Assembly (NCBI GenBank): GCA_030427595.1
Contig: JAUIBX010000003.1
Span: 1 to 61,966 of the forward strand
DNA: 61,966 bases
Direction: 5' to 3'
Source: Bacteriovoracia bacterium
GTDB taxonomy: Bacteria > Bdellovibrionota > Bacteriovoracia > Bacteriovoracales > Bacteriovoracaceae
A model generated the notes under the pieces. That model ran no database searches. It was not told where the DNA came from and worked only from the letters and a program-made list of their open reading frames with translations. Made by a program: the position numbers and the translations under genes. This document shows, piece after piece, positions 1 through 61,966 of this stretch (its first letter is position 1; every line of letters starts with the position of its first letter).

Positions 1-114
1 CCGAAGTCCGCGAGGGCCAAGGCCGACAAAGTTCTCGATGGTGATCTTGATGGTTACATGGACTCTTTTTTGAGGTGGACAGCTCAAGGTGATGTGGAGG
101 AAAGCGAAGCGTGA
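1..114 (+). CDS. 3' end of an unidentified gene (5' cut by window edge)
   Basis: An open frame enters from the left edge and ends at TGA 112-114, encoding 37 residues that finish in an acidic tail (GDVEESEA). The stop overlaps the GTG start of the next gene in a GTGA arrangement, which is typical of translational coupling and is the main reason to believe that it is coding. Too little is left to name a family. Confidence 0.55.
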   Translation, partial: PKSARAKADKVLDGDLDGYMDSFLRWTAQGDVEESEA

Positions 115-1316
115 AGGTCTTTTCCTCCTTTTCCAAAACATTGATTTGGGACCGATCGAACCTGCGCTTTGCCATTGGTGTGTGGTTAGGTCTTTCTTTT
201 TCTATCGCTGTCATCCTAAGTACTGCAGGTCTCATGGATGGCTTTGTTACCTCCATGAAGCAAGGCTTAAGCCAAAATAATGGTGACCTTCACTTTTACT
301 CAAGAAGTGGATTTTTTAAGCTTGATAAGGAAGTAAAAGAGGCCATAGCAGACCTTGGTGTAACCGATATGGCCAAAATTGTAGAATCCCAGGCTTTTCT
401 CGTTATTGAAGGTCAATCAAAAGGGGTTGCTGTAAAGGGAGTTGATGGTGAGTCGTTTTCTCAGCTTACCGGAAAAGATATTCGACCCGGAAAAGGTCAA
501 ATCCTTATAGGGAGTGAGCTTGCCAAAGTCATGTCTTTAAAGGCCGGTGATGAGGTGGTGCTTGTCTTGGCTAAGGGCAATGAGAGTATGCAAGGCCTTC
601 CTCTTTTAAAGAAGCTAACGATTCAAGATATTATTCACCATGGAATTTATGAAAAAGATTTACGCTTTGCTTATATGAGGCGAACAGATCTCGCGGGGGT
701 TTTGGGTGTTAACGATAAGATTAATATGGTCGCTCTCAACTTACCGGCAAAGTATGATGATGCCACCCTAGAAAAGAGAGAAGATATTATTGGGGACTAT
801 CTCTTTAAGCTGGAAGATATTCTTGGGATTGATTTTCGGGTAAAACCTTATTGGTACGATTTTAGTTCACTTCTTGAGGCGGTAGAAATTGAGAAGTTTA
901 CGATTGGCCTCATTCTCCAGATTATTGTGGTGATCTCGATTTTCAATGTTCTTTCTTTTATTACATTCTTAAATGAAAAGAAGTCTCGTGAAGTTTTTCT
1001 TTTTCAGGCCCTCGGCTTAAGTGCGAAGGCGTTGAGAAAATCTTGGTTGTATCTGGTGGTTCTCTTGTGGGGAGCTTCTTGTCTTTTTTCCTTAGTTTTT
1101 GTTTTTATCTTTGATCTTCTTTTGCAAAAACTGCCCCTCTTTAGTCTTCCTGGGGATGTCTATCACTTAGGACGACTTAGCCTCTCCTTAGAATTAAGTG
1201 ATTATTTACTTGTTTTCTTTAGCGCACTCTTTTGGCTCATTATTATTGTGGCCTTTTCTCTCTACCGTATGAATAAGCGCTCTATTCTCTATGGACTACG
1301 TAAGGAGTTTTCCTAA
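111..1316 (+). CDS. lolC: LolC/LolE-type lipoprotein-releasing ABC permease
   Basis: This is a 401-residue FtsX/MacB-type permease: a first membrane segment at about residues 23-45, a large periplasmic domain to about 260, then three more segments (about 262-285, 313-340, 365-388). That is the topology of LolC/LolE, which with LolD extracts lipoproteins from the inner membrane. The ATPase gene follows with a one-base overlap (TAATG). Only one permease is present, so it may work as a homodimer as LolF-type proteins do; a second copy elsewhere cannot be excluded. The GTG start overlaps the upstream stop. Assignment rests on topology and partner gene. Confidence 0.85.
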   Translation: MKVFSSFSKTLIWDRSNLRFAIGVWLGLSFSIAVILSTAGLMDGFVTSMKQGLSQNNGDLHFYSRSGFFKLDKEVKEAIADLGVTDMAKIVESQAFLVIEGQSKGVAVKGVDGESFSQLTGKDIRPGKGQILIGSELAKVMSLKAGDEVVLVLAKGNESMQGLPLLKKLTIQDIIHHGIYEKDLRFAYMRRTDLAGVLGVNDKINMVALNLPAKYDDATLEKREDIIGDYLFKLEDILGIDFRVKPYWYDFSSLLEAVEIEKFTIGLILQIIVVISIFNVLSFITFLNEKKSREVFLFQALGLSAKALRKSWLYLVVLLWGASCLFSLVFVFIFDLLLQKLPLFSLPGDVYHLGRLSLSLELSDYLLVFFSALFWLIIIVAFSLYRMNKRSILYGLRKEFS

Positions 1317-2026
1317 TGAGCTTAGTTGAAATTAAAAATGTATCTAAGAAGTATGGGCACCAGTATGCCTTAAAAGATTTATCCCTAAATCTGGAGGACA
1401 ATAGTCAGTATGCGATTTTAGGGGCATCAGGATCTGGTAAGTCGACGCTTCTTTACCTCATGGGTGGACTTGATCGCGCCGATGAGGGGGAGGTTTTGAT
1501 TGATGGTCTGGCCCTTAATAAACTCAATGATGAGCAAATGGCCGATTACCGTAACTCGCGTATTGGATTCATCTTTCAATTTCACTTCCTATTACCCAGT
1601 TTAAATTGTCTCAAAAATATTCTCTTACCAGCAGAGATTGGCGGTCATAAAGTTGCACCAATTAAAAAGCGCTCCCTCGAGTTGGTGGAGCACCTAGGAA
1701 TAACCCACTGCTTAAAAAAGTTTCCTTATCAACTCTCTGGAGGGGAGCAGCAAAGAGTAAATATTGTGCGGGCATTAAGCCTTAAGCCTCAGATTCTTTT
1801 GTGCGACGAGCCCACAGGTAACCTGGATTCTGATAACTCTAAAAAAGTAACTCAATTGCTTAAGTCTTTATCTAAGGAGTTTGGCTCCACTTTGGCCGTG
1901 GTTACCCATGACCCTGCTGTGGCGCAACAGTTCGATCAAAAGTTTATGCTTAAAGACGGTCAACTGGTAAATGATGCTGGAAGACAAGGCGGTGACTCCG
2001 TGCCTCCAGCACCTCCAGAAATTTAA
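1316..2026 (+). CDS. lolD: LolD lipoprotein-release ABC ATPase
   Basis: This 236-residue ABC ATPase has Walker A GASGSGKST at 36-44, Q-loop FQFH near 88, signature LSGGEQQR at 140-147, Walker B LLCDEP at 161-166 and the H-loop histidine at 198. It belongs to the MacB/LolD group (GEQQRVNIVRAL, EPTGNLD) and powers lipoprotein release with the permease encoded just upstream. A hairpin with a T-rich tail lies about 70 bases after the stop, so the lol pair may be a separate transcript from bamA. Confidence 0.9.
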   Translation: MSLVEIKNVSKKYGHQYALKDLSLNLEDNSQYAILGASGSGKSTLLYLMGGLDRADEGEVLIDGLALNKLNDEQMADYRNSRIGFIFQFHFLLPSLNCLKNILLPAEIGGHKVAPIKKRSLELVEHLGITHCLKKFPYQLSGGEQQRVNIVRALSLKPQILLCDEPTGNLDSDNSKKVTQLLKSLSKEFGSTLAVVTHDPAVAQQFDQKFMLKDGQLVNDAGRQGGDSVPPAPPEI

Positions 2027-2035
2027 CTCTCTGGA

Positions 2036-2064
2036 TTGTAATACCCTGCTATTATTGATATTTT
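2036..2064 (+). promoter_or_regulatory. Candidate sigma-70 promoter ahead of bamA
   Basis: TTGTAA (2036-2041) and TATTTT (2059-2064) are separated by 17 bases. This would start a transcript that includes the hairpin at 2099-2117 in the bamA leader. The match is moderate and was found by eye only. Confidence 0.35.
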
Positions 2065-2098
2065 CCTATTTCAGAGTTTTTTCCTAAAGCTTCCAAAG

Positions 2099-2123
2099 TG
2101 GCGGTAAGGAACCGCCATCTTTT
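2099..2123 (+). terminator. Hairpin with T-rich tail between lolD and bamA
   Basis: Perfect 7-bp stem TGGCGGT / ACCGCCA with loop AAGGA, followed by TCTTTT. It can terminate the lol transcript, or act as a leader hairpin for bamA because the bamA ribosome-binding site follows ten bases later. Confidence 0.55.
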
Positions 2124-2143
2124 ATGAACAACAAGGATAGTCG

Positions 2144-4471
2144 TTGACCTCAGGCAAGATTCGATCGCAAAGCATTCATGAAACCAAGCGAAGATCAGTT
2201 TTGCTAAACGTCTTCTTCATTTTTTGTTGCTACCTCTGGGTATCCTTTTCTTTTGCTATAGATGATCTTGGTCCTCGTCGTAATCTTTTTAAAATTCAAG
2301 GTATCGACATTAAAGGGGTGAAGAAGGTTGAAAAGGAAGCGATCTTAGAAAAGATCGGTGCTCGTAAGGGAATGGTTTTAGATAATTACCTTCTTAAAAA
2401 AGACATTGAGAAAATTTACGCCCTTAAATACTTTGAGTCAGTTGAGGGGCATCTTGAAAAGAGAAAGGGAAAGAACTTTCTGGTCTACATCGTAAAAGAG
2501 AAGCCCATCATTACTAATATTCTCTTTGAAGGGAATAATGAAATTGATGTGGATGATCTCACCGCCAATCTCAAGTCTAAAGAGTATGCCATCCTAGATG
2601 TTAATACGATTCAAAATGACGTGGACTCCATTCAAAAGCAGTACGAAGAAAAAGGATTCTATCTTGCTAAAGTGACCTATGAGCTTCGTAAGGTGAATGA
2701 GGAAAACGTAGAACTTGTTTTCAAAGTCAGAGAGTATGAAAAGGTTCTTGTTAAAAATGTAACCTTCTTGGGGAATAAGGCCTTTTCCGACCAAGAGTTG
2801 AAAGACATTATGGAGACCCGTGAAGAAGGTCTCTTCTCTATCATGTCGGGAAGTGGAAACTTTAAGGAGTTTAACTTTCAAACTGATATTGAACGAATAA
2901 AGTACTTTTATAAAACCAAAGGTTACCTTCAGGTCAATGTCGGGACTCCTGAGATTACAGTTTCTGAAGATAAGAAATGGGTTTTTATTACATTAAAAAT
3001 TACGGAAGGCCCCCAATTTTCCGTTAATGAAATCTTTTTCCAAGGTGAAGTCCTCTTTCCTGAAGAAGAGCTTAAAGACAAAATTGAGCTTAAGGCCGGA
3101 AATATCTATTCAGAAGAGCTCTTAAGAAAAGATATTCAAGTCCTCACAGAAATGTATCAGGACAAGGGTTACGCCTTTGCCAACGTTTTACGTACCTTAA
3201 AAGTTGTTCCTGGAGAAAATAAGGTCAATGTAGAGTTCTCCTTTGAAAAAGGGAAAATAGCCTACTTTGGTAAGATTTCGGTGAAGGGAAATACCAAGAC
3301 GAGGGATAAGGTTGTTCGTCGAGAGCTTTTTATTCGTGAGGGCATGAAGTTCTCTGGCTCTGCTCTAAGAAAATCTAAAGAAGCTGTTAACCGCTTGGGC
3401 TTTTTTGAGCCCAACTCTGTTCTCTTCAATACTGTCTCACCTAAAGGAAAAGACGACGTTCTTGATGTTGAAATTCAAGTGAAAGAGAGAAACACTGGTC
3501 AGATTAGTCTTGGGGCCGGTTACTCGACAGCGACAGGTGGCTTTCTTCAGGCTTCGATTGCTCAAAATAATTTTAGGGGTCTGGGTCAAAACCTTTCTTT
3601 CTCTCTATCCCTCTCTGGGGTTCAAAAGACCTTTAATCTAGGCTTTACCGAGCCTTACCTTCTTGATTCTCGCTGGACTGCTGGTGGTGATATTTTCCAG
3701 ACAGAAAACGCCAACTCAGACTTTTTTACCTTTAAGAGAAAAGGCTTGAACTTAAGAGTTGGTTATCCGATTCAAGATTTTACGCGACTCTTTGTGACTT
3801 ATAAGTACGAGGATACGGAAATTAGTAATACGCAAGACCCTACACTTAATACTGTAATTGAAAATGGGGTCGCCTCTTCCATTAGGTTCTCTCTAATTAG
3901 GGACCTAAGAGATAATGCCTTTGAGCCAAGTAAAGGTTACTTTCTCTCTGCTGCAACAGAGTACACTGGTCTAGGCTTTGAGAAGAAGTGGTGGAAAAAT
4001 GAATTTGATGGCCGTTTATACCATCGAGTTTACGGGGACCTGGTTTTCAGAAGTCGCCTCTTTGCCAGTCACCTAACGAAGATTGATCCTAGGCCCATTC
4101 CACGTTCCGAAAAGTTTGCGCTTGGTGGGGCGAGAAACCTGCGAGGTTACGATATTGAAGGTGTGGGTCCTTTCCAAAATATCACTCTTGCTAATGGCAC
4201 TATTAGGCCAGTTAACCAGCGTGGTCTCTTCTCCACTTTTGCTACCATTGAATTTGAACATCCACTAGCTCGAGAAGCTGGACTAAAATGGGTGGTTTTT
4301 GCTGATGCAGGGCATGCTGGTGATGTGGATCAGTTTAAACTTTATAGAGATTATGGTTTTGGTTTTCGTTGGTTTTCACCCATTGGAGTGCTGCGCTTTG
4401 AGTTCGGTTACCCATGGGGTGATGAGGGACAAGGTAGCCAATTCCATTTTGATATAGGACAATTATTTTAA
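2144..4471 (+). CDS. bamA: BamA outer-membrane protein assembly factor
   Basis: At 775 residues this matches BamA: a signal segment (about 17-39), a chain of POTRA domains to about residue 440 (repeated 'GxxY....l..D...i...Y...GY' units) and a C-terminal 16-strand barrel. The loop-6 RGF/Y motif is visible as LRGYD. BamA inserts beta-barrel proteins into the outer membrane. The TTG start is supported by AAGGA at 2133-2137, six bases upstream. The skp gene follows at once, the classic bamA-skp-lpxD-fabZ-lpxA order of Gram-negative bacteria. Confidence 0.95.
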   Translation: MTSGKIRSQSIHETKRRSVLLNVFFIFCCYLWVSFSFAIDDLGPRRNLFKIQGIDIKGVKKVEKEAILEKIGARKGMVLDNYLLKKDIEKIYALKYFESVEGHLEKRKGKNFLVYIVKEKPIITNILFEGNNEIDVDDLTANLKSKEYAILDVNTIQNDVDSIQKQYEEKGFYLAKVTYELRKVNEENVELVFKVREYEKVLVKNVTFLGNKAFSDQELKDIMETREEGLFSIMSGSGNFKEFNFQTDIERIKYFYKTKGYLQVNVGTPEITVSEDKKWVFITLKITEGPQFSVNEIFFQGEVLFPEEELKDKIELKAGNIYSEELLRKDIQVLTEMYQDKGYAFANVLRTLKVVPGENKVNVEFSFEKGKIAYFGKISVKGNTKTRDKVVRRELFIREGMKFSGSALRKSKEAVNRLGFFEPNSVLFNTVSPKGKDDVLDVEIQVKERNTGQISLGAGYSTATGGFLQASIAQNNFRGLGQNLSFSLSLSGVQKTFNLGFTEPYLLDSRWTAGGDIFQTENANSDFFTFKRKGLNLRVGYPIQDFTRLFVTYKYEDTEISNTQDPTLNTVIENGVASSIRFSLIRDLRDNAFEPSKGYFLSAATEYTGLGFEKKWWKNEFDGRLYHRVYGDLVFRSRLFASHLTKIDPRPIPRSEKFALGGARNLRGYDIEGVGPFQNITLANGTIRPVNQRGLFSTFATIEFEHPLAREAGLKWVVFADAGHAGDVDQFKLYRDYGFGFRWFSPIGVLRFEFGYPWGDEGQGSQFHFDIGQLF

Positions 4472-4491
4472 ATAACCCTTCAGGAGTGTTT

Positions 4492-4989
4492 ATGAAAAAA
4501 GGTCTCATTTTTGCCATCGCCATGGCCCTGTCATTCTCAGTCGCAGCAGCCAAAATCGCAAAGGTTGATGTTCAAAAGGTTCTCCTTACTGTCGATGAAG
4601 GTAAGAAAGTTCGTGCAACTTTAAAGAAGAAATTTGATGAAAAACAAAAAATCATCAAGAGCGAAGAAGATAAAATCCGCAAAATGCAAAAGGATTTTCA
4701 AAAGCAAAGTCTTGTTATGAATGATAAGGCCAAGGTTAAGAAGCAGAAGGAAATTGAAAAGAACATCATGGCCCTTCAGCAAAAGACGATGACTTTTCAA
4801 CAAGAGATCCAAAAAGAAGAAAATAAACTTAAGAAGCCTATTCTAGAGAAGGTCCGCAAGGTTATCGAGAATATCTCTAAGAGGGGTGGTTACGATATGG
4901 TATTTGAGGTTTCAACCTCACCCATTTACGTAAAAGAGGTTACAGACATCACTAAAGACGTGGTGAGCTCTTACAATAAGATGAAGTAA
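4492..4989 (+). CDS. skp: Skp/OmpH periplasmic chaperone
   Basis: This 165-residue protein has a cleavable signal peptide (MKKGLIFAIAMALS...AAA) and a long Lys/Glu-rich coiled coil from about residue 50 to 130, the tentacle architecture of Skp/OmpH. It should hold unfolded outer-membrane proteins for BamA, encoded immediately upstream. I place the start at ATG 4492 rather than GTG 4486: AGGAG at 4482-4486 is then six bases upstream and the signal peptide begins MKK. A strong hairpin follows the stop. Confidence 0.9.
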   Translation: MKKGLIFAIAMALSFSVAAAKIAKVDVQKVLLTVDEGKKVRATLKKKFDEKQKIIKSEEDKIRKMQKDFQKQSLVMNDKAKVKKQKEIEKNIMALQQKTMTFQQEIQKEENKLKKPILEKVRKVIENISKRGGYDMVFEVSTSPIYVKEVTDITKDVVSSYNKMK

Positions 4990-5018
4990 CCCTAAATAAA
5001 ATTGAATGCTTTATGGAG

Positions 5019-5042
5019 AAGGGGGAACGGTGGTTCCCCTTT
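5019..5042 (+). terminator. Hairpin terminator/attenuator after skp
   Basis: Stem AAGGGGGAAC / GTTCCCCTTT (one G-U pair) with loop GGTG at 5029-5032, followed by GTCTATT. It sits in the skp-lpxD gap and would reduce read-through into lpxD. It also argues against an lpxD start at 5006, which would place the hairpin inside coding sequence. Confidence 0.6.
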
Positions 5043-5074
5043 GTCTATTAAGGGCCATAAGAAAAGGTGGTGCT

Positions 5075-6097
5075 GTGAAAGGTTCTCAATTAAAAAACTA
5101 TCTTAAAGATTTTGAGTTAGGTGGCTCCCAAAAATCTTTTGAAGACTACGACTTCCATACTATATGCGATCGCCACTCTATAGGCTCTGGTAAAATCTAC
5201 TTCTGTGGTCATAAGAAGTTTTGGTTACCTCTTTTGGAAAATGGAGAGAAAGACCTTCTGGTCATCTTTGATAAGAAGTACTTTGAATCAAATAAGGAAA
5301 AGTTTGAAGGAGAGCATGAGAAGTTCTCTTTTTGGGGAACTGTGGAAAATGCTCCTTTGAGTATGTCTTTTCTCTCAAAGCCTTTTTATGATCTTCATAC
5401 TGAGAGTGACAATGATGAGGTTGATGGCCGCCAGATGGGAACTTGTGATGTCCACCCCAGTGCTGTGATTGCTCAAAATGTTTTCCTCGGTGCGAATGTC
5501 AAAGTAGAAAAAGATGTAAAGATATATCCCGGTACTGTGGTCAGCTCTCATAGCATAGTTGGTGAAGGCTCTATTCTCTATCCCAATGTAACCTTGATGC
5601 CACGTACATCCCTTGGAAAGAATTGTCGCATCCATAGTGGAACCGTCGTTGGTTCAGATGGATTTGGTTATAATTTTGATAGTGGAGTCCACCATAAGGT
5701 GTGGCACTTTGGTGGTGTGACTATTGGGGATAATGTCGAAATAGGATCAAATGTCTGTGTTGACCAAGGGACTTTTAGCCCTACTAAGATTGGTTCTGGC
5801 TCCAAGATCGATAATCAAGTACAGGTCGCCCATAACGTTAATATGGGTGATGGGGTTATTCTCTGTGGTCAAGCTGGTCTTGCCGGCTCTTCGAGTGTTG
5901 GTAACTTCACTGTCTTTGGTGGTGGAGCTAGGCTCGCTCCAGATACATCAGTAGGAAATGGATGCCAAATCGGAGGCAATGCTGGTGTGACAACCGATCA
6001 GGATGATGGCGCTATTGTAGCTGGTTTTCCTGCTCGTCCAATTAAAGAATGGTTAAAAGGTGTCGCCTATCTAAGAAAGATGGCACTAAATAAGTAG
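5075..6097 (+). CDS. lpxD: LpxD, UDP-3-O-acylglucosamine N-acyltransferase
   Basis: LpxD adds the N-linked acyl chain in the third step of lipid A synthesis. Residues from about 120 on show the left-handed beta-helix hexapeptide pattern, ending in the C-terminal region PARPIKEWLKGVAYLRKM. The catalytic-type histidine lies in QVAHNVNMGDG. Starting at GTG 5075 (AGGTGG four bases upstream) gives 340 residues, almost exactly the usual family length, whereas an earlier in-frame start at 5006 would run through a terminator hairpin. fabZ and lpxA follow closely. Confidence 0.92.
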   Translation: MKGSQLKNYLKDFELGGSQKSFEDYDFHTICDRHSIGSGKIYFCGHKKFWLPLLENGEKDLLVIFDKKYFESNKEKFEGEHEKFSFWGTVENAPLSMSFLSKPFYDLHTESDNDEVDGRQMGTCDVHPSAVIAQNVFLGANVKVEKDVKIYPGTVVSSHSIVGEGSILYPNVTLMPRTSLGKNCRIHSGTVVGSDGFGYNFDSGVHHKVWHFGGVTIGDNVEIGSNVCVDQGTFSPTKIGSGSKIDNQVQVAHNVNMGDGVILCGQAGLAGSSSVGNFTVFGGGARLAPDTSVGNGCQIGGNAGVTTDQDDGAIVAGFPARPIKEWLKGVAYLRKMALNK

Positions 6098-6108
6098 TTG
6101 AGGTTACT

Positions 6109-6612
6109 GTGAATATTGGAATTGAAGAAGTTAAAGAGTTTTTACCCCATAGATACCCTTTTCTCTTCGTTGATAAGATCAACGATATCGTTTTGAGAGA
6201 GGACCTTGATGAAAAGGAAAACTATGACGTCAAGGATGTCGTGGGAGGAAAAGTTTTTGGTAGTTATAGAACGAAACCAGATCATGTCATTTTTGAAGGC
6301 CACTTCCCAGGAAACCCCATCCTTCCTGGAGTTGTTCAAATAGAGATGATGGCGCAATTTTCATCTTTTGCTTTTATGAAAATTCATCCCAACTGGAGAG
6401 AACTGACAATGGAAGTTATGCTCCTAGGAGTGAACTCTTCTAAGTTTAGAAAGCCCATCTTTCCCGATATGGACTTAGAAATTGTTACTGAGTGTGAAAA
6501 GGTGAGAGGACCTTTCATGACGAATAACTGTGTGATTCGCCACAATGGTGAGGTCATGTCGGAGGCTTCTGTATTGGCCACTGTTAAGTTTAGTAAAAAA
6601 GAGAAGGAATAA
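6109..6612 (+). CDS. fabZ: FabZ, 3-hydroxyacyl-ACP dehydratase
   Basis: FabZ dehydrates 3-hydroxyacyl-ACP and thereby competes with lipid A acylation for the same substrate, which explains its place among the lpx genes. The signature is clear: LPHRYPFLFVDKI near the N terminus, the active-site His in GHFPGNPILPGV and the Glu in QIEMMAQ. At 167 residues it is a little longer than usual because of a charged insert (about residues 28-50, REDLDEKENYDVKDV) between the first helix and the hot-dog core. It starts at GTG 6109 and ends two bases before lpxA. Confidence 0.92.
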   Translation: MNIGIEEVKEFLPHRYPFLFVDKINDIVLREDLDEKENYDVKDVVGGKVFGSYRTKPDHVIFEGHFPGNPILPGVVQIEMMAQFSSFAFMKIHPNWRELTMEVMLLGVNSSKFRKPIFPDMDLEIVTECEKVRGPFMTNNCVIRHNGEVMSEASVLATVKFSKKEKE

Positions 6613-6614
6613 GT

Positions 6615-7409
6615 ATGGAAGCATCAATTCATGAAACTGCCATTGTCGATCCTGAGGCACAATTAGGGGAAGGGGTTGTTGTCGGTCCTTACTCAATTAT
6701 CGGTCCTCACGTAAAAGTAGGTAAGGACACAATTATTCACGCCCATGTAAAAATTGACGGCCACACAACCATAGGTGAGGGCAATGAATTTCATTCATTT
6801 TGTACGATTGGGGCACCTCCCCAAGACTTAACTTATAATAATGAGCCCACAGAAACGATTATCGGAAACCAAAATATTTTCAGAGAATATGTCAGTATTC
6901 ACCGTGGTACTCAAAAGGATCGTGGCAAAACAACTATTGAGAATAAAAACCTCTTTATGTCCTATGTCCATCTTGGACACGACGTTGAGTTTGGCAGTAG
7001 TTGTATAGTGGCCAACTCCACGAACTTTGCTGGGCACGTCAAAGTTGGCGATAAGGTTATCTTGGGAGGTGGCTGTAATATTTCTCAATTCGTAAGTCTA
7101 GGAACTGGTTCTTACCTTGGAGGAGCCTCGGCCATTGATAGAGATATTCCTACTTTTTGTACGGCCTATGGAAATAGAGTTCGTTTGAAAGGAATAAATA
7201 TTATCGGTCTTAGACGTAATGGTTACTCAAAACAGGAAATTACAGAGGTTGTCGACTTTTATCGTATGATGGAGGCAAACCCTCTAAGTCCTCGAGCTTT
7301 TGTAGATCATGATGAGCTTATGGAAGAATTTAAGGGCAATGCCATCATTGACCAAATGGTGAATGAAATTCGTAAGAGTGAAGTTGGTATTGCCCCTTTT
7401 ATGTCTTAA
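6615..7409 (+). CDS. lpxA: LpxA, UDP-GlcNAc (or UDP-GlcNAc3N) acyltransferase
   Basis: LpxA performs the first acylation of lipid A synthesis. The 264 residues comprise a hexapeptide beta-helix (1 to about 180) and a helical C-terminal domain; catalytic H122 lies in HLGHD and the KGINIIGLRRNGY segment is typical. One departure stands out: the segment normally reading VHQF in this family reads NISQF here (Ser157 replaces the usual His). A GnnA-like oxidoreductase follows 19 bases later, so the acceptor may be the 3-amino sugar nucleotide UDP-GlcNAc3N rather than UDP-GlcNAc. The acyltransferase call is firm; the acceptor is inference. Confidence 0.92.
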   Translation: MEASIHETAIVDPEAQLGEGVVVGPYSIIGPHVKVGKDTIIHAHVKIDGHTTIGEGNEFHSFCTIGAPPQDLTYNNEPTETIIGNQNIFREYVSIHRGTQKDRGKTTIENKNLFMSYVHLGHDVEFGSSCIVANSTNFAGHVKVGDKVILGGGCNISQFVSLGTGSYLGGASAIDRDIPTFCTAYGNRVRLKGINIIGLRRNGYSKQEITEVVDFYRMMEANPLSPRAFVDHDELMEEFKGNAIIDQMVNEIRKSEVGIAPFMS

Positions 7410-7428
7410 GAATTGAGAGGAGTTTGCA

Positions 7429-8367
7429 ATGATTAAAGTAGCTCTTTTGGGTTATGGCCACCTGGGAAAATGGCATGCGGACAAGATAATGGCCCTCGAT
7501 GAGGCGGAGCTTGTCGCTATTGTTGATCCCTCTCCAGAGACTGAAAAAAAGATCAAAGAGAAAAATATAAAAGCTCCGGTGTTTCAAAACCTTAGCGACT
7601 GTGATGTTGACTTTGATGCTGGGATTGTTGTCACTCCAACGAGCTTTCACTTCGAAATCTGCAAGGCACTCTTATCAAAAAATAAACATGTCTTTTGTGA
7701 AAAGCCGATGACCTCTACCTTTGAAGAGTCGCTTGAAATTGAAGCACTTGCTAAGGAAAAGGGAGTTGTCTTTCAAGTCGGCCATAGTGAGAGATTTCAC
7801 GCCATATGGGAGACAGTAAAGAAGAAGGATACCTACTTTGTCGGAAAGCCTCTCTTTCACCTAGAGAGACAAGCACCATTTAAGGGGCGTGCTACGGATG
7901 TGGATGTTGTTCAAGACCTCATGATTCATGACCTTGATATTCTTTTATATCTGACAGGAGAGATGCCTTTATCTGTTAGGGCCTTTGGGAAGAAAATCAG
8001 AACAGATAAGTGGGACTACGCCGAAGCTTATTTGGAATTTGCCTCAGGAGCTCATGCTGTCATTAAGGTAGGAAGGAATTACGTTGATGAAGTGAGAGAC
8101 TTCATCCTCACTAATGAAGCAGGAACGATTAAGGTTGACCTCTTTCAAAAAAACTTTAAAGAGGCCTCTGGTGGAGCTAAAAAGGACTTTGTTATCGAGC
8201 AAAGCTACGCTGCTCGTGATCACCTTCTTGAAGAACATAAGGTCTTCTATTCAGCTATAAAAGGTGAGAGCGAAAATTATGTTAATGCTACAGATGGTCG
8301 CTCAGCAGTTTTTCTGGTGGAAAAGGTTTTACAGGCCATTGAGTCTGGGAAAGAAGAGAAATGCTAG
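7429..8367 (+). CDS. Gfo/Idh/MocA oxidoreductase, GnnA candidate
   Basis: This 312-residue NAD(P)-dependent Gfo/Idh/MocA enzyme has a Rossmann GYGHLG at 8-13, the family EKP motif at 91-93 and the downstream D-x3-HD pattern with H167-D168. It sits between lpxA and lpxB and overlaps lpxB by seven bases. In Acidithiobacillus and Leptospira, GnnA, a member of this superfamily encoded near lpxA, oxidises the 3-OH of UDP-GlcNAc so that GnnB can transaminate it for 2,3-diamino lipid A. That role is my preferred reading. No GnnB aminotransferase lies next to it, so the symbol is withheld. Confidence 0.8.
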   Translation: MIKVALLGYGHLGKWHADKIMALDEAELVAIVDPSPETEKKIKEKNIKAPVFQNLSDCDVDFDAGIVVTPTSFHFEICKALLSKNKHVFCEKPMTSTFEESLEIEALAKEKGVVFQVGHSERFHAIWETVKKKDTYFVGKPLFHLERQAPFKGRATDVDVVQDLMIHDLDILLYLTGEMPLSVRAFGKKIRTDKWDYAEAYLEFASGAHAVIKVGRNYVDEVRDFILTNEAGTIKVDLFQKNFKEASGGAKKDFVIEQSYAARDHLLEEHKVFYSAIKGESENYVNATDGRSAVFLVEKVLQAIESGKEEKC

Positions 8368-9494
8368 AAAAGAGCTGCCTCATCGTTGCAGGAGAAAAGT
8401 CTGGTGAAGAGCATGCGATGAGCTTTTTACCTGACCTCATTAAAACGTGTCCTGATGCCAAAATCTTTGGCGTTGGTGGTGATGAAATGAAGTCTCTTGG
8501 GGCTGAGCTTCTTTATCATCTTCAAGACTTTTCCTCATGGGGCTTCAGTGAAGTCTTTGCTAAAATTCCCTTCTATTTTCGTGCTCTTTCTCATCTCGAA
8601 AGGGAAGTAGAGAAGAGAAATTGCAAAGTGGCCATTGTTGTCGACTTTCAGGATTTCAACTTAAGGCTAACAAAGAAGCTTAGTAAAAAAGGTGTTAAAG
8701 TTCTTTACTATGTCGCGCCTCAGGCATGGGCATGGAAAGCGTGGAGAGCTAAGACCTTGAGTGAAACTGTTCATACCCTATTTACGATCCTTCCTTTTGA
8801 GAAGAATTGGTTTCTAGAAAGAGGAGTAAGACAGGTAAAGTCAGTTCCTCATCCCTTATGGTTTCATTACAAAGGTAAGTTAGAATGTCTAAAACTTGGA
8901 CTTGTGAGTAAATCTTATGAACGTATGGTCAAAATCCCTCAGATCCTATGTTTGCCAGGAAGTCGAAACTTTGAGGTAAAGAATTTGCTGCCTCTCTTTG
9001 TTCAGGTTAAGGAGAGCTTCCCTCATGCGCTACTTGGAATTGTCACATCACCTAATGTAAAAAGAGAGATCTATGAAACCTATGAAGGTGTCTTTGATTA
9101 TACTTGGAGTCACGATGAAATAGAGGAAGCCCTCTCGTGGGCCCATTTGGCCGTGGCCGCAAGTGGCACGGTTACCCTTACATGTGCGCTCTTTGAGGTG
9201 CCGACCGTTGTCTGTTATCAAACATCATTACTCAATGAATTTATTTACCATACGTTTATTGATTACGACGGGGCAATTTCCCTTGCCAATATTGTTCATG
9301 AGGAAATGGTTTTTCCTGAATTGGTTCAAGAATTTGCCACCCCCTATAATATTAATGAAGCCTTAAAAAGCTGGCTTGAAGACGAAGCTCATTATTGTGA
9401 AACTAAAGAGAAATTGGCCCATACCAAAGACCTTTTGACGGGTGAACTCAATAGTGTGGGTGAATATATGGCAGAAGTGCTTCAAAAAGGATAA
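8361..9494 (+). CDS. lpxB: LpxB, lipid A disaccharide synthase
   Basis: LpxB condenses UDP-2,3-diacyl-glucosamine with lipid X to form the lipid A disaccharide. The 377-residue GT-B protein opens with CLIVAGEKSGEEHA, has VVDFQDFN and the strongly conserved YYVAPQAWAWK stretch, a PGSR motif and ASGTVTLTCALFEVPTVVCY. These are hallmark LpxB segments. The start codon lies inside the end of the preceding oxidoreductase gene, indicating one transcript. The protein is about the usual family length and lpxK follows after nine bases. Confidence 0.94.
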   Translation: MLEKSCLIVAGEKSGEEHAMSFLPDLIKTCPDAKIFGVGGDEMKSLGAELLYHLQDFSSWGFSEVFAKIPFYFRALSHLEREVEKRNCKVAIVVDFQDFNLRLTKKLSKKGVKVLYYVAPQAWAWKAWRAKTLSETVHTLFTILPFEKNWFLERGVRQVKSVPHPLWFHYKGKLECLKLGLVSKSYERMVKIPQILCLPGSRNFEVKNLLPLFVQVKESFPHALLGIVTSPNVKREIYETYEGVFDYTWSHDEIEEALSWAHLAVAASGTVTLTCALFEVPTVVCYQTSLLNEFIYHTFIDYDGAISLANIVHEEMVFPELVQEFATPYNINEALKSWLEDEAHYCETKEKLAHTKDLLTGELNSVGEYMAEVLQKG

Positions 9495-9503
9495 AGTTCT
9501 AGG

Positions 9504-10571
9504 GTGACAGCAACAAATCCTATTTTTAAATTTCTTATAAAATTATTGTGGCCACTGGCTTGGCTTTGGGATGGAGTCTATCGTCTTAGGCGCTTCCTTT
9601 ATAATTATGATTTTATTGCATCAGAAAAGTTTCAAGTCCCGGTTATATCAGTGGGAAATCTTACTTTTGGAGGCACTGGAAAAACTCCTTTTACCATTTG
9701 GCTTAGTGAATACCTCAATCAGCAAGATAAGAAAGTCATGATTCTCACTAGGGGTTATAAAGGAAAATTGGAAAATAGTAGTGGCGTTTTACACTCGGGA
9801 AAACGCCTTGGATTCAATCCTTTTGAATATGGTGATGAAGCTCTTTTGTTAGTTCGCCGTCTGAAAAATGCTGTTGTTGTGGTTGGGAAGAAGCGTAAAC
9901 AAAATCTTGAGTTTTACTTTGATAAAGAGCTCCCCGATGTTGTTCTCCTTGATGATGGCCATCAACACCTCCAACTAAAGAGAAATCTCAACATCGTTCT
10001 CTTTGATGCCCTTATGTCCCCTGAGCGCTACCATGTGGCCCCTTTAGGATATATGCGCGAGGGCTTTTCCGCTTTAAAAGATGCCGACCTTATCGTGATA
10101 GGCCGAGCCTCTCAGGTAGAAAGAGAACGTCTTGATGATTTACAAAAACTCATCAGCAAGCATTGCAGACCAGATGTTCACTTTTCTCTGATGGACTATA
10201 AACCAACAGGTTTCTTTGATTCATCATATGAAAAAAGTTTATCTCCTGAAGATATTCAAGGGAAGAAAGTCATTTGTTTAGCTGGGATCGCTTCTCCCGA
10301 ATCTTTTTTCAATTTAGTCGAATCCATGGGGGCTGACGTAATAGAACGCCTGTCATTTCCAGATCATTACTTCTTCAATGTGGAAGAGGTTGAAGAAATT
10401 ATTGAACGTGCCCGCCAAGAGGGGGCATACGTTGTTACTACTGAGAAGGATATTGTTAAGATTAGGCGAATAACCGACAGCCCTAGTCTTCTTTACCTTG
10501 AGATCCAAGTAGACTTCCTGTCTGGCAAGAATGAAGCACTAGAAATTATTTCTCAAGCTATTGAAAATTAG
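9504..10571 (+). CDS. lpxK: LpxK, tetraacyldisaccharide 4'-kinase
   Basis: LpxK phosphorylates the 4' position of the lipid A precursor at the inner membrane. The 355-residue protein has an N-terminal hydrophobic stretch (about 8-23), P-loop GGTGKTPF at 56-63 preceded by the conserved VISVGNLTFG, and LTRGYKGK and LLDDGHQHLQL further on, all typical of LpxK. Its start is GTG 9504, nine bases after lpxB. Bdellovibrio lipid A has been reported to carry mannose in place of phosphates; if the host is a relative, an intact LpxK implies that phosphate is added at least as an intermediate. Confidence 0.93.
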   Translation: MTATNPIFKFLIKLLWPLAWLWDGVYRLRRFLYNYDFIASEKFQVPVISVGNLTFGGTGKTPFTIWLSEYLNQQDKKVMILTRGYKGKLENSSGVLHSGKRLGFNPFEYGDEALLLVRRLKNAVVVVGKKRKQNLEFYFDKELPDVVLLDDGHQHLQLKRNLNIVLFDALMSPERYHVAPLGYMREGFSALKDADLIVIGRASQVERERLDDLQKLISKHCRPDVHFSLMDYKPTGFFDSSYEKSLSPEDIQGKKVICLAGIASPESFFNLVESMGADVIERLSFPDHYFFNVEEVEEIIERARQEGAYVVTTEKDIVKIRRITDSPSLLYLEIQVDFLSGKNEALEIISQAIEN

Positions 10572-10593
10572 TCTATTTGATAAAATAGAGCCC

Positions 10594-11709
10594 GTGAAAC
10601 AATTCCTTATTCTTACCATTATAAGCTTGGTCGCCATTTCTTGTGCCACGAAGAAGGACCAAGAATTTCTAGAACTCAACGCTGAGGAGGCGGAGGCCAA
10701 CCTCAAAATTGATAAGAAGAAATTAAAGAACTTTGAAGTTAAGAAAGTCCTCACTCCAAAGAAGGTCACGCAAAAGAAGCCGCCAAAAAAATCCAAAGCA
10801 AAAAAGGTTGTCCCTAAGAAAAAGGTAAAACTTGTCACCAAAAAGAAAGACGAGGCATCTTCCCAAAAGAAGTCTTCAGAGACAAAGAATCAAAAAGTAA
10901 AAGAAACCCTGCGACCAGGTCATTCCTATCCAAAAGGTTATCCGGACAACTTTAAAAATTATGATAAGCTTGCCAAGAAAGCTTGGGAGCTTTTTGAACC
11001 TAAAGTTTATATGGGTGAGAAATTTACTTTTGAAGTCGCCTACCTGGGGATAACTGCGGGTTATATCCAAATGGAGACCATGCCGCTTGTTGAGATTGAT
11101 AGTAAAACGGCTTTTCACTTTAAAGCACGTATGAAGTCAGCACGTTACTATAGTGCCATTTATACACTGGATGATTCACTAGAAATCTACACTACCGTAG
11201 AGGACTTCATTCCTTTGAAGTACGTTCTTATGCAAAGGGAGAGTGCCCAAAAAGTTGATGACCTGCAACTTTTTGATCGTCAAAAGCTTAAGACCTATCA
11301 CTTTTACAAGAGGCTAAAGAGGGGAAAGAAAAAAGAGTTAGAGTTAGAAAAGCCTATCCCTTACTTCTTTCAAGACTCCTACAGTGCCCTTCACTTTGTC
11401 CGTGGTTTTCCCTTGGAAGAAGAAGATGAATATGAATTTCCCATTGTCACCCGTGGTAAGATTTGGATTTTAAAGATTAAAGTAGAGGGGCATGAGACCA
11501 TTGATGTCAATGGAAAGGATGTAAAAGCGATTCGCCTCAATGCTCAAACTCGTTTTCCTGGAGTCCTTGAGAAGAAGGGAGATATTATCTTTTGGTATTC
11601 AGCAGACCAGAAGAAACGTCTCCTGAAGTTTGAGGCCCAGGTTAAAATTGGTGCTGTCTCTGGTGAGCTTGTGGACTATAGACCTGGTACGCCATTGGAA
11701 GATCTCTAA
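10594..11709 (+). CDS. DUF3108-like lipoprotein with Lys-rich linker
   Basis: I place the start at GTG 10594 (371 residues) because it gives a clean lipoprotein signal, MKQFLILTIISLVAISC, with lipobox cysteine at 17; the longer frame from 10561 would overlap lpxK and add charged residues ahead of the signal. Residues about 45-105 are extremely lysine-rich and low in complexity. From about 130 on (GEKFTFEVAYLGITAGYIQME) it looks like the DUF3108 family of periplasmic beta-rich proteins often found near envelope genes. Function is unknown. The basic linker could contact lipopolysaccharide phosphates or peptidoglycan, which is speculation. Confidence 0.7.
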   Translation: MKQFLILTIISLVAISCATKKDQEFLELNAEEAEANLKIDKKKLKNFEVKKVLTPKKVTQKKPPKKSKAKKVVPKKKVKLVTKKKDEASSQKKSSETKNQKVKETLRPGHSYPKGYPDNFKNYDKLAKKAWELFEPKVYMGEKFTFEVAYLGITAGYIQMETMPLVEIDSKTAFHFKARMKSARYYSAIYTLDDSLEIYTTVEDFIPLKYVLMQRESAQKVDDLQLFDRQKLKTYHFYKRLKRGKKKELELEKPIPYFFQDSYSALHFVRGFPLEEEDEYEFPIVTRGKIWILKIKVEGHETIDVNGKDVKAIRLNAQTRFPGVLEKKGDIIFWYSADQKKRLLKFEAQVKIGAVSGELVDYRPGTPLEDL

Positions 11710-11711
11710 TA

Positions 11712-12911
11712 TTGAAAAACTTTTCTGGAGAAACATTCTTCTATATGGGCCTCAGTCATCGCTGGGGTACTGAAGAACGAACAATTCTAAAGGATTGCCT
11801 GATTGCGCAAAATGCAGGTGCTAAGGTCTATCTCTATACCTATAAGGATTCAGTTCTTGATGAAAGGGCAAAGACTCATCAAATTGATTGCCTCTATCAT
11901 CAAGGTAAATTCGTTACCAAAGTTTTTAAGTGGCATAAATTGAGAAAGCTGAGAAACCTTCTCACTGAGTTACAGGTTAATGTGGTTCATTGCTACGACA
12001 TAAAAATCTTATGGCCTCTCTGTCTCTATATGCGTGCTATGCCTCTTGTTCCTTTAGTCTTTACCTTGAGTAATGATTTAAAAATGTATTATCGCAATTT
12101 TTGGTATCGCCCATTAATTTCCCGTGTGGATCAGGTTCTCTTACCCATGTCAGAGATGGTAGAAAATGTTTGGGGCCATATGGGAATTCCTCCTCGGAAG
12201 ATCGACTTTATTGGATTGGGTCTAAAAAGTTTGAAGAGGGAAGCTGCTGCGGAAAGACCCCCTTTTCGCTTTACCAAGAAGCGTTGGTATATCGGCACCA
12301 ACCTCAATGGAATTGAAACCAATACACATTTTCTCGATACGGTCTTTCATTCTTTTAGGGTGATGATTGAGAAGGGCCTCGATGATAAGAATTACACTTT
12401 CGCTCTTTGTAATGAAAGGAATTGGTCAGAGTGTGTTCTAACAAATGAGCTGCGCCGTCAGGTCAAAGATTGGGGGCTAGAAGAACATGTGGCCTTTGTT
12501 GATCAAAGAGATGTTGCCCGTCACCAGCTAGATATTGACCTTTGGTTGGGTCTTACTCGAAGAGAGGAGCTTGAAGATTATGCGGTTCAGGCCTTGCTTG
12601 CAGGCAAGCCCATCTGTGTACCAAGAACCGCTTTCTCTATGGAAGTTTTTCGCAGCTTCGGGGTTATCGGTGAGACTTATATGTCTGGTGATTCAAGGGA
12701 AGTTAGGGAGAAATGTGAAACCATTCTAAGGAATTACGATACCTACGAAAAAAGCCTCCATAAGTCTTTCCAGGCGCTTAAGGAAACCTATGGTCATGAG
12801 GTTTATGAGGATTCTCTCTTAAAAATTTACGAAAAACTCCTTAACCGCCGCCGCCGTCTTTGGCGTGTACGCCAGAAACGCAAGATCGGTAGCTATAACC
12901 CTCTGAAATAA
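11712..12911 (+). CDS. Glycosyltransferase, GT-B fold (GT4-like)
   Basis: This 399-residue soluble protein has two Rossmann-like halves. The N-terminal half carries a glycine-poor GLSHRWGTEERTILKDC segment and VNVVHCYDIKILWPL. The C-terminal half carries the donor-site-like REELEDYAVQALLAGKPICVPRT, matching the E-x7-E region of GT4 glycosyltransferases. It ends in an Arg-rich tail (NRRRRLWRVRQKRK) that could bind the membrane. It begins at TTG 11712, two bases after the lipoprotein gene, and is the last gene of the lpx cluster, so lipid A or core decoration is a reasonable guess. Donor and acceptor are not predictable. Confidence 0.7.
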   Translation: MKNFSGETFFYMGLSHRWGTEERTILKDCLIAQNAGAKVYLYTYKDSVLDERAKTHQIDCLYHQGKFVTKVFKWHKLRKLRNLLTELQVNVVHCYDIKILWPLCLYMRAMPLVPLVFTLSNDLKMYYRNFWYRPLISRVDQVLLPMSEMVENVWGHMGIPPRKIDFIGLGLKSLKREAAAERPPFRFTKKRWYIGTNLNGIETNTHFLDTVFHSFRVMIEKGLDDKNYTFALCNERNWSECVLTNELRRQVKDWGLEEHVAFVDQRDVARHQLDIDLWLGLTRREELEDYAVQALLAGKPICVPRTAFSMEVFRSFGVIGETYMSGDSREVREKCETILRNYDTYEKSLHKSFQALKETYGHEVYEDSLLKIYEKLLNRRRRLWRVRQKRKIGSYNPLK

Positions 12912-12970
12912 CTATGATTCTTCAGGTGTTAAAACACTGATCACCCTATGAAGAAAAGCCCCGAAGGCCC

Positions 12971-12999
12971 TTGTTAAGTACTTATTTCTACGTTATTCT
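12971..12999 (+). promoter_or_regulatory. Candidate sigma-70 promoter of rpsA
   Basis: TTGTTA (12971-12976) and TATTCT (12994-12999) are spaced by 17 bases. Transcription from about 13006 would give a leader of roughly 118 bases before the rpsA start, long enough for the S1 autoregulation known in other bacteria. Confidence 0.5.
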
Positions 13000-13123
13000 G
13001 CGCCCCACAAAAAATAAGAAATTCTAATGCTTACAGTAGTAAGGTTGGAAACATCGGGCCTTGCCTGGTGCTAATGAAACCGATCTTGAGGTGAAAAGCC
13101 TGAAGGTCAAAAAGAGGTGTTTT

Positions 13124-14854
13124 ATGTCAACACAAGACATCAAACAAAAATGGATGGAAGATTTCGAAGTTGTTTTCGGTGAAGAAACTGAAACCAAAGA
13201 AACGACGGAATTTTCAAAGCTTCTCGAGTCAGAGGAGACAAAAGATTTCACAGAAGGTGAAGTTTACAACGGTAAGGTCGTGAACATTGGTCCCGACTAC
13301 ACCATGGTAGACATTGGCTACAAGCAAGAAGGCCTTGTTTCTACTAGAGAGTTCTTAAACTACGACGGAACTCTAAAGATTGAAGAAGGACAAACTATCG
13401 AAGTTTATCTCGACAAGCTCGAGTCTGCGATGGGGAACCTTGTTCTTTCTAAGGATAAAGCTGAGATTCTTAAAGCTTGGGATAAAATTTCTGAAGCTTG
13501 TGAGTCTGGTACTCCACTTGAAGGTACAGTTGTTGCTAAGGTTAAAGGTGGTCTTTCAGTCGATATCGGCGTTAAGGCATTCCTTCCTGGTTCACAAATT
13601 GATCTTCGTCCTACTCGTTACCTTGATAAGTACATTGGTAAGAGAATGGAATTCAAAGTTATCAAGTTTAACAAGAAACGCGGTAACATCGTTCTTTCTC
13701 GTCGTGCAATTCTCCAAGAAGAGCGCAATAAGATGAGAGGAGAAATCCTTGAGCAAATGCAAGAGGGTATGATCGTTAAAGGTGTTGTGAAAAACATCAC
13801 TGATTACGGTGCGTTTATTGATCTTGGTGGTATTGACGGTCTTCTTCACATTACAGATATGTCATGGGGACGTGTTAAGCACCCAAGTAACCTTCTTAAC
13901 ATCGGTGATGAAATCGAAGTTAAGATTCTTAAGTTCGACAAAGACAAAGAGCGTGTTTCTCTTGGTCTTAAGCAAGTACAACCTAACCCTTGGGAAGAAG
14001 CTCATACTAAGTACGTTGCTGGTAAGAAAGTTTCTGGTGAAATCGTATCTGTTAAAGATTACGGTATCTTCATCGAACTTGACGACGGTATCGAAGGGCT
14101 TATTCACGTTTCTGAAATGTCTTGGACAAACTCTATCAAAAATCCTGCTAAGCACTTCACTGTTGGTGAAACTGTTGAGGCTCAGGTTCTTGATGTTGAC
14201 GTTGAGAATAAGAGAATCTCTCTTGGTCTTAAGCAACTTCAACCTAACCCTTGGGATGATCTAGAGGCCAAGTACCCTGTAGGGAAGAAAGTAACTGGTA
14301 AAGTTAAGTCTATCGTAGATTTTGGTGTTTTCGTTGACCTTGGTGAAAACGTAGATGCTCTTATCCACGTATCTGACCTTTCTTGGACTAAGAAGAATAT
14401 CAACGTAGCTGAAACCTTTAAAGAAGGTGACGAAGTTGAAGCTGCCGTTGTTTCTCTAGACAAAGAAAACCAAAAATTCTGCCTTGGTATCAAGCAACTT
14501 GAAGAAGATCCTTGGAAGAAGATTGAAGAAAGACTTCCTGTTGGTACAGTCATCGAAGCTGAAGTGGTTCGTGTAACTGACTTTGGTGCTTTCGTTGAAC
14601 TAGAAACAGGTATTGAAGGTCTTGTTCACATTTCTGAGCTATCTGAAGAGCGTGTTGAGAAGCCTGAAGAGGTTGTTCAAAAAGGACAAGCTGTTAAGAC
14701 AATGGTGATCTCAATTGACAAAGATGCTAAGAAAATTGCTCTATCTATGAAGTCTGCTGCTAATGCAGAAGCTAATGGATACAACAAAGCTGAAACTGTT
14801 AAGTCTGCCACTCTTGCTGACAAACTTGCTGGTTTCAAGGTAGACGGCGAGTAG
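13124..14854 (+). CDS. rpsA: 30S ribosomal protein S1
   Basis: S1 binds mRNA on the small subunit and melts structure for initiation. The 576-residue protein holds six S1 OB-fold repeats; the last four repeat the motif 'G.V..I.DFG.F.....G..GL.H.S..SW' with very regular spacing. Codon use is visibly more biased than in neighbours (CTT, GGT, AAG), as expected for a highly expressed gene. I start at ATG 13124, with AAGAGGTG just upstream; an earlier in-frame codon at 13061 has no good site. It has its own promoter and a strong terminator. Length is slightly above the 557 residues of E. coli S1. Confidence 0.96.
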   Translation: MSTQDIKQKWMEDFEVVFGEETETKETTEFSKLLESEETKDFTEGEVYNGKVVNIGPDYTMVDIGYKQEGLVSTREFLNYDGTLKIEEGQTIEVYLDKLESAMGNLVLSKDKAEILKAWDKISEACESGTPLEGTVVAKVKGGLSVDIGVKAFLPGSQIDLRPTRYLDKYIGKRMEFKVIKFNKKRGNIVLSRRAILQEERNKMRGEILEQMQEGMIVKGVVKNITDYGAFIDLGGIDGLLHITDMSWGRVKHPSNLLNIGDEIEVKILKFDKDKERVSLGLKQVQPNPWEEAHTKYVAGKKVSGEIVSVKDYGIFIELDDGIEGLIHVSEMSWTNSIKNPAKHFTVGETVEAQVLDVDVENKRISLGLKQLQPNPWDDLEAKYPVGKKVTGKVKSIVDFGVFVDLGENVDALIHVSDLSWTKKNINVAETFKEGDEVEAAVVSLDKENQKFCLGIKQLEEDPWKKIEERLPVGTVIEAEVVRVTDFGAFVELETGIEGLVHISELSEERVEKPEEVVQKGQAVKTMVISIDKDAKKIALSMKSAANAEANGYNKAETVKSATLADKLAGFKVDGE

Positions 14855-14866
14855 CCGCGATATGGG

Positions 14867-14991
14867 CAGCCAGTGGCTGTCCAAATAGCGCGTGCGACGG
14901 AGAGCCCCCAAGGGCAAAACACAGGAGGCAAAGCCTCCGCTCTGTTTTGCCCTGTTTAGGAATCCATACTCAAGCGATGTCCCAAAGGGAC
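14867..14991 (+). repeat. Cluster of three hairpins downstream of rpsA
   Basis: Between the S1 stop and its terminator lie CAGCC-AGT-GGCTG (14867-14879), a large two-step hairpin (14911-14953: AGGGCAAAACA pairs with TGTTTTGCCCT, then GGAGGC-AAA-GCCTCC) and GTCCC-AAA-GGGAC (14979-14991). The stretch is richer in G+C than its surroundings and has no gene. It could protect the rpsA 3' end, be a dispersed palindromic repeat, or be a small RNA. Confidence 0.6.
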
Positions 14992-15015
14992 GAGCAAAAA
15001 ACAAAGCACAAAAGG

Positions 15016-15041
15016 AACCCTCTCTTCGGAGAGGGTTTTTT
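15016..15041 (+). terminator. Rho-independent terminator of rpsA
   Basis: A 9-bp perfect stem AACCCTCTC / GAGAGGGTT closed by a TTCG tetraloop, then a run of T to 15041. The convergent gene ends at 15063. Confidence 0.9.
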
Positions 15042-15062
15042 ATATAAAAAGAACCAAAGGCC

Positions 15063-15707
15063 CTAACCTCTCTTCCGATGTTTAGCCTTTAGCATATCAA
15101 GTCTTCTATGATGCTTTCGCTCCTCTTTCTGGGCCCTCTTAATTTCTTCAACCTCTTCCTTTGAGAGTTCCACATCATAGTCTTCAATAAGTTTCATCAA
15201 GCGATGAATATTTATACCTGTATCTTGTAGAGTAATGATCCCTGGAGTTTGATTGATAATGATTCTGCCATAACGACTCATAAAAGGTCTTAGTGAGCGA
15301 GTGATATCTTTTCCAAGAAATTTATTTTTAAGCTTATGCTTAACCATAAAATAATCATAATTCATCGGAATGGAATCTAAGTTGGAACTATCCACCAGAG
15401 GGGTGGGGGTGTAACGAATGTTTCTTGTGGGGATGATAACATTCGTTCCACTTTTGGGTTGGGCAATTCTCGTATAGCCATGTTGATTGAGAAGAAAGCT
15501 CAAAGAGTGATCAATCTTTTCAATTGGACCCTCGACTTTAAAATCAAAGTTATCACCTTTTAACTTCTTCGCCACGACATACTCTTTTTTCGAAATATCG
15601 GAATAGCCTTTGAGGCAATCGTTTAGGTTCTTACATTCAAGAGACGCCGAAAAAACAGGGGTTGATAATGTGGCAAAGGCAGTTGTGACAAGCAATACTT
15701 TCTTCAA
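15063..15707 (-). CDS. Exported protein with orphan secretin-type N domains
   Basis: The 214-residue product has a signal peptide (MKKVLLVTTAFATLSTPVFSA) and two small alpha/beta modules. The second (about 125-175: DITRSLRPFMSRYGRIIINQ...GIITLQDTGINIHRLMKLIEDYDVEL) follows the N1/NolW pattern of secretins and pilotin-type partners, 'l...l......i..d.....l.v.D...ni.ri..ll..lD'. There is no C-terminal secretin barrel; the protein ends in a highly charged Lys/Arg/Glu helix. It could be a periplasmic partner of a type II, type IV pilus or secretion machine. The family call is tentative and no neighbour supports it. Confidence 0.55.
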   Translation of the reverse strand: MKKVLLVTTAFATLSTPVFSASLECKNLNDCLKGYSDISKKEYVVAKKLKGDNFDFKVEGPIEKIDHSLSFLLNQHGYTRIAQPKSGTNVIIPTRNIRYTPTPLVDSSNLDSIPMNYDYFMVKHKLKNKFLGKDITRSLRPFMSRYGRIIINQTPGIITLQDTGINIHRLMKLIEDYDVELSKEEVEEIKRAQKEERKHHRRLDMLKAKHRKRG

Positions 15708-15895
15708 GACTTATCTCCTAGATAAGAGGTTATGGGAGATGAGTTTAACAGTAGGTAAAATAGCAAACAATTGGGTAAGGTGAGGATTGACGAAAAACTG
15801 ACAAGAAATGTTTGAATAATTCACTCAACTGAAGTCATAAGCTGTGACTAGCCTAAAAAGACAACTCAAAGGATAATGGGGAAGGAGGAAGTTCA

Positions 15896-16510
15896 TTGGA
15901 TCAAGATAAACTTAAAGAAGTTGAAGCACAGACTCAGGAGGTCTATGAGAAGACCTCTCTCGAGTATGATAAGGAAAGAGGGCGAAGTCTTTTTGAAAAG
16001 AAATACCTCGATCAATTTATTAAAGAACTGCCTACTGGCAAGGTTCTTGATCTTGGTTGTGGCTCTGGTGAACCCATTGCCAAGTATCTTATAGAGCAAG
16101 GCCTTGAGATTGAAGGAGCGGATTACTCTAAGTCCATGCTATCCCTATGCCAAAGACGTTTCCCTGATCATAGGTGGTTTTACTGTGATATGAGGGACTT
16201 AAATATAAAAGGTGAGTATGCGGGAATTTTATCTTGGGGTGCTTTATTTCATTTAAATCAAGAAGAGCAAAGACAGTCCTTACCAAAAATTTGTGAAAGA
16301 CTCCTGTCAAAAGGGGTTCTTCTTATTACTGTCGGCCATGAGGAGGGAGAGGTTCTTGGACAGGTCGCAGGAAGAGAGGTTTATCATTCAAGCCTTTCTC
16401 CTGAAGAGTACAGGTGGATCTTAAAAGAGAATCATGTCGACATTATTGAATTTAATCTTCAAGACCCCCAATGTCAGGGGTTCAGTGTTCTATTGGGGAG
16501 AAAAAGATGA
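15896..16510 (+). CDS. Class I SAM-dependent methyltransferase
   Basis: The 204-residue protein has the SAM-binding motif VLDLGCGSGEP at about 50-60, the acidic end of strand 2 (GLEIEGADYSKSML), CDMRDL and an LSWGALFHL motif IV-like stretch. This is a small Ubi/methyltransf_11-type enzyme with unknown substrate. The TTG start at 15896 is backed by AGGAGG at 15883-15888. It overlaps the next small lipoprotein gene by four bases (ATGA). Confidence 0.8.
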   Translation: MDQDKLKEVEAQTQEVYEKTSLEYDKERGRSLFEKKYLDQFIKELPTGKVLDLGCGSGEPIAKYLIEQGLEIEGADYSKSMLSLCQRRFPDHRWFYCDMRDLNIKGEYAGILSWGALFHLNQEEQRQSLPKICERLLSKGVLLITVGHEEGEVLGQVAGREVYHSSLSPEEYRWILKENHVDIIEFNLQDPQCQGFSVLLGRKR

Positions 16511-16764
16511 AGTTGTTAACGGTATTAATCGCCCTCTCTCTAGTGAGCTGTGCTCATCGCAAAACTGTAAAATTACCCAAGAGGGAATATATGAAAGATA
16601 AGGTGTCTGTGAAGACCGTTTTTATGCAGGCCCATGCCGCCTATATTAGGGGATGTCTCGAGGCCCATAAGTCTCACGATAAAAAGACCAAGTGGTTTGA
16701 GGACTGTAAAGAGAAGGCCGACCGCTATCTAGAGACAGATATTATGGCCGTTATGGATCAATAG
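16507..16764 (+). CDS. Small lipoprotein, function unknown
   Basis: This 85-residue protein begins MKLLTVLIALSLVSC, a lipoprotein signal with the modified cysteine at 15, followed by a short basic helix-rich region with three further cysteines/charged clusters (GCLEAHKSHDKKTKWFEDCKEKADRYL). Its ATG overlaps the methyltransferase stop (ATGA at 16507-16510), so the pair is co-translated. No family recognised. Confidence 0.65.
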   Translation: MKLLTVLIALSLVSCAHRKTVKLPKREYMKDKVSVKTVFMQAHAAYIRGCLEAHKSHDKKTKWFEDCKEKADRYLETDIMAVMDQ

Positions 16765-16769
16765 AGACC

Positions 16770-17576
16770 CTAAAAAACTCCAAAGAACTTTGTAATTGAT
16801 TTTAAGGCAAGGAGAAAAAGAACTAAGGCGAAGGCTTTTCTTAGACGTTCTTGAGGTAAGCGGTGGGCGTAGTGGGCACCAATACGAGCAAAAATCAGGC
16901 TTGTGGTTAATACTCCTAAAACTCCAGGAAGGTAAATATAGCCATAGGTCATTTGTGGTAGGTTTGTGGTGGTCATGGGATTGAGAAGCGTTGATACAGT
17001 GCTTGTGAGGGCTATAAAAAAGCCAAGGGCAGCTGAGATTCCTACTGCTTGGGTCATCGGGACCCTCTTCCATGTGAGGTAGGGGACGCTTATGGTGCCT
17101 CCTCCAATGCCAAGAAATGCTGATTTTAATCCAATAACATTTCCAATAATGAGGTTGCCCCAAACGCTAGGGTTACTTTCCTTATTTTTGTCTAAGCGAA
17201 ACCCAAACCACATCTTTAAACTAATTAGAGTGACATAGACCATAAGAAGCCCTTCAAGTGTACGGGCTGGGATGGCCCTGACAAAGAATGAGCCAATGGC
17301 CGTCCCCATAATCACAAAGAAGACCAACTCCTTAAGAAGTTTAATACTTAAAGGGGTCTTTCTATGATGGTTCCATGCAGAGTAAAGACTTGTGAAAAGG
17401 ATGACCCCTAGAGAGGTTCGAGTGGCCATAAGAATCGCATGTTCTGAGGAAACTCCTAGCTTCTTCATGGCAAAGAGGAGGGCCGGCACCATAATAACGC
17501 CACCGCCTATGCCAAAGAGACCCGAGACGCTACCAACAAAGGTGCCCAATAACATAAAAAGAACCCAACTATTCAT
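16770..17576 (-). CDS. TSUP-family (TauE/SafE) membrane permease
   Basis: The 268-residue polytopic protein has about eight hydrophobic segments and the twin glycine-rich signatures of TauE/SafE transporters: GLFGIGGGVIMVPALL near residue 20-35 and LGIGGGTISVPYLTW near 155-170. These proteins export sulfite, sulfoacetate or other sulfur anions, and substrate cannot be read from sequence. It sits alone between a convergent lipoprotein gene and the hydrolase-PilZ gene on the same strand (31-base gap). Confidence 0.85.
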   Translation of the reverse strand: MNSWVLFMLLGTFVGSVSGLFGIGGGVIMVPALLFAMKKLGVSSEHAILMATRTSLGVILFTSLYSAWNHHRKTPLSIKLLKELVFFVIMGTAIGSFFVRAIPARTLEGLLMVYVTLISLKMWFGFRLDKNKESNPSVWGNLIIGNVIGLKSAFLGIGGGTISVPYLTWKRVPMTQAVGISAALGFFIALTSTVSTLLNPMTTTNLPQMTYGYIYLPGVLGVLTTSLIFARIGAHYAHRLPQERLRKAFALVLFLLALKSITKFFGVF

Positions 17577-17606
17577 GGGCTCATTCTAGAGGATGAAGTA
17601 CGTGAT

Positions 17607-18854
17607 TTAAAGAGGAGCAGGGTTAAAGACACGAGCATGGTCACCAAGCTTCTTAATGAACTTTTCAACCTTCTCATAAGTATCAAAGTCGTATCTTTTG
17701 AAGATTCCTCTAAGACCTTTTCGACCACTATCAAAGAAAATGGTCTCAAGAACAAGATCCTCTTGAGGAAGCTCTATTCTTAAGTCTCTAAGATTGACCT
17801 CTTTTAAGTACTCATCTGGTACATCAATACAGATGCCGTATGAGTTGAGATCGACAACCTTTACCTTCTTACTCCATTCATTCTTGGCATTCGTAAGAAG
17901 CGCTGGACCTTGATAAGACCAACGTGGCTCTAAGATTTTCTTTTCTAGTGGGATTTCATTTGATTGATAAAGTGAGATGCCTTCTGTTTCTACAACTTTA
18001 CCGTTGAGGGCAAAATTGAGATAGGTATCAATCATAAGACCTTTCTTAACAAAAGGTGCTAGGTGGTCACAATTTCTTAAAATGGCCACCTGTGAGCGAG
18101 GGCATTTATTAGCAACAGCAAGACATTCACTTGGAGTTGTGAAGTTGTCAAATTCACCGGCTATAACCAGAGTCTCACATTGAGGGGCATCGCCATCAAG
18201 TCCGTTGAGGTCTAAGAGACGTTGAGTATTGGAACGATAGCGTTCCTTATCTTCTTCAGAAAGATTTAAAAGAGACTTGTGAAAACCGCGCACGACAAGG
18301 CGAGGAATCTTTGTTCTCTTTCTTTGTGAGTAATTAAAGAGGTTAAGGATAACTCCCGTCGAAAAGTCATTCATGCGATTTTCATCAAGAGCAACTAAAC
18401 TTTCTTCGAGTAGGATACGAACAGATTTTCTTAGCTGAGGAGTCGTACCTCCCAAGATAAGACGATCTGTTTTTTCGGGGTACTTGCCAGCAAAGGTAAA
18501 ACCGATGGCCGAGCCGTAGCTAAGAGCAACAGGGGTTACCTTGGGGACTTTAATTTCATCAAGAAAGTCAGCCAGAATATCTGCGTATTCAGCGAAGCCA
18601 AGTTCATCTGCTTTTTGATTATTACTTCCTTGGCCAGGAAGATCGACTAAGATAACTGGCATTTGTTTACAAAGGACTTCCACTTCCTTTTTAAAGGAGT
18701 GGAATTTTTGAAAGGCACCACCAAGGATGACAAGAGGACTTACCTGAGAAACCTTTTCATCACAAAAGGCGAGGTAGTTTACTTGCCAGCCACCTTTGAC
18801 CACAGCTGTTTTGTGGTTTTGTAAGTCAGGTGCTGAAAAGAATGAAAATTTCAT
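17607..18854 (-). CDS. Alpha/beta hydrolase fused to a PilZ-like domain
   Basis: Residues about 20-290 form an alpha/beta hydrolase: VILVDLPGQGSNN oxyanion region, the nucleophile-elbow-like VALSYGSAIGF with Ser, the acid in VIAGEFDNFT and a late His in NCDHLAPFV. From about 315 a separate beta-rich domain begins (EPRWSYQGPALL...VKVVDLNSYGICIDVP), which resembles PilZ: an early Arg, then the D-x-N/S-x-x-G pattern of the cyclic-di-GMP site. I start at ATG 18854, with GGAG just upstream. A perfect palindrome lies about 72 bases ahead of the start. PilZ assignment is moderate; the second arginine of RxxxR is not evident. Confidence 0.6.
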   Translation of the reverse strand: MKFSFFSAPDLQNHKTAVVKGGWQVNYLAFCDEKVSQVSPLVILGGAFQKFHSFKKEVEVLCKQMPVILVDLPGQGSNNQKADELGFAEYADILADFLDEIKVPKVTPVALSYGSAIGFTFAGKYPEKTDRLILGGTTPQLRKSVRILLEESLVALDENRMNDFSTGVILNLFNYSQRKRTKIPRLVVRGFHKSLLNLSEEDKERYRSNTQRLLDLNGLDGDAPQCETLVIAGEFDNFTTPSECLAVANKCPRSQVAILRNCDHLAPFVKKGLMIDTYLNFALNGKVVETEGISLYQSNEIPLEKKILEPRWSYQGPALLTNAKNEWSKKVKVVDLNSYGICIDVPDEYLKEVNLRDLRIELPQEDLVLETIFFDSGRKGLRGIFKRYDFDTYEKVEKFIKKLGDHARVFNPAPL

Positions 18855-18925
18855 AACTCCGTTTCTCCCTGTTTCACATGTGCAAAATAGCACCGTAAAA
18901 TGCAAGGCCCTCTCCCGCTAAATTC

Positions 18926-18946
18926 TTATCACGCGACACGTGATAA
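18926..18946 (-). promoter_or_regulatory. Palindromic operator candidate
   Basis: TTATCACG and CGTGATAA are perfect 8-base arms around the spacer CGACA. It is not followed by a T tract on either strand, so a protein-binding dyad is more likely than a terminator. It lies upstream of the hydrolase-PilZ gene. Confidence 0.5.
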
Positions 18947-19052
18947 TCAAATTGTTTTGGACAATTTAACCAAACCCTGAAGCAAGGCTAATAGAAGTTA
19001 TTGAAATTACTGAATAAATAAATAAAACACTAGGGACAAAAGCAGGGAGAAA

Positions 19053-19331
19053 TTACTGACGCGTAGCATTGTTTATGGTCCCACAACAGGGTGTATCGTG
19101 GGCCGCAATCTCCTCATCGATCTCCTTTTTGAGGGTCTCAGTGTCTTCTTCACTAGCACCAAGTGACCTCAAAAGGGTCTCAGGAAGGGAGGGCTCTCTT
19201 AGAGTGACATTGATCCCCATCTCCTCAAGTTGTTCTGCATACTGATAGGCCTGATCTCTTTTATCGAGGTCATAGGTGGCCAGTAACTGACCTTCATCAT
19301 CGAGAAGCAAGATGGGTTTCTTTTCATTCAT
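19053..19331 (-). CDS. Small acidic protein, function unknown
   Basis: The 92-residue protein has a beta-beta start (KPILLLDDEGQLLATYDL) followed by helices (RDQAYQYAEQLEEMGINVTL) and an acidic region, ending DTPCCGTINNATRQ with a vicinal cysteine pair. No family recognised. The CC pair could bind metal. It is transcribed away from the pseudo-receiver gene at 19428 and shares the 96-base divergent gap. Confidence 0.5.
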   Translation of the reverse strand: MNEKKPILLLDDEGQLLATYDLDKRDQAYQYAEQLEEMGINVTLREPSLPETLLRSLGASEEDTETLKKEIDEEIAAHDTPCCGTINNATRQ

Positions 19332-19359
19332 GAGGTCATCCTACACTATGGTCTGTCTC

Positions 19360-19388
19360 TTGACACCTTTTTAGAGAACGCGTTTACT
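19360..19388 (+). promoter_or_regulatory. Candidate promoter of the pseudo-receiver gene
   Basis: A perfect TTGACA (19360-19365) is followed after 17 bases by TTTACT (19383-19388). The gene starts at 19428. Confidence 0.4.
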
Positions 19389-19427
19389 CGAGACAATGAT
19401 ATTGCTTCCCATATTAAGGATAGCTAA

Positions 19428-19763
19428 ATGACGCTGAAACCTTTTGTCATTGATTCTGAAGAAATGATTTGTCACCTCTTTGAACAACTGTGGGGCGAGG
19501 AGACTTACACTCTTAACTCCCTTGATGATGCTCATTTTCGCGTACCTGATTTTGGACCTAATCTCATTCTTGTTTCTTGTGATCTTTATTTGGCCCAGCA
19601 GGAAAAAGTAGAAGAACTTTTTGTTACGGAGATTCCTATTGTGCTTATGGGCTTCAGCGACCAGCTTAAAGCAGTTCAGGATAAAGGCTGGGAGGGCAAA
19701 ACCCTAGAAAAACCACTTCAAGTTGCCTCATTAAAAGAAGACCTAAAATGTCTGCTTTCTTAA
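19428..19763 (+). CDS. Stand-alone receiver-like protein lacking the phospho-acceptor Asp
   Basis: The 111 residues follow the CheY order: FVIDSEEMICHLFEQ, then PNLILVSCDLYL where a receiver has its phosphorylated Asp, PIVLMGF for the Ser/Thr strand, and TLEKPL with the conserved Lys-Pro. At the expected phosphorylation site the residue is Ser (position aligned to the Asp of 'DLIlLD'), and the N-terminal acidic pair is reduced to D-S-E-E. I therefore read it as a pseudo-receiver that may signal without phosphorylation. No kinase or output gene adjoins it. Confidence 0.5.
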   Translation: MTLKPFVIDSEEMICHLFEQLWGEETYTLNSLDDAHFRVPDFGPNLILVSCDLYLAQQEKVEELFVTEIPIVLMGFSDQLKAVQDKGWEGKTLEKPLQVASLKEDLKCLLS

Positions 19764-19794
19764 TAGTTTCTAATACATTTCCGATAAGTTAGGC

Positions 19795-19887
19795 ATGGAT
19801 AGAGATCAGCTGATCGTTTTAGCCGGTATTTGTATCGTGCTTTTGGTTTTTTCAGTCAGTTTATATTTTCGAAGTGGAGCGTTTTAG
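19795..19887 (+). CDS. Possible 30-residue single-span membrane protein
   Basis: An ATG at 19795 opens a 30-codon frame: MDRDQL, a clear hydrophobic helix (about residues 7-25: IVLAGICIVLLVFSVSLYF), then RSGAF. The ribosome site (TTAGG) is weak. A sequence similar to the FliA consensus (CCGATAA with AATAGTTT upstream) precedes it. The stop lies three bases before the convergent hflX end. It is real if the composition is selected, but it could be chance. Confidence 0.35.
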   Translation: MDRDQLIVLAGICIVLLVFSVSLYFRSGAF

Positions 19888-19890
19888 GTC

Positions 19891-21222
19891 CTATAGGGGC
19901 TTCTTGCTCAAAATATTATCACTTTCTTCTGGCTTAAGAATAAAGGGCTGCAGTCCTAATTGATTAAAAATAAAATCAGGAACTCTTACTCGATAGAAAA
20001 TTCCCTTCTCATGATTACTTGTTTTAATGATATTTGTTTTTGAGGCCACGGCACTATGAGCAGCACCTTCATCATAGGGAACAAAGAGATCATACTGATC
20101 TTGTTTTTCTAGAAAGTAATTAATGATATGGGAGCGAAGATTCCTCATATCCTCATCATTAAATGAACTCACAACATAGGAATGAGGGTGAATCCTCTTA
20201 ACAATTTTTGCTTTAATGGGATCATTGAGAAGATCTTTCTTATTAAAAACGATAAGACGCTCTTTCTCTCCAACACCGAGTTCTTTAAGAACCTCTTCTG
20301 TTACATTGAGATGCTTCTTGTAATTGGGGTCACTAATATCACAGACAATAATGAGAAGGTCAGCTTCTAGCGCCGACTCCAAAGTCGTTTTAAAACCTTC
20401 AATCAGGTTATTGGGGAGGTTGGAAATAAACCCCACAGTATCGATAAGAATCATCGGGGGATGAGTATCTGGGTTGAGAGTACGAAAAGTTGAATCCAAC
20501 GTCGCAAAGAGCTTATTTTCTTCCTTTATGGCGACTTGGCATAAGCGGTTCATCAGTGAAGACTTCCCAGCATTGGTGTAGCCAACTAGTGCAGCGGTCA
20601 CCGCCATATTCTGTCTTTTCTTCTTTTGTTGCTCACGACTTTTCGCTAAGAGTTTTAATTCCTTTTTATAGAACTCAATTCTTTCGCGGATGATACGACG
20701 GTCAAGTTCAATTTGCTTTTCACCTTCACCACCTTTAACACCGACACCACCTCTTTGACGGCCAAGGTGACTCCAAAAACCAGAAAGGCGCGGAAGTACA
20801 TATTGAAGGCGAGCGATTTCAATTTGAATTTTAGCGTCACGAGTTCGAGCATGACGGGCAAAAATTTCTAAGATGACGTGCACACGATCAACCACAGAGA
20901 GGCCAGTTATTTTACGGATATTACGGATTTGAGAGGCCGTGAGTTCAAAGTCAAAGACCAGCAGGGTGGCTCCTTCATCTTTGGCCTTGGTTGCGATCTC
21001 TTTTAGCTTTCCCGAACCAAGAATTGTTGCGGGATCAAGACTATTTCGAGATTGGATATATTGGTAGCCCGTGGGAATACCAAGGGTACGCATGAGTTCA
21101 CGTAGTTCTGTTAGAGAACGTCCCGTTTCAACTTCTGTTTTATGCTCCTCAAACTTGGGGCAGATGATGGAAACAAGGGAAGCTCTCGCATTAGTTGAAA
21201 TGTGAAATTCATTATCAAGCAA
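19891..21222 (-). CDS. hflX: HflX ribosome-associated GTPase
   Basis: HflX splits or rescues stalled ribosomes. The 443-residue protein has the N-terminal HflX domain (ILGSGKLKEI, LVFDFELTASQIRNI, VVDRVHVILEIFARHARTRDAK), the linker SGFWSHLGRQRGGVGVKGGEGEKQIELDRR that is diagnostic for HflX, and a GTPase domain with G1 GYTNAGKSS, G3 DTVGF and G4 NKKD. A C-terminal extension follows (about 370-443). It is the last gene of the pantothenate operon on this strand, 21 bases after panC; a functional link is not obvious. Confidence 0.95.
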   Translation of the reverse strand: MLDNEFHISTNARASLVSIICPKFEEHKTEVETGRSLTELRELMRTLGIPTGYQYIQSRNSLDPATILGSGKLKEIATKAKDEGATLLVFDFELTASQIRNIRKITGLSVVDRVHVILEIFARHARTRDAKIQIEIARLQYVLPRLSGFWSHLGRQRGGVGVKGGEGEKQIELDRRIIRERIEFYKKELKLLAKSREQQKKKRQNMAVTAALVGYTNAGKSSLMNRLCQVAIKEENKLFATLDSTFRTLNPDTHPPMILIDTVGFISNLPNNLIEGFKTTLESALEADLLIIVCDISDPNYKKHLNVTEEVLKELGVGEKERLIVFNKKDLLNDPIKAKIVKRIHPHSYVVSSFNDEDMRNLRSHIINYFLEKQDQYDLFVPYDEGAAHSAVASKTNIIKTSNHEKGIFYRVRVPDFIFNQLGLQPFILKPEESDNILSKKPL

Positions 21223-21243
21223 AGATAGTCCTCGATAATTCGT

Positions 21244-22080
21244 CTATAAATTAATTAGAACATTATCTATAAGACGAGTATCTCCCATGTGATAAGCCCC
21301 TGCAACCACTACTTGCCTAGTTCTTGGCCCTGGAGCTTTTAGGGTTTGAGCATCAAGAAGCTCGAGGTATTGCCATGAGGGATCTTTAAAGAGGATCTCT
21401 TGACGAAGGTTTTGCGCCTCATCGGGAGCCTTGAGGTATTTTTGGGCCACCATTCTTAATGATTTATAAATATTGGCGGCCTCTAGCTTTTGCTCGCTGG
21501 TCATATATTGATTGCGACTAGAAAGGGCCAAGCCTGAAGATTCCCTTGCAATGGGCACCATGTGAAGCTCAATCGCAAGACTAAGGTCTTTAGTCATCTT
21601 TTGGATGATCTTAAACTGTTGATAATCTTTTTGGCCGAAGTAGGCCTTATGGGCTCCACTTAATTGAAAAAGCTGATAGACGACGGTGGTGACACCTTTG
21701 AAATGGCCAGGACGTTGCAAACCACATAGGGCATGCTCGAGTCCTGTAACTTGAATTTCCGTTGAGAAGTCCTCAGGAAAAATTTCTGTTGGCCTTTCAG
21801 GAGCAAAAACAAGAATCTTTTCACTACCTTGCAGTTCTTTTAGCTTTTTAAGGTCACTTTCAAGAGTTCGGGGATATTTCTCATAGTCTTCATTGGGACC
21901 AAACTGCTTAGGATTTACAAAAATAGTAACGAGGGTGTGATCATTTTCTTTTAATGATTCTTTTACCAGGTTGAGGTGCCCTTGGTGAAGGTTGCCCATT
22001 GTGGGAACCAAACCTAAGATTCCTAGGGAGCTTTGTTGACGATAATTTAGGTAATCGGATTTCTTAGTGAAGAGCTGCAT
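21244..22080 (-). CDS. panC: PanC, pantothenate synthetase
   Basis: PanC joins pantoate and beta-alanine with ATP. The 278-residue protein shows GLVPTMGNLHQGHLNLV with the HIGH-type motif, TIFVNPKQFGPNEDYEKYPRTLE, FGQKDYQQFKII, and PIARESSGLALSSRN, all core PanC motifs. It overlaps the end of coaBC by 17 bases. It uses the product of the PanB plus reductoisomerase-like pair encoded upstream in the same operon. No panD for beta-alanine is present in the window. Confidence 0.95.
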   Translation of the reverse strand: MQLFTKKSDYLNYRQQSSLGILGLVPTMGNLHQGHLNLVKESLKENDHTLVTIFVNPKQFGPNEDYEKYPRTLESDLKKLKELQGSEKILVFAPERPTEIFPEDFSTEIQVTGLEHALCGLQRPGHFKGVTTVVYQLFQLSGAHKAYFGQKDYQQFKIIQKMTKDLSLAIELHMVPIARESSGLALSSRNQYMTSEQKLEAANIYKSLRMVAQKYLKAPDEAQNLRQEILFKDPSWQYLELLDAQTLKAPGPRTRQVVVAGAYHMGDTRLIDNVLINL

Positions 22081-23362
22081 TGTTCTCCCAGATGAGAGGA
22101 AAGGTCGCGTTTGCCATCTCTCTTTTCGTTAATAATTTTTCTGCACTCATATTTATATTGTCGATACAGGTAACAAATCGGTAGTGAGCCTGATCGGCCT
22201 TGAACCCTAGTGATTCGCCCTCATTTGATATAAGACCATTGCTGACTTTTGTTCCTACCAAGAGGTCCACTGGTTTTCGCTTGAATTTTTCAATGAGGAC
22301 TTCATCGCTCAGTTCACTTTCCGCTGCAAAGCCAATTACCTTTTGATGAGGCTTTTTGACCTTTAATACCGCGGCCAAGACATCTGGAGCCCTTTTAATT
22401 TTGAGTGAGGACTCCATTTGAGACTTTTTTAATTTTCCAGTAGAGACTTCAAATTCAATATCGCCAATGGCAGCACAGGAAATGTAAAGATCCGCCTCCG
22501 TGAAGTTTTCTAGTACCTTTTCGTACATATCACCTGTTGTTTTTATGCGAATCACTTCATAGTCAAGATGTTGTTCGTAATTATTAAGTTCTTCTGTTGC
22601 ATAGTGACCGGCAATGACGGTCACTTTATTTCCGGCCAAGAGCATGGCCTCAATAAAGGGAATCGCCGTCTTACCCGTTGATGCATTGGTGAGATAGCGG
22701 ACCTCATCAAGTGGAGCGACTGTTGCTCCTGTCGAGATTAGAATTTTCTTTGAGTTGGCGCTCGGTAGACTCCAAGTCAGGCCAATCGCCTTAATCACAG
22801 CAAGGTCCGCGAGCTTGCCTGCACCTTCATCACCACAAGCGAGGAGACCGCTTTTTGTACCTGCGATAAAAACAAAGGGAAGACCGTTAAGTTTTTTTAA
22901 GTTCTCTTGAACAAAGGGGTGAGACAACATTTCTGTGTTCATTGCAGGAAAAACCACTAAGGGCTTATCCTTTCTCCAAGCGAGAAAAAGTGAGCTCAAT
23001 AGATCTGTTGCTCTTCCCTGACAAAAGGTTGCAAGGGTATTGGAACTTAAGGGGGCAATGATCATCCGGTCAGCCCATTTGGCCAAAGCCACATGAAGAA
23101 CTGATCCCTCAAGTTTGGGGTCACGATGGGATAGTTCTCCAAAGTCATCATCTGGTTGATAAACAGCTTCACAACCGAGGTAGATAAAAGTCTCTGGCTT
23201 TATAAAGGCCAATGCGCCCTTTGTGAGAATCACACGTACTCGATGACCCGACTTCACAAAATCGCGAGCAAGATCAAAAGCTTTGTAAGCACTGATGGAA
23301 CCAGTGACACCTAGGGCTATTTTCATGGGCGCACTATTCCATAAAGAGGACTTTTTGGCCAT
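22064..23362 (-). CDS. coaBC: CoaBC, phosphopantothenoylcysteine synthetase/decarboxylase
   Basis: This 432-residue bifunctional enzyme converts 4'-phosphopantothenate and cysteine to 4'-phosphopantetheine. The N-terminal flavoprotein CoaC half has GVTGSISAYKA, IIAPLSSNTLA and the PAMNTEM motif; the C-terminal CoaB half has ISTGATVAPLDEVRYLTNASTGK and IGFAAESE. I keep ATG 23362 because AGAGG lies seven bases upstream, although a second ATG at 23326 just before the conserved KIALGVTGS is possible. It lies between coaX and panC. Confidence 0.94.
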   Translation of the reverse strand: MAKKSSLWNSAPMKIALGVTGSISAYKAFDLARDFVKSGHRVRVILTKGALAFIKPETFIYLGCEAVYQPDDDFGELSHRDPKLEGSVLHVALAKWADRMIIAPLSSNTLATFCQGRATDLLSSLFLAWRKDKPLVVFPAMNTEMLSHPFVQENLKKLNGLPFVFIAGTKSGLLACGDEGAGKLADLAVIKAIGLTWSLPSANSKKILISTGATVAPLDEVRYLTNASTGKTAIPFIEAMLLAGNKVTVIAGHYATEELNNYEQHLDYEVIRIKTTGDMYEKVLENFTEADLYISCAAIGDIEFEVSTGKLKKSQMESSLKIKRAPDVLAAVLKVKKPHQKVIGFAAESELSDEVLIEKFKRKPVDLLVGTKVSNGLISNEGESLGFKADQAHYRFVTCIDNINMSAEKLLTKREMANATFPLIWENNAALH

Positions 23363-23373
23363 GAGAGAACCTC

Positions 23374-24147
23374 TTATAACGTACTAACGTATTGAAAATA
23401 TAAGGCGTGATGAATGAGGTGGGGCTGAAAAAAAGATTCTGTTGATCCACCTTCTTGAATGGTCTGTTGAAAGAGCAACCCATCACGTCCTGTGCAAATG
23501 ACCCGTTGGTCAGGGTTATCTATCATTAGTCCTTTCACCTCTTGGGAAACTTTCTCAACGAGAGAGTTCACTAAGAATTTGTGGCCCGAGCTAATGGCAT
23601 CTTTCGTACTTTGAGGTGCACCAGAGGGGAAGTCGAGGGTGGCCTTATTTAAGCTATCAAAGTGGTGAGAACTGCTAAAGAGTTGAGCTCCTCTTTGATA
23701 ACTTTGGGCGAGAGTTACAACCCCAGGAATAATGTAACCACCTTGAAAACCTCGTTCATTGACATGGTCAATGGTTAAGAAAGTTCCAGAATCTATGATG
23801 ATGACAGGAGCTTTGAGAGCATGAAAGCAGTAATGGGCGATCGCCAAGCGGTCATGGCCTAAAGTTCTCTCATAAGAAATCGGCATTCCTAGAAATGAGT
23901 TTCCCTCATTACTGTTAAAGTCTTGAAAAATCTTTGAAGATTTAACCTCTCGAGAAACGGAGGAAATCATGGTTCTTTTTTGTGGTAAATCTTTGAGTTC
24001 TTCAAAGCTTAAAGGGGTGATCTTTTTAAGTTGACCCTTCTTCCATTGGCCAACATGGGGATTGCTATTTCCGATATCGCAGGTAAAGCAATCTTCCTTG
24101 GGAAGACTGTTATCAAACTTTAGGAATAGAGACTCGAGAGAATTCAT
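23374..24147 (-). CDS. coaX: CoaX, type III pantothenate kinase
   Basis: CoaX phosphorylates pantothenate. The 257-residue ASKHA-fold protein has the first phosphate motif CDIGNSN near residue 23-29, the GHDR motif of type III kinases in RTLGHDRLA, and DSGTFLTIDHV for the second phosphate motif followed by GGYIIPGV. The start is uncertain: ATG 24147 is used here, and an in-frame TTG at 24153 abuts the panB stop. Type III enzymes are not inhibited by CoA, so pathway control is likely transcriptional. Confidence 0.9.
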   Translation of the reverse strand: MNSLESLFLKFDNSLPKEDCFTCDIGNSNPHVGQWKKGQLKKITPLSFEELKDLPQKRTMISSVSREVKSSKIFQDFNSNEGNSFLGMPISYERTLGHDRLAIAHYCFHALKAPVIIIDSGTFLTIDHVNERGFQGGYIIPGVVTLAQSYQRGAQLFSSSHHFDSLNKATLDFPSGAPQSTKDAISSGHKFLVNSLVEKVSQEVKGLMIDNPDQRVICTGRDGLLFQQTIQEGGSTESFFQPHLIHHALYFQYVSTL

Positions 24148-24153
24148 TACCAA

Positions 24154-24960
24154 CTAAGGGGTGTGAGTTTGGGATGTGTTCTGATCTTTCTTAGAGGCAA
24201 CGTCTTTGAGGTAAAGTTCAACTCCCTGACGTTTGAGTTCATAAAAGTCCGCGACAGGGTGGCAAAAGTTAGGGGGTCTGTTTGGTCCCATCTTGAGAAG
24301 GTCATTGATCACAAGGACCTGGCCATCAGTTTGGTCACCACTACCAATACCAATCGTTGGAATAGACAGTTCTTGTGAAATCTCTTGAGCAAGGGGAGCT
24401 GTCACACACTCTAAAACCAGGGCGAAGCAACCAGCGTCTTGTAAGGCCTTGGCTTCACTCTTTAAGCGAAGAGCATCAGGATCATTTTTACCATGGGTAT
24501 AATAGCCACCTTGTTGGTGAACACTTTGTGGGGTCAGGCCAATATGACCCATTACAGGTATTCCAACTTCCGTACATTTTTTGATGAGTTCGCAAAAAGT
24601 GACTGAGGCTCCTTCTAACTTTAGGGCCTCCGCCTTCGTGTATTGAAAGAGCTTAATGGTATTATCAAGACCACGTTCAACAGTGGCATAAGTTCCAAAG
24701 GGTAAATCAACCACGGTGAATTTATCAGGGGCACCTCTTTTAACGGCACGACCAAAGGTCATCATATCCTCAAGTGTCGTCTCAACTGTTGTTTCGTAAC
24801 CGAGAACAACATTTCCTACGGAGTCTCCCACAAGAATGAGATCGAGATCAGTTTCATTGAGGAGTTGAGCGGTTTGATAGTCGTAGCAAGTAAGCATGCT
24901 AAGAGGACGAGCCCCTTTAGATAATTTACGTGACTTTATTTTGCGGGTGTTGAGTTTCAT
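24154..24960 (-). CDS. panB: PanB, ketopantoate hydroxymethyltransferase
   Basis: PanB makes ketopantoate from 2-ketoisovalerate and methylene-tetrahydrofolate. The 268-residue TIM-barrel protein shows MLTCYDYQTAQLL, LVGDSVGNVVLGYETT, VVDLPFGTYA, MGHIGLTPQSVHQQGGY and PTIGIGSG, essentially every PanB signature. Only three bases separate its start from the stop of the reductoisomerase-like gene, so the ketopantoate maker and its probable reducer are translated together. Confidence 0.96.
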   Translation of the reverse strand: MKLNTRKIKSRKLSKGARPLSMLTCYDYQTAQLLNETDLDLILVGDSVGNVVLGYETTVETTLEDMMTFGRAVKRGAPDKFTVVDLPFGTYATVERGLDNTIKLFQYTKAEALKLEGASVTFCELIKKCTEVGIPVMGHIGLTPQSVHQQGGYYTHGKNDPDALRLKSEAKALQDAGCFALVLECVTAPLAQEISQELSIPTIGIGSGDQTDGQVLVINDLLKMGPNRPPNFCHPVADFYELKRQGVELYLKDVASKKDQNTSQTHTP

Positions 24961-24963
24961 GGT

Positions 24964-25932
24964 TTAGCTTTTTTTAGGGGTGGGGTTTAAGCCACTCTTT
25001 AGTTTTTCGAAGGTCTTTTGCAGCTGACTCTCTCGCCATTCTCTTTGCAGGTCCTTTCGCTCTTCATTGATAGAGAGCTTACGAACTTCTTCAAAGAAAG
25101 CTCCGCTCCAAATGTCCTGTCGCAGCTTTTCTATGGTTTCTTGGTACCCTTTGTCAAAGAGCTCTTTTGAGGCAAAGCGAGCACCAATTAACGCGTGGGG
25201 ACTAATAAGGTTAAAGAACTCACTTGGTCCTAACTCAATCATGGCGTTGGCAATGAGCTTCACTTCGTGCCATGCCTCTAAATACGCCAATTCACTAGGA
25301 ATATCATTTTTAACAAGAGTGTCGAAGCAGCTCTTTGCTGCGTAGGGTAATAGACCGCATAGTAGGGTCTGTTCACTAAGAAGGTCGGCACGGGTTTCTT
25401 GTTCAAAAGTTACTTCATAGGGACCCGCTGTTATTCCTAAATTCTTAGCTAGATGAAGAAGCTCTTTTTTGAAAAATTCTCTTTTTTCAGTTGTGACCTT
25501 ATCTGCACTGTAAACGGCACCAAGGCCAGCTCCCTGTTGGTAAGCACTTCTTAACTCACTTGCAATTGCCTTAGGAGCGAGTAGGAGGTGAGTCCACTGT
25601 GGGTAGGTCTGGTCGAGGCCATGCTCAACCATGCTGGCGCCGTGAGCGTAAATAATGACAGTGTCTTTGGGGATATTTCGTTGATTTTCCTTTAGAAAAT
25701 CAGCGTGTTGGTGATCAGGAATGAGAAGCAAAAGAAGACGGCTTTCTTGTAAGAGAGTGTTGAGTTCCCTACTCGCTTCAAAGGCCAGAGCTTCAGCACG
25801 AGACCAGGAAGGGGAATCCGGTCTGAGGTAACACCTAACTTGGTGGCCACTATCTCTTAAATTTTGGGCCCACGCCTGCCCTTGGGAGCCGAGTCCCACC
25901 AGGGTAATATTGTGCCAGGCGCCAGTTGCCAT
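24964..25932 (-). CDS. Divergent ketol-acid reductoisomerase (IlvC family), probable ketopantoate reductase
   Basis: This 322-residue IlvC-family protein has Rossmann motif GLGSQG at 13-18, the LIPDHQH strand and YAHG with H97. The catalytic residues of KARI all appear to be present: K121 (LAPK), D183 and E187 (DLLSE), E219 and E223 (LEAWHE), S244 (LISP). Surrounding sequence is clearly diverged from typical biosynthetic IlvC. It opens a panB-coaX-coaBC-panC operon with no ilvB, ilvN or ilvD and no panE. IlvC is known to reduce ketopantoate in enterobacteria and to be the only such enzyme in Corynebacterium. I infer that this copy is dedicated to pantoate formation. Confidence 0.82.
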   Translation of the reverse strand: MATGAWHNITLVGLGSQGQAWAQNLRDSGHQVRCYLRPDSPSWSRAEALAFEASRELNTLLQESRLLLLLIPDHQHADFLKENQRNIPKDTVIIYAHGASMVEHGLDQTYPQWTHLLLAPKAIASELRSAYQQGAGLGAVYSADKVTTEKREFFKKELLHLAKNLGITAGPYEVTFEQETRADLLSEQTLLCGLLPYAAKSCFDTLVKNDIPSELAYLEAWHEVKLIANAMIELGPSEFFNLISPHALIGARFASKELFDKGYQETIEKLRQDIWSGAFFEEVRKLSINEERKDLQREWRESQLQKTFEKLKSGLNPTPKKS

Positions 25933-26009
25933 GAACTTCTCCTTTTCATCAGGGCTTGTTAGTATGCGTTCTTATCACAATGCACAGGAGAGTGCGAGGA
26001 GACAGTTGC

Positions 26010-26834
26010 TTGCTGCTTGATAAAACCTTTTATTTTAATGAAAGAGGTGAACTCACATCTGTTGACCCGGGGCTTGCCTTTGGGAACTCTGCTTTTCTCT
26101 ATGCTCAAAGTATTTTTACGACCGCTGCCATTAGAGACCACTCACTATCTTTCTATTCACAACATATCGACCGCTTAAAAAGGGGCGTGAAGTGGTGTTT
26201 TGAAAAAGAGGTGAAGAGTGAGTTTATCGAGGATCTTATCCTAAGTTCTTATTCTTCATTAAAAAGTTGTAAAGAACTTGCAGGTTTTGGGGATTGGAAG
26301 TTTCGGCTTACCTTTATTCAGAGAGCTAATGGTGAGCTATTTCCACTTCTCGCTTTTAGTCCTTTTACTTTCTTAGAGACCAATGTTGAAAAAGTTAAAA
26401 TTGTCTCAGAAGTTTTTGGTAGTGATTTTAAAAAAGACAACATCAAAGTCGGTGATTACCGCACTTCAAAAATATATGAGCAAAGAGTGGGGGAAGCTCT
26501 TTTATTTTGCGATAAAGAAGGTTTCGTGACAGAGGGAAGTTACTCCAATCTTATTTTAAGAGCTAAAGGTGGAAAATGGGTGACGCCGAAACATGAATTT
26601 GTCCTAGAGGGAATTGCTCTTCAGCATGGCCTAGAGGGATTAGGTATCGAGCGGTGCGAGATTCATCAGTCAGAATTAGAGAAATATGAAGCAGCTTGGT
26701 TTATCAATGCCTTGAGGGGGCCACAAGCCATCTTGAGAATTGGTGATCATAGCTTTAAGAATTCGTTAAAGTTTCACGAAGAGATTAAAGAGGTTTTTAA
26801 TAAGAATCGTAAGGAAAAGGGGAGAGAATTATGA
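26010..26834 (+). CDS. Class IV PLP-dependent aminotransferase (BCAT/PabC type)
   Basis: The fold-type IV pattern is clear: DPGLAFGNSAFLYAQSIFTT, the likely PLP lysine in NIKVGDYRTSKIYEQ, then EALLFCDKEGFVTEGSYSNLIL and a C-terminal PKHEFVLEGIALQHGL. Members include branched-chain aminotransferase and aminodeoxychorismate lyase; I cannot choose by eye. I place the start at TTG 26010 (274 residues) because GAGGAG lies eight bases upstream at 25996-26001; longer in-frame starts at 25956 and 25980 lack a ribosome site. It is divergent from the pantothenate operon and could supply ketoisovalerate from valine. Confidence 0.75.
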   Translation: MLLDKTFYFNERGELTSVDPGLAFGNSAFLYAQSIFTTAAIRDHSLSFYSQHIDRLKRGVKWCFEKEVKSEFIEDLILSSYSSLKSCKELAGFGDWKFRLTFIQRANGELFPLLAFSPFTFLETNVEKVKIVSEVFGSDFKKDNIKVGDYRTSKIYEQRVGEALLFCDKEGFVTEGSYSNLILRAKGGKWVTPKHEFVLEGIALQHGLEGLGIERCEIHQSELEKYEAAWFINALRGPQAILRIGDHSFKNSLKFHEEIKEVFNKNRKEKGREL

Positions 26835-27055
26835 GTACCGGAAAGTCCCTAAAAGTGAAATGCCCGAAATGTAAAACTGAGTTTAATTACTATGACTCTG
26901 AACAGAGACCCTTTTGTTCTGAAAGGTGTAAACAAGTTGACCTTGGCCATTGGTTTACCGAAAATTACCGGGTTCCTTCAAGAGAGCAGTTGAGTGAAGA
27001 TGATCTAGACAAGGTTATATCAAAAATAAATCCAAGCGGGGAAAATGACCATTAA
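26831..27055 (+). CDS. yacG: YacG zinc-binding protein (DNA gyrase inhibitor family)
   Basis: This 74-residue protein has a four-cysteine zinc site, C11-P-x-C14 and C29-x3-C33, with the YacG signatures RPFCSERCKQVDLGHWFTENYRVP. E. coli YacG binds GyrB and blocks DNA binding. It overlaps the aminotransferase by four bases (ATGA) and the inositol-phosphatase-like gene by eleven, so all three are one transcript. The C terminus is short and charged. Confidence 0.88.
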   Translation: MSTGKSLKVKCPKCKTEFNYYDSEQRPFCSERCKQVDLGHWFTENYRVPSREQLSEDDLDKVISKINPSGENDH

Positions 27056-27905
27056 AAGCCCACTCACAAAGAAACAGCTTAAGGATATTGCTGATCATGT
27101 GGTGACGATCTCCTCGGCGGCTGGCCTAAAGCTGGTGCGCCGTCAGAAGAAGCTTCATCAATTGAAAATATCGACTAAAGAAGCCCAAGGGGTGGTATCT
27201 AACGCTGATATTGAAGCCGAAAACTATCTCATAAATCACTTAAGACCTTTGGTTAAAGGAGCCGAGTTTCTTGCCGAAGAAAGCGCCTTTAAGGCTTATG
27301 GAGGACGTTCAGCCGCTTATAAGAAGTACAAGGAAAAGGACTTTGTCTGGATTATTGATCCGCTTGATGGCACGACCAACTATCTCAATAAGATGGATTA
27401 CTTTGGTGTCTGTATCTGCCTTGCCTATAAAGGCCAGCCTCTCATTGGAGTGGTTCATAGACCACCTACTCATGAGACTTATTGTGCTATTTTTGACCAG
27501 GGCAGTTTCCTTATCGATGCCCACGGCAAAAGAAAGAAACTTACTTTACCTAAGGAGAGAAAACTTCTTAAAAATAGTCTTCTTGTGACAGGCTTTGCCT
27601 GTGAAAAAGGCGAGGTTTTTAATAGGGAATTTACTCTTTTTAAAAATATGATGAAAGAAGCTCGTGGGATTCGTCGTATGGGCAGTGCTGCTCTTGATAT
27701 TTGCATGGTTGCTCATGGGGTTTTTGATGCCTTTTGGGAAAGAGGTTTGTCTCCATGGGATGTGGCCGCAGCGGCCCTCATTTTAAAAGAAGCAGGGGGA
27801 AATGTAACAGACTACAACGGTCGGAAGTTCAACCCCTTTCAAGATACGATCGTTGGGTCTCGCAGCTCTCTTCATACCCAAGTTTTAAAAGTTCTTAAAA
27901 GCTGA
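27045..27905 (+). CDS. Inositol monophosphatase-family phosphatase
   Basis: The 286-residue enzyme carries the Li+-sensitive Mg-phosphatase motifs: ESAF for the first metal ligand, WIIDPLDGTTNYL for the central motif and SPWDVAAAALILKEAGG near the C terminus. SuhB, HisN-type histidinol phosphatases and CysQ share these, and the substrate is not decided by sequence. An N-terminal extension of about 15 residues and a basic insert after residue 85 (GGRSAAYKKYKEKD) are unusual. It overlaps yacG by eleven bases. Confidence 0.85.
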   Translation: MTIKSPLTKKQLKDIADHVVTISSAAGLKLVRRQKKLHQLKISTKEAQGVVSNADIEAENYLINHLRPLVKGAEFLAEESAFKAYGGRSAAYKKYKEKDFVWIIDPLDGTTNYLNKMDYFGVCICLAYKGQPLIGVVHRPPTHETYCAIFDQGSFLIDAHGKRKKLTLPKERKLLKNSLLVTGFACEKGEVFNREFTLFKNMMKEARGIRRMGSAALDICMVAHGVFDAFWERGLSPWDVAAAALILKEAGGNVTDYNGRKFNPFQDTIVGSRSSLHTQVLKVLKS

Positions 27906-27933
27906 TCGAATCAAACGGGTTTTCCCTTCTGCG

Positions 27934-27963
27934 TTGACACGAATTCAGGCTAACCACTATAAT
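27934..27963 (+). promoter_or_regulatory. Near-consensus sigma-70 promoter
   Basis: Perfect TTGACA (27934-27939) and perfect TATAAT (27958-27963) are separated by 18 bases. It is the best promoter in the window and drives the coiled-coil/HEAT gene pair, leaving a leader of about 53 bases. Confidence 0.85.
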
Positions 27964-28022
27964 TTTAAGGAGATACATAGGCTATAAAGATTGGCCTTGC
28001 CCATGACTCCAAGGATGGAATA

Positions 28023-28985
28023 GTGAAAGATATCACTTACATGATCGCTGAGACAATCAACTCAACTTCGATAATGGTAGTGCTCTCAGTTTTAGTTCTT
28101 ATACTGACAGCAATCATTGCTTATTGGCTCTACAACAAAAGAAAGTTTAATCAGCTTACTCATCAAATTCCAGCATCGGTTGTTAAAAATTATCTTGATA
28201 GCATCATCGCAAACTCGACGGCCTTAAAGTCTTCACTCTTTAGAGGCGGTGGTCTTGAACTAGGTGAAGGCATTCCTTCAATTATTCCAACTTCGGATTT
28301 GCCCTCAGGTGGTGTTGCGGTGGCGAGTGATCAATCAGAAGAGATCGCTCAGAAGAATGCAGAAATAGCGAATCTTAAATCTCTTCTTGGTCAGAAAGAT
28401 GCCACAATTGCTGAGCTTGAAAAAATGTTAGAAGCAGCTCGCACAAGTAATGGTGGTGGTATCTCTGAAGAAGAGGCCAATATCATGAGAGGTGAAATAG
28501 ATTCTCTTAAGAAGCAACTCGAAGAAGCCAACACTGCCCTTGAGGCCGCCAAAGCTGCTGGAGGTGGTGGAGCCAGTTCTGAGGATCTTGATAAGGCGAT
28601 TGCTGAAAGAGATGAACTTAAGGAAAGACTCATTGAATACGAGATCATTGAAGAAGATCTCGCCAACCTCAAAAAGTTTCAACAAGAAAACGAGCAACTT
28701 AAGAAAACAATTGAAGAGCTTAAAGGGGGAGCTCCTGTTGCTGAGGAAGAGCTCGCGGCTGAGGCTCCTGCTCCAGATCCTGAGCCACCAGCTGCAGAGG
28801 AAGCCCCTGCTGAAGAAGAACCCGCACCAGAGCCACCGCCAGAAGCAACAGCTGAAGAAAATCCAGCTGCTGATGACTCCGCAACTGAAGCTGCAGCGGA
28901 AGAGAAACCTGATGTACCTACCAATGAAGGGGATCAAAAATCTGCTGATGAGCTTTTGAGTGAATTTGAAAAAATGCTAGGCTAG
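28023..28985 (+). CDS. Membrane-anchored coiled-coil protein with Ala/Pro/Glu-rich tail
   Basis: The 320-residue product has one N-terminal membrane helix (about 16-37), a short soluble part (KFNQLTHQIPASVVKNYLDSII), a coiled coil from about 105 to 240 interrupted by Gly-rich hinges (NGGGIS, AGGGGAS), then a low-complexity acidic tail of Ala, Pro and Glu (about 245-300), ending in a helix (SADELLSEFEKMLG). It probably faces the cytoplasm with the coil as a scaffold. GTG start at 28023 with AAGGA upstream. A near-consensus promoter precedes it, so it is likely abundant. No family recognised. Confidence 0.7.
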   Translation: MKDITYMIAETINSTSIMVVLSVLVLILTAIIAYWLYNKRKFNQLTHQIPASVVKNYLDSIIANSTALKSSLFRGGGLELGEGIPSIIPTSDLPSGGVAVASDQSEEIAQKNAEIANLKSLLGQKDATIAELEKMLEAARTSNGGGISEEEANIMRGEIDSLKKQLEEANTALEAAKAAGGGGASSEDLDKAIAERDELKERLIEYEIIEEDLANLKKFQQENEQLKKTIEELKGGAPVAEEELAAEAPAPDPEPPAAEEAPAEEEPAPEPPPEATAEENPAADDSATEAAAEEKPDVPTNEGDQKSADELLSEFEKMLG

Positions 28986-29015
28986 TCACGGCCTTTATTC
29001 CAAGGATGGAAGTTT

Positions 29016-29810
29016 ATGTTTAAGCGAAGCCTTATTGCCTTTATGGCAGTCTCCTTATTTTCTTTAAATTTATTGGCAAGTCCTCAAAAGTCTTTCAAAG
29101 GCTCAAAGGTTGTTAAAACTGGTGAAAGTAGGGACATCGTAAAGAAGATGCTCTTGGCCGAGTTTAAAAAGAACCTTTCCTCTGCAGAGGTCGTTAAGCT
29201 TAAAAGACAAACTTTAACTTATTCCGGCAAAGCGATTCCCGCCCTCATTCAAGTTATGAAATCTGACACCTATCCAGACAAGAATAGATGGGTTGCCACT
29301 TTTCTGGTGGGGAGAATTATGGGGAAGAAGAGTTCTCCCTTCTTGGCTAAATTTCTCAAACACCCGAATTGGGTTATGAGAATGGCCTCTCTCAAAACTC
29401 TTCTAGCTTTAAAAGAAAAGAATTTAGGTTCGGCTTATGCGAGGGCATTAAAAGACCGCAGCTTCATTGTGAGAAAGCAAGCCCTTCAAAATATTCGTAA
29501 ACTTGAGCTAAAGGATAAGGCCGCTCATGTATGGGGCATGCTCTATGATAAGCGTAATTACTACAACCCTAAAGACGGTCAAAAGAAGAGAACAAATCTC
29601 ATTAGGGAAGCGATTAAAACGGTGGGGGACCTTAAGTTTGAAAAGGCAACTCAACCTCTCCTAAGTATGGCCCAAAAAGATAAGTATAAAGATGTTTTTG
29701 AAGAAATTGATTACTCACTCTCTAAAATCACAGGTAAGAAATCACCTGAAGATACTCGACTTAAAAAACGTTTCTGGAAGAAGATCGCGATAAGTTACAA
29801 GACCATCTAG
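29016..29810 (+). CDS. Exported HEAT-repeat protein
   Basis: This 264-residue protein has a signal peptide (MFKRSLIAFMAVSLFSLNLLAS) followed by HEAT-like helical pairs, for example WVMRMASLKTLLALKEKNLGSAYARALKDRSFIVRKQALQNI at about 120-160, with the recurring 'vR..Al..l' core. The protein is strongly basic. It lies 30 bases after the coiled-coil gene and probably shares its promoter. HEAT repeats bind protein partners; a periplasmic scaffold is the simplest guess. The end overlaps the convergent lipoprotein gene by four bases. Confidence 0.65.
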   Translation: MFKRSLIAFMAVSLFSLNLLASPQKSFKGSKVVKTGESRDIVKKMLLAEFKKNLSSAEVVKLKRQTLTYSGKAIPALIQVMKSDTYPDKNRWVATFLVGRIMGKKSSPFLAKFLKHPNWVMRMASLKTLLALKEKNLGSAYARALKDRSFIVRKQALQNIRKLELKDKAAHVWGMLYDKRNYYNPKDGQKKRTNLIREAIKTVGDLKFEKATQPLLSMAQKDKYKDVFEEIDYSLSKITGKKSPEDTRLKKRFWKKIAISYKTI

Positions 29811-30349
29811 AAGTTGGCTTCGAGCTCCTTGGCTTTCTGCTCTTCAATTTGCTTAAGCTTGGCCGCAATCTTGAGGTTGCGGTCGATTCGATAAAGAATA
29901 GTTTTCTCTAAAATGCCGTCTGTAGGAATGACTTTCCAGCCTTGGAGGAAGTCTTGTTCGATCATTTGCCTGCGATAAACAGTGACCTTGGTCACTTCCT
30001 TATTAGAACGAAAGCCTTTTACCACATTAACAATGAGTTTAAAGCGAGCTGCCTTAACAGCGTCAGATGAGCCAAAACTATCAGCAAAGTTCACTTCTAG
30101 GGTATTGTCTTGCCAGCGCGTCTTAATAACACCTGCCTCTTGATTGGTGAGCTCTAGGTTGTACTTTTTCATGACTTGAAGCACGGCCAACCAAGTCTGA
30201 TTGTAGTCAAAACGAAAGACTTTATTAGGAATTTCAAACTCTTCGGTGATGTAGCGAAATTGCTCATAGCTGCTACAGCTCGTTCCTACGAGGAGGAAAA
30301 TTAATGCTGCGCTGGTTAATAGCGGGCGAAAGATCACTCTAAAATTCAC
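29807..30349 (-). CDS. Lipoprotein, helix-grip-like domain
   Basis: The 180-residue protein has a lipoprotein signal ending LLVGTSC with the acylated Cys at 25. The mature part includes FDYNQTWLAVLQVMKKYNLELTNQEAGVIKTRW, a pattern resembling the helix-grip folds of BamC-type outer-membrane lipoproteins ('...aw.aal..l...g..v...d...G.i.t.w'). That similarity is weak and by eye. It ends with a charged helix. It is alone on its strand; kdsD diverges from it after about 90 bases. Confidence 0.5.
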   Translation of the reverse strand: MNFRVIFRPLLTSAALIFLLVGTSCSSYEQFRYITEEFEIPNKVFRFDYNQTWLAVLQVMKKYNLELTNQEAGVIKTRWQDNTLEVNFADSFGSSDAVKAARFKLIVNVVKGFRSNKEVTKVTVYRRQMIEQDFLQGWKVIPTDGILEKTILYRIDRNLKIAAKLKQIEEQKAKELEANF

Positions 30350-30438
30350 TTTACTAAGTCCTAGTGCTAAAAAAGACTATAATAATACTAGTTTAACCCG
30401 AGCTGGTTCACCTGCAAAATTTTCTTGGAGTTTAGGAC

Positions 30439-31416
30439 ATGGAATTTGTTGATATTTTGGCCAATGTTTTAAGTACAGAAGCCTATGCCCTTAATGAAGC
30501 TGCCAAGAGGCTCGATTCTAAGGTGGCCGATCAGTTGGTGGACCTCTTTCGTGACTTGGTTCAGGTGGAAGGTTCCCTCGTTTTTTGTGGGGTAGGAAAG
30601 TCAGGTTTAATAGGCCAAAAATTAGCAGCAACATTTACATCGCTGGGACTACCAAGTCATTTTCTTCACCCTACAGAGGCCCTTCACGGTGACCTCGGAA
30701 CCTTAAGGGAAAAAGATGCCTTGGTGCTCATCTCCTATTCAGGAAAATCAGAGGAGTTGGTTAAGTTGATACCCTACTTGGTTGTTCCAGAAGATAGAAG
30801 AATTGCTCTTGTTGGAGACATGACTTCTCCCATTGCGAAGGCATGCTCTTTGGTCTTTGATTGCCATGTTCATAAAGAGGCTTGCCTCAATAACCAAGCT
30901 CCAACAACTTCATCTACCCTTGCTCTGGCAACAGGTGATGCAATGGCCGTTCTCTATGAACATGTATCCGGGCTTTCTAAAGAAGGCTTTGCTCAGTTTC
31001 ATCCGGGAGGGAAGCTTGGCAAATCTCTAAGACTTAAAGTGAAAGACCTGATGATTCCAGTGGGAGAATGTGCTTCACTGAAAGAAGGGGATTCTTTTAA
31101 GACTGCCATTATGAAAATGAGTGAGTATCCACTGGGAGCCGCAGTTATTCTCGGCGAGGATCATAAGCTTAAGGGTCTTGTGGTTGAAGGAGATGTAAGG
31201 CGTCTGCTCTCTCAAGAGAGTTATGATTTAGAAGTGGATGCGATTAAGGTCGCCAATAAGTCACCCATTACAATCTGTCAGGAAGAACTGGCCAGTGTCG
31301 CCTTGAAGACTATGGAAGAACGTGAAAATCCCTTTTCCGTTTTACCTGTATTAGATGACAACAAATCTTTTGTTGGTCTTCTACGTTTACATGACCTTTT
31401 TAAAGAAGGCCTCTAA
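30439..31416 (+). CDS. kdsD: KdsD/KpsF-type D-arabinose 5-phosphate isomerase
   Basis: The enzyme converts ribulose 5-phosphate to arabinose 5-phosphate, the first step to Kdo. The 325-residue protein has a SIS domain (CGVGKSGLIGQKLAATF at about 54-70, HPTEALHGDLG, LISYSGKSEELV, and the APTTSSTLALATGDA motif) followed by two CBS domains from about 205. Order and length match KdsD/KpsF/GutQ. Kdo links the core sugars to lipid A, so it fits with the lpx genes at the left of the window. GGAG lies just before the ATG. Confidence 0.92.
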   Translation: MEFVDILANVLSTEAYALNEAAKRLDSKVADQLVDLFRDLVQVEGSLVFCGVGKSGLIGQKLAATFTSLGLPSHFLHPTEALHGDLGTLREKDALVLISYSGKSEELVKLIPYLVVPEDRRIALVGDMTSPIAKACSLVFDCHVHKEACLNNQAPTTSSTLALATGDAMAVLYEHVSGLSKEGFAQFHPGGKLGKSLRLKVKDLMIPVGECASLKEGDSFKTAIMKMSEYPLGAAVILGEDHKLKGLVVEGDVRRLLSQESYDLEVDAIKVANKSPITICQEELASVALKTMEERENPFSVLPVLDDNKSFVGLLRLHDLFKEGL

Positions 31417-31418
31417 AG

Positions 31419-33083
31419 CTAACTATCTTTAAGTTTTGAGAACTTTGTCTCATAAATTAGGGCGAGAAGAAAAAGAAAGGTGAAAATACCAAAGAGCGGG
31501 ATAAGGCCCCACCTTTGAAAGAAGGTCGCTTCTCTTTTTCCAAGTTCAAGATTGATATCTAAAACATCCTTTTTGAAAACACCTAAGCTTTTAGACTGGC
31601 TACCGTCTGGGTAGAGGACACTGGAGATTCCAGTATTGGTCATTCTCACAATAGGAATTTGAAATTCAAGAGCACGCCAAAAAGCGAGGTATTGATGTTG
31701 GTAGGGCTCACTTGTATCGCCGTACCAGCTGTCATTGGTGAGGTTAATGATAAAGTCCGCTTGGTTATTGGCGCTATTAGGGGTGCTATTCAGGTATTTT
31801 CTTATAAATCCAGAAAAGAGAATTTCATAACAGATGGCAGAAATAAAAGTTTGGCCACCATCGAGTTTAAAAAGAGTATAGTTTTGCCCCTTAGCAAAGA
31901 AGGCCATGTTCTTTATGACCTTGGCAAGAAGGGGATTTAGAGGCCCAAAGGGCAGACTCTCTCCAAAAGGAATGAGAAGCATCTTGTGGTAAACATCATT
32001 AACTTTTCCCATTCTGTTAATGAGAAAGCCAGCATTGTACTCTGTTTCAAAGAAGTTCTTATTTTCTGAGCCCGATTTATCGTAACCACCAAAGAAGACC
32101 TGGGCACCACTTTTCTCAATAGATTTTCGAACAACACTTGGAATGAAGGCGGGACTGACTCTCATCATTGAGGTGTTTAAAAGTTGAGGATAGGCAGTCT
32201 CTGGCCAAATAATGAGGTCAAGCTTCTCTCCCGGAAATTTCTTACTCTCTAGAGTGCTCATCTCGTAATAGCGTTTATAAATTTCTCTCATAGAGGAGAC
32301 GCCACCAGACTCTGAGTCAAGCTTCATAAAGTTGCCGATATTGGCCTGAACTAACCTCAGCTTAAGGTCTTTGCCTTCATCTCGTGGGAAGGGATTTCTC
32401 TCTAGAGGTAGGAGAAGATTGATCACAAGCACGATAATAAAAATGATGGGGCCAAAGAAGTCGAATTTTTGCTGACGCCAAAGACTAACAAGGCTGAGGA
32501 TTAAAGCATAGGAGGCAAAGCTCATGAGAGGGGCTCCAAACAAGGGAGCAAGTCCGAGGCGCGGTGCCAATTGCAACCATGTATGACCAATGTGGGCCGG
32601 AAACTGTTGGGGAATGAGGTTTTCGAGAACCACCAAGATGAGTGCAAAGATGAGGTTGCGAGTTGAAGCTCCGCCAGCAAGGGAACTCTTCTTTATGTTG
32701 AGCTTCTTCCAGGCAAAGAGAAGTAGGATAAAAGCAAGATACTGAGGAACGATAATAAGGGAAAAGAAGGCCCCTAAGAGAGTATTAAAAGGGATGGGGA
32801 TGGAGCCAAATTCTTTTAGGGTATAAGGAATCCAATAGTACCCAACTAGACAGTAACCTAACGAAAATAAAAGAAGAGAAAGGATCTGTGTCTTTAAGTT
32901 TAAGTTCTTCTCACTACTTCCATAAGGCAGGTCGAGGGCCTGTAAGAAGAGAAAGAGGCCCAGAAAACTAAAACCCATGAAGTGGGGCAGTCCCTTTATG
33001 GGAAAACCTAATGGGTAGAGCAAACCTCCCACGAAGGGGAAGAGGCGCAAAAGAACCCAAGGTTTAAAGGTAAATGAATTCAT
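31419..33083 (-). CDS. lnt: Lnt, apolipoprotein N-acyltransferase
   Basis: Lnt adds the third acyl chain to lipoproteins in the inner membrane. The 554-residue protein has about seven N-terminal membrane segments to residue 225 and a periplasmic nitrilase domain with the catalytic triad E295 (IIWPETAYP), K367 (YHKMLLIPFGE) and C418 (SAICYE), and a C-terminal membrane helix near 530. It complements the LolC/D pair at the left end of the window, because triacylation is usually needed for Lol release. It ends two bases from convergent kdsD. Confidence 0.93.
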   Translation of the reverse strand: MNSFTFKPWVLLRLFPFVGGLLYPLGFPIKGLPHFMGFSFLGLFLFLQALDLPYGSSEKNLNLKTQILSLLLFSLGYCLVGYYWIPYTLKEFGSIPIPFNTLLGAFFSLIIVPQYLAFILLLFAWKKLNIKKSSLAGGASTRNLIFALILVVLENLIPQQFPAHIGHTWLQLAPRLGLAPLFGAPLMSFASYALILSLVSLWRQQKFDFFGPIIFIIVLVINLLLPLERNPFPRDEGKDLKLRLVQANIGNFMKLDSESGGVSSMREIYKRYYEMSTLESKKFPGEKLDLIIWPETAYPQLLNTSMMRVSPAFIPSVVRKSIEKSGAQVFFGGYDKSGSENKNFFETEYNAGFLINRMGKVNDVYHKMLLIPFGESLPFGPLNPLLAKVIKNMAFFAKGQNYTLFKLDGGQTFISAICYEILFSGFIRKYLNSTPNSANNQADFIINLTNDSWYGDTSEPYQHQYLAFWRALEFQIPIVRMTNTGISSVLYPDGSQSKSLGVFKKDVLDINLELGKREATFFQRWGLIPLFGIFTFLFLLALIYETKFSKLKDS

Positions 33084-33148
33084 ATAGTTATAGTAACGAT
33101 AGGGTGCTCACATTGCCAATCTAAACTCATGAGGGCATCCTAGGCACT

Positions 33149-33808
33149 ATGGAACCAAGTCGAGCTCCCCTTCATGTTTCTAACCCGCTGCGTCCTTTTG
33201 AAAAGGTTGCTGTAAAAAAACAATGCCCAAAGTGCGGTTCTCTCTTTGTCACCAAAAAAGAGTGTGAAGCGTGTGGGTTTCAGTTTTGGGTGAATCTTTT
33301 AGGGGACCCCTTTGGGGCGCGTAGTTTCTTCTCATTAAGAGATGACTTCATTCATCAATATAAGTGGACCTATCGCATGGCCTTCTTTACGTGGGCTCAA
33401 TATTCTAAAGAAATTCAAAAATATAAGAGGATGCTCATAAAGAGATTTGAAATCCTTTGTGGTTACTTTTTTGATGAGCACGATAAGGATAAGGAAAGAC
33501 GGCGCCTTTTTCTCTTTGAGGCCAATGAAATTATTGGTGAATATGCCTTAGTCGGAGGAAAACTGAGTGATCTGTGGCTCATTTTGGAAAAGGGAGAGCA
33601 TCATCCTCTCTTTCAAAACTTGGCCCAGACTATAAGCCAGGTTCAAAATGAAAAGTCAGCTCACTCCATAAAAGAAAGCGTTGAGCTTTCATTGCAGAAG
33701 CGTTTTATGGGAACCTTTACTTATTTATTCTTATTGAAATTGGCCACGGGAAGTGTGGCCGTTATCCTGGCCGCCTATCTCTATATGAAGGCGTTCTTGT
33801 TGCCTTAG
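33149..33808 (+). CDS. Zinc-ribbon protein with C-terminal membrane helix
   Basis: The 219-residue protein has a CPKCG...CEACGF zinc ribbon near residues 25-45, then a helical middle rich in charged and aromatic residues (DDFIHQYKWTYRMAFFTWAQYSKEIQKYKRML), and a hydrophobic tail helix (about 192-216) that would anchor it to the membrane with the ribbon in the cytoplasm. No family recognised. It is isolated between two genes on the other strand. Confidence 0.6.
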   Translation: MEPSRAPLHVSNPLRPFEKVAVKKQCPKCGSLFVTKKECEACGFQFWVNLLGDPFGARSFFSLRDDFIHQYKWTYRMAFFTWAQYSKEIQKYKRMLIKRFEILCGYFFDEHDKDKERRRLFLFEANEIIGEYALVGGKLSDLWLILEKGEHHPLFQNLAQTISQVQNEKSAHSIKESVELSLQKRFMGTFTYLFLLKLATGSVAVILAAYLYMKAFLLP

Positions 33809-33818
33809 ATTCTCTCGT

Positions 33819-35060
33819 CTACTGAGCCTTTCTGTAGAAAATTTGTCCTTGAACTTTACCCTTTTTCTGACGAGCATTAGCGATTTGTCTCTGCCTTTTA
33901 GCGGCAAGGCTTCTTGTTTTCTTGGCCTTGAGGTATTTCGCAGCGAAGGTTTGGGCCTTACCTGCGTCAAGACGACCACCACTTGAGCATTTGCTCATGA
34001 GAGTGATTTCTTTTCTTGCTGATCTTTTGATAATAGCTTTAATTTCTTCTGTTTTTAGCTCTGGGTATTGGCTCATAAGAAGAGCTGCTGCGCCAGAAAC
34101 AAAGGCCGTCGCTTGACTTGTGCCCGTTAAGTAACCAGCTCTGCTTTTAGGAAGTGCAGACTTGATTCTGTATCCAGGAGCTGAAATATCGACACTTCTT
34201 TTACCCCAGTTAGATGAGCTGAGCATTTGAAGGTTGCGATCATGGGCCGTCACGGTAATGATATTTTTTAGACCATAACTTGCGGGATAATAGGCGTTAG
34301 ACTTGACATCAATATTTGATTCTTCATTACCTGCAGCTGCAACAATGAGAATACCCTTTCTTTCAGCTTCTTTGAGAATTTTAAGTTCTTCTAGTGCTGG
34401 CTCCGGTCCACCACCAGAGTAGTTGATGATATCGACATTCTGATTAACAGCATAGCGTAGGGCTTCAATAGTTGAGTTGAGGTTATCTTGTCCTGAAGCA
34501 CTTGGGTTGTAGTACTTTAGAGGTAGAATCTTAACATTTGGGTATACACTTTTAACGATACCAGAAACATGAGTACCGTGACCGTGGTTGTCCATCGGTT
34601 GAAGTTTATTTTTGCGGTTCTTAGAGAAGTCGATTCCGTAATTAGCAATTGAAGGCTTGCCTTGAGGAACAAAAATATTGTTCTTTAGGTAGGGATGGGT
34701 TGGGTCAATTCCTGTATCAATAACAGCAACAACAATCTCTTTTTTCTTCTCAAAAGTTTTCCAAGCAGGAATTAGGTTTATTGATGATTTCTTATTAGAA
34801 GGCTGAACACCCCAGCTTGCGAATTGTGATTCTAGAACAGATAAACTAAAGGGGAGCTCTACGTCAGTTTTCGATATGGGTTTTTGGAATTCTTTTTTGA
34901 GGACTTTATTAAGTAAGTTTTGAGGGATACCAGAGTTTCTCTTTTTGATAACTGCTGACTCTTGAGCCTGAACTCCTGACACTCCTAAAAGGAATGCAGA
35001 AAACGCAGTAGTCTTAAGAATTTTCTTTAGTGTGTTTGATTGTGACCGTGGGCTTGTCAT
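33819..35060 (-). CDS. Secreted subtilisin-like serine protease (S8)
   Basis: The 413-residue protease has a complete triad: D115 (AVIDTGID), H161 (NHGHGTHV) and S315 (GTSQATAF), with the oxyanion Asn at 245 (AAGNEE). It begins with a basic signal peptide cleaved near VQAQ (about 33), then a short propeptide-like part to about 95, and ends after the catalytic domain in a basic tail (about 375-413). I start at ATG 35060, with GGAGAAGG upstream; the frame stays open to 35201 but the extra part is not signal-like. A secreted protease would suit a predatory lifestyle, but that is inference. Confidence 0.9.
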   Translation of the reverse strand: MTSPRSQSNTLKKILKTTAFSAFLLGVSGVQAQESAVIKKRNSGIPQNLLNKVLKKEFQKPISKTDVELPFSLSVLESQFASWGVQPSNKKSSINLIPAWKTFEKKKEIVVAVIDTGIDPTHPYLKNNIFVPQGKPSIANYGIDFSKNRKNKLQPMDNHGHGTHVSGIVKSVYPNVKILPLKYYNPSASGQDNLNSTIEALRYAVNQNVDIINYSGGGPEPALEELKILKEAERKGILIVAAAGNEESNIDVKSNAYYPASYGLKNIITVTAHDRNLQMLSSSNWGKRSVDISAPGYRIKSALPKSRAGYLTGTSQATAFVSGAAALLMSQYPELKTEEIKAIIKRSARKEITLMSKCSSGGRLDAGKAQTFAAKYLKAKKTRSLAAKRQRQIANARQKKGKVQGQIFYRKAQ

Positions 35061-35260
35061 TGGTTCAACCTTCTCCGTTAAAAAAGTTGTCTCCCTCTTC
35101 CTAGAGGTGTCCTGTCTCCCTATATATAAGCAAGGGGTGTACCAAAAACTATTCAGTGATTTCGATGCCTTAGCTTGCCGATATTCAACTATATCGTCCA
35201 AGCTTTGGGGGGGTGTCTAAAGAGTAGACGATTCGGCCGTTTAGAAAGTTACCAAATCGG

Positions 35261-36073
35261 CTAGGGCCGAGACTTCAAATCTGCTTCAAAATAGAGAGCA
35301 TTGTGATCGGAGCCTTTAGTTTTAAGCACTTGGGCTTTCTTTATATCGATGCCTTTGTAAAAAACATGATCAAGTTTATAGCCTAAGAACCTTTTTATCA
35401 GATGGTCATCCTCCCATTGAACTTCCTTAAGTCCCAAGGCCTGGGTTGCTTGGGCCAGAAGGTGAGCGCGTCCAGGATTCCATGAGTTAAAATCTCCTGC
35501 CCAAATAAGAGCCCCTGTCCACTTCTTAGCTTTTTCAACGATTTCTCTTAATTGGGTGTCATAGGCCATAAGGCTAACAAAGTTGATCCCATGAGTATTA
35601 ATCACCAAGAGGTCTTCGTTACCTAAGTTAAGGATACTTACCAGAGAGGTTTTTGGAGTACCTAGGATTGGTTCAGTGAGGTCACTATGGAGAGTATTAT
35701 TCTCTTGCATGGGAAAGAGACTGCTTGTCATTACGCCATAGTGAGTTTCTCCACGGTGAAATGCTGTAGAAAAGTAACAATCAGATTCAATCAGGCAGTA
35801 ACTCTCGCCACTAGGAATCACTGACTCTTGTAGGATGAGCAGGTTAGGCTTTTGGTTTAAGATAAGCTTTTGATAGTCACTCTTTATAGAATCATTAGAA
35901 AACTTATATGTATTCCAAATAATTGCTTTGATCGTGGTCTCTTCTTGGGAAGAGGCTTCTTTGGCCAATCTAGAGGTGGCAAAGGGTTCCGTAGGGACTT
36001 CAAAGCCAAAGGCGCCCCATGAGGGGCGCAATAAGATGAATAATATAGAGAGAAGAAGAGCTCTTATAAGCAT
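35261..36073 (-). CDS. Secreted endonuclease/exonuclease/phosphatase-family protein
   Basis: This 270-residue EEP-fold protein has a signal peptide (MLIRALLLSILFILLRPSWG) and the family motifs in order: IIWNTYKFS, LILQESV with the metal Glu, VINTHG, WAGDFNSW with the Asp/Asn pair, LDHVFYKG, and the final GSDHNALYFEA His. Catalytic residues look complete, so it may be an exported nuclease or phosphodiesterase. It overlaps the upstream exported protein by ten bases, indicating one transcript. Confidence 0.82.
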   Translation of the reverse strand: MLIRALLLSILFILLRPSWGAFGFEVPTEPFATSRLAKEASSQEETTIKAIIWNTYKFSNDSIKSDYQKLILNQKPNLLILQESVIPSGESYCLIESDCYFSTAFHRGETHYGVMTSSLFPMQENNTLHSDLTEPILGTPKTSLVSILNLGNEDLLVINTHGINFVSLMAYDTQLREIVEKAKKWTGALIWAGDFNSWNPGRAHLLAQATQALGLKEVQWEDDHLIKRFLGYKLDHVFYKGIDIKKAQVLKTKGSDHNALYFEADLKSRP

Positions 36074-36564
36074 CTCACATCAATGAGAGCAAGCTTTCCA
36101 AGCTTGGCCGTATCACTACCTTGATTACGTAATCCACGCCAGAAACGACGGATTACATTTTCATCATCTTCAATACTCGTTCTGGCATTGGTGCTGTCAT
36201 CTGAAAAGGTGATGCTGTCTTGATTGCCTAAGGCAACGGCAGTTAGGCTAACTTTACCTCTGAGATCTTTATAGAGTTCTTTGTAGTCTTGAACACATTC
36301 CTCTACACTTGGGCTTTCTGCCACGAGGCATGCCGTTCTTTTTCCTGTAATTTCAGTAGAGAGAACAGTGACTTCCCTAATAAAGTCACCCTTACCCAGT
36401 GATTTGTTGTTGTATTCAATAATATAATCTCTGAGGTCTAGATAACCGTCGCGATAGACTGCAATACAGTCCTCATTAGAAATTTGAGCCTGAACACTGG
36501 TGGTAAGTGGACCAACAAGTATGAGGGCGCCAAGGGCAAGTGATAGTAGCTTTTTTGAAGTCAT
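36064..36564 (-). CDS. Exported protein of unknown function, Cys-containing
   Basis: The 166-residue protein has a signal peptide (MTSKKLLSLALGALILVGPLTTSVQA) and four cysteines that could form two disulfides (EDCIAVYRD, RTACLVAE, EECVQDYKE, DVRCL). It is mainly helical, with repeated Y-x2-L-R-D/K segments (DGYLDLRDYI, KELYKDLRGK). Its end overlaps the exported EEP nuclease start by ten bases; the two could be a pair. No family recognised. Confidence 0.6.
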   Translation of the reverse strand: MTSKKLLSLALGALILVGPLTTSVQAQISNEDCIAVYRDGYLDLRDYIIEYNNKSLGKGDFIREVTVLSTEITGKRTACLVAESPSVEECVQDYKELYKDLRGKVSLTAVALGNQDSITFSDDSTNARTSIEDDENVIRRFWRGLRNQGSDTAKLGKLALIDVRCL

Positions 36565-36674
36565 TTCGTACTCCTGTGGGTTGTTTTGGGTAATCGCCAG
36601 TATTATAGGAAAAACTCGCCACCGTAGGAGTACGATTGAAAAGTCTTCAAAGGCCGTAAAAAAACTTGTCGCTT

Positions 36675-37589
36675 TTAGGACTCTAAGTACTTAGAGATTA
36701 TGGGGAAATGGTCCTGAGGTGCATGGGGAGAAGTGAGGATATTAATATGATCATAGTCTTGAAGATGCCCCTTTTCCTTACTGAGGAGCATGACATCCTT
36801 GAGAGGGTGGCGTGACTCAAGAGCAAAGCGCTTAACGTCTTTGAGGTGTCCAAGGCATTGATCACTTGCCCCTGTCATATAAAGAGTAGGGGGGAACTGG
36901 TGTTGGTCAGCCAAGAAGTTGTAATCGAGACCATTTTCACTATCAATCCAATTTTTTGAATAGACCCATTTTTGACTATCCCTTAGGGTTCCTTTGGATT
37001 CTCCACCTGGTCCATAGTAATTCGCGGGAAGGTGACCTTTGACAAGGACGATGAGTCGGCCAACGATATTCCACATGAGGTCAATATAGAAAAGGCGATG
37101 AAGGTTGAAGACTCCCACTCTTCTTTTGGTTGAGATATGAACGTTTTTTGCACAGAGAGGAATCCATTGAGGTGACTTTAAAAGAAAGCTGTTCACAAGA
37201 ACTCCACCCCAACTATGGGTAACAAAGGAGAAGCGAGAGCTTCCCGAATCCTTTTGCAAAAACTTAAGGAGGGCAGGAAAGTCCTGATCAAGCATATCAA
37301 ATTGATTGAAGTCATTTGCTTGATCGAGGGAAGGACTCGAGTTTCCTCTTGCCCTTAAATCAGCGACATAACAAGGAAAGCCTCTTTGGCATAGGAAAGG
37401 CGCTAAACCTTTTCCCGAGTCACTATAAAACATTTTCCCATCTTCAATGGCCCCGTGGATAAAGAGAAGGGGTCTTTTGGCGATTTTCCCTTCTTCGTTG
37501 GAGAGGTCTGGTTTAAAGACCCGAACATGAAGCTGGTAATCATCTCCTTTAGAGTCTTTTAATGGGATGAATTCAGAATCAACTTGCAT
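36675..37589 (-). CDS. Alpha/beta hydrolase
   Basis: The 304-residue cytoplasmic hydrolase shows the oxyanion region FIHGAIEDGKMF, the CYVADLRARGNSS strand-loop, nucleophile elbow THSWGG, a later Asp region (MTGASDQCLG) and a C-terminal His in YDHINIL. This resembles lipase/esterase and polyhydroxyalkanoate-like members; the substrate is unknown. A long palindrome (37611-37642) lies 22 bases ahead of the start codon on the divergent side. Confidence 0.8.
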   Translation of the reverse strand: MQVDSEFIPLKDSKGDDYQLHVRVFKPDLSNEEGKIAKRPLLFIHGAIEDGKMFYSDSGKGLAPFLCQRGFPCYVADLRARGNSSPSLDQANDFNQFDMLDQDFPALLKFLQKDSGSSRFSFVTHSWGGVLVNSFLLKSPQWIPLCAKNVHISTKRRVGVFNLHRLFYIDLMWNIVGRLIVLVKGHLPANYYGPGGESKGTLRDSQKWVYSKNWIDSENGLDYNFLADQHQFPPTLYMTGASDQCLGHLKDVKRFALESRHPLKDVMLLSKEKGHLQDYDHINILTSPHAPQDHFPIISKYLES

Positions 37590-37610
37590 AGGCCTAGGTT
37601 AGTCAAAGAG

Positions 37611-37662
37611 CTTGAAGGGGTCACCGTGGTGACACCTTCAAGACAATTTGACCCTTAGGGTC
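37611..37662. promoter_or_regulatory. Tandem palindromes, possible activator-binding sites
   Basis: CTTGAAGGGGTCACC (37611-37625) pairs with GGTGACACCTTCAAG (37628-37642) with one mismatch around a 2-base loop. Immediately after, GACCC-TTA-GGGTC occupies 37650-37662. They lie between divergent genes and about 90-130 bases upstream of the sigma-54 site start point, a usual distance for enhancer-binding proteins. Confidence 0.45.
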
Positions 37663-37728
37663 TTGATCGAGGTCAATTTCAGTAGCGCTTCGAAACCACC
37701 TAAGTATCAGTTTTTTCGAAAAACCAAT

Positions 37729-37743
37729 TGGCATAAGCCTTGC
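37729..37743 (+). promoter_or_regulatory. Sigma-54 (RpoN) promoter candidate
   Basis: TGGCATAAGCCTTGC matches the -24/-12 pattern TGGCAC-N5-TTGC with exact spacing of the invariant GG (37730-37731) and GC (37742-37743). It points to the gene at 37864, leaving a leader of about 110 bases. Confidence 0.6.
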
Positions 37744-37863
37744 CCCTAGTATGAGCAGGTGACGTCAGGAAGATATCACCGGCCATTAGGATGATGGTTT
37801 TAAGCTTCAAGGACTTAAGAAGATTTTGATTCACGGAAGACCAATGCAGAATGCGGAGGATTT

Positions 37864-38100
37864 ATGACAAACAGGACGACAATCACTACCAAAAAGGCCA
37901 TCAAGGGAATTCTTATTTTTACTATGGCCTCACTCTTTCCTGTAGCTGTACTGCTAGCTGATGCGCGTCCCCTAGATGCCCAGGAAGTTAAGAGAATTGA
38001 AATCGAACGCTCGGTTCGTCAATGGAAAGGCTTACGGTCAAACCTAAATGATGTTTTAAAAAAGGCAGATCGCCTCTCTCACTATAAAGTCGCTAGATAA
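37864..38100 (+). CDS. Small exported or single-span membrane protein
   Basis: The 78-residue product has a basic N terminus (MTNRTTITTKKAIKG), a hydrophobic helix (about 16-32) that may be a signal peptide ending near LLADA, then a 45-residue helical, positively charged mature part (QEVKRIEIERSVRQWKGLRSNLNDVLKKADRL). CGGAGG lies just before the ATG. A sigma-54 promoter candidate precedes it and a strong bidirectional terminator follows, so it is a single-gene transcript. No family recognised. Confidence 0.6.
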   Translation: MTNRTTITTKKAIKGILIFTMASLFPVAVLLADARPLDAQEVKRIEIERSVRQWKGLRSNLNDVLKKADRLSHYKVAR

Positions 38101-38116
38101 TAATTTAGTGCAAAAA

Positions 38117-38141
38117 AAGGGCCGGTGTTCAACCGGCCCTT
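38117..38141. terminator. Bidirectional terminator
   Basis: A perfect 10-bp stem AAGGGCCGGT / ACCGGCCCTT with loop GTTCA. A-run on the left gives a U-run on the minus strand for the dksA-like gene; on the plus strand TTCT follows. Confidence 0.85.
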
Positions 38142-38163
38142 CTAAAATCATTTTTAATTTATT

Positions 38164-38535
38164 TTAGCCATGCTTAAGAAAACGATTTTGTTCTCTTTCA
38201 GCTTCCTCTGCGTGAGTGATGCATAGGTTGGTAAAAGGTTGGTTCTTGAGACGCTTGAAGCCTATCTCGTCACCACACTCTTCACACTCAGAGTAGGTAC
38301 CATTTTCAATGCGATTGAGGGCCTCATCGATTGAACGGAGTTTAAGAAGTTCTCTTTGGCGCATGTTAAAAGTGATTTGCTGGTTAATAACATTCGTTGC
38401 CAAGTCTGCCTCATCAGGAAGATCCTCCGATTGAACGTGGAGATCTTCTTTTTGTGTGAGGTATCCCCCATTAAGAATTGATTCTTTCATTTTGATGAGT
38501 TGATTTTTTAGTTCATCAAGCTGTGCCTTTTTCAT
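38164..38535 (-). CDS. DksA/TraR-family zinc-finger regulator
   Basis: This 123-residue coiled-coil plus zinc-finger protein belongs to the DksA/TraR family that binds the RNA polymerase secondary channel with ppGpp. The tip acidic pair is present (D41-x-x-D44 in LPDEADLA). The finger reads C84-E-E-C87 ... C105-I-T-H108, so the fourth ligand is His instead of the Cys of E. coli DksA. It is shorter than E. coli DksA (151) because the N terminus is reduced. Function as a general stringent regulator is inferred. Confidence 0.85.
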   Translation of the reverse strand: MKKAQLDELKNQLIKMKESILNGGYLTQKEDLHVQSEDLPDEADLATNVINQQITFNMRQRELLKLRSIDEALNRIENGTYSECEECGDEIGFKRLKNQPFTNLCITHAEEAEREQNRFLKHG

Positions 38536-38807
38536 GACATCCTCCTTGGAGCTGACCGTCCTAGCCTATGACGTAGCCAACTCTAGTAGTGCTTTGTCCT
38601 ACGCCAATCATTATTTTACGAGCTTTATGAGACGGCGCACAAGTATAAAAATTTGCCCCTAAAAACGGGCTTTTGCAGCAAGCTCGTGCTTTGAAGCTAG
38701 CCAGTTCTATTCGGCAGATAACTGGGGAAACTTAAGCCGCTAATATTATATAAAGTGTTGAAATCTTATCGATTGACAAGGACTTGGGCCCTTTTTAGGC
38801 TTATGGA

Positions 38808-39323
38808 ATGAATCAAAGCACCTCTGAAGGTCCTAGCGGCCACACTCATACACCCTCAGCTTTCTCTGGTATTCGCAATGCTAAAACTCTCAAAGAGGTC
38901 ATGGCCTTTCTTGAGGAGGAAAATATTGCCGCCATCGTGGAGGCCATTAGGCAAGAGAAGTGGGCTCCACAGTTGATTCCTCTTTATCTCGCCCATCCGA
39001 ACCATGTTGTTCGTTATGAGATTGCTGTTTCTCCTCTTACTGAAGATTGCGATCTTCAAAAGCTTTCTGAGGATCATGAGCTGATTGTGAGACAAGGGGC
39101 CCTTAAAAACCTAAGAGCGAAACTTCTTGAGAGAAAGCTTAAGAATCAAACCGTTAGTGAAAACTCGATCAAGGTCAAAGAGCAATCAGAGAAAGCAGAA
39201 AATGAAAATGATAAGGAAAAAGGTAAAGAGGTAAAGGCTCAATCAAACAAAGATCCAAAACCTTCCAAGAATTCTAAAAAAGAAAAGAGAAAGAATAAGA
39301 AAAAGGAGAAAAAAGATGAGTGA
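38808..39323 (+). CDS. Unknown protein with Lys/Glu-rich tail
   Basis: The 171-residue protein has a folded helical first half (about 20-110, with a HEAT-like LIPLYLAHPNHVVRYEIAVSPL...HELIVRQGALKNLRAKL) and a highly charged, disordered second half that is largely Lys, Glu, Ser and Asn. A perfect TTGACA occurs at 38773-38778 but no convincing -10 follows. Its end overlaps the flavin reductase start by eight bases, so the two are coupled. Confidence 0.55.
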   Translation: MNQSTSEGPSGHTHTPSAFSGIRNAKTLKEVMAFLEEENIAAIVEAIRQEKWAPQLIPLYLAHPNHVVRYEIAVSPLTEDCDLQKLSEDHELIVRQGALKNLRAKLLERKLKNQTVSENSIKVKEQSEKAENENDKEKGKEVKAQSNKDPKPSKNSKKEKRKNKKKEKKDE

Positions 39324-39789
39324 AAATAAAGCAACTGCTGTTGGCCATATTCCTTCCGGGCTTTTTGTTATTGCTGTAAAAGATGGTGAGGCAATGGATG
39401 GTTACCTGGCTTCGTGGGTGCAACAAGTATCCTTTGATCCTCTCGTTGTCGCCTTTACGATAAAGAGTGATCGACCAGGATATGAGGCCATCACCAGTGG
39501 TAAACCTTTTGCGATTAATATTGTGGGAGACCACGAAACTCAATATATGCGCCACTTCTGGTCGGGCTATGATCCCGCGAATAGTCCGTTTAAAGAAATT
39601 GACCATGAAGTTGGCAGTGCTGGTGGTTTAATTATTAAGGGAGCCAAGTCTGCAATAGAGTGTCGCTTCCTTTCAAAAACACAGCCTGGAGATCATGAAG
39701 TAGTCTTTGCTGAGGTTTTAGACTCAAAGGTTCTTTCTGAGGAGGCAAAACCCAAGGTTCACATTAGAAAGACTGGTCTCGACTACTAA
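39316..39789 (+). CDS. Flavin reductase-like FMN-binding protein
   Basis: This 157-residue protein is built like the flavin reductase domain family: the N-terminal IPSGLFVIAVKDGEAMDGYLASWVQQVSFDPLVVAFTI carries the split-barrel FMN-binding pattern (usually '..G...T.SW..qvS..PP.v.v.i'), followed by FAINIVGDHE. An NAD(P)H:flavin oxidoreductase or a diflavin-type accessory role is possible. Its start lies inside the end of the preceding gene. The physiological partner is not evident. Confidence 0.75.
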   Translation: MSENKATAVGHIPSGLFVIAVKDGEAMDGYLASWVQQVSFDPLVVAFTIKSDRPGYEAITSGKPFAINIVGDHETQYMRHFWSGYDPANSPFKEIDHEVGSAGGLIIKGAKSAIECRFLSKTQPGDHEVVFAEVLDSKVLSEEAKPKVHIRKTGLDY

Positions 39790-39791
39790 GA

Positions 39792-40325
39792 TTATTCTTT
39801 AACAAGTTCTTCGAGGAGGGCCATGACTTTGTCACCCTCCTCTTTATTTATATAGCCAAACTTTGCGTAAACGACCTCTCCTTTTTTATTTAAAATAAGA
39901 ACATCGTTTTCATCATCAGCGACTTTCCAGGTTTTTACAGCTTTCTTAGTTAAGTCTTTGAGGTAAAGAGTTGCTGGATATTTCTCTTGCTTCTTTTTTA
40001 AGGCAGAAGCGATAGCAAAGTTAGGCAGCCAGGTGGCATCCATATTAATCATTCCTAGGTACTGCACCTTCTCTGCTGGAAAGACTCTTTTATCAAGACG
40101 TTCAGAAATCTCTTCATTCTTATCCTTAACATCGGGATCGACATAGAAAATAACAAGAATCTTATTTTCCTTAAGACTTTCCTCCAAGGACCAAGCACTT
40201 CCATCTAAACGTCCTCCATCATCGCCAGAGAGGACAAGATTGGGGAGCTTCGTACCGATAAGAGGATTGGCGTAAAGGGAAGACGTTATGATGAGAAGGA
40301 GTAAAGTAGGCCAGAGTCTTTTCAT
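39792..40325 (-). CDS. YtfJ-family periplasmic thioredoxin-fold protein
   Basis: The 177-residue protein has a signal peptide (MKRLWPTLLLLIITSSLYA) and a thioredoxin-like mature domain without a CxxC. The C-terminal WKVADDENDVLILNKKGEVVYAKFGYINKEEGDKVMALLEELV aligns well with the end of E. coli YtfJ. Function in that family is unknown. It overlaps mltG by one base, so it is in the ruvX-mltG transcript. Confidence 0.75.
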   Translation of the reverse strand: MKRLWPTLLLLIITSSLYANPLIGTKLPNLVLSGDDGGRLDGSAWSLEESLKENKILVIFYVDPDVKDKNEEISERLDKRVFPAEKVQYLGMINMDATWLPNFAIASALKKKQEKYPATLYLKDLTKKAVKTWKVADDENDVLILNKKGEVVYAKFGYINKEEGDKVMALLEELVKE

Positions 40326-41368
40326 TATTTTTTATCCTTGAGGTCACGCCAACTTTTTCCTTGGCGTGCCCTGCGATTGAGCTGGAAGTTTTCGACTGCT
40401 TTTTTGTGGTCTTTGTAATTTTTAGAAAAGACGTGGGTACCGTCATTTTTAGAGACGAAATAGAGGTAAGAGTGCTTTTCTGGATTAAGGACCGCGCGAA
40501 TTGAGGAAAGACCAGGGTTAGAAATTGGCCCCTTAGGCAAGCCGCCGATCTTATAGGTGTTGTATGGCGTTTTTTCGAGTAGATCTTTCTTTCTTAGGTT
40601 GCCATTAAAGCGCTCATAAATGCCATAAATGGTGGTTGGGTCACTTTGAAGTCTCATGCGCTTTTTAAGTCTGTTGATAAAGACACCAGCAATGACAGGC
40701 CTTTCAAAGGAAGCTCCGGTTTCCTTTTCAACAACACTCGCCAAGATGATTACCTCATGTTTTTTGAGACCCAACGGAGCTTGAGAAAAATCGAGGTCCT
40801 CTGTTTTCTTATCAAAAACCTGAACCATATTTCTAATGACATTCTCAGAGTCGGACTTAGGTGTGAACTTGTATGTATCGGGGTAAAGGTAGCCTTCAAG
40901 TCTCTCGGCAGGAACTCCAAGTTCTTGAGCAAGCTTTGGTGACTTTGCGAGCTCGATAAAGCGCTCTTTACTATTAATAATATTTTCGCTTTCGAGAATT
41001 TCAGCGATTTCAAAGAGGTTCTTTCCTTCGGGAATTGTGACATCATCTGTAATACTTTGGCCTTTAATAAGAGTGTCAAAGACATCTAACATATTGGAGT
41101 CTTTCTTTATCTCAAAGCGACCGGCCTTAAACTTTGTCATCAGACCATTGATTTGGGCGTATCTATGAAAGAGCTTAGGGTTACTAATGAGTCCCTGTTG
41201 GTGAAGCCGGCCGTTAATACGAGAGAAGCCCTCTCCAGGCTTTACCTCAAAGACGACGTCTTTTCCGCTATAGCTCCAAATCGCCATCATGTAATAAACC
41301 ATGAGGGCCGCCATCGCGAAGGCAAATGCTGGAGCGGCGAAAACAAATACCCACCAATACTTTTTCAT
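40325..41368 (-). CDS. mltG: MltG endolytic murein transglycosylase
   Basis: MltG cuts nascent glycan strands and is thought to end their elongation. The 347-residue protein has one N-terminal membrane helix (about 8-30), a LysM-like segment (about 37-105), and the YceG catalytic domain with Glu214 in ASVVEKETG, plus TYKFTPKS, RLQSDPTTIYG, YNTYKIGGLPKGPISNPG and the NPEKHSYLYFV signature. It lies 13 bases after ruvX on the minus strand; the mltG-ruvX neighbourhood is common. Confidence 0.94.
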   Translation of the reverse strand: MKKYWWVFVFAAPAFAFAMAALMVYYMMAIWSYSGKDVVFEVKPGEGFSRINGRLHQQGLISNPKLFHRYAQINGLMTKFKAGRFEIKKDSNMLDVFDTLIKGQSITDDVTIPEGKNLFEIAEILESENIINSKERFIELAKSPKLAQELGVPAERLEGYLYPDTYKFTPKSDSENVIRNMVQVFDKKTEDLDFSQAPLGLKKHEVIILASVVEKETGASFERPVIAGVFINRLKKRMRLQSDPTTIYGIYERFNGNLRKKDLLEKTPYNTYKIGGLPKGPISNPGLSSIRAVLNPEKHSYLYFVSKNDGTHVFSKNYKDHKKAVENFQLNRRARQGKSWRDLKDKK

Positions 41369-41381
41369 AGGCTTTCCTTAC

Positions 41382-41858
41382 CTAGTTGTCGTTATGATCT
41401 GTTTGTTCTTGGATGAACTGTTCAATTATAATCGATGCAGCGAGGGCATCAATCTTTTGAAGGTCGATCTTGAAGTTATAGCGAGGATCGTTCTTCATAC
41501 GCTGCTCAGCTTCATAAGTGCTGAGGGTCTCATCTTGAAGGTGAAGTGGGATATTTTTGAGAAACCCCTCAAGGCCATGAGCCCACTTTTTGACTTTTAG
41601 TGTCATTGTCGATTCGCTTCCATCTGTCAGGTGGGGGAGACCGACAATAACGCGATCGACGACCTCGTTATCGATAACTTCTTTTATGGCCTCTAGACTC
41701 TTTTGGTCACTTGAAACCACAATTCTGTCATAGGGCTGAGGAAAGGGATCAGCGCCTACCTTATAGAGGGCCAGGCCGATGACCTTTTCTCCGTAGTCGA
41801 TACCTAGGAGGACTTCGTTGTTAATATCAGAAATTTTAATGAGGTTCTGTTTATTCAT
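41382..41858 (-). CDS. ruvX: RuvX/YqgF RNase H-fold protein
   Basis: The 158-residue protein has the YqgF signatures: LGIDYGEKVIGLA with the first catalytic Asp, VIVGLPHLTDGSES, LQDETLSTYEAE with the second acid, and KIDALAASIIIEQF with the last Asp. The family acts as a putative Holliday junction resolvase and in 16S rRNA 5' processing. It is a little longer than usual at the N terminus (about 14 extra residues). It heads the ruvX-mltG-ytfJ transcript. Confidence 0.9.
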   Translation of the reverse strand: MNKQNLIKISDINNEVLLGIDYGEKVIGLALYKVGADPFPQPYDRIVVSSDQKSLEAIKEVIDNEVVDRVIVGLPHLTDGSESTMTLKVKKWAHGLEGFLKNIPLHLQDETLSTYEAEQRMKNDPRYNFKIDLQKIDALAASIIIEQFIQEQTDHNDN

Positions 41859-41918
41859 TAGTAGCCTTGGCGCACTTTATGAGGTGACATACAGGGGTCA
41901 CAACAAGCCCGTATCATC

Positions 41919-41946
41919 TTGACATTGGGCCCTACTAGGATAATAT
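41919..41946 (+). promoter_or_regulatory. Candidate promoter of rho
   Basis: Perfect TTGACA (41919-41924) followed after 16 bases by TAATAT (41941-41946). It would leave a leader of about 170 bases before rho, in keeping with the known autoregulation of rho through its leader. Confidence 0.5.
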
Positions 41947-42120
41947 TAAGTCATTCTTAATCGAAAAGCCCTAAACAGTCTAACGTCACAGAAGCCCTCA
42001 TCAAAATGAGCAATTTTGCATGAGCTTTAAGGAAACTTTTCTACTCCCCAAGAGGTAAGTCACACAATTCATCAATCATAAACTTCAAGAAAATTTTATT
42101 CAGGAAAGAGGTAGGACCTA

Positions 42121-43368
42121 ATGCATCTTAATGATCTTAGAGAAATGGAAATTAAAAAGCTCAACGATTTAGCGACTGAGCTTAAGATTGAAAACTCCAG
42201 TGCGATGAAAAAGCACGAGGTGATCTTCGCAGTTCTTAAGGCCAAGGCGAACAACGATGAACAAATCTTTGGCGGTGGAGTTTTAGAAATTCTTCCTGAC
42301 GGATTCGGCTTTCTCCGCTCTCCTGGTTACAACTACCTTCCTGGTGCCGATGATATCTATGTAAGCCCAAGTCAAATTCGCCGTTTTGGACTCAAAAAAG
42401 GTGACTCCATCGAAGGTGAGATTAGACCTCCTAAAGATGGTGAACGCTACTTTGCCCTTCTTAAAGTTTCGACTATTAACGATCAAACACCTGAAAAACA
42501 TAAGAAGACGGTACTCTTTGATAACTTAACTCCTCTTTATCCAGATCGTAAGATCAACCTTGAGGCAAAGCCAACCAATTACAGTACTCGTATTATTGAC
42601 CTATATGTACCTCAGGGTTTTGGTCAAAGATGTCTGATTGTTGCCCCTCCAAAAGCTGGTAAAACAGTCCTTCTTCAAGATATTGCGAACTCTATCACGG
42701 CCAATCACCCAGAAAGTGTTCTCATTGTTCTTCTCATCGATGAAAGACCTGAAGAAGTTACAGATATGAAAAGGAATGTTCAGGCAGAGGTTGTCTCTTC
42801 AACCTTTGATGAGCCTGCCAATCGTCACGTTCAAGTAGCAGAGATGGTTATGGAGAAGGCCAAACGTCTTACAGAAGCAGGTAAGGATGTTGTGATTCTT
42901 CTCGACTCAATTACTCGTCTCGCTCGTGCTTACAATACGGTTGTTCCACCATCTGGAAAGATCCTTTCTGGTGGTGTTGACTCCAATGCTCTTCACCGTC
43001 CGAAGAGATTCTTTGGAGCTGCAAGAAATATTGAAGAGGGTGGCTCTCTTACCATTATTGCTACCGCTCTTATTGATACAGGTTCAAGAATGGATGAAGT
43101 TATCTTTGAAGAATTTAAAGGTACGGGTAACTCTGAAATTCAACTTGATAGAAAGTTACTAGAGAAGAGAATCTTCCCAGCTCTTGATATCAACCGATCA
43201 TCAACTCGTAAGGAAGACCTCCTTATGGATCAAAATGATCTGGCAAGAGTTTATGTCTTGAGAAAGGTTCTTCACCCTATGAACACCATTGATGCGATGG
43301 AATTTATGCTTAGTCGTATTACCAAGACTAAGACCAATGCGGAGTTCCTCGACTCAATGAATGGCTAG
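42121..43368 (+). CDS. rho: Transcription termination factor Rho
   Basis: The 415-residue hexameric helicase has the N-terminal RNA-binding domain (about 1-115, with [28 protein letters not shown]), Walker A APPKAGKT at 175-182, [13 protein letters not shown], the Q-loop region [21 protein letters not shown] and the R-finger region. Nearly all Rho signatures are intact and the length equals that of E. coli. It starts the rho-prfA-prmC-murA-HIT run and has its own terminator. Confidence 0.97.
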
Positions 43369-43391
43369 CACATTGATTTGAATAAAGTGGG

Positions 43392-43425
43392 CCCTCCCTA
43401 GGCTTCGGTCTTGGGAGGGTTTTTT
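43392..43425 (+). terminator. Rho-independent terminator after rho
   Basis: CCCTCCC / GGGAGGG outer stem with an inner A-G-G-C TTCG G-T-C-T extension and a run of six T at 43420-43425. It separates rho from prfA, whose ATG follows after 17 bases. Confidence 0.9.
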
Positions 43426-43441
43426 ACTTAAAGGAAGTTGC

Positions 43442-44515
43442 ATGTCTATTTTTAATAAGCTTGATGCGGTTGTCGATCGATTTGATACCCTGACTGAAAA
43501 GATGGGGGACCCGACTCTTTACGAAAGACAGGACGAGTATCAGGCCATCACAAAAGAACGTGCCAATCTTGAAGATATTGTTAAGGCCTACAAAGAATAT
43601 AAGCAAATTAAAGCCGACGTGGATGAAGCCAAAGAAATCCTTAAAAATGAAAAAGATGAGGATATGAGAGAGATGGCCAAAGAAGAGCTTTCTGAGAAAG
43701 AATCTCAAATTCCTGTCTGGGAAGATAAGCTTAAAATCCTCCTCCTTCCTAAAGATCCACTTGATGATAAGAACGTTATCGTAGAAATTCGTGCGGGTGC
43801 CGGTGGTGATGAAGCCAGTATTTTTGTGGCGGATGTTTATCGTATGTATCAAAACTATTGCCGCTCTTTAGGTTTTAAGACGGAAAATATTTCAGTTTCA
43901 GAAGGGGACGAAGGCATAAAGGAAGTCATCTTCTCTGTCAGTGGAGATAAGGTTTACTCTAAGCTCAAGTGGGAGTCTGGAGTTCATCGCGTCCAAAGGG
44001 TTCCCAAAACAGAGTCCCAAGGGCGAGTCCATACATCGACGATTACTGTTGCCGTTCTTCCCGAAGCTGAAGACCTCGACTTCAAACTTGATATGAATGA
44101 TGTACGTGTTGATGTCTATCGTTCTTCAGGTGCTGGTGGCCAGTCAGTTAACACCACAGACTCAGCCGTTAGAATGACTCACATTCCAACAGGTGAGGTT
44201 GTGGCCTGTCAGGATGAGCGATCTCAGTTGAAAAACAAAGAGAAGGCCATGAAGATCCTAACGGCCCGTATTTATGACAAGATGATGCAAGAGAAAGCCG
44301 ATAAAGAAGCTGCTGAGAGAAAGGGACTTGTGGGAACAGGTGACCGTTCTGAAAGAATTAGGACATATAATTACCCACAAGGGCGTTGTTCAGACCATCG
44401 AATTGGTTTAACTCTCTACAGTCTCGATAAAATTATGGAAGGTGACCTCGGAGAGGTTACCGATGCTCTGATTGCTCATAATCAAGCTGAACTTCTCAAA
44501 GGCGAAGAGGAGTAG
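43442..44515 (+). CDS. prfA: Peptide chain release factor 1
   Basis: RF1 reads UAA and UAG stops. The 357-residue protein has the discriminator tripeptide PKT at 188-190 (P-x-T class, so RF1 and not RF2) and the GGQ catalytic loop at 232-234 within SSGAGGQSVNTTDSAVR. E. coli RF1 has PAT; PKT keeps the invariant Pro and Thr. The gene is followed within a few bases by prmC, which methylates the GGQ glutamine, the standard pairing. AAGGAAG lies just before the ATG. Confidence 0.97.
   Translation: MSIFNKLDAVVDRFDTLTEKMGDPTLYERQDEYQAITKERANLEDIVKAYKEYKQIKADVDEAKEILKNEKDEDMREMAKEELSEKESQIPVWEDKLKILLLPKDPLDDKNVIVEIRAGAGGDEASIFVADVYRMYQNYCRSLGFKTENISVSEGDEGIKEVIFSVSGDKVYSKLKWESGVHRVQRVPKTESQGRVHTSTITVAVLPEAEDLDFKLDMNDVRVDVYRSSGAGGQSVNTTDSAVRMTHIPTGEVVACQDERSQLKNKEKAMKILTARIYDKMMQEKADKEAAERKGLVGTGDRSERIRTYNYPQGRCSDHRIGLTLYSLDKIMEGDLGEVTDALIAHNQAELLKGEEE
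44508..44512 (+). promoter_or_regulatory. Ribosome-binding site that selects an AUC start for prmC
   Basis: AGGAG at 44508-44512, inside the last codons of prfA, is five bases from ATC at 44518. No ATG, GTG or TTG exists in the open prmC frame between 44491 and 44650, so this site supports a non-canonical start. Confidence 0.55.
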
Positions 44516-44517
44516 CT

Positions 44518-45384
44518 ATCAAAAACGTAATTCAGGAATTTTTTAATAAAAATCCTGATGATTGGCGCTCCCATTATCCAGGATTAACCCTCTCTAAGCT
44601 TGAAGATGAGTACCATTCTTTTACAGGGTGTCTTGGTCCTCAATACCACATGAAAAATTATCTGGAGCTACCAGGTCCTTACTGGGATAGCTTTGTCGGC
44701 TTCCTTAAAAGAGGGGTTCCCCTTCAGTACATAAATAAAAGCGCTTATTTTTATAAGAGCGAGTTCTTTGTAGATGAAAGGGTACTTATCCCTCGCTCTG
44801 AGACTGAGATATTGGTTGAAAAGGTCGTTGAGGTCATAAAAGAAAGTGAAAAAGATGAGCTTGTCGTTATTGAGGTTGGAGTTGGTCCTGGCACGATTGG
44901 GCTATCTCTCCTTCAAGAAATCTCAAAGAAGAAAATTCACTTTATCGGTACTGATATTTCTCAAGATGCACTTGATGTTTTTAAAATTAATCAATTTAAA
45001 CTCGACTATAAAACTCCGAACCATCACCTCATTGACATCTTAAAGGCGGACCGTCTTTCTGGAATAGATAAAAAGGCGGACATCATTGTGACGAATCCTC
45101 CCTATATAAAGAAGGATTTAGATAGGAGTCTGGTTCATAACCAAGTTTTGCAATATGAGCCACATGTCGCTCTCTTTCTTGAAGACGACCAATATAATGC
45201 TTGGTTTAATGATCTTTTTAATCAAGTTAAGAATCTGATGAATTCACATGGACATTTCCTAATGGAAGGACATGAAAGTCACCTTGAGGAATTATGTGAA
45301 CTTGGTAACAAAGTCTTTTCAACTTCTGGTAAAATTCAAAAAGATTATACCAATAGAAATCGCTTCTTAAGCTACTCCTTCTGA
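44518..45384 (+). CDS. prmC: PrmC, release factor glutamine methyltransferase (probable AUC start)
   Basis: PrmC methylates the GGQ Gln of release factors. Motifs are VIEVGVGPGTIGLSLL (SAM) and the catalytic VTNPPYI. The first normal start codon, ATG 44650, would yield 244 residues and cut away most of the N-terminal substrate-binding domain. The frame is open back to 44491 and translates sensibly there (VIQEFFNKNPDDW ... LTLSKLEDEYHSF). Starting at ATC 44518 gives 288 residues, near the usual 275-290, with AGGAG five bases upstream. ATT at 44533 is a second candidate. A sequencing error that removed a normal start is the alternative. Confidence 0.85.
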   Translation: MKNVIQEFFNKNPDDWRSHYPGLTLSKLEDEYHSFTGCLGPQYHMKNYLELPGPYWDSFVGFLKRGVPLQYINKSAYFYKSEFFVDERVLIPRSETEILVEKVVEVIKESEKDELVVIEVGVGPGTIGLSLLQEISKKKIHFIGTDISQDALDVFKINQFKLDYKTPNHHLIDILKADRLSGIDKKADIIVTNPPYIKKDLDRSLVHNQVLQYEPHVALFLEDDQYNAWFNDLFNQVKNLMNSHGHFLMEGHESHLEELCELGNKVFSTSGKIQKDYTNRNRFLSYSF

Positions 45385-45394
45385 GGATTCAAAT

Positions 45395-46651
45395 ATGGAT
45401 AAATTATGTGTTAACGGACCCACTCAATTAAAAGGAGAGGTTCATATCTCAAAAGCAAAGAATGCTTACCTGCCTCTTATGGCCGCCACTCTATTGGCCA
45501 CAGATAAGGTTACATTCACAGAGGTCCCTGGACTAAGAGATATAAGAACAATGCATAGGCTTCTTGAGCATCATGGTGTTGAAATTAAGGAAGAAGGTGA
45601 AGGTGTCTTCACCTATGATTGTCAAAAATTAAAGAGTGAAGAGGCCCCCTATGAGTTAGTCAAAACGATGAGGGCCTCTATTTGTGTTTTGGGGCCACTT
45701 TTAGCGCGCTTTAAAAAAGCGAAAGTCAGTTTACCTGGTGGCTGTGCCATCGGTACTAGACCTATTGATCTCCACCTTAAGAACCTTGAGAAAATGGGAG
45801 CAAAGATTGAAATTGAAGGTGGCTATGTTATCGCCACAACTGAAGGCTTAAAAGGAACAAAGCTTGCTCTCGATTTTCCTTCGGTAGGTGCTACTGAAAA
45901 TTTAATGATGGCCGCTTGCCTTGCAGAAGGTGAAACTATTATTGAAAATGCTGCCCTCGAACCAGAGATCACGGATTTAGGAAACTTCCTAGTAAAGTTA
46001 GGTGCCAAAATTGAAGGGCTCGATACAAAGACCATTAAGATACAAGGTGTGAGTTCTCTGGGGGGAACAACCTACAGTGCCATTGGCGATAGAATTGAGG
46101 CGGCGACTTATATCATTGCTGGTCTGATGACTAAGTCAGAGATGACAGTTAAAGGCTTTGACCCCATTCACATTGATGCCGTTATTGAAAAACTTGCCGA
46201 AATGGAAGCAAAGATGGAAATAGGCCATGACTATGTCAAAGTCTTTCCCTCTGAGCTTGTTGGTACTGATATTGATACGGCTCCCTATCCAGGTTTTCCT
46301 ACTGACGTTCAGGCCCAGATCCTTGCTTTATCAACACAGGCCAAGGGACTATCTATAATCACAGAGCATATTTTTGAAAATCGTTTTATGCACGTCCCAG
46401 AACTTCAAAGGATGGGCGCAGGCATTACCATTAAAGGCAATAGTGCCATCGTGAAAGGTGGAAAACCATTAAAAGGAGCGCCCGTTATGTGTACGGATTT
46501 AAGGGCCTCCGCTGCCCTTGTGCTTGCAGGACTTTGTGCTGAGGGGGTGACAGAAGTGAGAAGAATTTATCACCTTGATAGAGGTTATGAAAAACTTGAT
46601 AAAAAGTTCGCAGGCCTTTCTGCACCAGTAGAGAGAGTTCAGGGGGATTAA
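45395..46651 (+). CDS. murA: MurA, UDP-GlcNAc 1-carboxyvinyltransferase
   Basis: MurA commits UDP-GlcNAc to peptidoglycan by adding enolpyruvate. The 418-residue protein has Lys22-Asn23 in AKNAYLP, the fosfomycin-target Cys117 in LPGGCAIGTRP, the FPTDVQAQ Asp region and DLRASAALVLAGL near the end. All catalytic positions are intact, so fosfomycin sensitivity is expected from the enzyme alone. It lies ten bases after prmC and overlaps the HIT gene by one base. Confidence 0.96.
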   Translation: MDKLCVNGPTQLKGEVHISKAKNAYLPLMAATLLATDKVTFTEVPGLRDIRTMHRLLEHHGVEIKEEGEGVFTYDCQKLKSEEAPYELVKTMRASICVLGPLLARFKKAKVSLPGGCAIGTRPIDLHLKNLEKMGAKIEIEGGYVIATTEGLKGTKLALDFPSVGATENLMMAACLAEGETIIENAALEPEITDLGNFLVKLGAKIEGLDTKTIKIQGVSSLGGTTYSAIGDRIEAATYIIAGLMTKSEMTVKGFDPIHIDAVIEKLAEMEAKMEIGHDYVKVFPSELVGTDIDTAPYPGFPTDVQAQILALSTQAKGLSIITEHIFENRFMHVPELQRMGAGITIKGNSAIVKGGKPLKGAPVMCTDLRASAALVLAGLCAEGVTEVRRIYHLDRGYEKLDKKFAGLSAPVERVQGD

Positions 46652-46992
46652 TGGATTGCTTATTTTGCAAATTGGTCGCTGGTGAAATTCAGCCAGATAA
46701 GGTTTATGAAAATGAGTTCGTTTTAGGCTTTAAGGATCTTTATCCTCAGGCCAAGGAGCATTACCTTTTCATTAGCAAAGAGCATACGACTCATGCCAAT
46801 GAAATGAGTGAAAATCACCCCGAGCAGTTGTCTCATATATTTGATGCCATAAGGGATTTCACCAAAAGTAATTCTCTAGAGAAAGATGGCTTTCGTATTG
46901 TGAATAACCTCGGACCTAATGGCGGTCAGACCGTTTTTCACACTCACTTTCATGTTTTAGGCGGGGAAAAGCTAAGAGGCTTTGGCGCTTAA
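46651..46992 (+). CDS. HIT-family (HinT-like) nucleotide-binding protein
   Basis: The 113-residue protein has the HIT triad H97-x-H99-x-H101 in VFHTHFHVLGG and two N-terminal cysteines (MDCLFCKLVAGEI), which are typical of the HinT branch that hydrolyses AMP-lysine-type phosphoramidates. It begins on the last base of the murA stop (TAATG). It is a general housekeeping protein with a conserved size. Confidence 0.92.
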   Translation: MDCLFCKLVAGEIQPDKVYENEFVLGFKDLYPQAKEHYLFISKEHTTHANEMSENHPEQLSHIFDAIRDFTKSNSLEKDGFRIVNNLGPNGGQTVFHTHFHVLGGEKLRGFGA

Positions 46993-46999
46993 AAGGTCA

Positions 47000-47761
47000 T
47001 TAGGCCTGAAGTCCCTCAAAGAGGCAATTAAGAGTTGCTCTTTGTAGGGGAGTCATCTCAAAGACTTCGGCCATAATGATAATGGGACTATCGTTGACCT
47101 GTGCAAGAAGGACTACCTGTCCCTGCTCCTTATCATAGCTATAAACTTCAAAGTTTGTTGCAAACTTACCTTCATAGTTTTTAAAGAGTGCTTCACCCAA
47201 TTCTTTATTTTCACTTGGGTTGGGGCGCGATTGACCTTCTACAACAACGCGAACAAGTTGATTCTTTTCACCTTCTTTTTGGGCCTTTCTCATGTGGTTA
47301 TAGGCCAGGGTTAGTTGGGTCGCTCCAAGGTTAGTTCTTAGGAGATGCCACAACTCTTCAAAGAAAGCCGTTCTATCATTTGGCCACAGGCCTTTAAGAT
47401 GTTTGAGGTTTTCAAACATATTCTCAACGAGCTTGAGGTTGTTTCTTAGGATCCAAGTTGCGTAGGTTTGACGGGTGATGGTCAAAGCTTCAGCAGCTTC
47501 TAGCTTCTCAAACATTTCGATATTCATTTGCTCGTCATTAATGGTTTTGATGGGAGCATACTTATTTGTTTTGTTTAGTTTTTCCTTAAGTTCATGAGAC
47601 TCATCGGCCTCTACCAGAGTTTTGGGAAGGAGGATGTTATGGATGGATTTACCTTCAAGATCTTCAATTTCAAAAATCTGTGGCTTTGAAGTCTCGGCCG
47701 CTGAGAAGTTTTGATAGAGAACTTGAGAGTCGTTTTTAACGTAGGCAATCGAGAGATCCAT
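47000..47761 (-). CDS. Uncharacterised protein, possible two-domain regulator
   Basis: The 253-residue soluble protein has an N-terminal beta-rich part (about 1-50), a helical middle (about 75-160, WILRNNLKLVENMFENLKHLKGLWPNDRTAFFEELWHLLRTNLGATQLTLAYNH) and a C-terminal beta-rich part (VVLLAQVNDSPIIIMAEVFEMTPLQRATL). No motif links it to a known family. It is convergent with the HIT gene (7-base gap) and divergent from the exported protein at 47896. Confidence 0.5.
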   Translation of the reverse strand: MDLSIAYVKNDSQVLYQNFSAAETSKPQIFEIEDLEGKSIHNILLPKTLVEADESHELKEKLNKTNKYAPIKTINDEQMNIEMFEKLEAAEALTITRQTYATWILRNNLKLVENMFENLKHLKGLWPNDRTAFFEELWHLLRTNLGATQLTLAYNHMRKAQKEGEKNQLVRVVVEGQSRPNPSENKELGEALFKNYEGKFATNFEVYSYDKEQGQVVLLAQVNDSPIIIMAEVFEMTPLQRATLNCLFEGLQA

Positions 47762-47895
47762 AGAGCTTCCTGTAAGATATTAATTGAGTGTCGCAGACTG
47801 TTATTTTAGCCAAAGCTCATACCCTTTGAAAAGGTCTCTTTTGCCTGTGTAGGCGGGGGTTTGGGAGATTTTGCTCCACTTGTTACAATAAATTC

Positions 47896-48558
47896 ATGAA
47901 CTTAATGCTTTGCGCTTTTCTTCTCCTGTTTTTCACGCCGAGAGTCTTGGCCCAAGATGAGAGGCTTTTTAGGGAGCTTCTTCTCAATAGTGAGCAAGAA
48001 AAGCTTTTGCGTGATGTTAAGCCAATTTATCGCATTCAGGCGCGTTCAAACCGTCACTTCCTCGACCTGACAGAAGATATTCGCAATGAAAGCCTCTTTA
48101 CTTCCAAAAGAGATGGTGAAGATTGGCTGGAGATTTTCGATCACAAAGGAGAACCCCTTCTTAAGGAGAGTCTAGATACTCATGGGCCATGGAGTAGGCT
48201 TTATAAAATTCAGGTCAGGCGTTTGAATAAGATAAGCAAGGTGATGATTCTTTACTTCTATGAAGGAGTTTCTCGTTATTTAGAATTTCAGGGAACCACG
48301 CGAATTTATTTTATTAGCTACGACAATAATAATTTGAGTTCCTTAAAAATCTATAAGGGTCCTGTAATTTGGGATGAGAAGAGAAGTTTCAAAGATCACT
48401 ACCATCAGCGAGTCTATGACATTAGTTTCTATGATCTTGATGGTGATCACACGCGGGAAGTCACTGTTTCTTACGGGAGAATGAACCGGGTTTACAAATA
48501 CCTAGGTAAAGGCAATTGGTATAACTTTGATGATCAGGAAGCTCTCAAGCAATTCTAA
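47896..48558 (+). CDS. Exported protein with FG-GAP/VCBS-like end
   Basis: The 220-residue protein has a signal peptide (MNLMLCAFLLLFFTPRVLAQ) and a C-terminal segment YDISFYDLDGDHTREVTVSYGRMNRVYKYLG that resembles a calcium-binding DxDGD repeat of FG-GAP/VCBS proteins. The middle is beta-rich and charged. Likely periplasmic or surface-exposed; function is unknown. It ends seven bases from the convergent gene at 48566. Confidence 0.6.
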   Translation: MNLMLCAFLLLFFTPRVLAQDERLFRELLLNSEQEKLLRDVKPIYRIQARSNRHFLDLTEDIRNESLFTSKRDGEDWLEIFDHKGEPLLKESLDTHGPWSRLYKIQVRRLNKISKVMILYFYEGVSRYLEFQGTTRIYFISYDNNNLSSLKIYKGPVIWDEKRSFKDHYHQRVYDISFYDLDGDHTREVTVSYGRMNRVYKYLGKGNWYNFDDQEALKQF

Positions 48559-48565
48559 GATATTC

Positions 48566-49015
48566 TTAAGAAGCCTTAGAAATATCATCGTCGTCAGTTT
48601 CTCTACGACGTTTTTCTCTCTCTAAATTGAGGTCAACCGTATTGTTCACTGTATGCTCTTCATGGTGAACAGCACCAGTGGCGTAGCTTTCATTATCTTC
48701 CAGACCTTTCATAATGGAATACCACAGAACAAAGGGAAGTGTGATGAGACCAAAGAGGAAAGCATAGGTAGGCCACGTTTTTGTTTGATTGCGAGTTTTT
48801 TCAATCAATGCTTTTTGGGCCGGTACTCTTGTCGTAATAAGTGATGTCTCTTGAACATATTCCCCTTGGCGCCAATTGAAACCGGGGTCCTGGGCAGGAT
48901 CAACTTCTTTGTACTTTCCAATATCAATACCTGTTACGGGCTCAACGGCCGGAGCGCGACCAAAGGTCGTAAATGATAAAAGGAAGATGATAGCTGTAAG
49001 TACATTTTTAAACAT
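48566..49015 (-). CDS. Exported or membrane protein, function unknown
   Basis: The 149-residue product has a signal-like N terminus (MFKNVLTAIIFLLSFTTFGRA), a soluble stretch of about 60 residues (EPVTGIDIGKYKEVDPAQDPGFNWRQGEYVQE), a membrane helix at about 82-101 (YAFLFGLITLPFVLWYSIM) and an acidic/basic cytoplasmic tail (NLEREKRRRETDDDD). This gives a small periplasmic domain tied to the inner membrane. No family recognised. Confidence 0.6.
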   Translation of the reverse strand: MFKNVLTAIIFLLSFTTFGRAPAVEPVTGIDIGKYKEVDPAQDPGFNWRQGEYVQETSLITTRVPAQKALIEKTRNQTKTWPTYAFLFGLITLPFVLWYSIMKGLEDNESYATGAVHHEEHTVNNTVDLNLEREKRRRETDDDDISKAS

Positions 49016-49202
49016 AAGTGACCCCTATTGTTCTTATGGTCTTTTCGGCAATTAAGGTGCAGAAAATAAGGAATTTTTGGGTCAGGAAGCTTGAAAGATG
49101 AGTCGTGAATTCAGTATAAACTACTGATTTTACAGCAGGAAGAACTCTTAACCATTATATCGGAGATAAGTCGTGGCAGGAAACGGGGCAAATTTGTCGG
49201 TC

Positions 49203-50051
49203 TTATTTAGTCTGGTGAATTTTCAGGTGCATATGCTCATCGACGGCAACAAGTTCACCTCTTTTAAGAGGGATCCAAATATTTTCACCACTTAAAGGCT
49301 CAGAAGAAAAAATGAGATGGTTTATATAACCTGTTTTAGTGGCGGCTTCACACTCTGGAGAGAACGACGGGCATGTATCACGATCTCCACAAAGAGTTTT
49401 ATATGTTGAGTAGTAAAGATTCTTACCACCTTGGTAGCCCACCATATTTTGGCCATTGGTGAGGATGAAAGTGTAATAAGTCGCTTCCTCCCCAGAGTCA
49501 TCCTTTTGAGCGGGAGGGCCAGCATACTTAATAAGCTTTTCAATTGATTCTTCTAAGCTATCTTGAAGGAGCTGATGCTCAATCGTTCTATCACCTAGGT
49601 TACATTTTGAGGCTAAGTGAGACAGGATAAAATAAAAGATGAGCTCGCTGTCTGTTTCACCAAGGATGAATCTTCTAAACTTTGGTAAAACCCGTGCCAT
49701 CAGGTCTTGGCGTTTTTCTTTAAAGTCGGTGATGTTGCCATTGTGAGCAAAAATCCAGCGTCCGTATTGAAAGGGGTGAGTGTTTAGAATATTGTTGTCA
49801 CCTACAGTTGTTTTTCTGATGTGGGCCACGACCGTCTGTGAACTTACAACTCCCGAAACCCTTTTAAAGATAGCATCACCAATGGCAGCTTGAGCCGACT
49901 TCACAACATGAGGACTACTCTGAACATAATAGGCCACTCCCCAACCATCGGGGTGAGAGCCACTTTGAATACCAAGTGCATTCTCCGCTTCAACTAGGCT
50001 TGAGTGAACTTGACTTTGAATGACCGATCGAAAACCAAATAAACGACACAT
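49203..50051 (-). CDS. Class II glutamine amidotransferase (YafJ/EgtC-like)
   Basis: The 282-residue protein begins MCRLFGF with the nucleophilic Cys2, as in Ntn-type amidotransferases, and has HPDGWGVAYYV, VVAHIRKTTVG, NTHPF, FAHNGNI and GETDSELIFYFIL, the pattern of YafJ/EgtC-type proteins with no attached synthase domain. The physiological acceptor of ammonia is unknown. It lies 39 bases downstream of the tetR-like gene on the same strand and could be co-transcribed with the pump operon. Confidence 0.88.
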   Translation of the reverse strand: MCRLFGFRSVIQSQVHSSLVEAENALGIQSGSHPDGWGVAYYVQSSPHVVKSAQAAIGDAIFKRVSGVVSSQTVVAHIRKTTVGDNNILNTHPFQYGRWIFAHNGNITDFKEKRQDLMARVLPKFRRFILGETDSELIFYFILSHLASKCNLGDRTIEHQLLQDSLEESIEKLIKYAGPPAQKDDSGEEATYYTFILTNGQNMVGYQGGKNLYYSTYKTLCGDRDTCPSFSPECEAATKTGYINHLIFSSEPLSGENIWIPLKRGELVAVDEHMHLKIHQTK

Positions 50052-50090
50052 GTTTGTCTTTTCGGGTAGTTAGTAAGAGAACTTGAGTGA

Positions 50091-50732
50091 TTAATTCTTG
50101 ATTGAATTAACAATTGCCTCAGCCATCTTTTTCATGTTTTTTTCTTTGACTCTATCTTCCATCCAAGGCTCACCAGCACACTTCCTCTTGAGATACTCAG
50201 TGTTTACCATCACAGCGTTATGAAAGATGTTACTAAAAATCATGCGCATGGCCCATTCTCTGTCTTCAAGAGAGACCTCTTCTCCCACCTCTCTTGTAAT
50301 AACATTTAAAAGAACTTGGTTGCCCGGCGGTCCAAAAGGCTCCCCTTCTCGAGATAGACTATCTTGTGGTGGGGAAAGGTGTTCGTTAAGAATAAGGTTA
50401 AATGAGTTAATCAGAGAGTGGCCATTTTGACTGAAAATATTGAAAAGCTTTGAAGACATACTTCCCGTATCAAGGGTTTCACCGGTACCTATTTCTCTGA
50501 CAGCTTCTTCCATCCAACGATAGTTATACTCAAAAATATTATGAAAAAGATTGAGCTTATTCTTAAAGTGATAGTTTATCGAAGCAACATTGACGTCCGC
50601 TGCCTGAGCGATATCCCTTACAGAAACACCGTCAAAGCCACTTCGTGCAAAAAGCTCATTGGCATAGGCCATGATTTTAATCTTAGTGTCTTTATCTTCT
50701 TTTGCTTTAGTTTCATTTAAGTTAACTAACAT
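50091..50732 (-). CDS. TetR-family repressor of the efflux operon
   Basis: This 213-residue TetR-type regulator has the DNA-binding helix-turn-helix in the first 65 residues (IMAYANELFARSGFDGVSVRDIAQAADVNVASINYHFKNKLNLF) and a helical ligand domain with a central loop like CecR/YbiH-type members (PPQDSLSREGEPFGPPG). It is the last of three genes TolC-RND-TetR on this strand. The dyads AAAC-N4-GTTT upstream of the TolC gene are the likely operators. Confidence 0.88.
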   Translation of the reverse strand: MLVNLNETKAKEDKDTKIKIMAYANELFARSGFDGVSVRDIAQAADVNVASINYHFKNKLNLFHNIFEYNYRWMEEAVREIGTGETLDTGSMSSKLFNIFSQNGHSLINSFNLILNEHLSPPQDSLSREGEPFGPPGNQVLLNVITREVGEEVSLEDREWAMRMIFSNIFHNAVMVNTEYLKRKCAGEPWMEDRVKEKNMKKMAEAIVNSIKN

Positions 50733-50741
50733 AAGTGTCTC

Positions 50742-53700
50742 CTAAGCTTTCATACTTTCCGATGGAGAAGCTGATCTATTTTTATTTTTGAGAAAGCCCG
50801 GTCTCCAAGAGACGACATCTTCTAAAATAGCATAAGCACAGGGTACCCAGACAAGAGTCAAAATCGTTCCGGAGGTAAGACCCCATGCCATGGCAAGAGT
50901 CATCGGGACTAAGATGGCGTCTGTACCACCAATACCGTAGGCCGTAGGGATTAGACCACTAATCGTTGTAAGGGAAGTCACAAGAACTGCTTTAAGTCTC
51001 AGACCGGATGCTTTTACGAGAATATCGTGGAGACTCATATCACCTTCATCTCTCATCTGATCGATGAAGGATATGAGGACAATACCAGAGTTTACGATAA
51101 TACCACCAAGGCCAATTATACCAATGAGAGCAAGGAAACTAATCGGTCTCCCATGACCCCAAAAGGCAATGGAAAAGCCTAAGAGTCCTAGGGGAATTGT
51201 TGTCATAATGATCGCCGGTCTTAAGAATGACCTAAAGAGAAATACCAAGAGAGCAAAGATACCAATTAAGCTCAGAACTAGGGCGTCTTTTAGAGACTCC
51301 ATAGATTCTTTTGTACTTTCCGCAACACCACCAAAGACAAGTGAAACTGAGGGAAAGTTTGGAGAAAACTTATTGTAGAGTGTCTCAAGCTTTTTGTTGG
51401 CCTCCACGGCAGTTATCAATTCGTCATTTACATTACCTGTGAGTGTTTTTGAACGCTTGAAATCATAGCGCTTGATATGAGGAGCACCCTTACTTTCATG
51501 AAAGGTCGCAATTGTCCCAAGGGGCACCAGGTTACCACGGTTGTCCATAACCATAAGTTGCTTTAAGTCTTCAGTATTTTTTCTAAAGGGTTCTTTAAAG
51601 CGCACCATAAGGTCCACATCTTTATTATCTAGAGTAACTGTGGAGACAATAAGGCCAGCAATCGATGCTCTTACAGTAGTCCCAATGGAATCTACATTAA
51701 GGCCTAACTGATCTGCTTTGACATAATCAATATCAATATAGACTTCGTTGTCACCAAAGACATCATCAACCTTGAGGTCGCTGATTCCTTTGGTTTTCGC
51801 CAGTTCCTCACTAATTTGCGAGATCAGGTTATCCAGATCTTTTGAAGAGTTGGAGCGAAAGGTTGCTTCAATATCATTTCCAACAGGTGGTCCATTTACC
51901 ATCGCTTCAAAGGAGATATTATCAGCATAGGTCTTCCAATTGATGGCACGTAATTTTTTTAGGCCATCAATATGACTAAGATTATTTTTTGCCTCTTCTG
52001 TCACATAAATAGTCGCCATCCCCACATTATTTCCATCTTTTGCCTTGGGGTCATTGGGTTGCATTTTAGAAGTACCAGCCCTGGTCACAATATGATTAAC
52101 ATCTTTTCCAAGTGCTTCCTTGATATCTTGGGAAAGCCTTTCTAAGGCAGCATTTGTTTTCTTTAAGCGAGTGCCACTATTCATCTCCAAGCGAGCAATA
52201 TAAATCTCTGTTTGATCAGGAGGGAAGAGGATGAACTTATTAGCAACGCCCATTAAGAAAATGGAAACCACAAAGCTGACAACAAAGGCAACGGCCATCC
52301 AGTAACGGTGACGAACTGACCAGTCCATGAGCGCTTCAAATTTTAATTGATACTTAGCAAACCAATCGGAATGGCCTTCATCTGTTGCTTGCTTAACTTC
52401 TCCTCCTCCAAGGACCAGTCGCATCGGTAAAAGGAAGAAAGATTCTCCAAGGGAGGCAATAAGAGAAATAGTTACAACAATGGGAATGTATTTAATGAAT
52501 TGGCCCATGATGCCTTTAGTTACAAGCATAGGAAGAAAGGCCGCAATCGTTGTAAAGGCGGTTGCCGTGATGGGCAACCATAACTTTTCTACAGATTCTA
52601 ATGCCGCATCAAGAGAGCTCATTCCTTCTTGGCGCAAACGAGTATAGTTTTCAGATATCACGACCGAGTTATCAACGAGCATCCCAAGTGCAATAACAAG
52701 GGCCAAAATAGTAATGGCATTGAGGTTCATGCCATAACTTGGCATGAGGCCCATCGTCGCTAAAATGGCAAGAGGCAAAGAGAGGGAGGCCAATATACCA
52801 ATCCTGCCCGGAAGAAAGATGAAGAGAAAGACAATGACCAGAACTAAGCCTGATACGGCATTGGAGGTAAGAACATCTAAACGATTGGCAACCTTTTTGG
52901 ACTCATTATTATAAACGGCAAATTTAAATTCATCGCCGTAGCGCTTTCTAAATGATTGCAGTTTGGCATCAATGGCATTAACCAAAGTAATCGTATCGGC
53001 GCCACCTTTTTTACTAACGATAATAATTGTGGAGTCTTCTCCATTGTAGCGAGTGCGAACCTTTATTTCCTCTTCGCTATCTTCAACAGTTGCGATGTCT
53101 TTTAAATAAACTTTTCGCCCTGTGAAGTTAGAACGAATAAGGATATTTTCTAGTTCCTTATCACTTGTAATTTTCCCCTCAAGTCTTAGGAGCTTTTGAT
53201 TCTGGGTTTCCTTAAGGTTTCCTCCTGGCACATTCACGTTTCGAGCTTGGATTTTGCCAATAACCTCTCTAACTCCTATGTGGTACTCGTTGAGCTTTTG
53301 ATAATCGAGACGGATTTGGAAACGACGAGGGGCAAATCCCACCAAACGAGCTTCTTTTACAAGTTTATTATCTTCAAATTCTTCCTTGAGAAGGTCGGCA
53401 ACAAGATCCCTTTTTCGATCTTTATTCGGTCCGACAACGGCCACCTCAAGAACAGGAAATTCCTCAGACTTAATTTCAGTGTATACAGGATCATCAATGA
53501 GGTCCTGTGGCAGACCAGTCACTCCATCAATCGCTCTTTGGAGGTCTGCCATAACCTCATCCACATTATCGACATTATCCATGTCGGCTCGGATAAAAAT
53601 AGTTGATAGCCCAGACTGGGATACCGAACGGACATCTTTAATGCCAGAGACTTCTCTTATTTTGTCCTCAATGGGCTTGGTGATTTTAGTTTCAATATCT

Positions 53701-53873
53701 TCTGCTGAGGCACCATCATAGCGTGTCGTAACAAAGGATTGAGCAAAATCAACGGTCGGGTATGACTCGGCATTCATCTTGCCTAGCCCTTGAAGGCCAA
53801 GAACGAGGAGGCCTAAGGTCAAGACGATCGTGAATTTTGAGTTCTTTATAAAAAATTCTGTTAATGATCTCAT
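50742..53873 (-). CDS. RND-family efflux permease
   Basis: The 1043-residue protein has the RND layout: TM1 (about 13-32), a porter domain, TM2-7, a second porter domain and TM8-12. The proton-relay segment in TM4 reads GMLVDNSVVISENY, so the second Asp of the usual DD pair is Asn, a variant seen in many non-AcrB RND pumps. It lies between the TolC gene (26-base gap) and the TetR gene (9-base gap). No periplasmic adaptor gene is in the operon, so either one is encoded elsewhere or the pump works differently. Substrate is unknown. Confidence 0.92.
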   Translation of the reverse strand: MRSLTEFFIKNSKFTIVLTLGLLVLGLQGLGKMNAESYPTVDFAQSFVTTRYDGASAEDIETKITKPIEDKIREVSGIKDVRSVSQSGLSTIFIRADMDNVDNVDEVMADLQRAIDGVTGLPQDLIDDPVYTEIKSEEFPVLEVAVVGPNKDRKRDLVADLLKEEFEDNKLVKEARLVGFAPRRFQIRLDYQKLNEYHIGVREVIGKIQARNVNVPGGNLKETQNQKLLRLEGKITSDKELENILIRSNFTGRKVYLKDIATVEDSEEEIKVRTRYNGEDSTIIIVSKKGGADTITLVNAIDAKLQSFRKRYGDEFKFAVYNNESKKVANRLDVLTSNAVSGLVLVIVFLFIFLPGRIGILASLSLPLAILATMGLMPSYGMNLNAITILALVIALGMLVDNSVVISENYTRLRQEGMSSLDAALESVEKLWLPITATAFTTIAAFLPMLVTKGIMGQFIKYIPIVVTISLIASLGESFFLLPMRLVLGGGEVKQATDEGHSDWFAKYQLKFEALMDWSVRHRYWMAVAFVVSFVVSIFLMGVANKFILFPPDQTEIYIARLEMNSGTRLKKTNAALERLSQDIKEALGKDVNHIVTRAGTSKMQPNDPKAKDGNNVGMATIYVTEEAKNNLSHIDGLKKLRAINWKTYADNISFEAMVNGPPVGNDIEATFRSNSSKDLDNLISQISEELAKTKGISDLKVDDVFGDNEVYIDIDYVKADQLGLNVDSIGTTVRASIAGLIVSTVTLDNKDVDLMVRFKEPFRKNTEDLKQLMVMDNRGNLVPLGTIATFHESKGAPHIKRYDFKRSKTLTGNVNDELITAVEANKKLETLYNKFSPNFPSVSLVFGGVAESTKESMESLKDALVLSLIGIFALLVFLFRSFLRPAIIMTTIPLGLLGFSIAFWGHGRPISFLALIGIIGLGGIIVNSGIVLISFIDQMRDEGDMSLHDILVKASGLRLKAVLVTSLTTISGLIPTAYGIGGTDAILVPMTLAMAWGLTSGTILTLVWVPCAYAILEDVVSWRPGFLKNKNRSASPSESMKA

Positions 53874-53899
53874 ATGAGTTTCCTATTAACCTAATAGAT

Positions 53900-55387
53900 T
53901 TATTTACTTGCGTTTAAGGGGCAAGGGGTTTGGGTATAAACACTTAAGTAATCAAAGATGGTGTTGATCACAGTAAGCTTGGTTCTGATTTCATCGATAT
54001 TAGATTGGAGGAATTGATCCTGCTCTTGCACAAGTTGTTCAACAGTAAGACGAGCTTGATTATATTTACGTTGAGAATTTTTAAGTGAAATACCGAGATA
54101 CTTGGTGTTTTCTTTTTGGTTTCTGATGATTTCTTGGAGAAGTCCCACCTGACGCACTGTTTGTGTATGGTAGGCCTTAACTTTGGCGAGTTCCTTTTCC
54201 ACCTGGGAGCGATACTTAAGCTTTGTGGCCTTATTGAGGACCTCTTGAGTCGTTTTCTTCTTACTTTCTAGTGGGATATTAAGACGCAGGCCGACGGCAA
54301 CATTTCTTCTCGGATCATCACTTAGGTCACTCATCGCATCTGAGTTCGAGTTTGATCGTCCTTTCACACCATATTCGGTTTGCAGTTCTACATCTATATC
54401 ATCGTAGGTATTGTTGATATTTCTTTCGAGCTTTTCCTGTTTTTCAAGTGAAGAAACAATCTCATCATATTTTGTGAAGCGCATTGGAGGTTGGCCTTCA
54501 CTTGCAATAGTTGCAGTACAGGCAAGTACTTTTTGTACTGTTTGATCAATGTCATAAGGTTTCAACTTAACTTCTTTAAGAGAGATACTTGGTAAGAGCT
54601 CCTTTAGACTTTTCACTAAACTTTCCCTTTCATATTTAAGAGAAATAATACTGGCCTGACGTGCGGCTACCTGAGATTGATAGCGTGCCACTTCCCCTGC
54701 ATCTGCGATGTTGTTGCGCCGGCGGCGTTTGGCCTCTTTGACTTGTTTTAAGCTACTCTTAAGTAGTCCTTCAGAGATTTTCAAAGCCTCTTGATTGGCC
54801 ACAATACTCCAGTAGATCTTTCTTAGGTTATTGGAAAAGGTTGCTACGCCAATTTCTTTTTGCCAGCGTGCTTGTTGACTATAGGCCTGTGCCTTTTCTA
54901 GCTGAGAACGAGTTCTCTTGGAGATGAGATCTTTCCAAAGATTCACACCTAACTGAAGACTAAGTCCTGAGGTGCTGGCATTAGAAACAAAGTTGTTAGA
55001 GAATTGCTCTTGAAAACCTCTAAGACCGACAGTAACCCCTGAAGTAAAGTTTCTCGTAACCTTAACTTCGTAATTTTTTACGGGACTCGTTACAGGAATA
55101 AATTGGGCGAATTGTTTTTCTTTTGTTTCATAGTAGGAGGCGCTAGCTTCGAGATTTGTATTGAATTTATCATCAATTGATTTCTCTTGGGCCTGGGCAC
55201 CAACTAAAGCACTATTGATTTGATCTATAGTTGGAGGGTTCTCTTTTAAAATCTCTAAAAGGAATTGCTCGTCGATATAAACCGTTTGGTCATTATTGTT
55301 GACTGCACCTGTTTGTGCCCTAGTTGCCAATGCAAAGAAAAGTGCAATGGCGAAGACCGTGATGGCCTTAAAGTTCATGGTTTTCAT
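53900..55387 (-). CDS. TolC-like outer-membrane efflux protein
   Basis: The 495-residue protein has a signal peptide (MKTMNFKAITVFAIALFFALATRA) and the two-repeat coiled-coil layout of the OEP family: long helices (about 165-260 and 360-470) and beta parts (NYEVKVTRNFTSGVTVGLRG; RRNVAVGLRLNIPLESKK). It would form the outer-membrane channel for the RND permease encoded next. The ATG at 55387 has AAGAGG five bases upstream. The promoter region contains the dyads at 55419-55482. Confidence 0.85.
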   Translation of the reverse strand: MKTMNFKAITVFAIALFFALATRAQTGAVNNNDQTVYIDEQFLLEILKENPPTIDQINSALVGAQAQEKSIDDKFNTNLEASASYYETKEKQFAQFIPVTSPVKNYEVKVTRNFTSGVTVGLRGFQEQFSNNFVSNASTSGLSLQLGVNLWKDLISKRTRSQLEKAQAYSQQARWQKEIGVATFSNNLRKIYWSIVANQEALKISEGLLKSSLKQVKEAKRRRRNNIADAGEVARYQSQVAARQASIISLKYERESLVKSLKELLPSISLKEVKLKPYDIDQTVQKVLACTATIASEGQPPMRFTKYDEIVSSLEKQEKLERNINNTYDDIDVELQTEYGVKGRSNSNSDAMSDLSDDPRRNVAVGLRLNIPLESKKKTTQEVLNKATKLKYRSQVEKELAKVKAYHTQTVRQVGLLQEIIRNQKENTKYLGISLKNSQRKYNQARLTVEQLVQEQDQFLQSNIDEIRTKLTVINTIFDYLSVYTQTPCPLNASK

Positions 55388-55418
55388 ACAGACCTCTTAG
55401 CTGGCTTTTCTAATATTC

Positions 55419-55482
55419 AAACAATTGTTTAAATTAAACACTCGTTTAAATTAACATCGTTTCAAATTTAAAACAACTGTTT
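55419..55482 (-). promoter_or_regulatory. Repeated operator dyads, likely TetR-binding sites
   Basis: AAACAATTGTTT (55419-55430), AAACACTCGTTT (55436-55447) and AAACAACTGTTT (55471-55482) share AAAC-N4-GTTT, each extended by AAATT on one side, plus a lone half-site GTTT at 55459. They sit 32-95 bases upstream of the TolC start and overlap where the operon promoter must lie. Confidence 0.7.
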
Positions 55483-55535
55483 AAATTTGAATAAGTAATT
55501 GAAAATATAACGAAAAATTGATGTTTAGGAACTGT

Positions 55536-57467
55536 CTAGGAATCTAATTGCTCGTAGAGGACGAGTAGTTCTTCCTCTTTTTCAAGCTTCTTTTGGGACA
55601 ATTGGGCGAGCTTTTCTATGGTCTCAGGCTCACTTTGAAGGGCGCCAAGCTCGTTCATGAGGTTGTCGATCTTGTCGATTAAGGATTCAGTCTCCTCAAT
55701 TTTCTTGGTGAGTTCACTTTGGTTAACGCTTTTTGTGTTTGATTGAGGAGAACTAGAAGAGGCTTCAGGTTCATTTTTCGTACTGTTTTGATATTCATTT
55801 TCTTGCCACTGCATTTCCCTCATTTCTCTTTCGAGAGCCTTGGCTTCGAGATAGGTTTCTGCTTGTTCGTAGCCACCTTCAAAGACTTCAATTTTTTTCT
55901 CTTCAAGAAGAAAGAGACGGTTGGTGGTGTTTTTCAAAAAGGCCCTGTCGTGTGAAATTAAAATGACAGAACCTTTGAATTGATCAAGTGTTCTTTCAAG
56001 AATAAGGAGTGTCTCCAGGTCTAAATCATTCGTCGGCTCATCAAAAATCCAAATATCTGCATCTTCTTTGAGGTTGAGGGCCAATTGTAGGCGGTTTCTC
56101 TCACCACCAGAAAAGGTTTTAAGTGGTCTGTGAATTTCATCACCATTAAAGAGAAAGGATTTGAAGTAACTCATGACATGCTGAACTCTTCCATCCGGAA
56201 GAGAAACCTGATCAGAGCCCTCTCCTAAAATTTCATAGGGGCTCTTTTCTAAAGGAAGCTCTTTTCTCTGTTGAGAAAAAAAGCATATTTTTAATTCAGG
56301 AGCTTTTTTGATCTCTCCCTCTAAGGGAGGCAATTGTCCAGAGAGTACCTTAAGGAGAGTTGTTTTTCCGGTACCATTGTCACCGACAAGTCCTACCTTA
56401 TTACCGCGATAGATACTGAAGTTGAGATGATGGAAGAGAATATCTTTGGCACTATAGCCAAAGGACAGGTTTTTAACTTCAAAGATCACTTTGGACTTTT
56501 TCTGAGAGTCCTGCAGAGAAAGCTCCAGTTCCCTACGTGCGCCTTCTTTTATTTTTTGAATATCTTTTTTTAAGTTTTCAAAACCCTCAACCCTTTTCTT
56601 TGAGCGGGTACCGCGGGCCTTTATTCCCTGCTTCATCCACGCGTCTTCTCTGCGAAAACTATTTTGAAGGCGATCTAGAATTTTTAAGCGTTCCTTTTCT
56701 TTGAGGGCCTGCTCTGCAAGAAAGTCCGTGTAGCTGCCATTGAAAGTCGTGATTTGTTGGCGGTCTATTTGGAAAATTTTATTTGTGGTTTTTCCAAGGA
56801 GGTAGCGATCGTGGGTCGTCAGAATAAAAGTTTTACTACTCAGGAGGAGTTCTTGCTCAAAGTGGCGAATCGTATCGATATCGAGATGGTTTGTGGGCTC
56901 ATCATAGAGAATGAGTTCGCGTTCGGAGCTAAGACCCAAGGCCAAAAGACATTTCTTCTTTTGACCCCCACTTAATGTTCCAAGCTCAAGATTTTCATCC
57001 TCGAGGCCTAAACTTTTGCAGTAGGAGAGATAAGCCTGATGTGAGCCCCAGGGGTTGGAGTGTTCCAAGTCACTAAGAATGACTTCTTGATTTTTAAGGT
57101 CCTTATCACTTGCTTTATTTTGAGCCACTCTTTCATTGATGGCATCGAGGAGATCTAGTTTAGTTTTCTCTTCTTGATGAAAGTACCAAAAGATATCACT
57201 CACTGAGGTTTGGTGAGAGATTTCAGTGGGCATGTCCTGAGGGACGTGGAAATAGGAATAGCTTTCATTTTTATCAAAGGTGAAGGGGGGAACGGACTGG
57301 TCTGCAGAGATTTCTCCCTCAAGTATCTTGAAGAGAGAAGACTTTCCCTTACCATTTAGACCTAAGAGGCCAATTCGATCACCTTTATGAATCACCAATT
57401 CAGCGTCTTTAAAGAGCACTTTTGAGCCGAAACTAAGGTGGAGGTGGCGAAATGAGCAAAGGATCAA
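55536..57467 (-). CDS. Uup-type ABC-F ATPase
   Basis: The 643-residue protein has two ABC domains without membrane segments, a linker rich in basic residues between them (about 235-300), and a C-terminal coiled coil (about 570-640). Walker A motifs are GLNGKGKSS and GDNGTGKTT, signatures LSGGQKKK and FSGGERNR, Walker B YDEPTNHLD and FDEPTNDLD. ABC-F proteins act on ribosomes; the C-terminal extension fits the Uup/EttA-like group. I start at TTG 57467 with GGAG seven bases upstream. Confidence 0.9.
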   Translation of the reverse strand: MILCSFRHLHLSFGSKVLFKDAELVIHKGDRIGLLGLNGKGKSSLFKILEGEISADQSVPPFTFDKNESYSYFHVPQDMPTEISHQTSVSDIFWYFHQEEKTKLDLLDAINERVAQNKASDKDLKNQEVILSDLEHSNPWGSHQAYLSYCKSLGLEDENLELGTLSGGQKKKCLLALGLSSERELILYDEPTNHLDIDTIRHFEQELLLSSKTFILTTHDRYLLGKTTNKIFQIDRQQITTFNGSYTDFLAEQALKEKERLKILDRLQNSFRREDAWMKQGIKARGTRSKKRVEGFENLKKDIQKIKEGARRELELSLQDSQKKSKVIFEVKNLSFGYSAKDILFHHLNFSIYRGNKVGLVGDNGTGKTTLLKVLSGQLPPLEGEIKKAPELKICFFSQQRKELPLEKSPYEILGEGSDQVSLPDGRVQHVMSYFKSFLFNGDEIHRPLKTFSGGERNRLQLALNLKEDADIWIFDEPTNDLDLETLLILERTLDQFKGSVILISHDRAFLKNTTNRLFLLEEKKIEVFEGGYEQAETYLEAKALEREMREMQWQENEYQNSTKNEPEASSSSPQSNTKSVNQSELTKKIEETESLIDKIDNLMNELGALQSEPETIEKLAQLSQKKLEKEEELLVLYEQLDS

Positions 57468-57686
57468 TTGAAAGCTCCAAAAATTGATTATTCCCAACAA
57501 TTACAATGTGTTATTAGGGAGTCTAGTAAAATTACAACTTGGTTTAAACCCCTTTCTCTTGCCTTTGTAAACCAATGAACGGCAAAACTTTCCCTGTGGT
57601 CAAAGCTTTATGACGCAAGATGTATAATAATTGTAGATGGGTATGTTTCGACCATCTAAGATTTAGATAAAGTGAGGTCAAATTCC

Positions 57687-58358
57687 ATGGTTATGCCGGC
57701 AATTGCCACAAGAACCTACAAACTTTTTGAAAAAGATTCTTCTTTTAGAAAGTTGATTAAGAGAATGACCACAAAGCTTAAGAAAATGAACGATCCCATG
57801 AAGAGGGCCCACTTCGTTCATCAAAAAATTGACCACGAAATTAAAGAACAATTTAAAAATCCCAGTGTCCAAACATTAGTTCAGTGTAAGAAAGGTTGCT
57901 CAGCGTGTTGCCATTCACAAGTGGCCATTACTGAAGGTGAGGCTCAAATCCTTGCTCAAAGGATAAATGAAGGCGCTGAGGTTAACTATGAAAGATTGCA
58001 TCTTCAGGCCAAGGCAGGAACTTCTACCTCGGCCTTTTTTAAAATGTCATTTGAAGATAGGGCGTGTGCATTTTTAACGGATAGGGGACTTTGCTCTGTT
58101 TATGAGGATAGACCCTCTGTTTGTCGTACTAATTATGTTCTAAGTGATCCTAAAAATTGCGAAATTCGTGCTGGGGAAAATCCCACAGTACAACTTCTCA
58201 ATACTTTTAGTGCTGATAGTTGGGTCTATAGCCTCTTTCAGTTGAGAGAAAAGAATGGTGCTCTCGCTCCTTCTCTTCTTGCCATTCTTGAAGAAGAAAA
58301 GAAACAGGCATCCAAGGCCTTCCCTTGGTCAGGGCCAGACCAATCCATCGACTCCTAA
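57687..58358 (+). CDS. YkgJ-type Fe-S/zinc-binding CxxCC protein
   Basis: The 223-residue protein has the YkgJ cluster motif C71-x2-C74-C75 in KKGCSACCHSQVAITEGEA, then a second half with RACAFLTDRGLCSVYEDRPSVCR, the conserved RPxxCR. Members bind a metal or Fe-S cluster; roles are largely unknown. ATG 57687 is chosen because GAGGT lies eight bases upstream; GTG 57672 is an in-frame alternative. The N-terminal part (to residue 60) is extra and basic. Confidence 0.8.
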   Translation: MVMPAIATRTYKLFEKDSSFRKLIKRMTTKLKKMNDPMKRAHFVHQKIDHEIKEQFKNPSVQTLVQCKKGCSACCHSQVAITEGEAQILAQRINEGAEVNYERLHLQAKAGTSTSAFFKMSFEDRACAFLTDRGLCSVYEDRPSVCRTNYVLSDPKNCEIRAGENPTVQLLNTFSADSWVYSLFQLREKNGALAPSLLAILEEEKKQASKAFPWSGPDQSIDS

Positions 58359-58414
58359 TTTTAAACACTTGATCAGTAGCGTCTACAAGACTTCAAGCAA
58401 CCTATGCTAGGCTA

Positions 58415-58429
58415 CTCCTCATTAAGGAG
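58415..58429 (+). promoter_or_regulatory. Hairpin that buries the ribosome-binding site
   Basis: CTCCT (58415-58419), loop CATTA, AGGAG (58425-58429). The second arm is the ribosome site of the next gene (ATG 58436), so folding could limit its translation. The stem is only five base pairs and may be coincidental. Confidence 0.35.
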
Positions 58430-58435
58430 AGAGTT

Positions 58436-58771
58436 ATGCTGACAATGTATGGAATCCCCAATTGCGACACCGTTAAAAAGGCGAAAAAGAAATTAGATTC
58501 TATGGGCCTTGAGTATGAATTTTTTAACTTTAAAAAAGAGACGCCAACGAATGATATGCTTGCTCGTTGGGAGAAGTTTTGGGGTGAACTACCTGCGAAT
58601 AAAAGGGGGCCAACTTTTCGTAAAATAAAAGAGCAGTATGAAGGTGCTTCAGCAGCTGGTCAGAAAAAGCTTTTACTTGAAAACCTTTCAGCGATTAAAA
58701 GACCCATTCTTGAAAAAGGTAAGAAGGTCGTTGCGATAGGTTTTGATGAAGATGCCTACAGTAAACTGTAA
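58436..58771 (+). CDS. ArsC/Spx-family (YffB-like) thioredoxin-fold protein
   Basis: The 111-residue protein begins MLTMYGIPNCDTVKKAKKKLDSMGLEYEFFNFKKETPT, the ArsC/YffB N-terminal pattern with one redox Cys (C10), and ends with the family's KRPILEKGKKVVAIGFDEDAYSKL (usually 'lIkRPvl.....vGf....'). YffB members bind glutathione; true arsenate reductases have two more cysteines and an Arg triad, which are not evident. So arsenate reduction is not claimed. Confidence 0.85.
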   Translation: MLTMYGIPNCDTVKKAKKKLDSMGLEYEFFNFKKETPTNDMLARWEKFWGELPANKRGPTFRKIKEQYEGASAAGQKKLLLENLSAIKRPILEKGKKVVAIGFDEDAYSKL

Positions 58772-58798
58772 GCACCTTCTTTAACTAAAAAACTTCGA

Positions 58799-59263
58799 TT
58801 AAACTTCTGGATAAGGAAATGGAGCAAGAAGAGTTTCAAAGCATGATTCACTGAACTCTTCATTTTCTGTTTTCACTGTTTCATATTTCTTAGCGTACTT
58901 ATTCCATCGTTGAACCTTTAAGTTTTGTTCACCAATTTTGATAACGTACTTGTTTTTGGCGTCAACAAAACTAGCACAGCTATCGACAATGACATTATCT
59001 TTAAAGGTGATCCTCGCAACATTGAAGTCTTCATCACCACCACCTTGAATATCTAAAGTGAGTTCTGAAAAGAAGAGTGAGCTTTCAATATCGTACCAGT
59101 TCTCGTTCTCAAGTTCTTTGATCTGGCCTGCAGAGTTCACAAGAAAAATCATCTCGTGCTCATATACTTCAGACCCAATAGAGACTTTGAACATGCCATA
59201 GGTGAAGGCAAAGGCATTGGTATTAAGAACTAAACTCAAAAGTAATGCTGGTATAAATTTCAT
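58799..59263 (-). CDS. Exported protein, beta-rich, function unknown
   Basis: This 154-residue protein has a signal peptide (MKFIPALLLSLVLNTNAFA) and a predicted all-beta mature part (TYGMFKVSIGSEVYEHEMIFLVNSAGQI; DIQGGGDEDFNVARITFKDNVIVD), with two Cys that may be bonded. I start at ATG 59263, six bases after GAGGGG; ATG 59266 is also possible. It is convergent with the ArsC-like gene (28-base gap). No family recognised. Confidence 0.55.
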   Translation of the reverse strand: MKFIPALLLSLVLNTNAFAFTYGMFKVSIGSEVYEHEMIFLVNSAGQIKELENENWYDIESSLFFSELTLDIQGGGDEDFNVARITFKDNVIVDSCASFVDAKNKYVIKIGEQNLKVQRWNKYAKKYETVKTENEEFSESCFETLLAPFPYPEV

Positions 59264-59793
59264 CATATTCCCCTCGTTATTTCCTACAAAGCTAGAACCG
59301 ACCTGACTCATCGAATAGGGACCACCTAAAAATAACGCACTTGAGTCTACGAGCTCTTCACAGCTGTGGGTTTTTCGGGTTGCTAAGTTACTTGAATTCT
59401 TTTTCGCGGGGGGGGGGTTGTGGGGTACTTTTAATCATGGTTGGGTGGTACTTTCTGCGTGCTTAGTTGGCAGGGCCAACTGTCGCTATTGGGTGGGCGA
59501 GGTCGCTTCGCGGCGGCTCGTTCCTTCGGAACTTCGCTGAGGCTTTCCCTTTCGTTGCACCATTCGAACGTGCGTGAATGCCGCGCCCTTCGGGCTGGAT
59601 TCACTCCCTAGTCACATACCTCTGCGCGCCACTTGAATACCCACTGGGCATTCGTGACCGCGCAAGGTCGATGCTCTCATCCTGCCGGATGCGCCAAATT
59701 ATTCTGCTGAAGCTTGGGAGCATACGTAAAGTATGTGACCGAAACGGAGTCGCAGTCGCAAAAGCAATGATGGGTGAAAAATGTTGAGAAAAG
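59264..59793. other. Gene-free, hairpin-dense region next to tRNA-Arg
   Basis: About 530 bases hold no credible gene. From about 59400 on the base composition is richer in G+C than the rest of the window. Contents include a run of ten G (59408-59417), hairpins GTTGGC/GCCAAC (59466-59480), CGAG/CTCG with a TTC loop (59498-59520), GTTCC-TTC-GGAAC (59520-59532), GTGAAT/ATTCAC enclosing GCCC-TTCG-GGGC-like pairing (59574-59604), CATAC/GTATG (59721-59735), and an inverted copy of the tRNA-Arg 3' end (59679-59696). Confidence 0.7.
59679..59696 (+). repeat. Inverted 18-base copy of the tRNA-Arg 3' end
   Basis: ATCCTGCCGGATGCGCCA at 59679-59696 is identical to the last 18 bases of the minus-strand tRNA-Arg (59811-59794), including the T-arm 3' half, the acceptor strand and CCA. 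Flanks do not match. Transcripts from the tRNA promoter would contain two mutually complementary 18-mers about 97 bases apart. Confidence 0.85.
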
Positions 59794-59870
59794 TGGCGCA
59801 TCCGGCAGGATTCGAACCTGCGACCATTCGCTTAGAAGGCGAGTGCTCTATCCAGCTGAGCTACGGATGC
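59794..59870 (-). tRNA. tRNA-Arg (anticodon TCT), CCA encoded
   Basis: The minus strand folds as a full tRNA: acceptor GCATCCG/CGGATGC, D-stem GCTC/GAGC, anticodon loop CTTCTAA with anticodon TCT, T-arm GCAGG-TTCGAAT-CCTGC, then G and an encoded CCA. The lowest anticodon-stem pair is C-A, which is a mild irregularity. TCT reads AGA and AGG codons. A good promoter precedes it, but no strong terminator follows within 100 bases. Confidence 0.96.
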
Positions 59871-59908
59871 GTGTTGCGTTAAGACAATATTCCAAGGGAA
59901 TAGAGTGA

Positions 59909-59937
59909 AATTTAGGTGCATTAGCTGAACTTGTCAA
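59909..59937 (-). promoter_or_regulatory. Sigma-70 promoter of tRNA-Arg
   Basis: On the minus strand, perfect TTGACA (59937-59932) is followed after 17 bases by TAAATT (59914-59909), about 39 bases before the tRNA. Confidence 0.7.
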
Positions 59938-60004
59938 TAAGGATGACGGTTTTGATTCGCCCATTCATAGTCCAGCGTAACTCTTTCATGGTAATGTTTA
60001 ATCT

Positions 60005-61369
60005 ATGGAAATTTTGAGTCACACATTCACTGGTATCGACCAGCTCAAAACATATTTGAAAGAGTCCAGACCGACCTTTTTTCATGGAAATAGAACTTCT
60101 ACCGTCATTCCCTACGAGCGTTTAGAGGCCTATGGAAAAGAGCAGGGGTGGAGAAGATGGGAGCTTGGAAACCTTGGTCAGCTACCCTCAGTATGTGAAC
60201 TCACAAATGATAATCATTTACGAATTCGTGGTGCAGTGACTTGGAAGGAAGCTCGAGATTATTGCCGCTCCTTAAAGAGAAACACTATGACCTCTCCCAC
60301 CGAGGAGCTGGCCGCTGTTCTATCAGGAGTGGCCACGAGTTGCACCGGTGAAAGATGCTTTGGTTATGGAACATTACGGGAGCAGTTGGTTTCTTGCACC
60401 TACCTTGATTATAAGGGAGAGGAGAATTCTCTTTCTTGTGATAAGGACTTGATCGATCACCCGCTTTTTTCTCCAGATGAGGCGAAAAAGCTTCTTAAGG
60501 CCTATCAAGAGACTTATAAGCAATATAAGGGCTTTAAAAATGCGCCCTTTCCACGGTTGGAAAAAGAAACAGACCTGATGACAGGAACCGAAGGACAGCT
60601 GGGTGTTGTTATTGAAGGTCTGTTTAGGACATCACCTTTAGAAAACGTTACTTATATTTTTCTCGCTCTACCTAAATGGGAAGAAGACACTTCTCTTCAT
60701 CTTCAGGTTTTCGAAAAGGTTCAGGCTTTTAGGGATAAAATTTATTCTTGTGAGCTTATAGATGAAAACTCTTGGAGCTATCTCTCTCAAGATAAGATTC
60801 CTCGGGCCGGTAAAGATATCGTTTTTCTAGAGGTTGAAAATATTCACTTTGAAGAGGTTTACGAAAAAATCCTTTCTCAAATAGAAGGACTCTCTGAAGA
60901 TGATATTTTTGAAGTTCCAGAGGGGCGTTGTCGTGCTCTTCGAATGGAAATTCCTCGTGCTATTTTCGAAGTGAACTCACAAATGGGTGTCACGAAGAAG
61001 GGGACCGATGTTCAAGTCAGAGGGGATGACTTTAAGGGCCTTCTTAATAAATACCGTCAAATGGCAGGAGGTGATATTCCCTACAACCTCTTCGGTCATT
61101 TTGGAGACGCTCATCTGCACTTCAACTTTATGCCAAAGCCTGAACAGGCGAAAGAGTGCCAAGAGAAACTAGAAGACCTCTATCAATGGGTGCATCAAGT
61201 GAAGGGCTCTCCTTTTGCTGAGCATGGAATTGGTCTTATTAAGCAAAACTTCATTCGACCCTTCTATACCTCTTCCCAATACCAACTCTTCTCTTATCTT
61301 AAGAATAAGATGGACCCCCATCATCAATTCTTTCCTCAAGGTTTTATGAATATGGAGGCGCCTCTGTGA
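60005..61369 (+). CDS. FAD-linked oxidase (GlcD/D-lactate dehydrogenase type)
   Basis: The 454-residue flavoprotein has an FAD_binding_4-like N-terminal half, here divergent (TSTVIPYERLEAY; SPTEELAAVLSGVATSCTGERCFGYGTLREQLVSC in place of the usual 'GG....n..G...yG...d.v'), a second half with the FAD-oxidase_C signatures LFGHFGDAHLHFNFMP and EHGIGLIKQNF, and a C-terminal DPHHQFFPQG. The substrate could be a 2-hydroxy acid. It overlaps rsgA by four bases (GTGA). Ribosome site is weak. Confidence 0.8.
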   Translation: MEILSHTFTGIDQLKTYLKESRPTFFHGNRTSTVIPYERLEAYGKEQGWRRWELGNLGQLPSVCELTNDNHLRIRGAVTWKEARDYCRSLKRNTMTSPTEELAAVLSGVATSCTGERCFGYGTLREQLVSCTYLDYKGEENSLSCDKDLIDHPLFSPDEAKKLLKAYQETYKQYKGFKNAPFPRLEKETDLMTGTEGQLGVVIEGLFRTSPLENVTYIFLALPKWEEDTSLHLQVFEKVQAFRDKIYSCELIDENSWSYLSQDKIPRAGKDIVFLEVENIHFEEVYEKILSQIEGLSEDDIFEVPEGRCRALRMEIPRAIFEVNSQMGVTKKGTDVQVRGDDFKGLLNKYRQMAGGDIPYNLFGHFGDAHLHFNFMPKPEQAKECQEKLEDLYQWVHQVKGSPFAEHGIGLIKQNFIRPFYTSSQYQLFSYLKNKMDPHHQFFPQGFMNMEAPL

Positions 61370-61966
61370 AGGCCCAAGTGATCCGATCCTCTCAACGCCA
61401 GTTTTCTTGTAAAACTGCTGGAGGGGAAATTGTTGAGGCAACCGCAAAAGGTAAACTCCTTAAAGGAGACTCCATTGTTGTAGGCGATAATGTGATACTG
61501 AGTACTATTCAGGAAACGGGCGAATATCAAATTGATGAGGTTGAAGAGCGATCAAGTGAAATCTTTAGAATCTCTGTCAGGGAGCAAAAGAAAAAGGTCA
61601 CAGCTGCCAATTGTGATCTTCTTGTGATTCTCTCTTCTGTTTCAAAGCCAGCTTATAAACAAGGAATCGTTGATCGCTTCCTTGTTAGGGCCTGCCAATG
61701 GGGGATTCGCCCCATTGTTGTTTTTAATAAGTGTGATCAGCTTGATCAGAGCGAAGTTGATCTCGAGTTTGAAGAAAAACGTCTGGCACCACTTGGCGTG
61801 GAATGCTTTGAGGTCTCTGCATTGGTTGGTGAGTCCTATGAGCTTCAAAAACTAACTCATGGATGGGCCGATTTACAAAATACTCTTTCAGGACGCACGG
61901 CGATTTTCTTAGGCCAGTCTGGAGTGGGAAAGAGTAAGAGCATTTCCATTCTCTCTGGTGGCGAGG
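61366..61966 (+). CDS. rsgA: RsgA ribosome small-subunit GTPase (3' end cut off)
   Basis: The frame starts at GTG 61366 inside the end of the oxidase gene and runs off the window after about 200 residues. It shows an N-terminal OB domain (LLKGDSIVVGDNVIL) and a circularly permuted GTPase with G4 (VVFNKCD) before G1 (FLGQSGVGKSKS), which is diagnostic for RsgA/YjeQ, a 30S maturation factor. The zinc domain would be beyond the edge. Confidence 0.9.
   Translation, partial: MKAQVIRSSQRQFSCKTAGGEIVEATAKGKLLKGDSIVVGDNVILSTIQETGEYQIDEVEERSSEIFRISVREQKKKVTAANCDLLVILSSVSKPAYKQGIVDRFLVRACQWGIRPIVVFNKCDQLDQSEVDLEFEEKRLAPLGVECFEVSALVGESYELQKLTHGWADLQNTLSGRTAIFLGQSGVGKSKSISILSGGE

Follow-up and report, generated by a model that had tools for sequence, protein, structure and literature searches.

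A divergent ketol-acid reductoisomerase homologue as predicted ketopantoate reductase in the pantothenate operons of Bacteriovoracia

A homologue of ketol-acid reductoisomerase (KARI) that is encoded in the pantothenate operon of a Bacteriovoracia bacterium is predicted, with high confidence, to be a ketopantoate reductase (EC 1.1.1.169). An earlier note on this DNA had put forward such an enzyme as a stand-in for PanE, a proposal that is supported and has survived every computational test tried. Full specialisation of the protein for this step is held with less confidence than the function as such. The use of a KARI as ketopantoate reductase is already known; what would be new is a separately branching, apparently dedicated form with a fixed place in the pan operon where the amino-acid pathway is lacking. 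In the open-access literature, no description of such a dedicated pan-operon KARI was found (subscription journals could hold one), nor any paper on pantothenate in Bacteriovorax or on pantothenate together with ilvC in Bdellovibrio.

The gene and its operon

The window, i.e. the whole stretch of DNA that was analysed (61,966 nucleotides of contig JAUIBX010000003.1, assembly GCA_030427595.1), contains the following features around the KARI gene:

25956..26834, plus strand: class IV aminotransferase, divergently transcribed (PF01063 2.2e-20; subfamily matches weak only)
25939..25944, minus strand: AAGGAG ribosome-binding site, 6 nt upstream of the KARI start codon
24964..25932, minus strand: divergent homologue of class I KARIs, put forward as a dedicated ketopantoate reductase (Pfam KARI_N/KARI_C; AlphaFold model; sole KARI of the genome)
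24154..24960, minus strand: panB, ketopantoate hydroxymethyltransferase, starting 3 bases past the KARI stop (PF02548 1.5e-90; TIGR00222 over cut-off)
23374..24153, minus strand: coaX, type III pantothenate kinase (PF03309 2.3e-18; TIGR00671 over cut-off)
22064..23362, minus strand: coaBC, phosphopantothenoylcysteine synthase/decarboxylase (TIGR00521 over cut-off)
21244..22080, minus strand: panC, pantoate--beta-alanine ligase (TIGR00018 over cut-off)
19891..21222, minus strand: hflX-like GTPase gene, which closes the conserved co-directional block (Pfam GTP-bdg_N/M, MMR_HSR1; same position in relatives)

The KARI reading frame occupies exactly positions 24964 to 25932 of the minus strand, starts with ATG and encodes 322 amino acids. 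Its location three bases before panB, in an operon with coaX, coaBC and panC, had been described in the earlier note and is borne out; hflX is a further co-directional gene, so that the order reads KARI, panB, coaX, coaBC, panC, hflX. This order is kept in most relatives read, with the KARI gene flanked on its other side by genes for a class IV aminotransferase and an inositol phosphatase. An HflX-like GTPase gene closes the pan/coa block in many relatives. The divergently transcribed aminotransferase of the window is a possible candidate for the enzyme that converts valine into 2-ketoisovalerate.

Membership of the encoded protein in the KARI superfamily is evident from both Pfam domains, KARI_N (PF07991; 4.3e-24, 85.4 bits against a curated cut-off of 20.6) and KARI_C (PF01450; 3.2e-23, 83.1 bits against 29.1), together with the D/E/E/E two-Mg site and the catalytic Lys and Ser. 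All six residues that had been singled out before, K121, D183, E187, E219, E223 and S244, are present at these positions, and H97 is also kept. The spacing of the metal ligands (4, 32, 4) equals that of D191/E195/E227/E231 in class I KARIs (PMC5940873). An AlphaFold model with a mean pLDDT of 95.6 can be aligned over about 310 columns with solved KARIs from S. aureus, M. tuberculosis, C. jejuni and C. glutamicum, at TM scores mostly of 0.8-0.88 and 24-30% identity. The protein thus shares the fold, the Rossmann and knotted-domain families and the H/K/D/E/E/E/S positions with class I IlvC (EC 1.1.1.86; C. glutamicum 6jx2, S. aureus, M. tuberculosis). In contrast to these enzymes, it stays under the equivalog cut-offs, lacks about 10 residues of the usual N-terminus, carries I123, A182, S186, H246 and L248 in place of conserved residues, and is encoded among pan genes in a genome that lacks the acetolactate pathway. 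The description of its surroundings as clearly diverged is justified: against TIGR00465, the equivalog model for IlvC, the protein reaches 170.6 bits where 226.15 are required, and against NF004017 168.5 bits where 336 are required. Regarding the other two families of ketopantoate reductases, the ApbA match of the protein is weak and under the cut-off, and the Pfam search detected neither ApbA_C (PF08546) nor DUF2520 (PF10728), which places it outside PanE/ApbA and PanG, respectively.

Branched-chain amino acid and pantoate genes in the source genome

The source genome (3.82 Mb, 99.8% complete) contains a single PF01450 match, the KARI of the pan operon. Family searches of this genome revealed no IlvD (detected in 14/14 control genomes), no ApbA_C (PF08546, the C-terminal domain of PanE; detected in 8/14 controls) and no DUF2520 (PF10728, PanG-type). 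No acetolactate synthase over the cut-off was found either, the single weak match scoring 43.5 bits against 538, with 14/14 controls positive. Hence, the lack of ilvBN, ilvD and panE, which had been noted for the neighbourhood of the operon, holds genome-wide, and the search for panE and for a second, canonical ilvC that the earlier note had suggested returned neither. That note had spoken of a specialised copy fixed in the pathway; the gene is not an extra copy, since it is the sole KARI of the genome. Among known families, this KARI is the only candidate for the ketopantoate-reductase step, and it is encoded together with panB and panC.

An IlvC that serves amino-acid biosynthesis would be accompanied by acetolactate synthase and IlvD in the same genome, and this combination is missing here. 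Because the genome lacks IlvD, ApbA_C and an acetolactate synthase over the cut-off, the amino-acid-pathway substrate of the KARI is not expected to be made. This bears on the reading of the gene as an ordinary branched-chain amino acid ilvC that resides in the pan operon to help make 2-ketoisovalerate for PanB. The KARI fold and homology, as well as the fact that PanB uses 2-ketoisovalerate as its substrate, would suit such a role, yet the route to 2-ketoisovalerate needs both IlvD and acetolactate synthase. Moreover, the synthesis of valine, leucine and isoleucine is missing in Bdellovibrio and Bdellovibrionota according to published models and surveys (PMC7529429, PMC11988736). An ordinary ilvC, which was given hardly any chance, is rejected on account of the absence from the genome of IlvD and of an acetolactate synthase over the cut-off.

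Proposed reaction and pathway

In the pathway put forward here, PanB would convert 2-ketoisovalerate, possibly derived from valine of, for example, prey, into ketopantoate, which the KARI would reduce to pantoate. PanC would then form pantothenate, followed by its conversion into phosphopantothenate by CoaX and further into phosphopantetheine by CoaBC. The ketopantoate reductase would have arisen from a KARI. Its site for NAD(P)H and the catalytic Lys, Glu, Asp and Ser residues would be retained, as would probably the two-Mg2+ site. Of the chemistry of KARIs, it would use only or mainly the reductase half, in the form of a hydride transfer to the 2-keto group of ketopantoate, presumably with NADPH as cofactor, and the isomerase step may have been lost or weakened. 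Since ketopantoate resembles the intermediate of the normal KARI reaction and since E. coli, Buchnera and C. glutamicum use their KARIs for this step in vivo, we infer that the homologue performs only or mainly the reduction. Canonical KARIs shift an alkyl group in 2-acetolactate and then reduce the resulting 2-keto acid, and their reductase half takes various 2-keto acids (PMC5940873). The ilvC genes of Buchnera and E. coli complement panE, and in C. glutamicum ilvC replaces panE (PMC4306246). As the metal ligands needed for isomerisation are kept, a loss of the acetolactate reaction is not readable from the sequence.

Distribution across the class and the phylum

The class Bacteriovoracia includes predators. 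Class-level and family-level searches gave an identical set of 129 genomes, 105 of which contain the divergent KARI and 118 panB. Every one of the 105 KARI carriers also has panB, with the KARI gene directly upstream on the same strand in 102 of them, and none of the 11 panB-less genomes has the KARI. In three genomes (G058, G059, G060), the KARI is carried elsewhere and does not adjoin panB. Scores with a profile of the lineage are bimodal within the phylum: the 105 KARI genomes reach at least 304 bits, and no other genome exceeds 225. A local insertion of the operon not shared by relatives, which according to the earlier note would have spoken against its proposal, is ruled out by the KARI-panB junction in 102 of the 129 genomes of the class. 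The junction also occurs in other families of the phylum, where at least 12 genomes (G298, G302, G303, G304, G308, G309, G318, G319, G330, G334, G357 and G359) encode a very diverged KARI directly upstream of panB. The arrangement is phylum-wide rather than local.

IlvD was found in only four of the 129 genomes, three of which also have an acetolactate synthase over the cut-off. Within the 105 carriers of the divergent KARI, IlvD is absent from 104 and acetolactate synthase passes the cut-off in one. One genome, G120, possesses two KARIs, a canonical one beside ilvB/ilvD and a divergent one beside panB. An ApbA_C protein occurs in addition in three genomes with the divergent KARI, namely G004, G041 (L036) and G057 (L034).

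The divergent KARI is lacking in 13 panB-containing genomes. Ten of these encode a DUF2520 protein, which in every locus examined lies just ahead of panB, i.e. in the slot otherwise taken by the KARI. DUF2520 is missing from all 105 KARI genomes and from all panB-less ones, so that no genome holds both, and the three panB genomes with neither protein (G020, G083, G122) are 59-75% complete. The switch even occurs within one genus (g11), where G027 has the KARI, and G026 and G028 have DUF2520. PanG is the DUF2520 ketopantoate reductase of Francisella and Coxiella. DUF2520 is known as the domain of PanG-type ketopantoate reductases (PMC4572677; for PanG see also PMC5449765). Fisher tests gave p values of about 3e-12 (KARI versus DUF2520) and 9e-10 (KARI versus panB), with the restriction that the genomes are related and not independent samples. 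The DUF2520 operons also differ as a whole, both in gene order and in a split of coaB and coaC in most of them. Since KARI and DUF2520 both co-vary with two whole operon types in related genomes, their mutual exclusion is not independent gene-by-gene evidence, and the argument is based on the pattern, not on the p values. The alternative pan operon within the class (L038-L044, L048, L049) reads DUF2520-panB-panC-coaB/coaC, split in most cases; several of these loci continue with a coaX-like gene and a short, panD-like one.

It could be argued that pantoate is made by an unrecognised reductase, given that other dehydrogenases of the wider superfamily remain candidates, and that the KARI reduces another CoA-linked 2-keto acid or regulates. 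A regulatory role is thinkable for the KARI of G297 (L211), which bears a MerR-type helix-turn-helix. This explanation is nonetheless quite improbable, as a known ketopantoate-reductase domain, DUF2520, fills the slot where the KARI is missing, and as the catalytic residues are almost invariant in 39 sequences of the lineage.

A separate lineage with its own residue signature

The KARI tree that the earlier note had called for was inferred by maximum likelihood from 62 sequences. Of these, 39 belong to the pan lineage, and the other 23 are amino-acid KARIs of bacteria and archaea, C. glutamicum 6jx2 and unlinked KARIs. Two members of the pan lineage are displaced copies, L051 from G060 and L054 from G059; two more, L211 and L226, run up to contig ends and were included by genus-mate or tree position; all others were seen adjoining panB. 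In this unrooted tree, the pan-operon copies form a lineage of their own. A single branch with support of 100/99, recovered in 200/200 bootstrap trees, parts the 39 from the 23 other KARIs, the distinction requiring just one change on the tree. The KARI of the window thereby does not group with ilv-linked KARIs, and the dual-function Corynebacterium enzyme falls on the amino-acid side of this branch. The split persists after removal of the signature columns described below, after removal of long branches and when either half of the protein is used by itself, with uneven FastTree support in the full set. As the tree is unrooted, a single origin of the pan lineage is favoured, not proved.

An alignment of the 39 pan-lineage sequences with 12 amino-acid KARIs, numbered according to the KARI of the window, revealed a signature that can be written as PK[AG][IV] ... 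DL[FIL][ST]EQ. The two segments map to the window as follows:

25561..25575, minus strand: KARI residues 120-124, PKAIA, loop containing the catalytic Lys121; Ile123 in place of the Pro of amino-acid KARIs (alignment)
25369..25386, minus strand: KARI residues 183-188, DLLSEQ, containing the metal ligands D183 and E187; Ser186 in place of Gly (alignment)

Position 123 is I/V in 38/39 pan-lineage sequences and P in 11/12 amino-acid KARIs, and position 186 is S/T in 38/39 and G in 11/12, respectively. Thr182 is found in all 12 amino-acid KARIs and in one of the 39, and an aromatic residue at position 249 in all 12 and in only about three of the 39. In sequence, these positions adjoin the catalytic Lys121, the metal ligands D183/E187 and Ser244. 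We take position 123 to correspond to a residue that lines the substrate pocket in plant KARI. The catalytic residues themselves are almost invariant across the 39 sequences, and the metal ligands are kept. The dual-function KARI of C. glutamicum retains the canonical APKGPG and DLFGEQ; thus, ketopantoate reduction as such does not require the signature, which would rather mark a specialised lineage.

These data also bear on the possibility of an unspecialised dual-function KARI that reduces ketopantoate but still is a full acetolactate isomeroreductase, merely moved into the pan operon, like IlvC of Corynebacterium and Buchnera. All metal ligands and the catalytic Lys are indeed retained, and KARIs are promiscuous reductases (PMC4353338). 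However, with IlvD and acetolactate synthase nearly absent among the 105 carriers, little selection for acetolactate activity is expected. In addition, the conserved residues are changed (I/V instead of P at 123, S/T instead of G at 186, loss of the aromatic residue at 249 in most), unlike in C. glutamicum, and a separate canonical KARI is kept in G120. An unspecialised enzyme is hence considered unlikely, though it is the strongest of the three alternatives. As to the origin of the dedicated reductase, we lean somewhat towards a single ancient event in the phylum that would have turned a KARI into a ketopantoate reductase without the isomerase step, i.e. a third lineage beside PanE and PanG with its own signature, and with a MerR-type DNA-binding domain gained in one genus.

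Comparison with known ketopantoate reductases

The dual-function IlvC enzymes of C. glutamicum, Buchnera and enterobacteria likewise act as ketopantoate reductases in place of PanE (PMC4306246). Yet, these are canonical enzymes of the ilv pathway with a second duty, whereas in the lineage described here the first duty has apparently been lost, and the position of the gene before panB is fixed across the class and beyond. PanE/ApbA shares the presumed reaction and a broadly similar Rossmann N-domain with the KARI homologue, but its C-terminal domain ApbA_C has no counterpart in the protein or its genome. PanG would also perform the same reaction, and its relatives fill the same operon slot in related KARI-less genomes. 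Its C-terminal domain, however, is unrelated, making it a different solution of the same step.

If correct, the assignment would provide a case in which a bifunctional enzyme outlived the loss of its main pathway as a specialist for a side reaction in more than 100 genomes, with PanG as sister solution in the same slot. It would also call for corrected annotations, as such KARI genes may pass for valine synthesis in organisms without it and panE-less genomes may be scored as pantothenate auxotrophs. The pair of canonical and pan-linked KARIs in G120, together with the signature residues, would then make KARI substrate specificity directly testable.

Further KARI homologues of the phylum

The KARI with the MerR-type domain mentioned above (L211:109-1230, genome G297) carries the helix-turn-helix at its N-terminus (PF00376, 3.8e-9), and in the genus-mate locus L246 a KARI gene lies directly upstream of panB. 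The L211 protein is possibly a reductase that also regulates. A different KARI homologue (L052:4761-5837 and L057:4598-5608) is clustered with CTP-transferase and D-2-hydroxyacid dehydrogenase genes; its catalytic Lys is replaced by Arg and some Glu ligands are lost, and it therefore probably catalyzes another reaction. Finally, solitary KARIs occur in other families of the phylum (L209, L210, L212-L214, L216-L218, L220), where no ilv or pan genes were recognised nearby.
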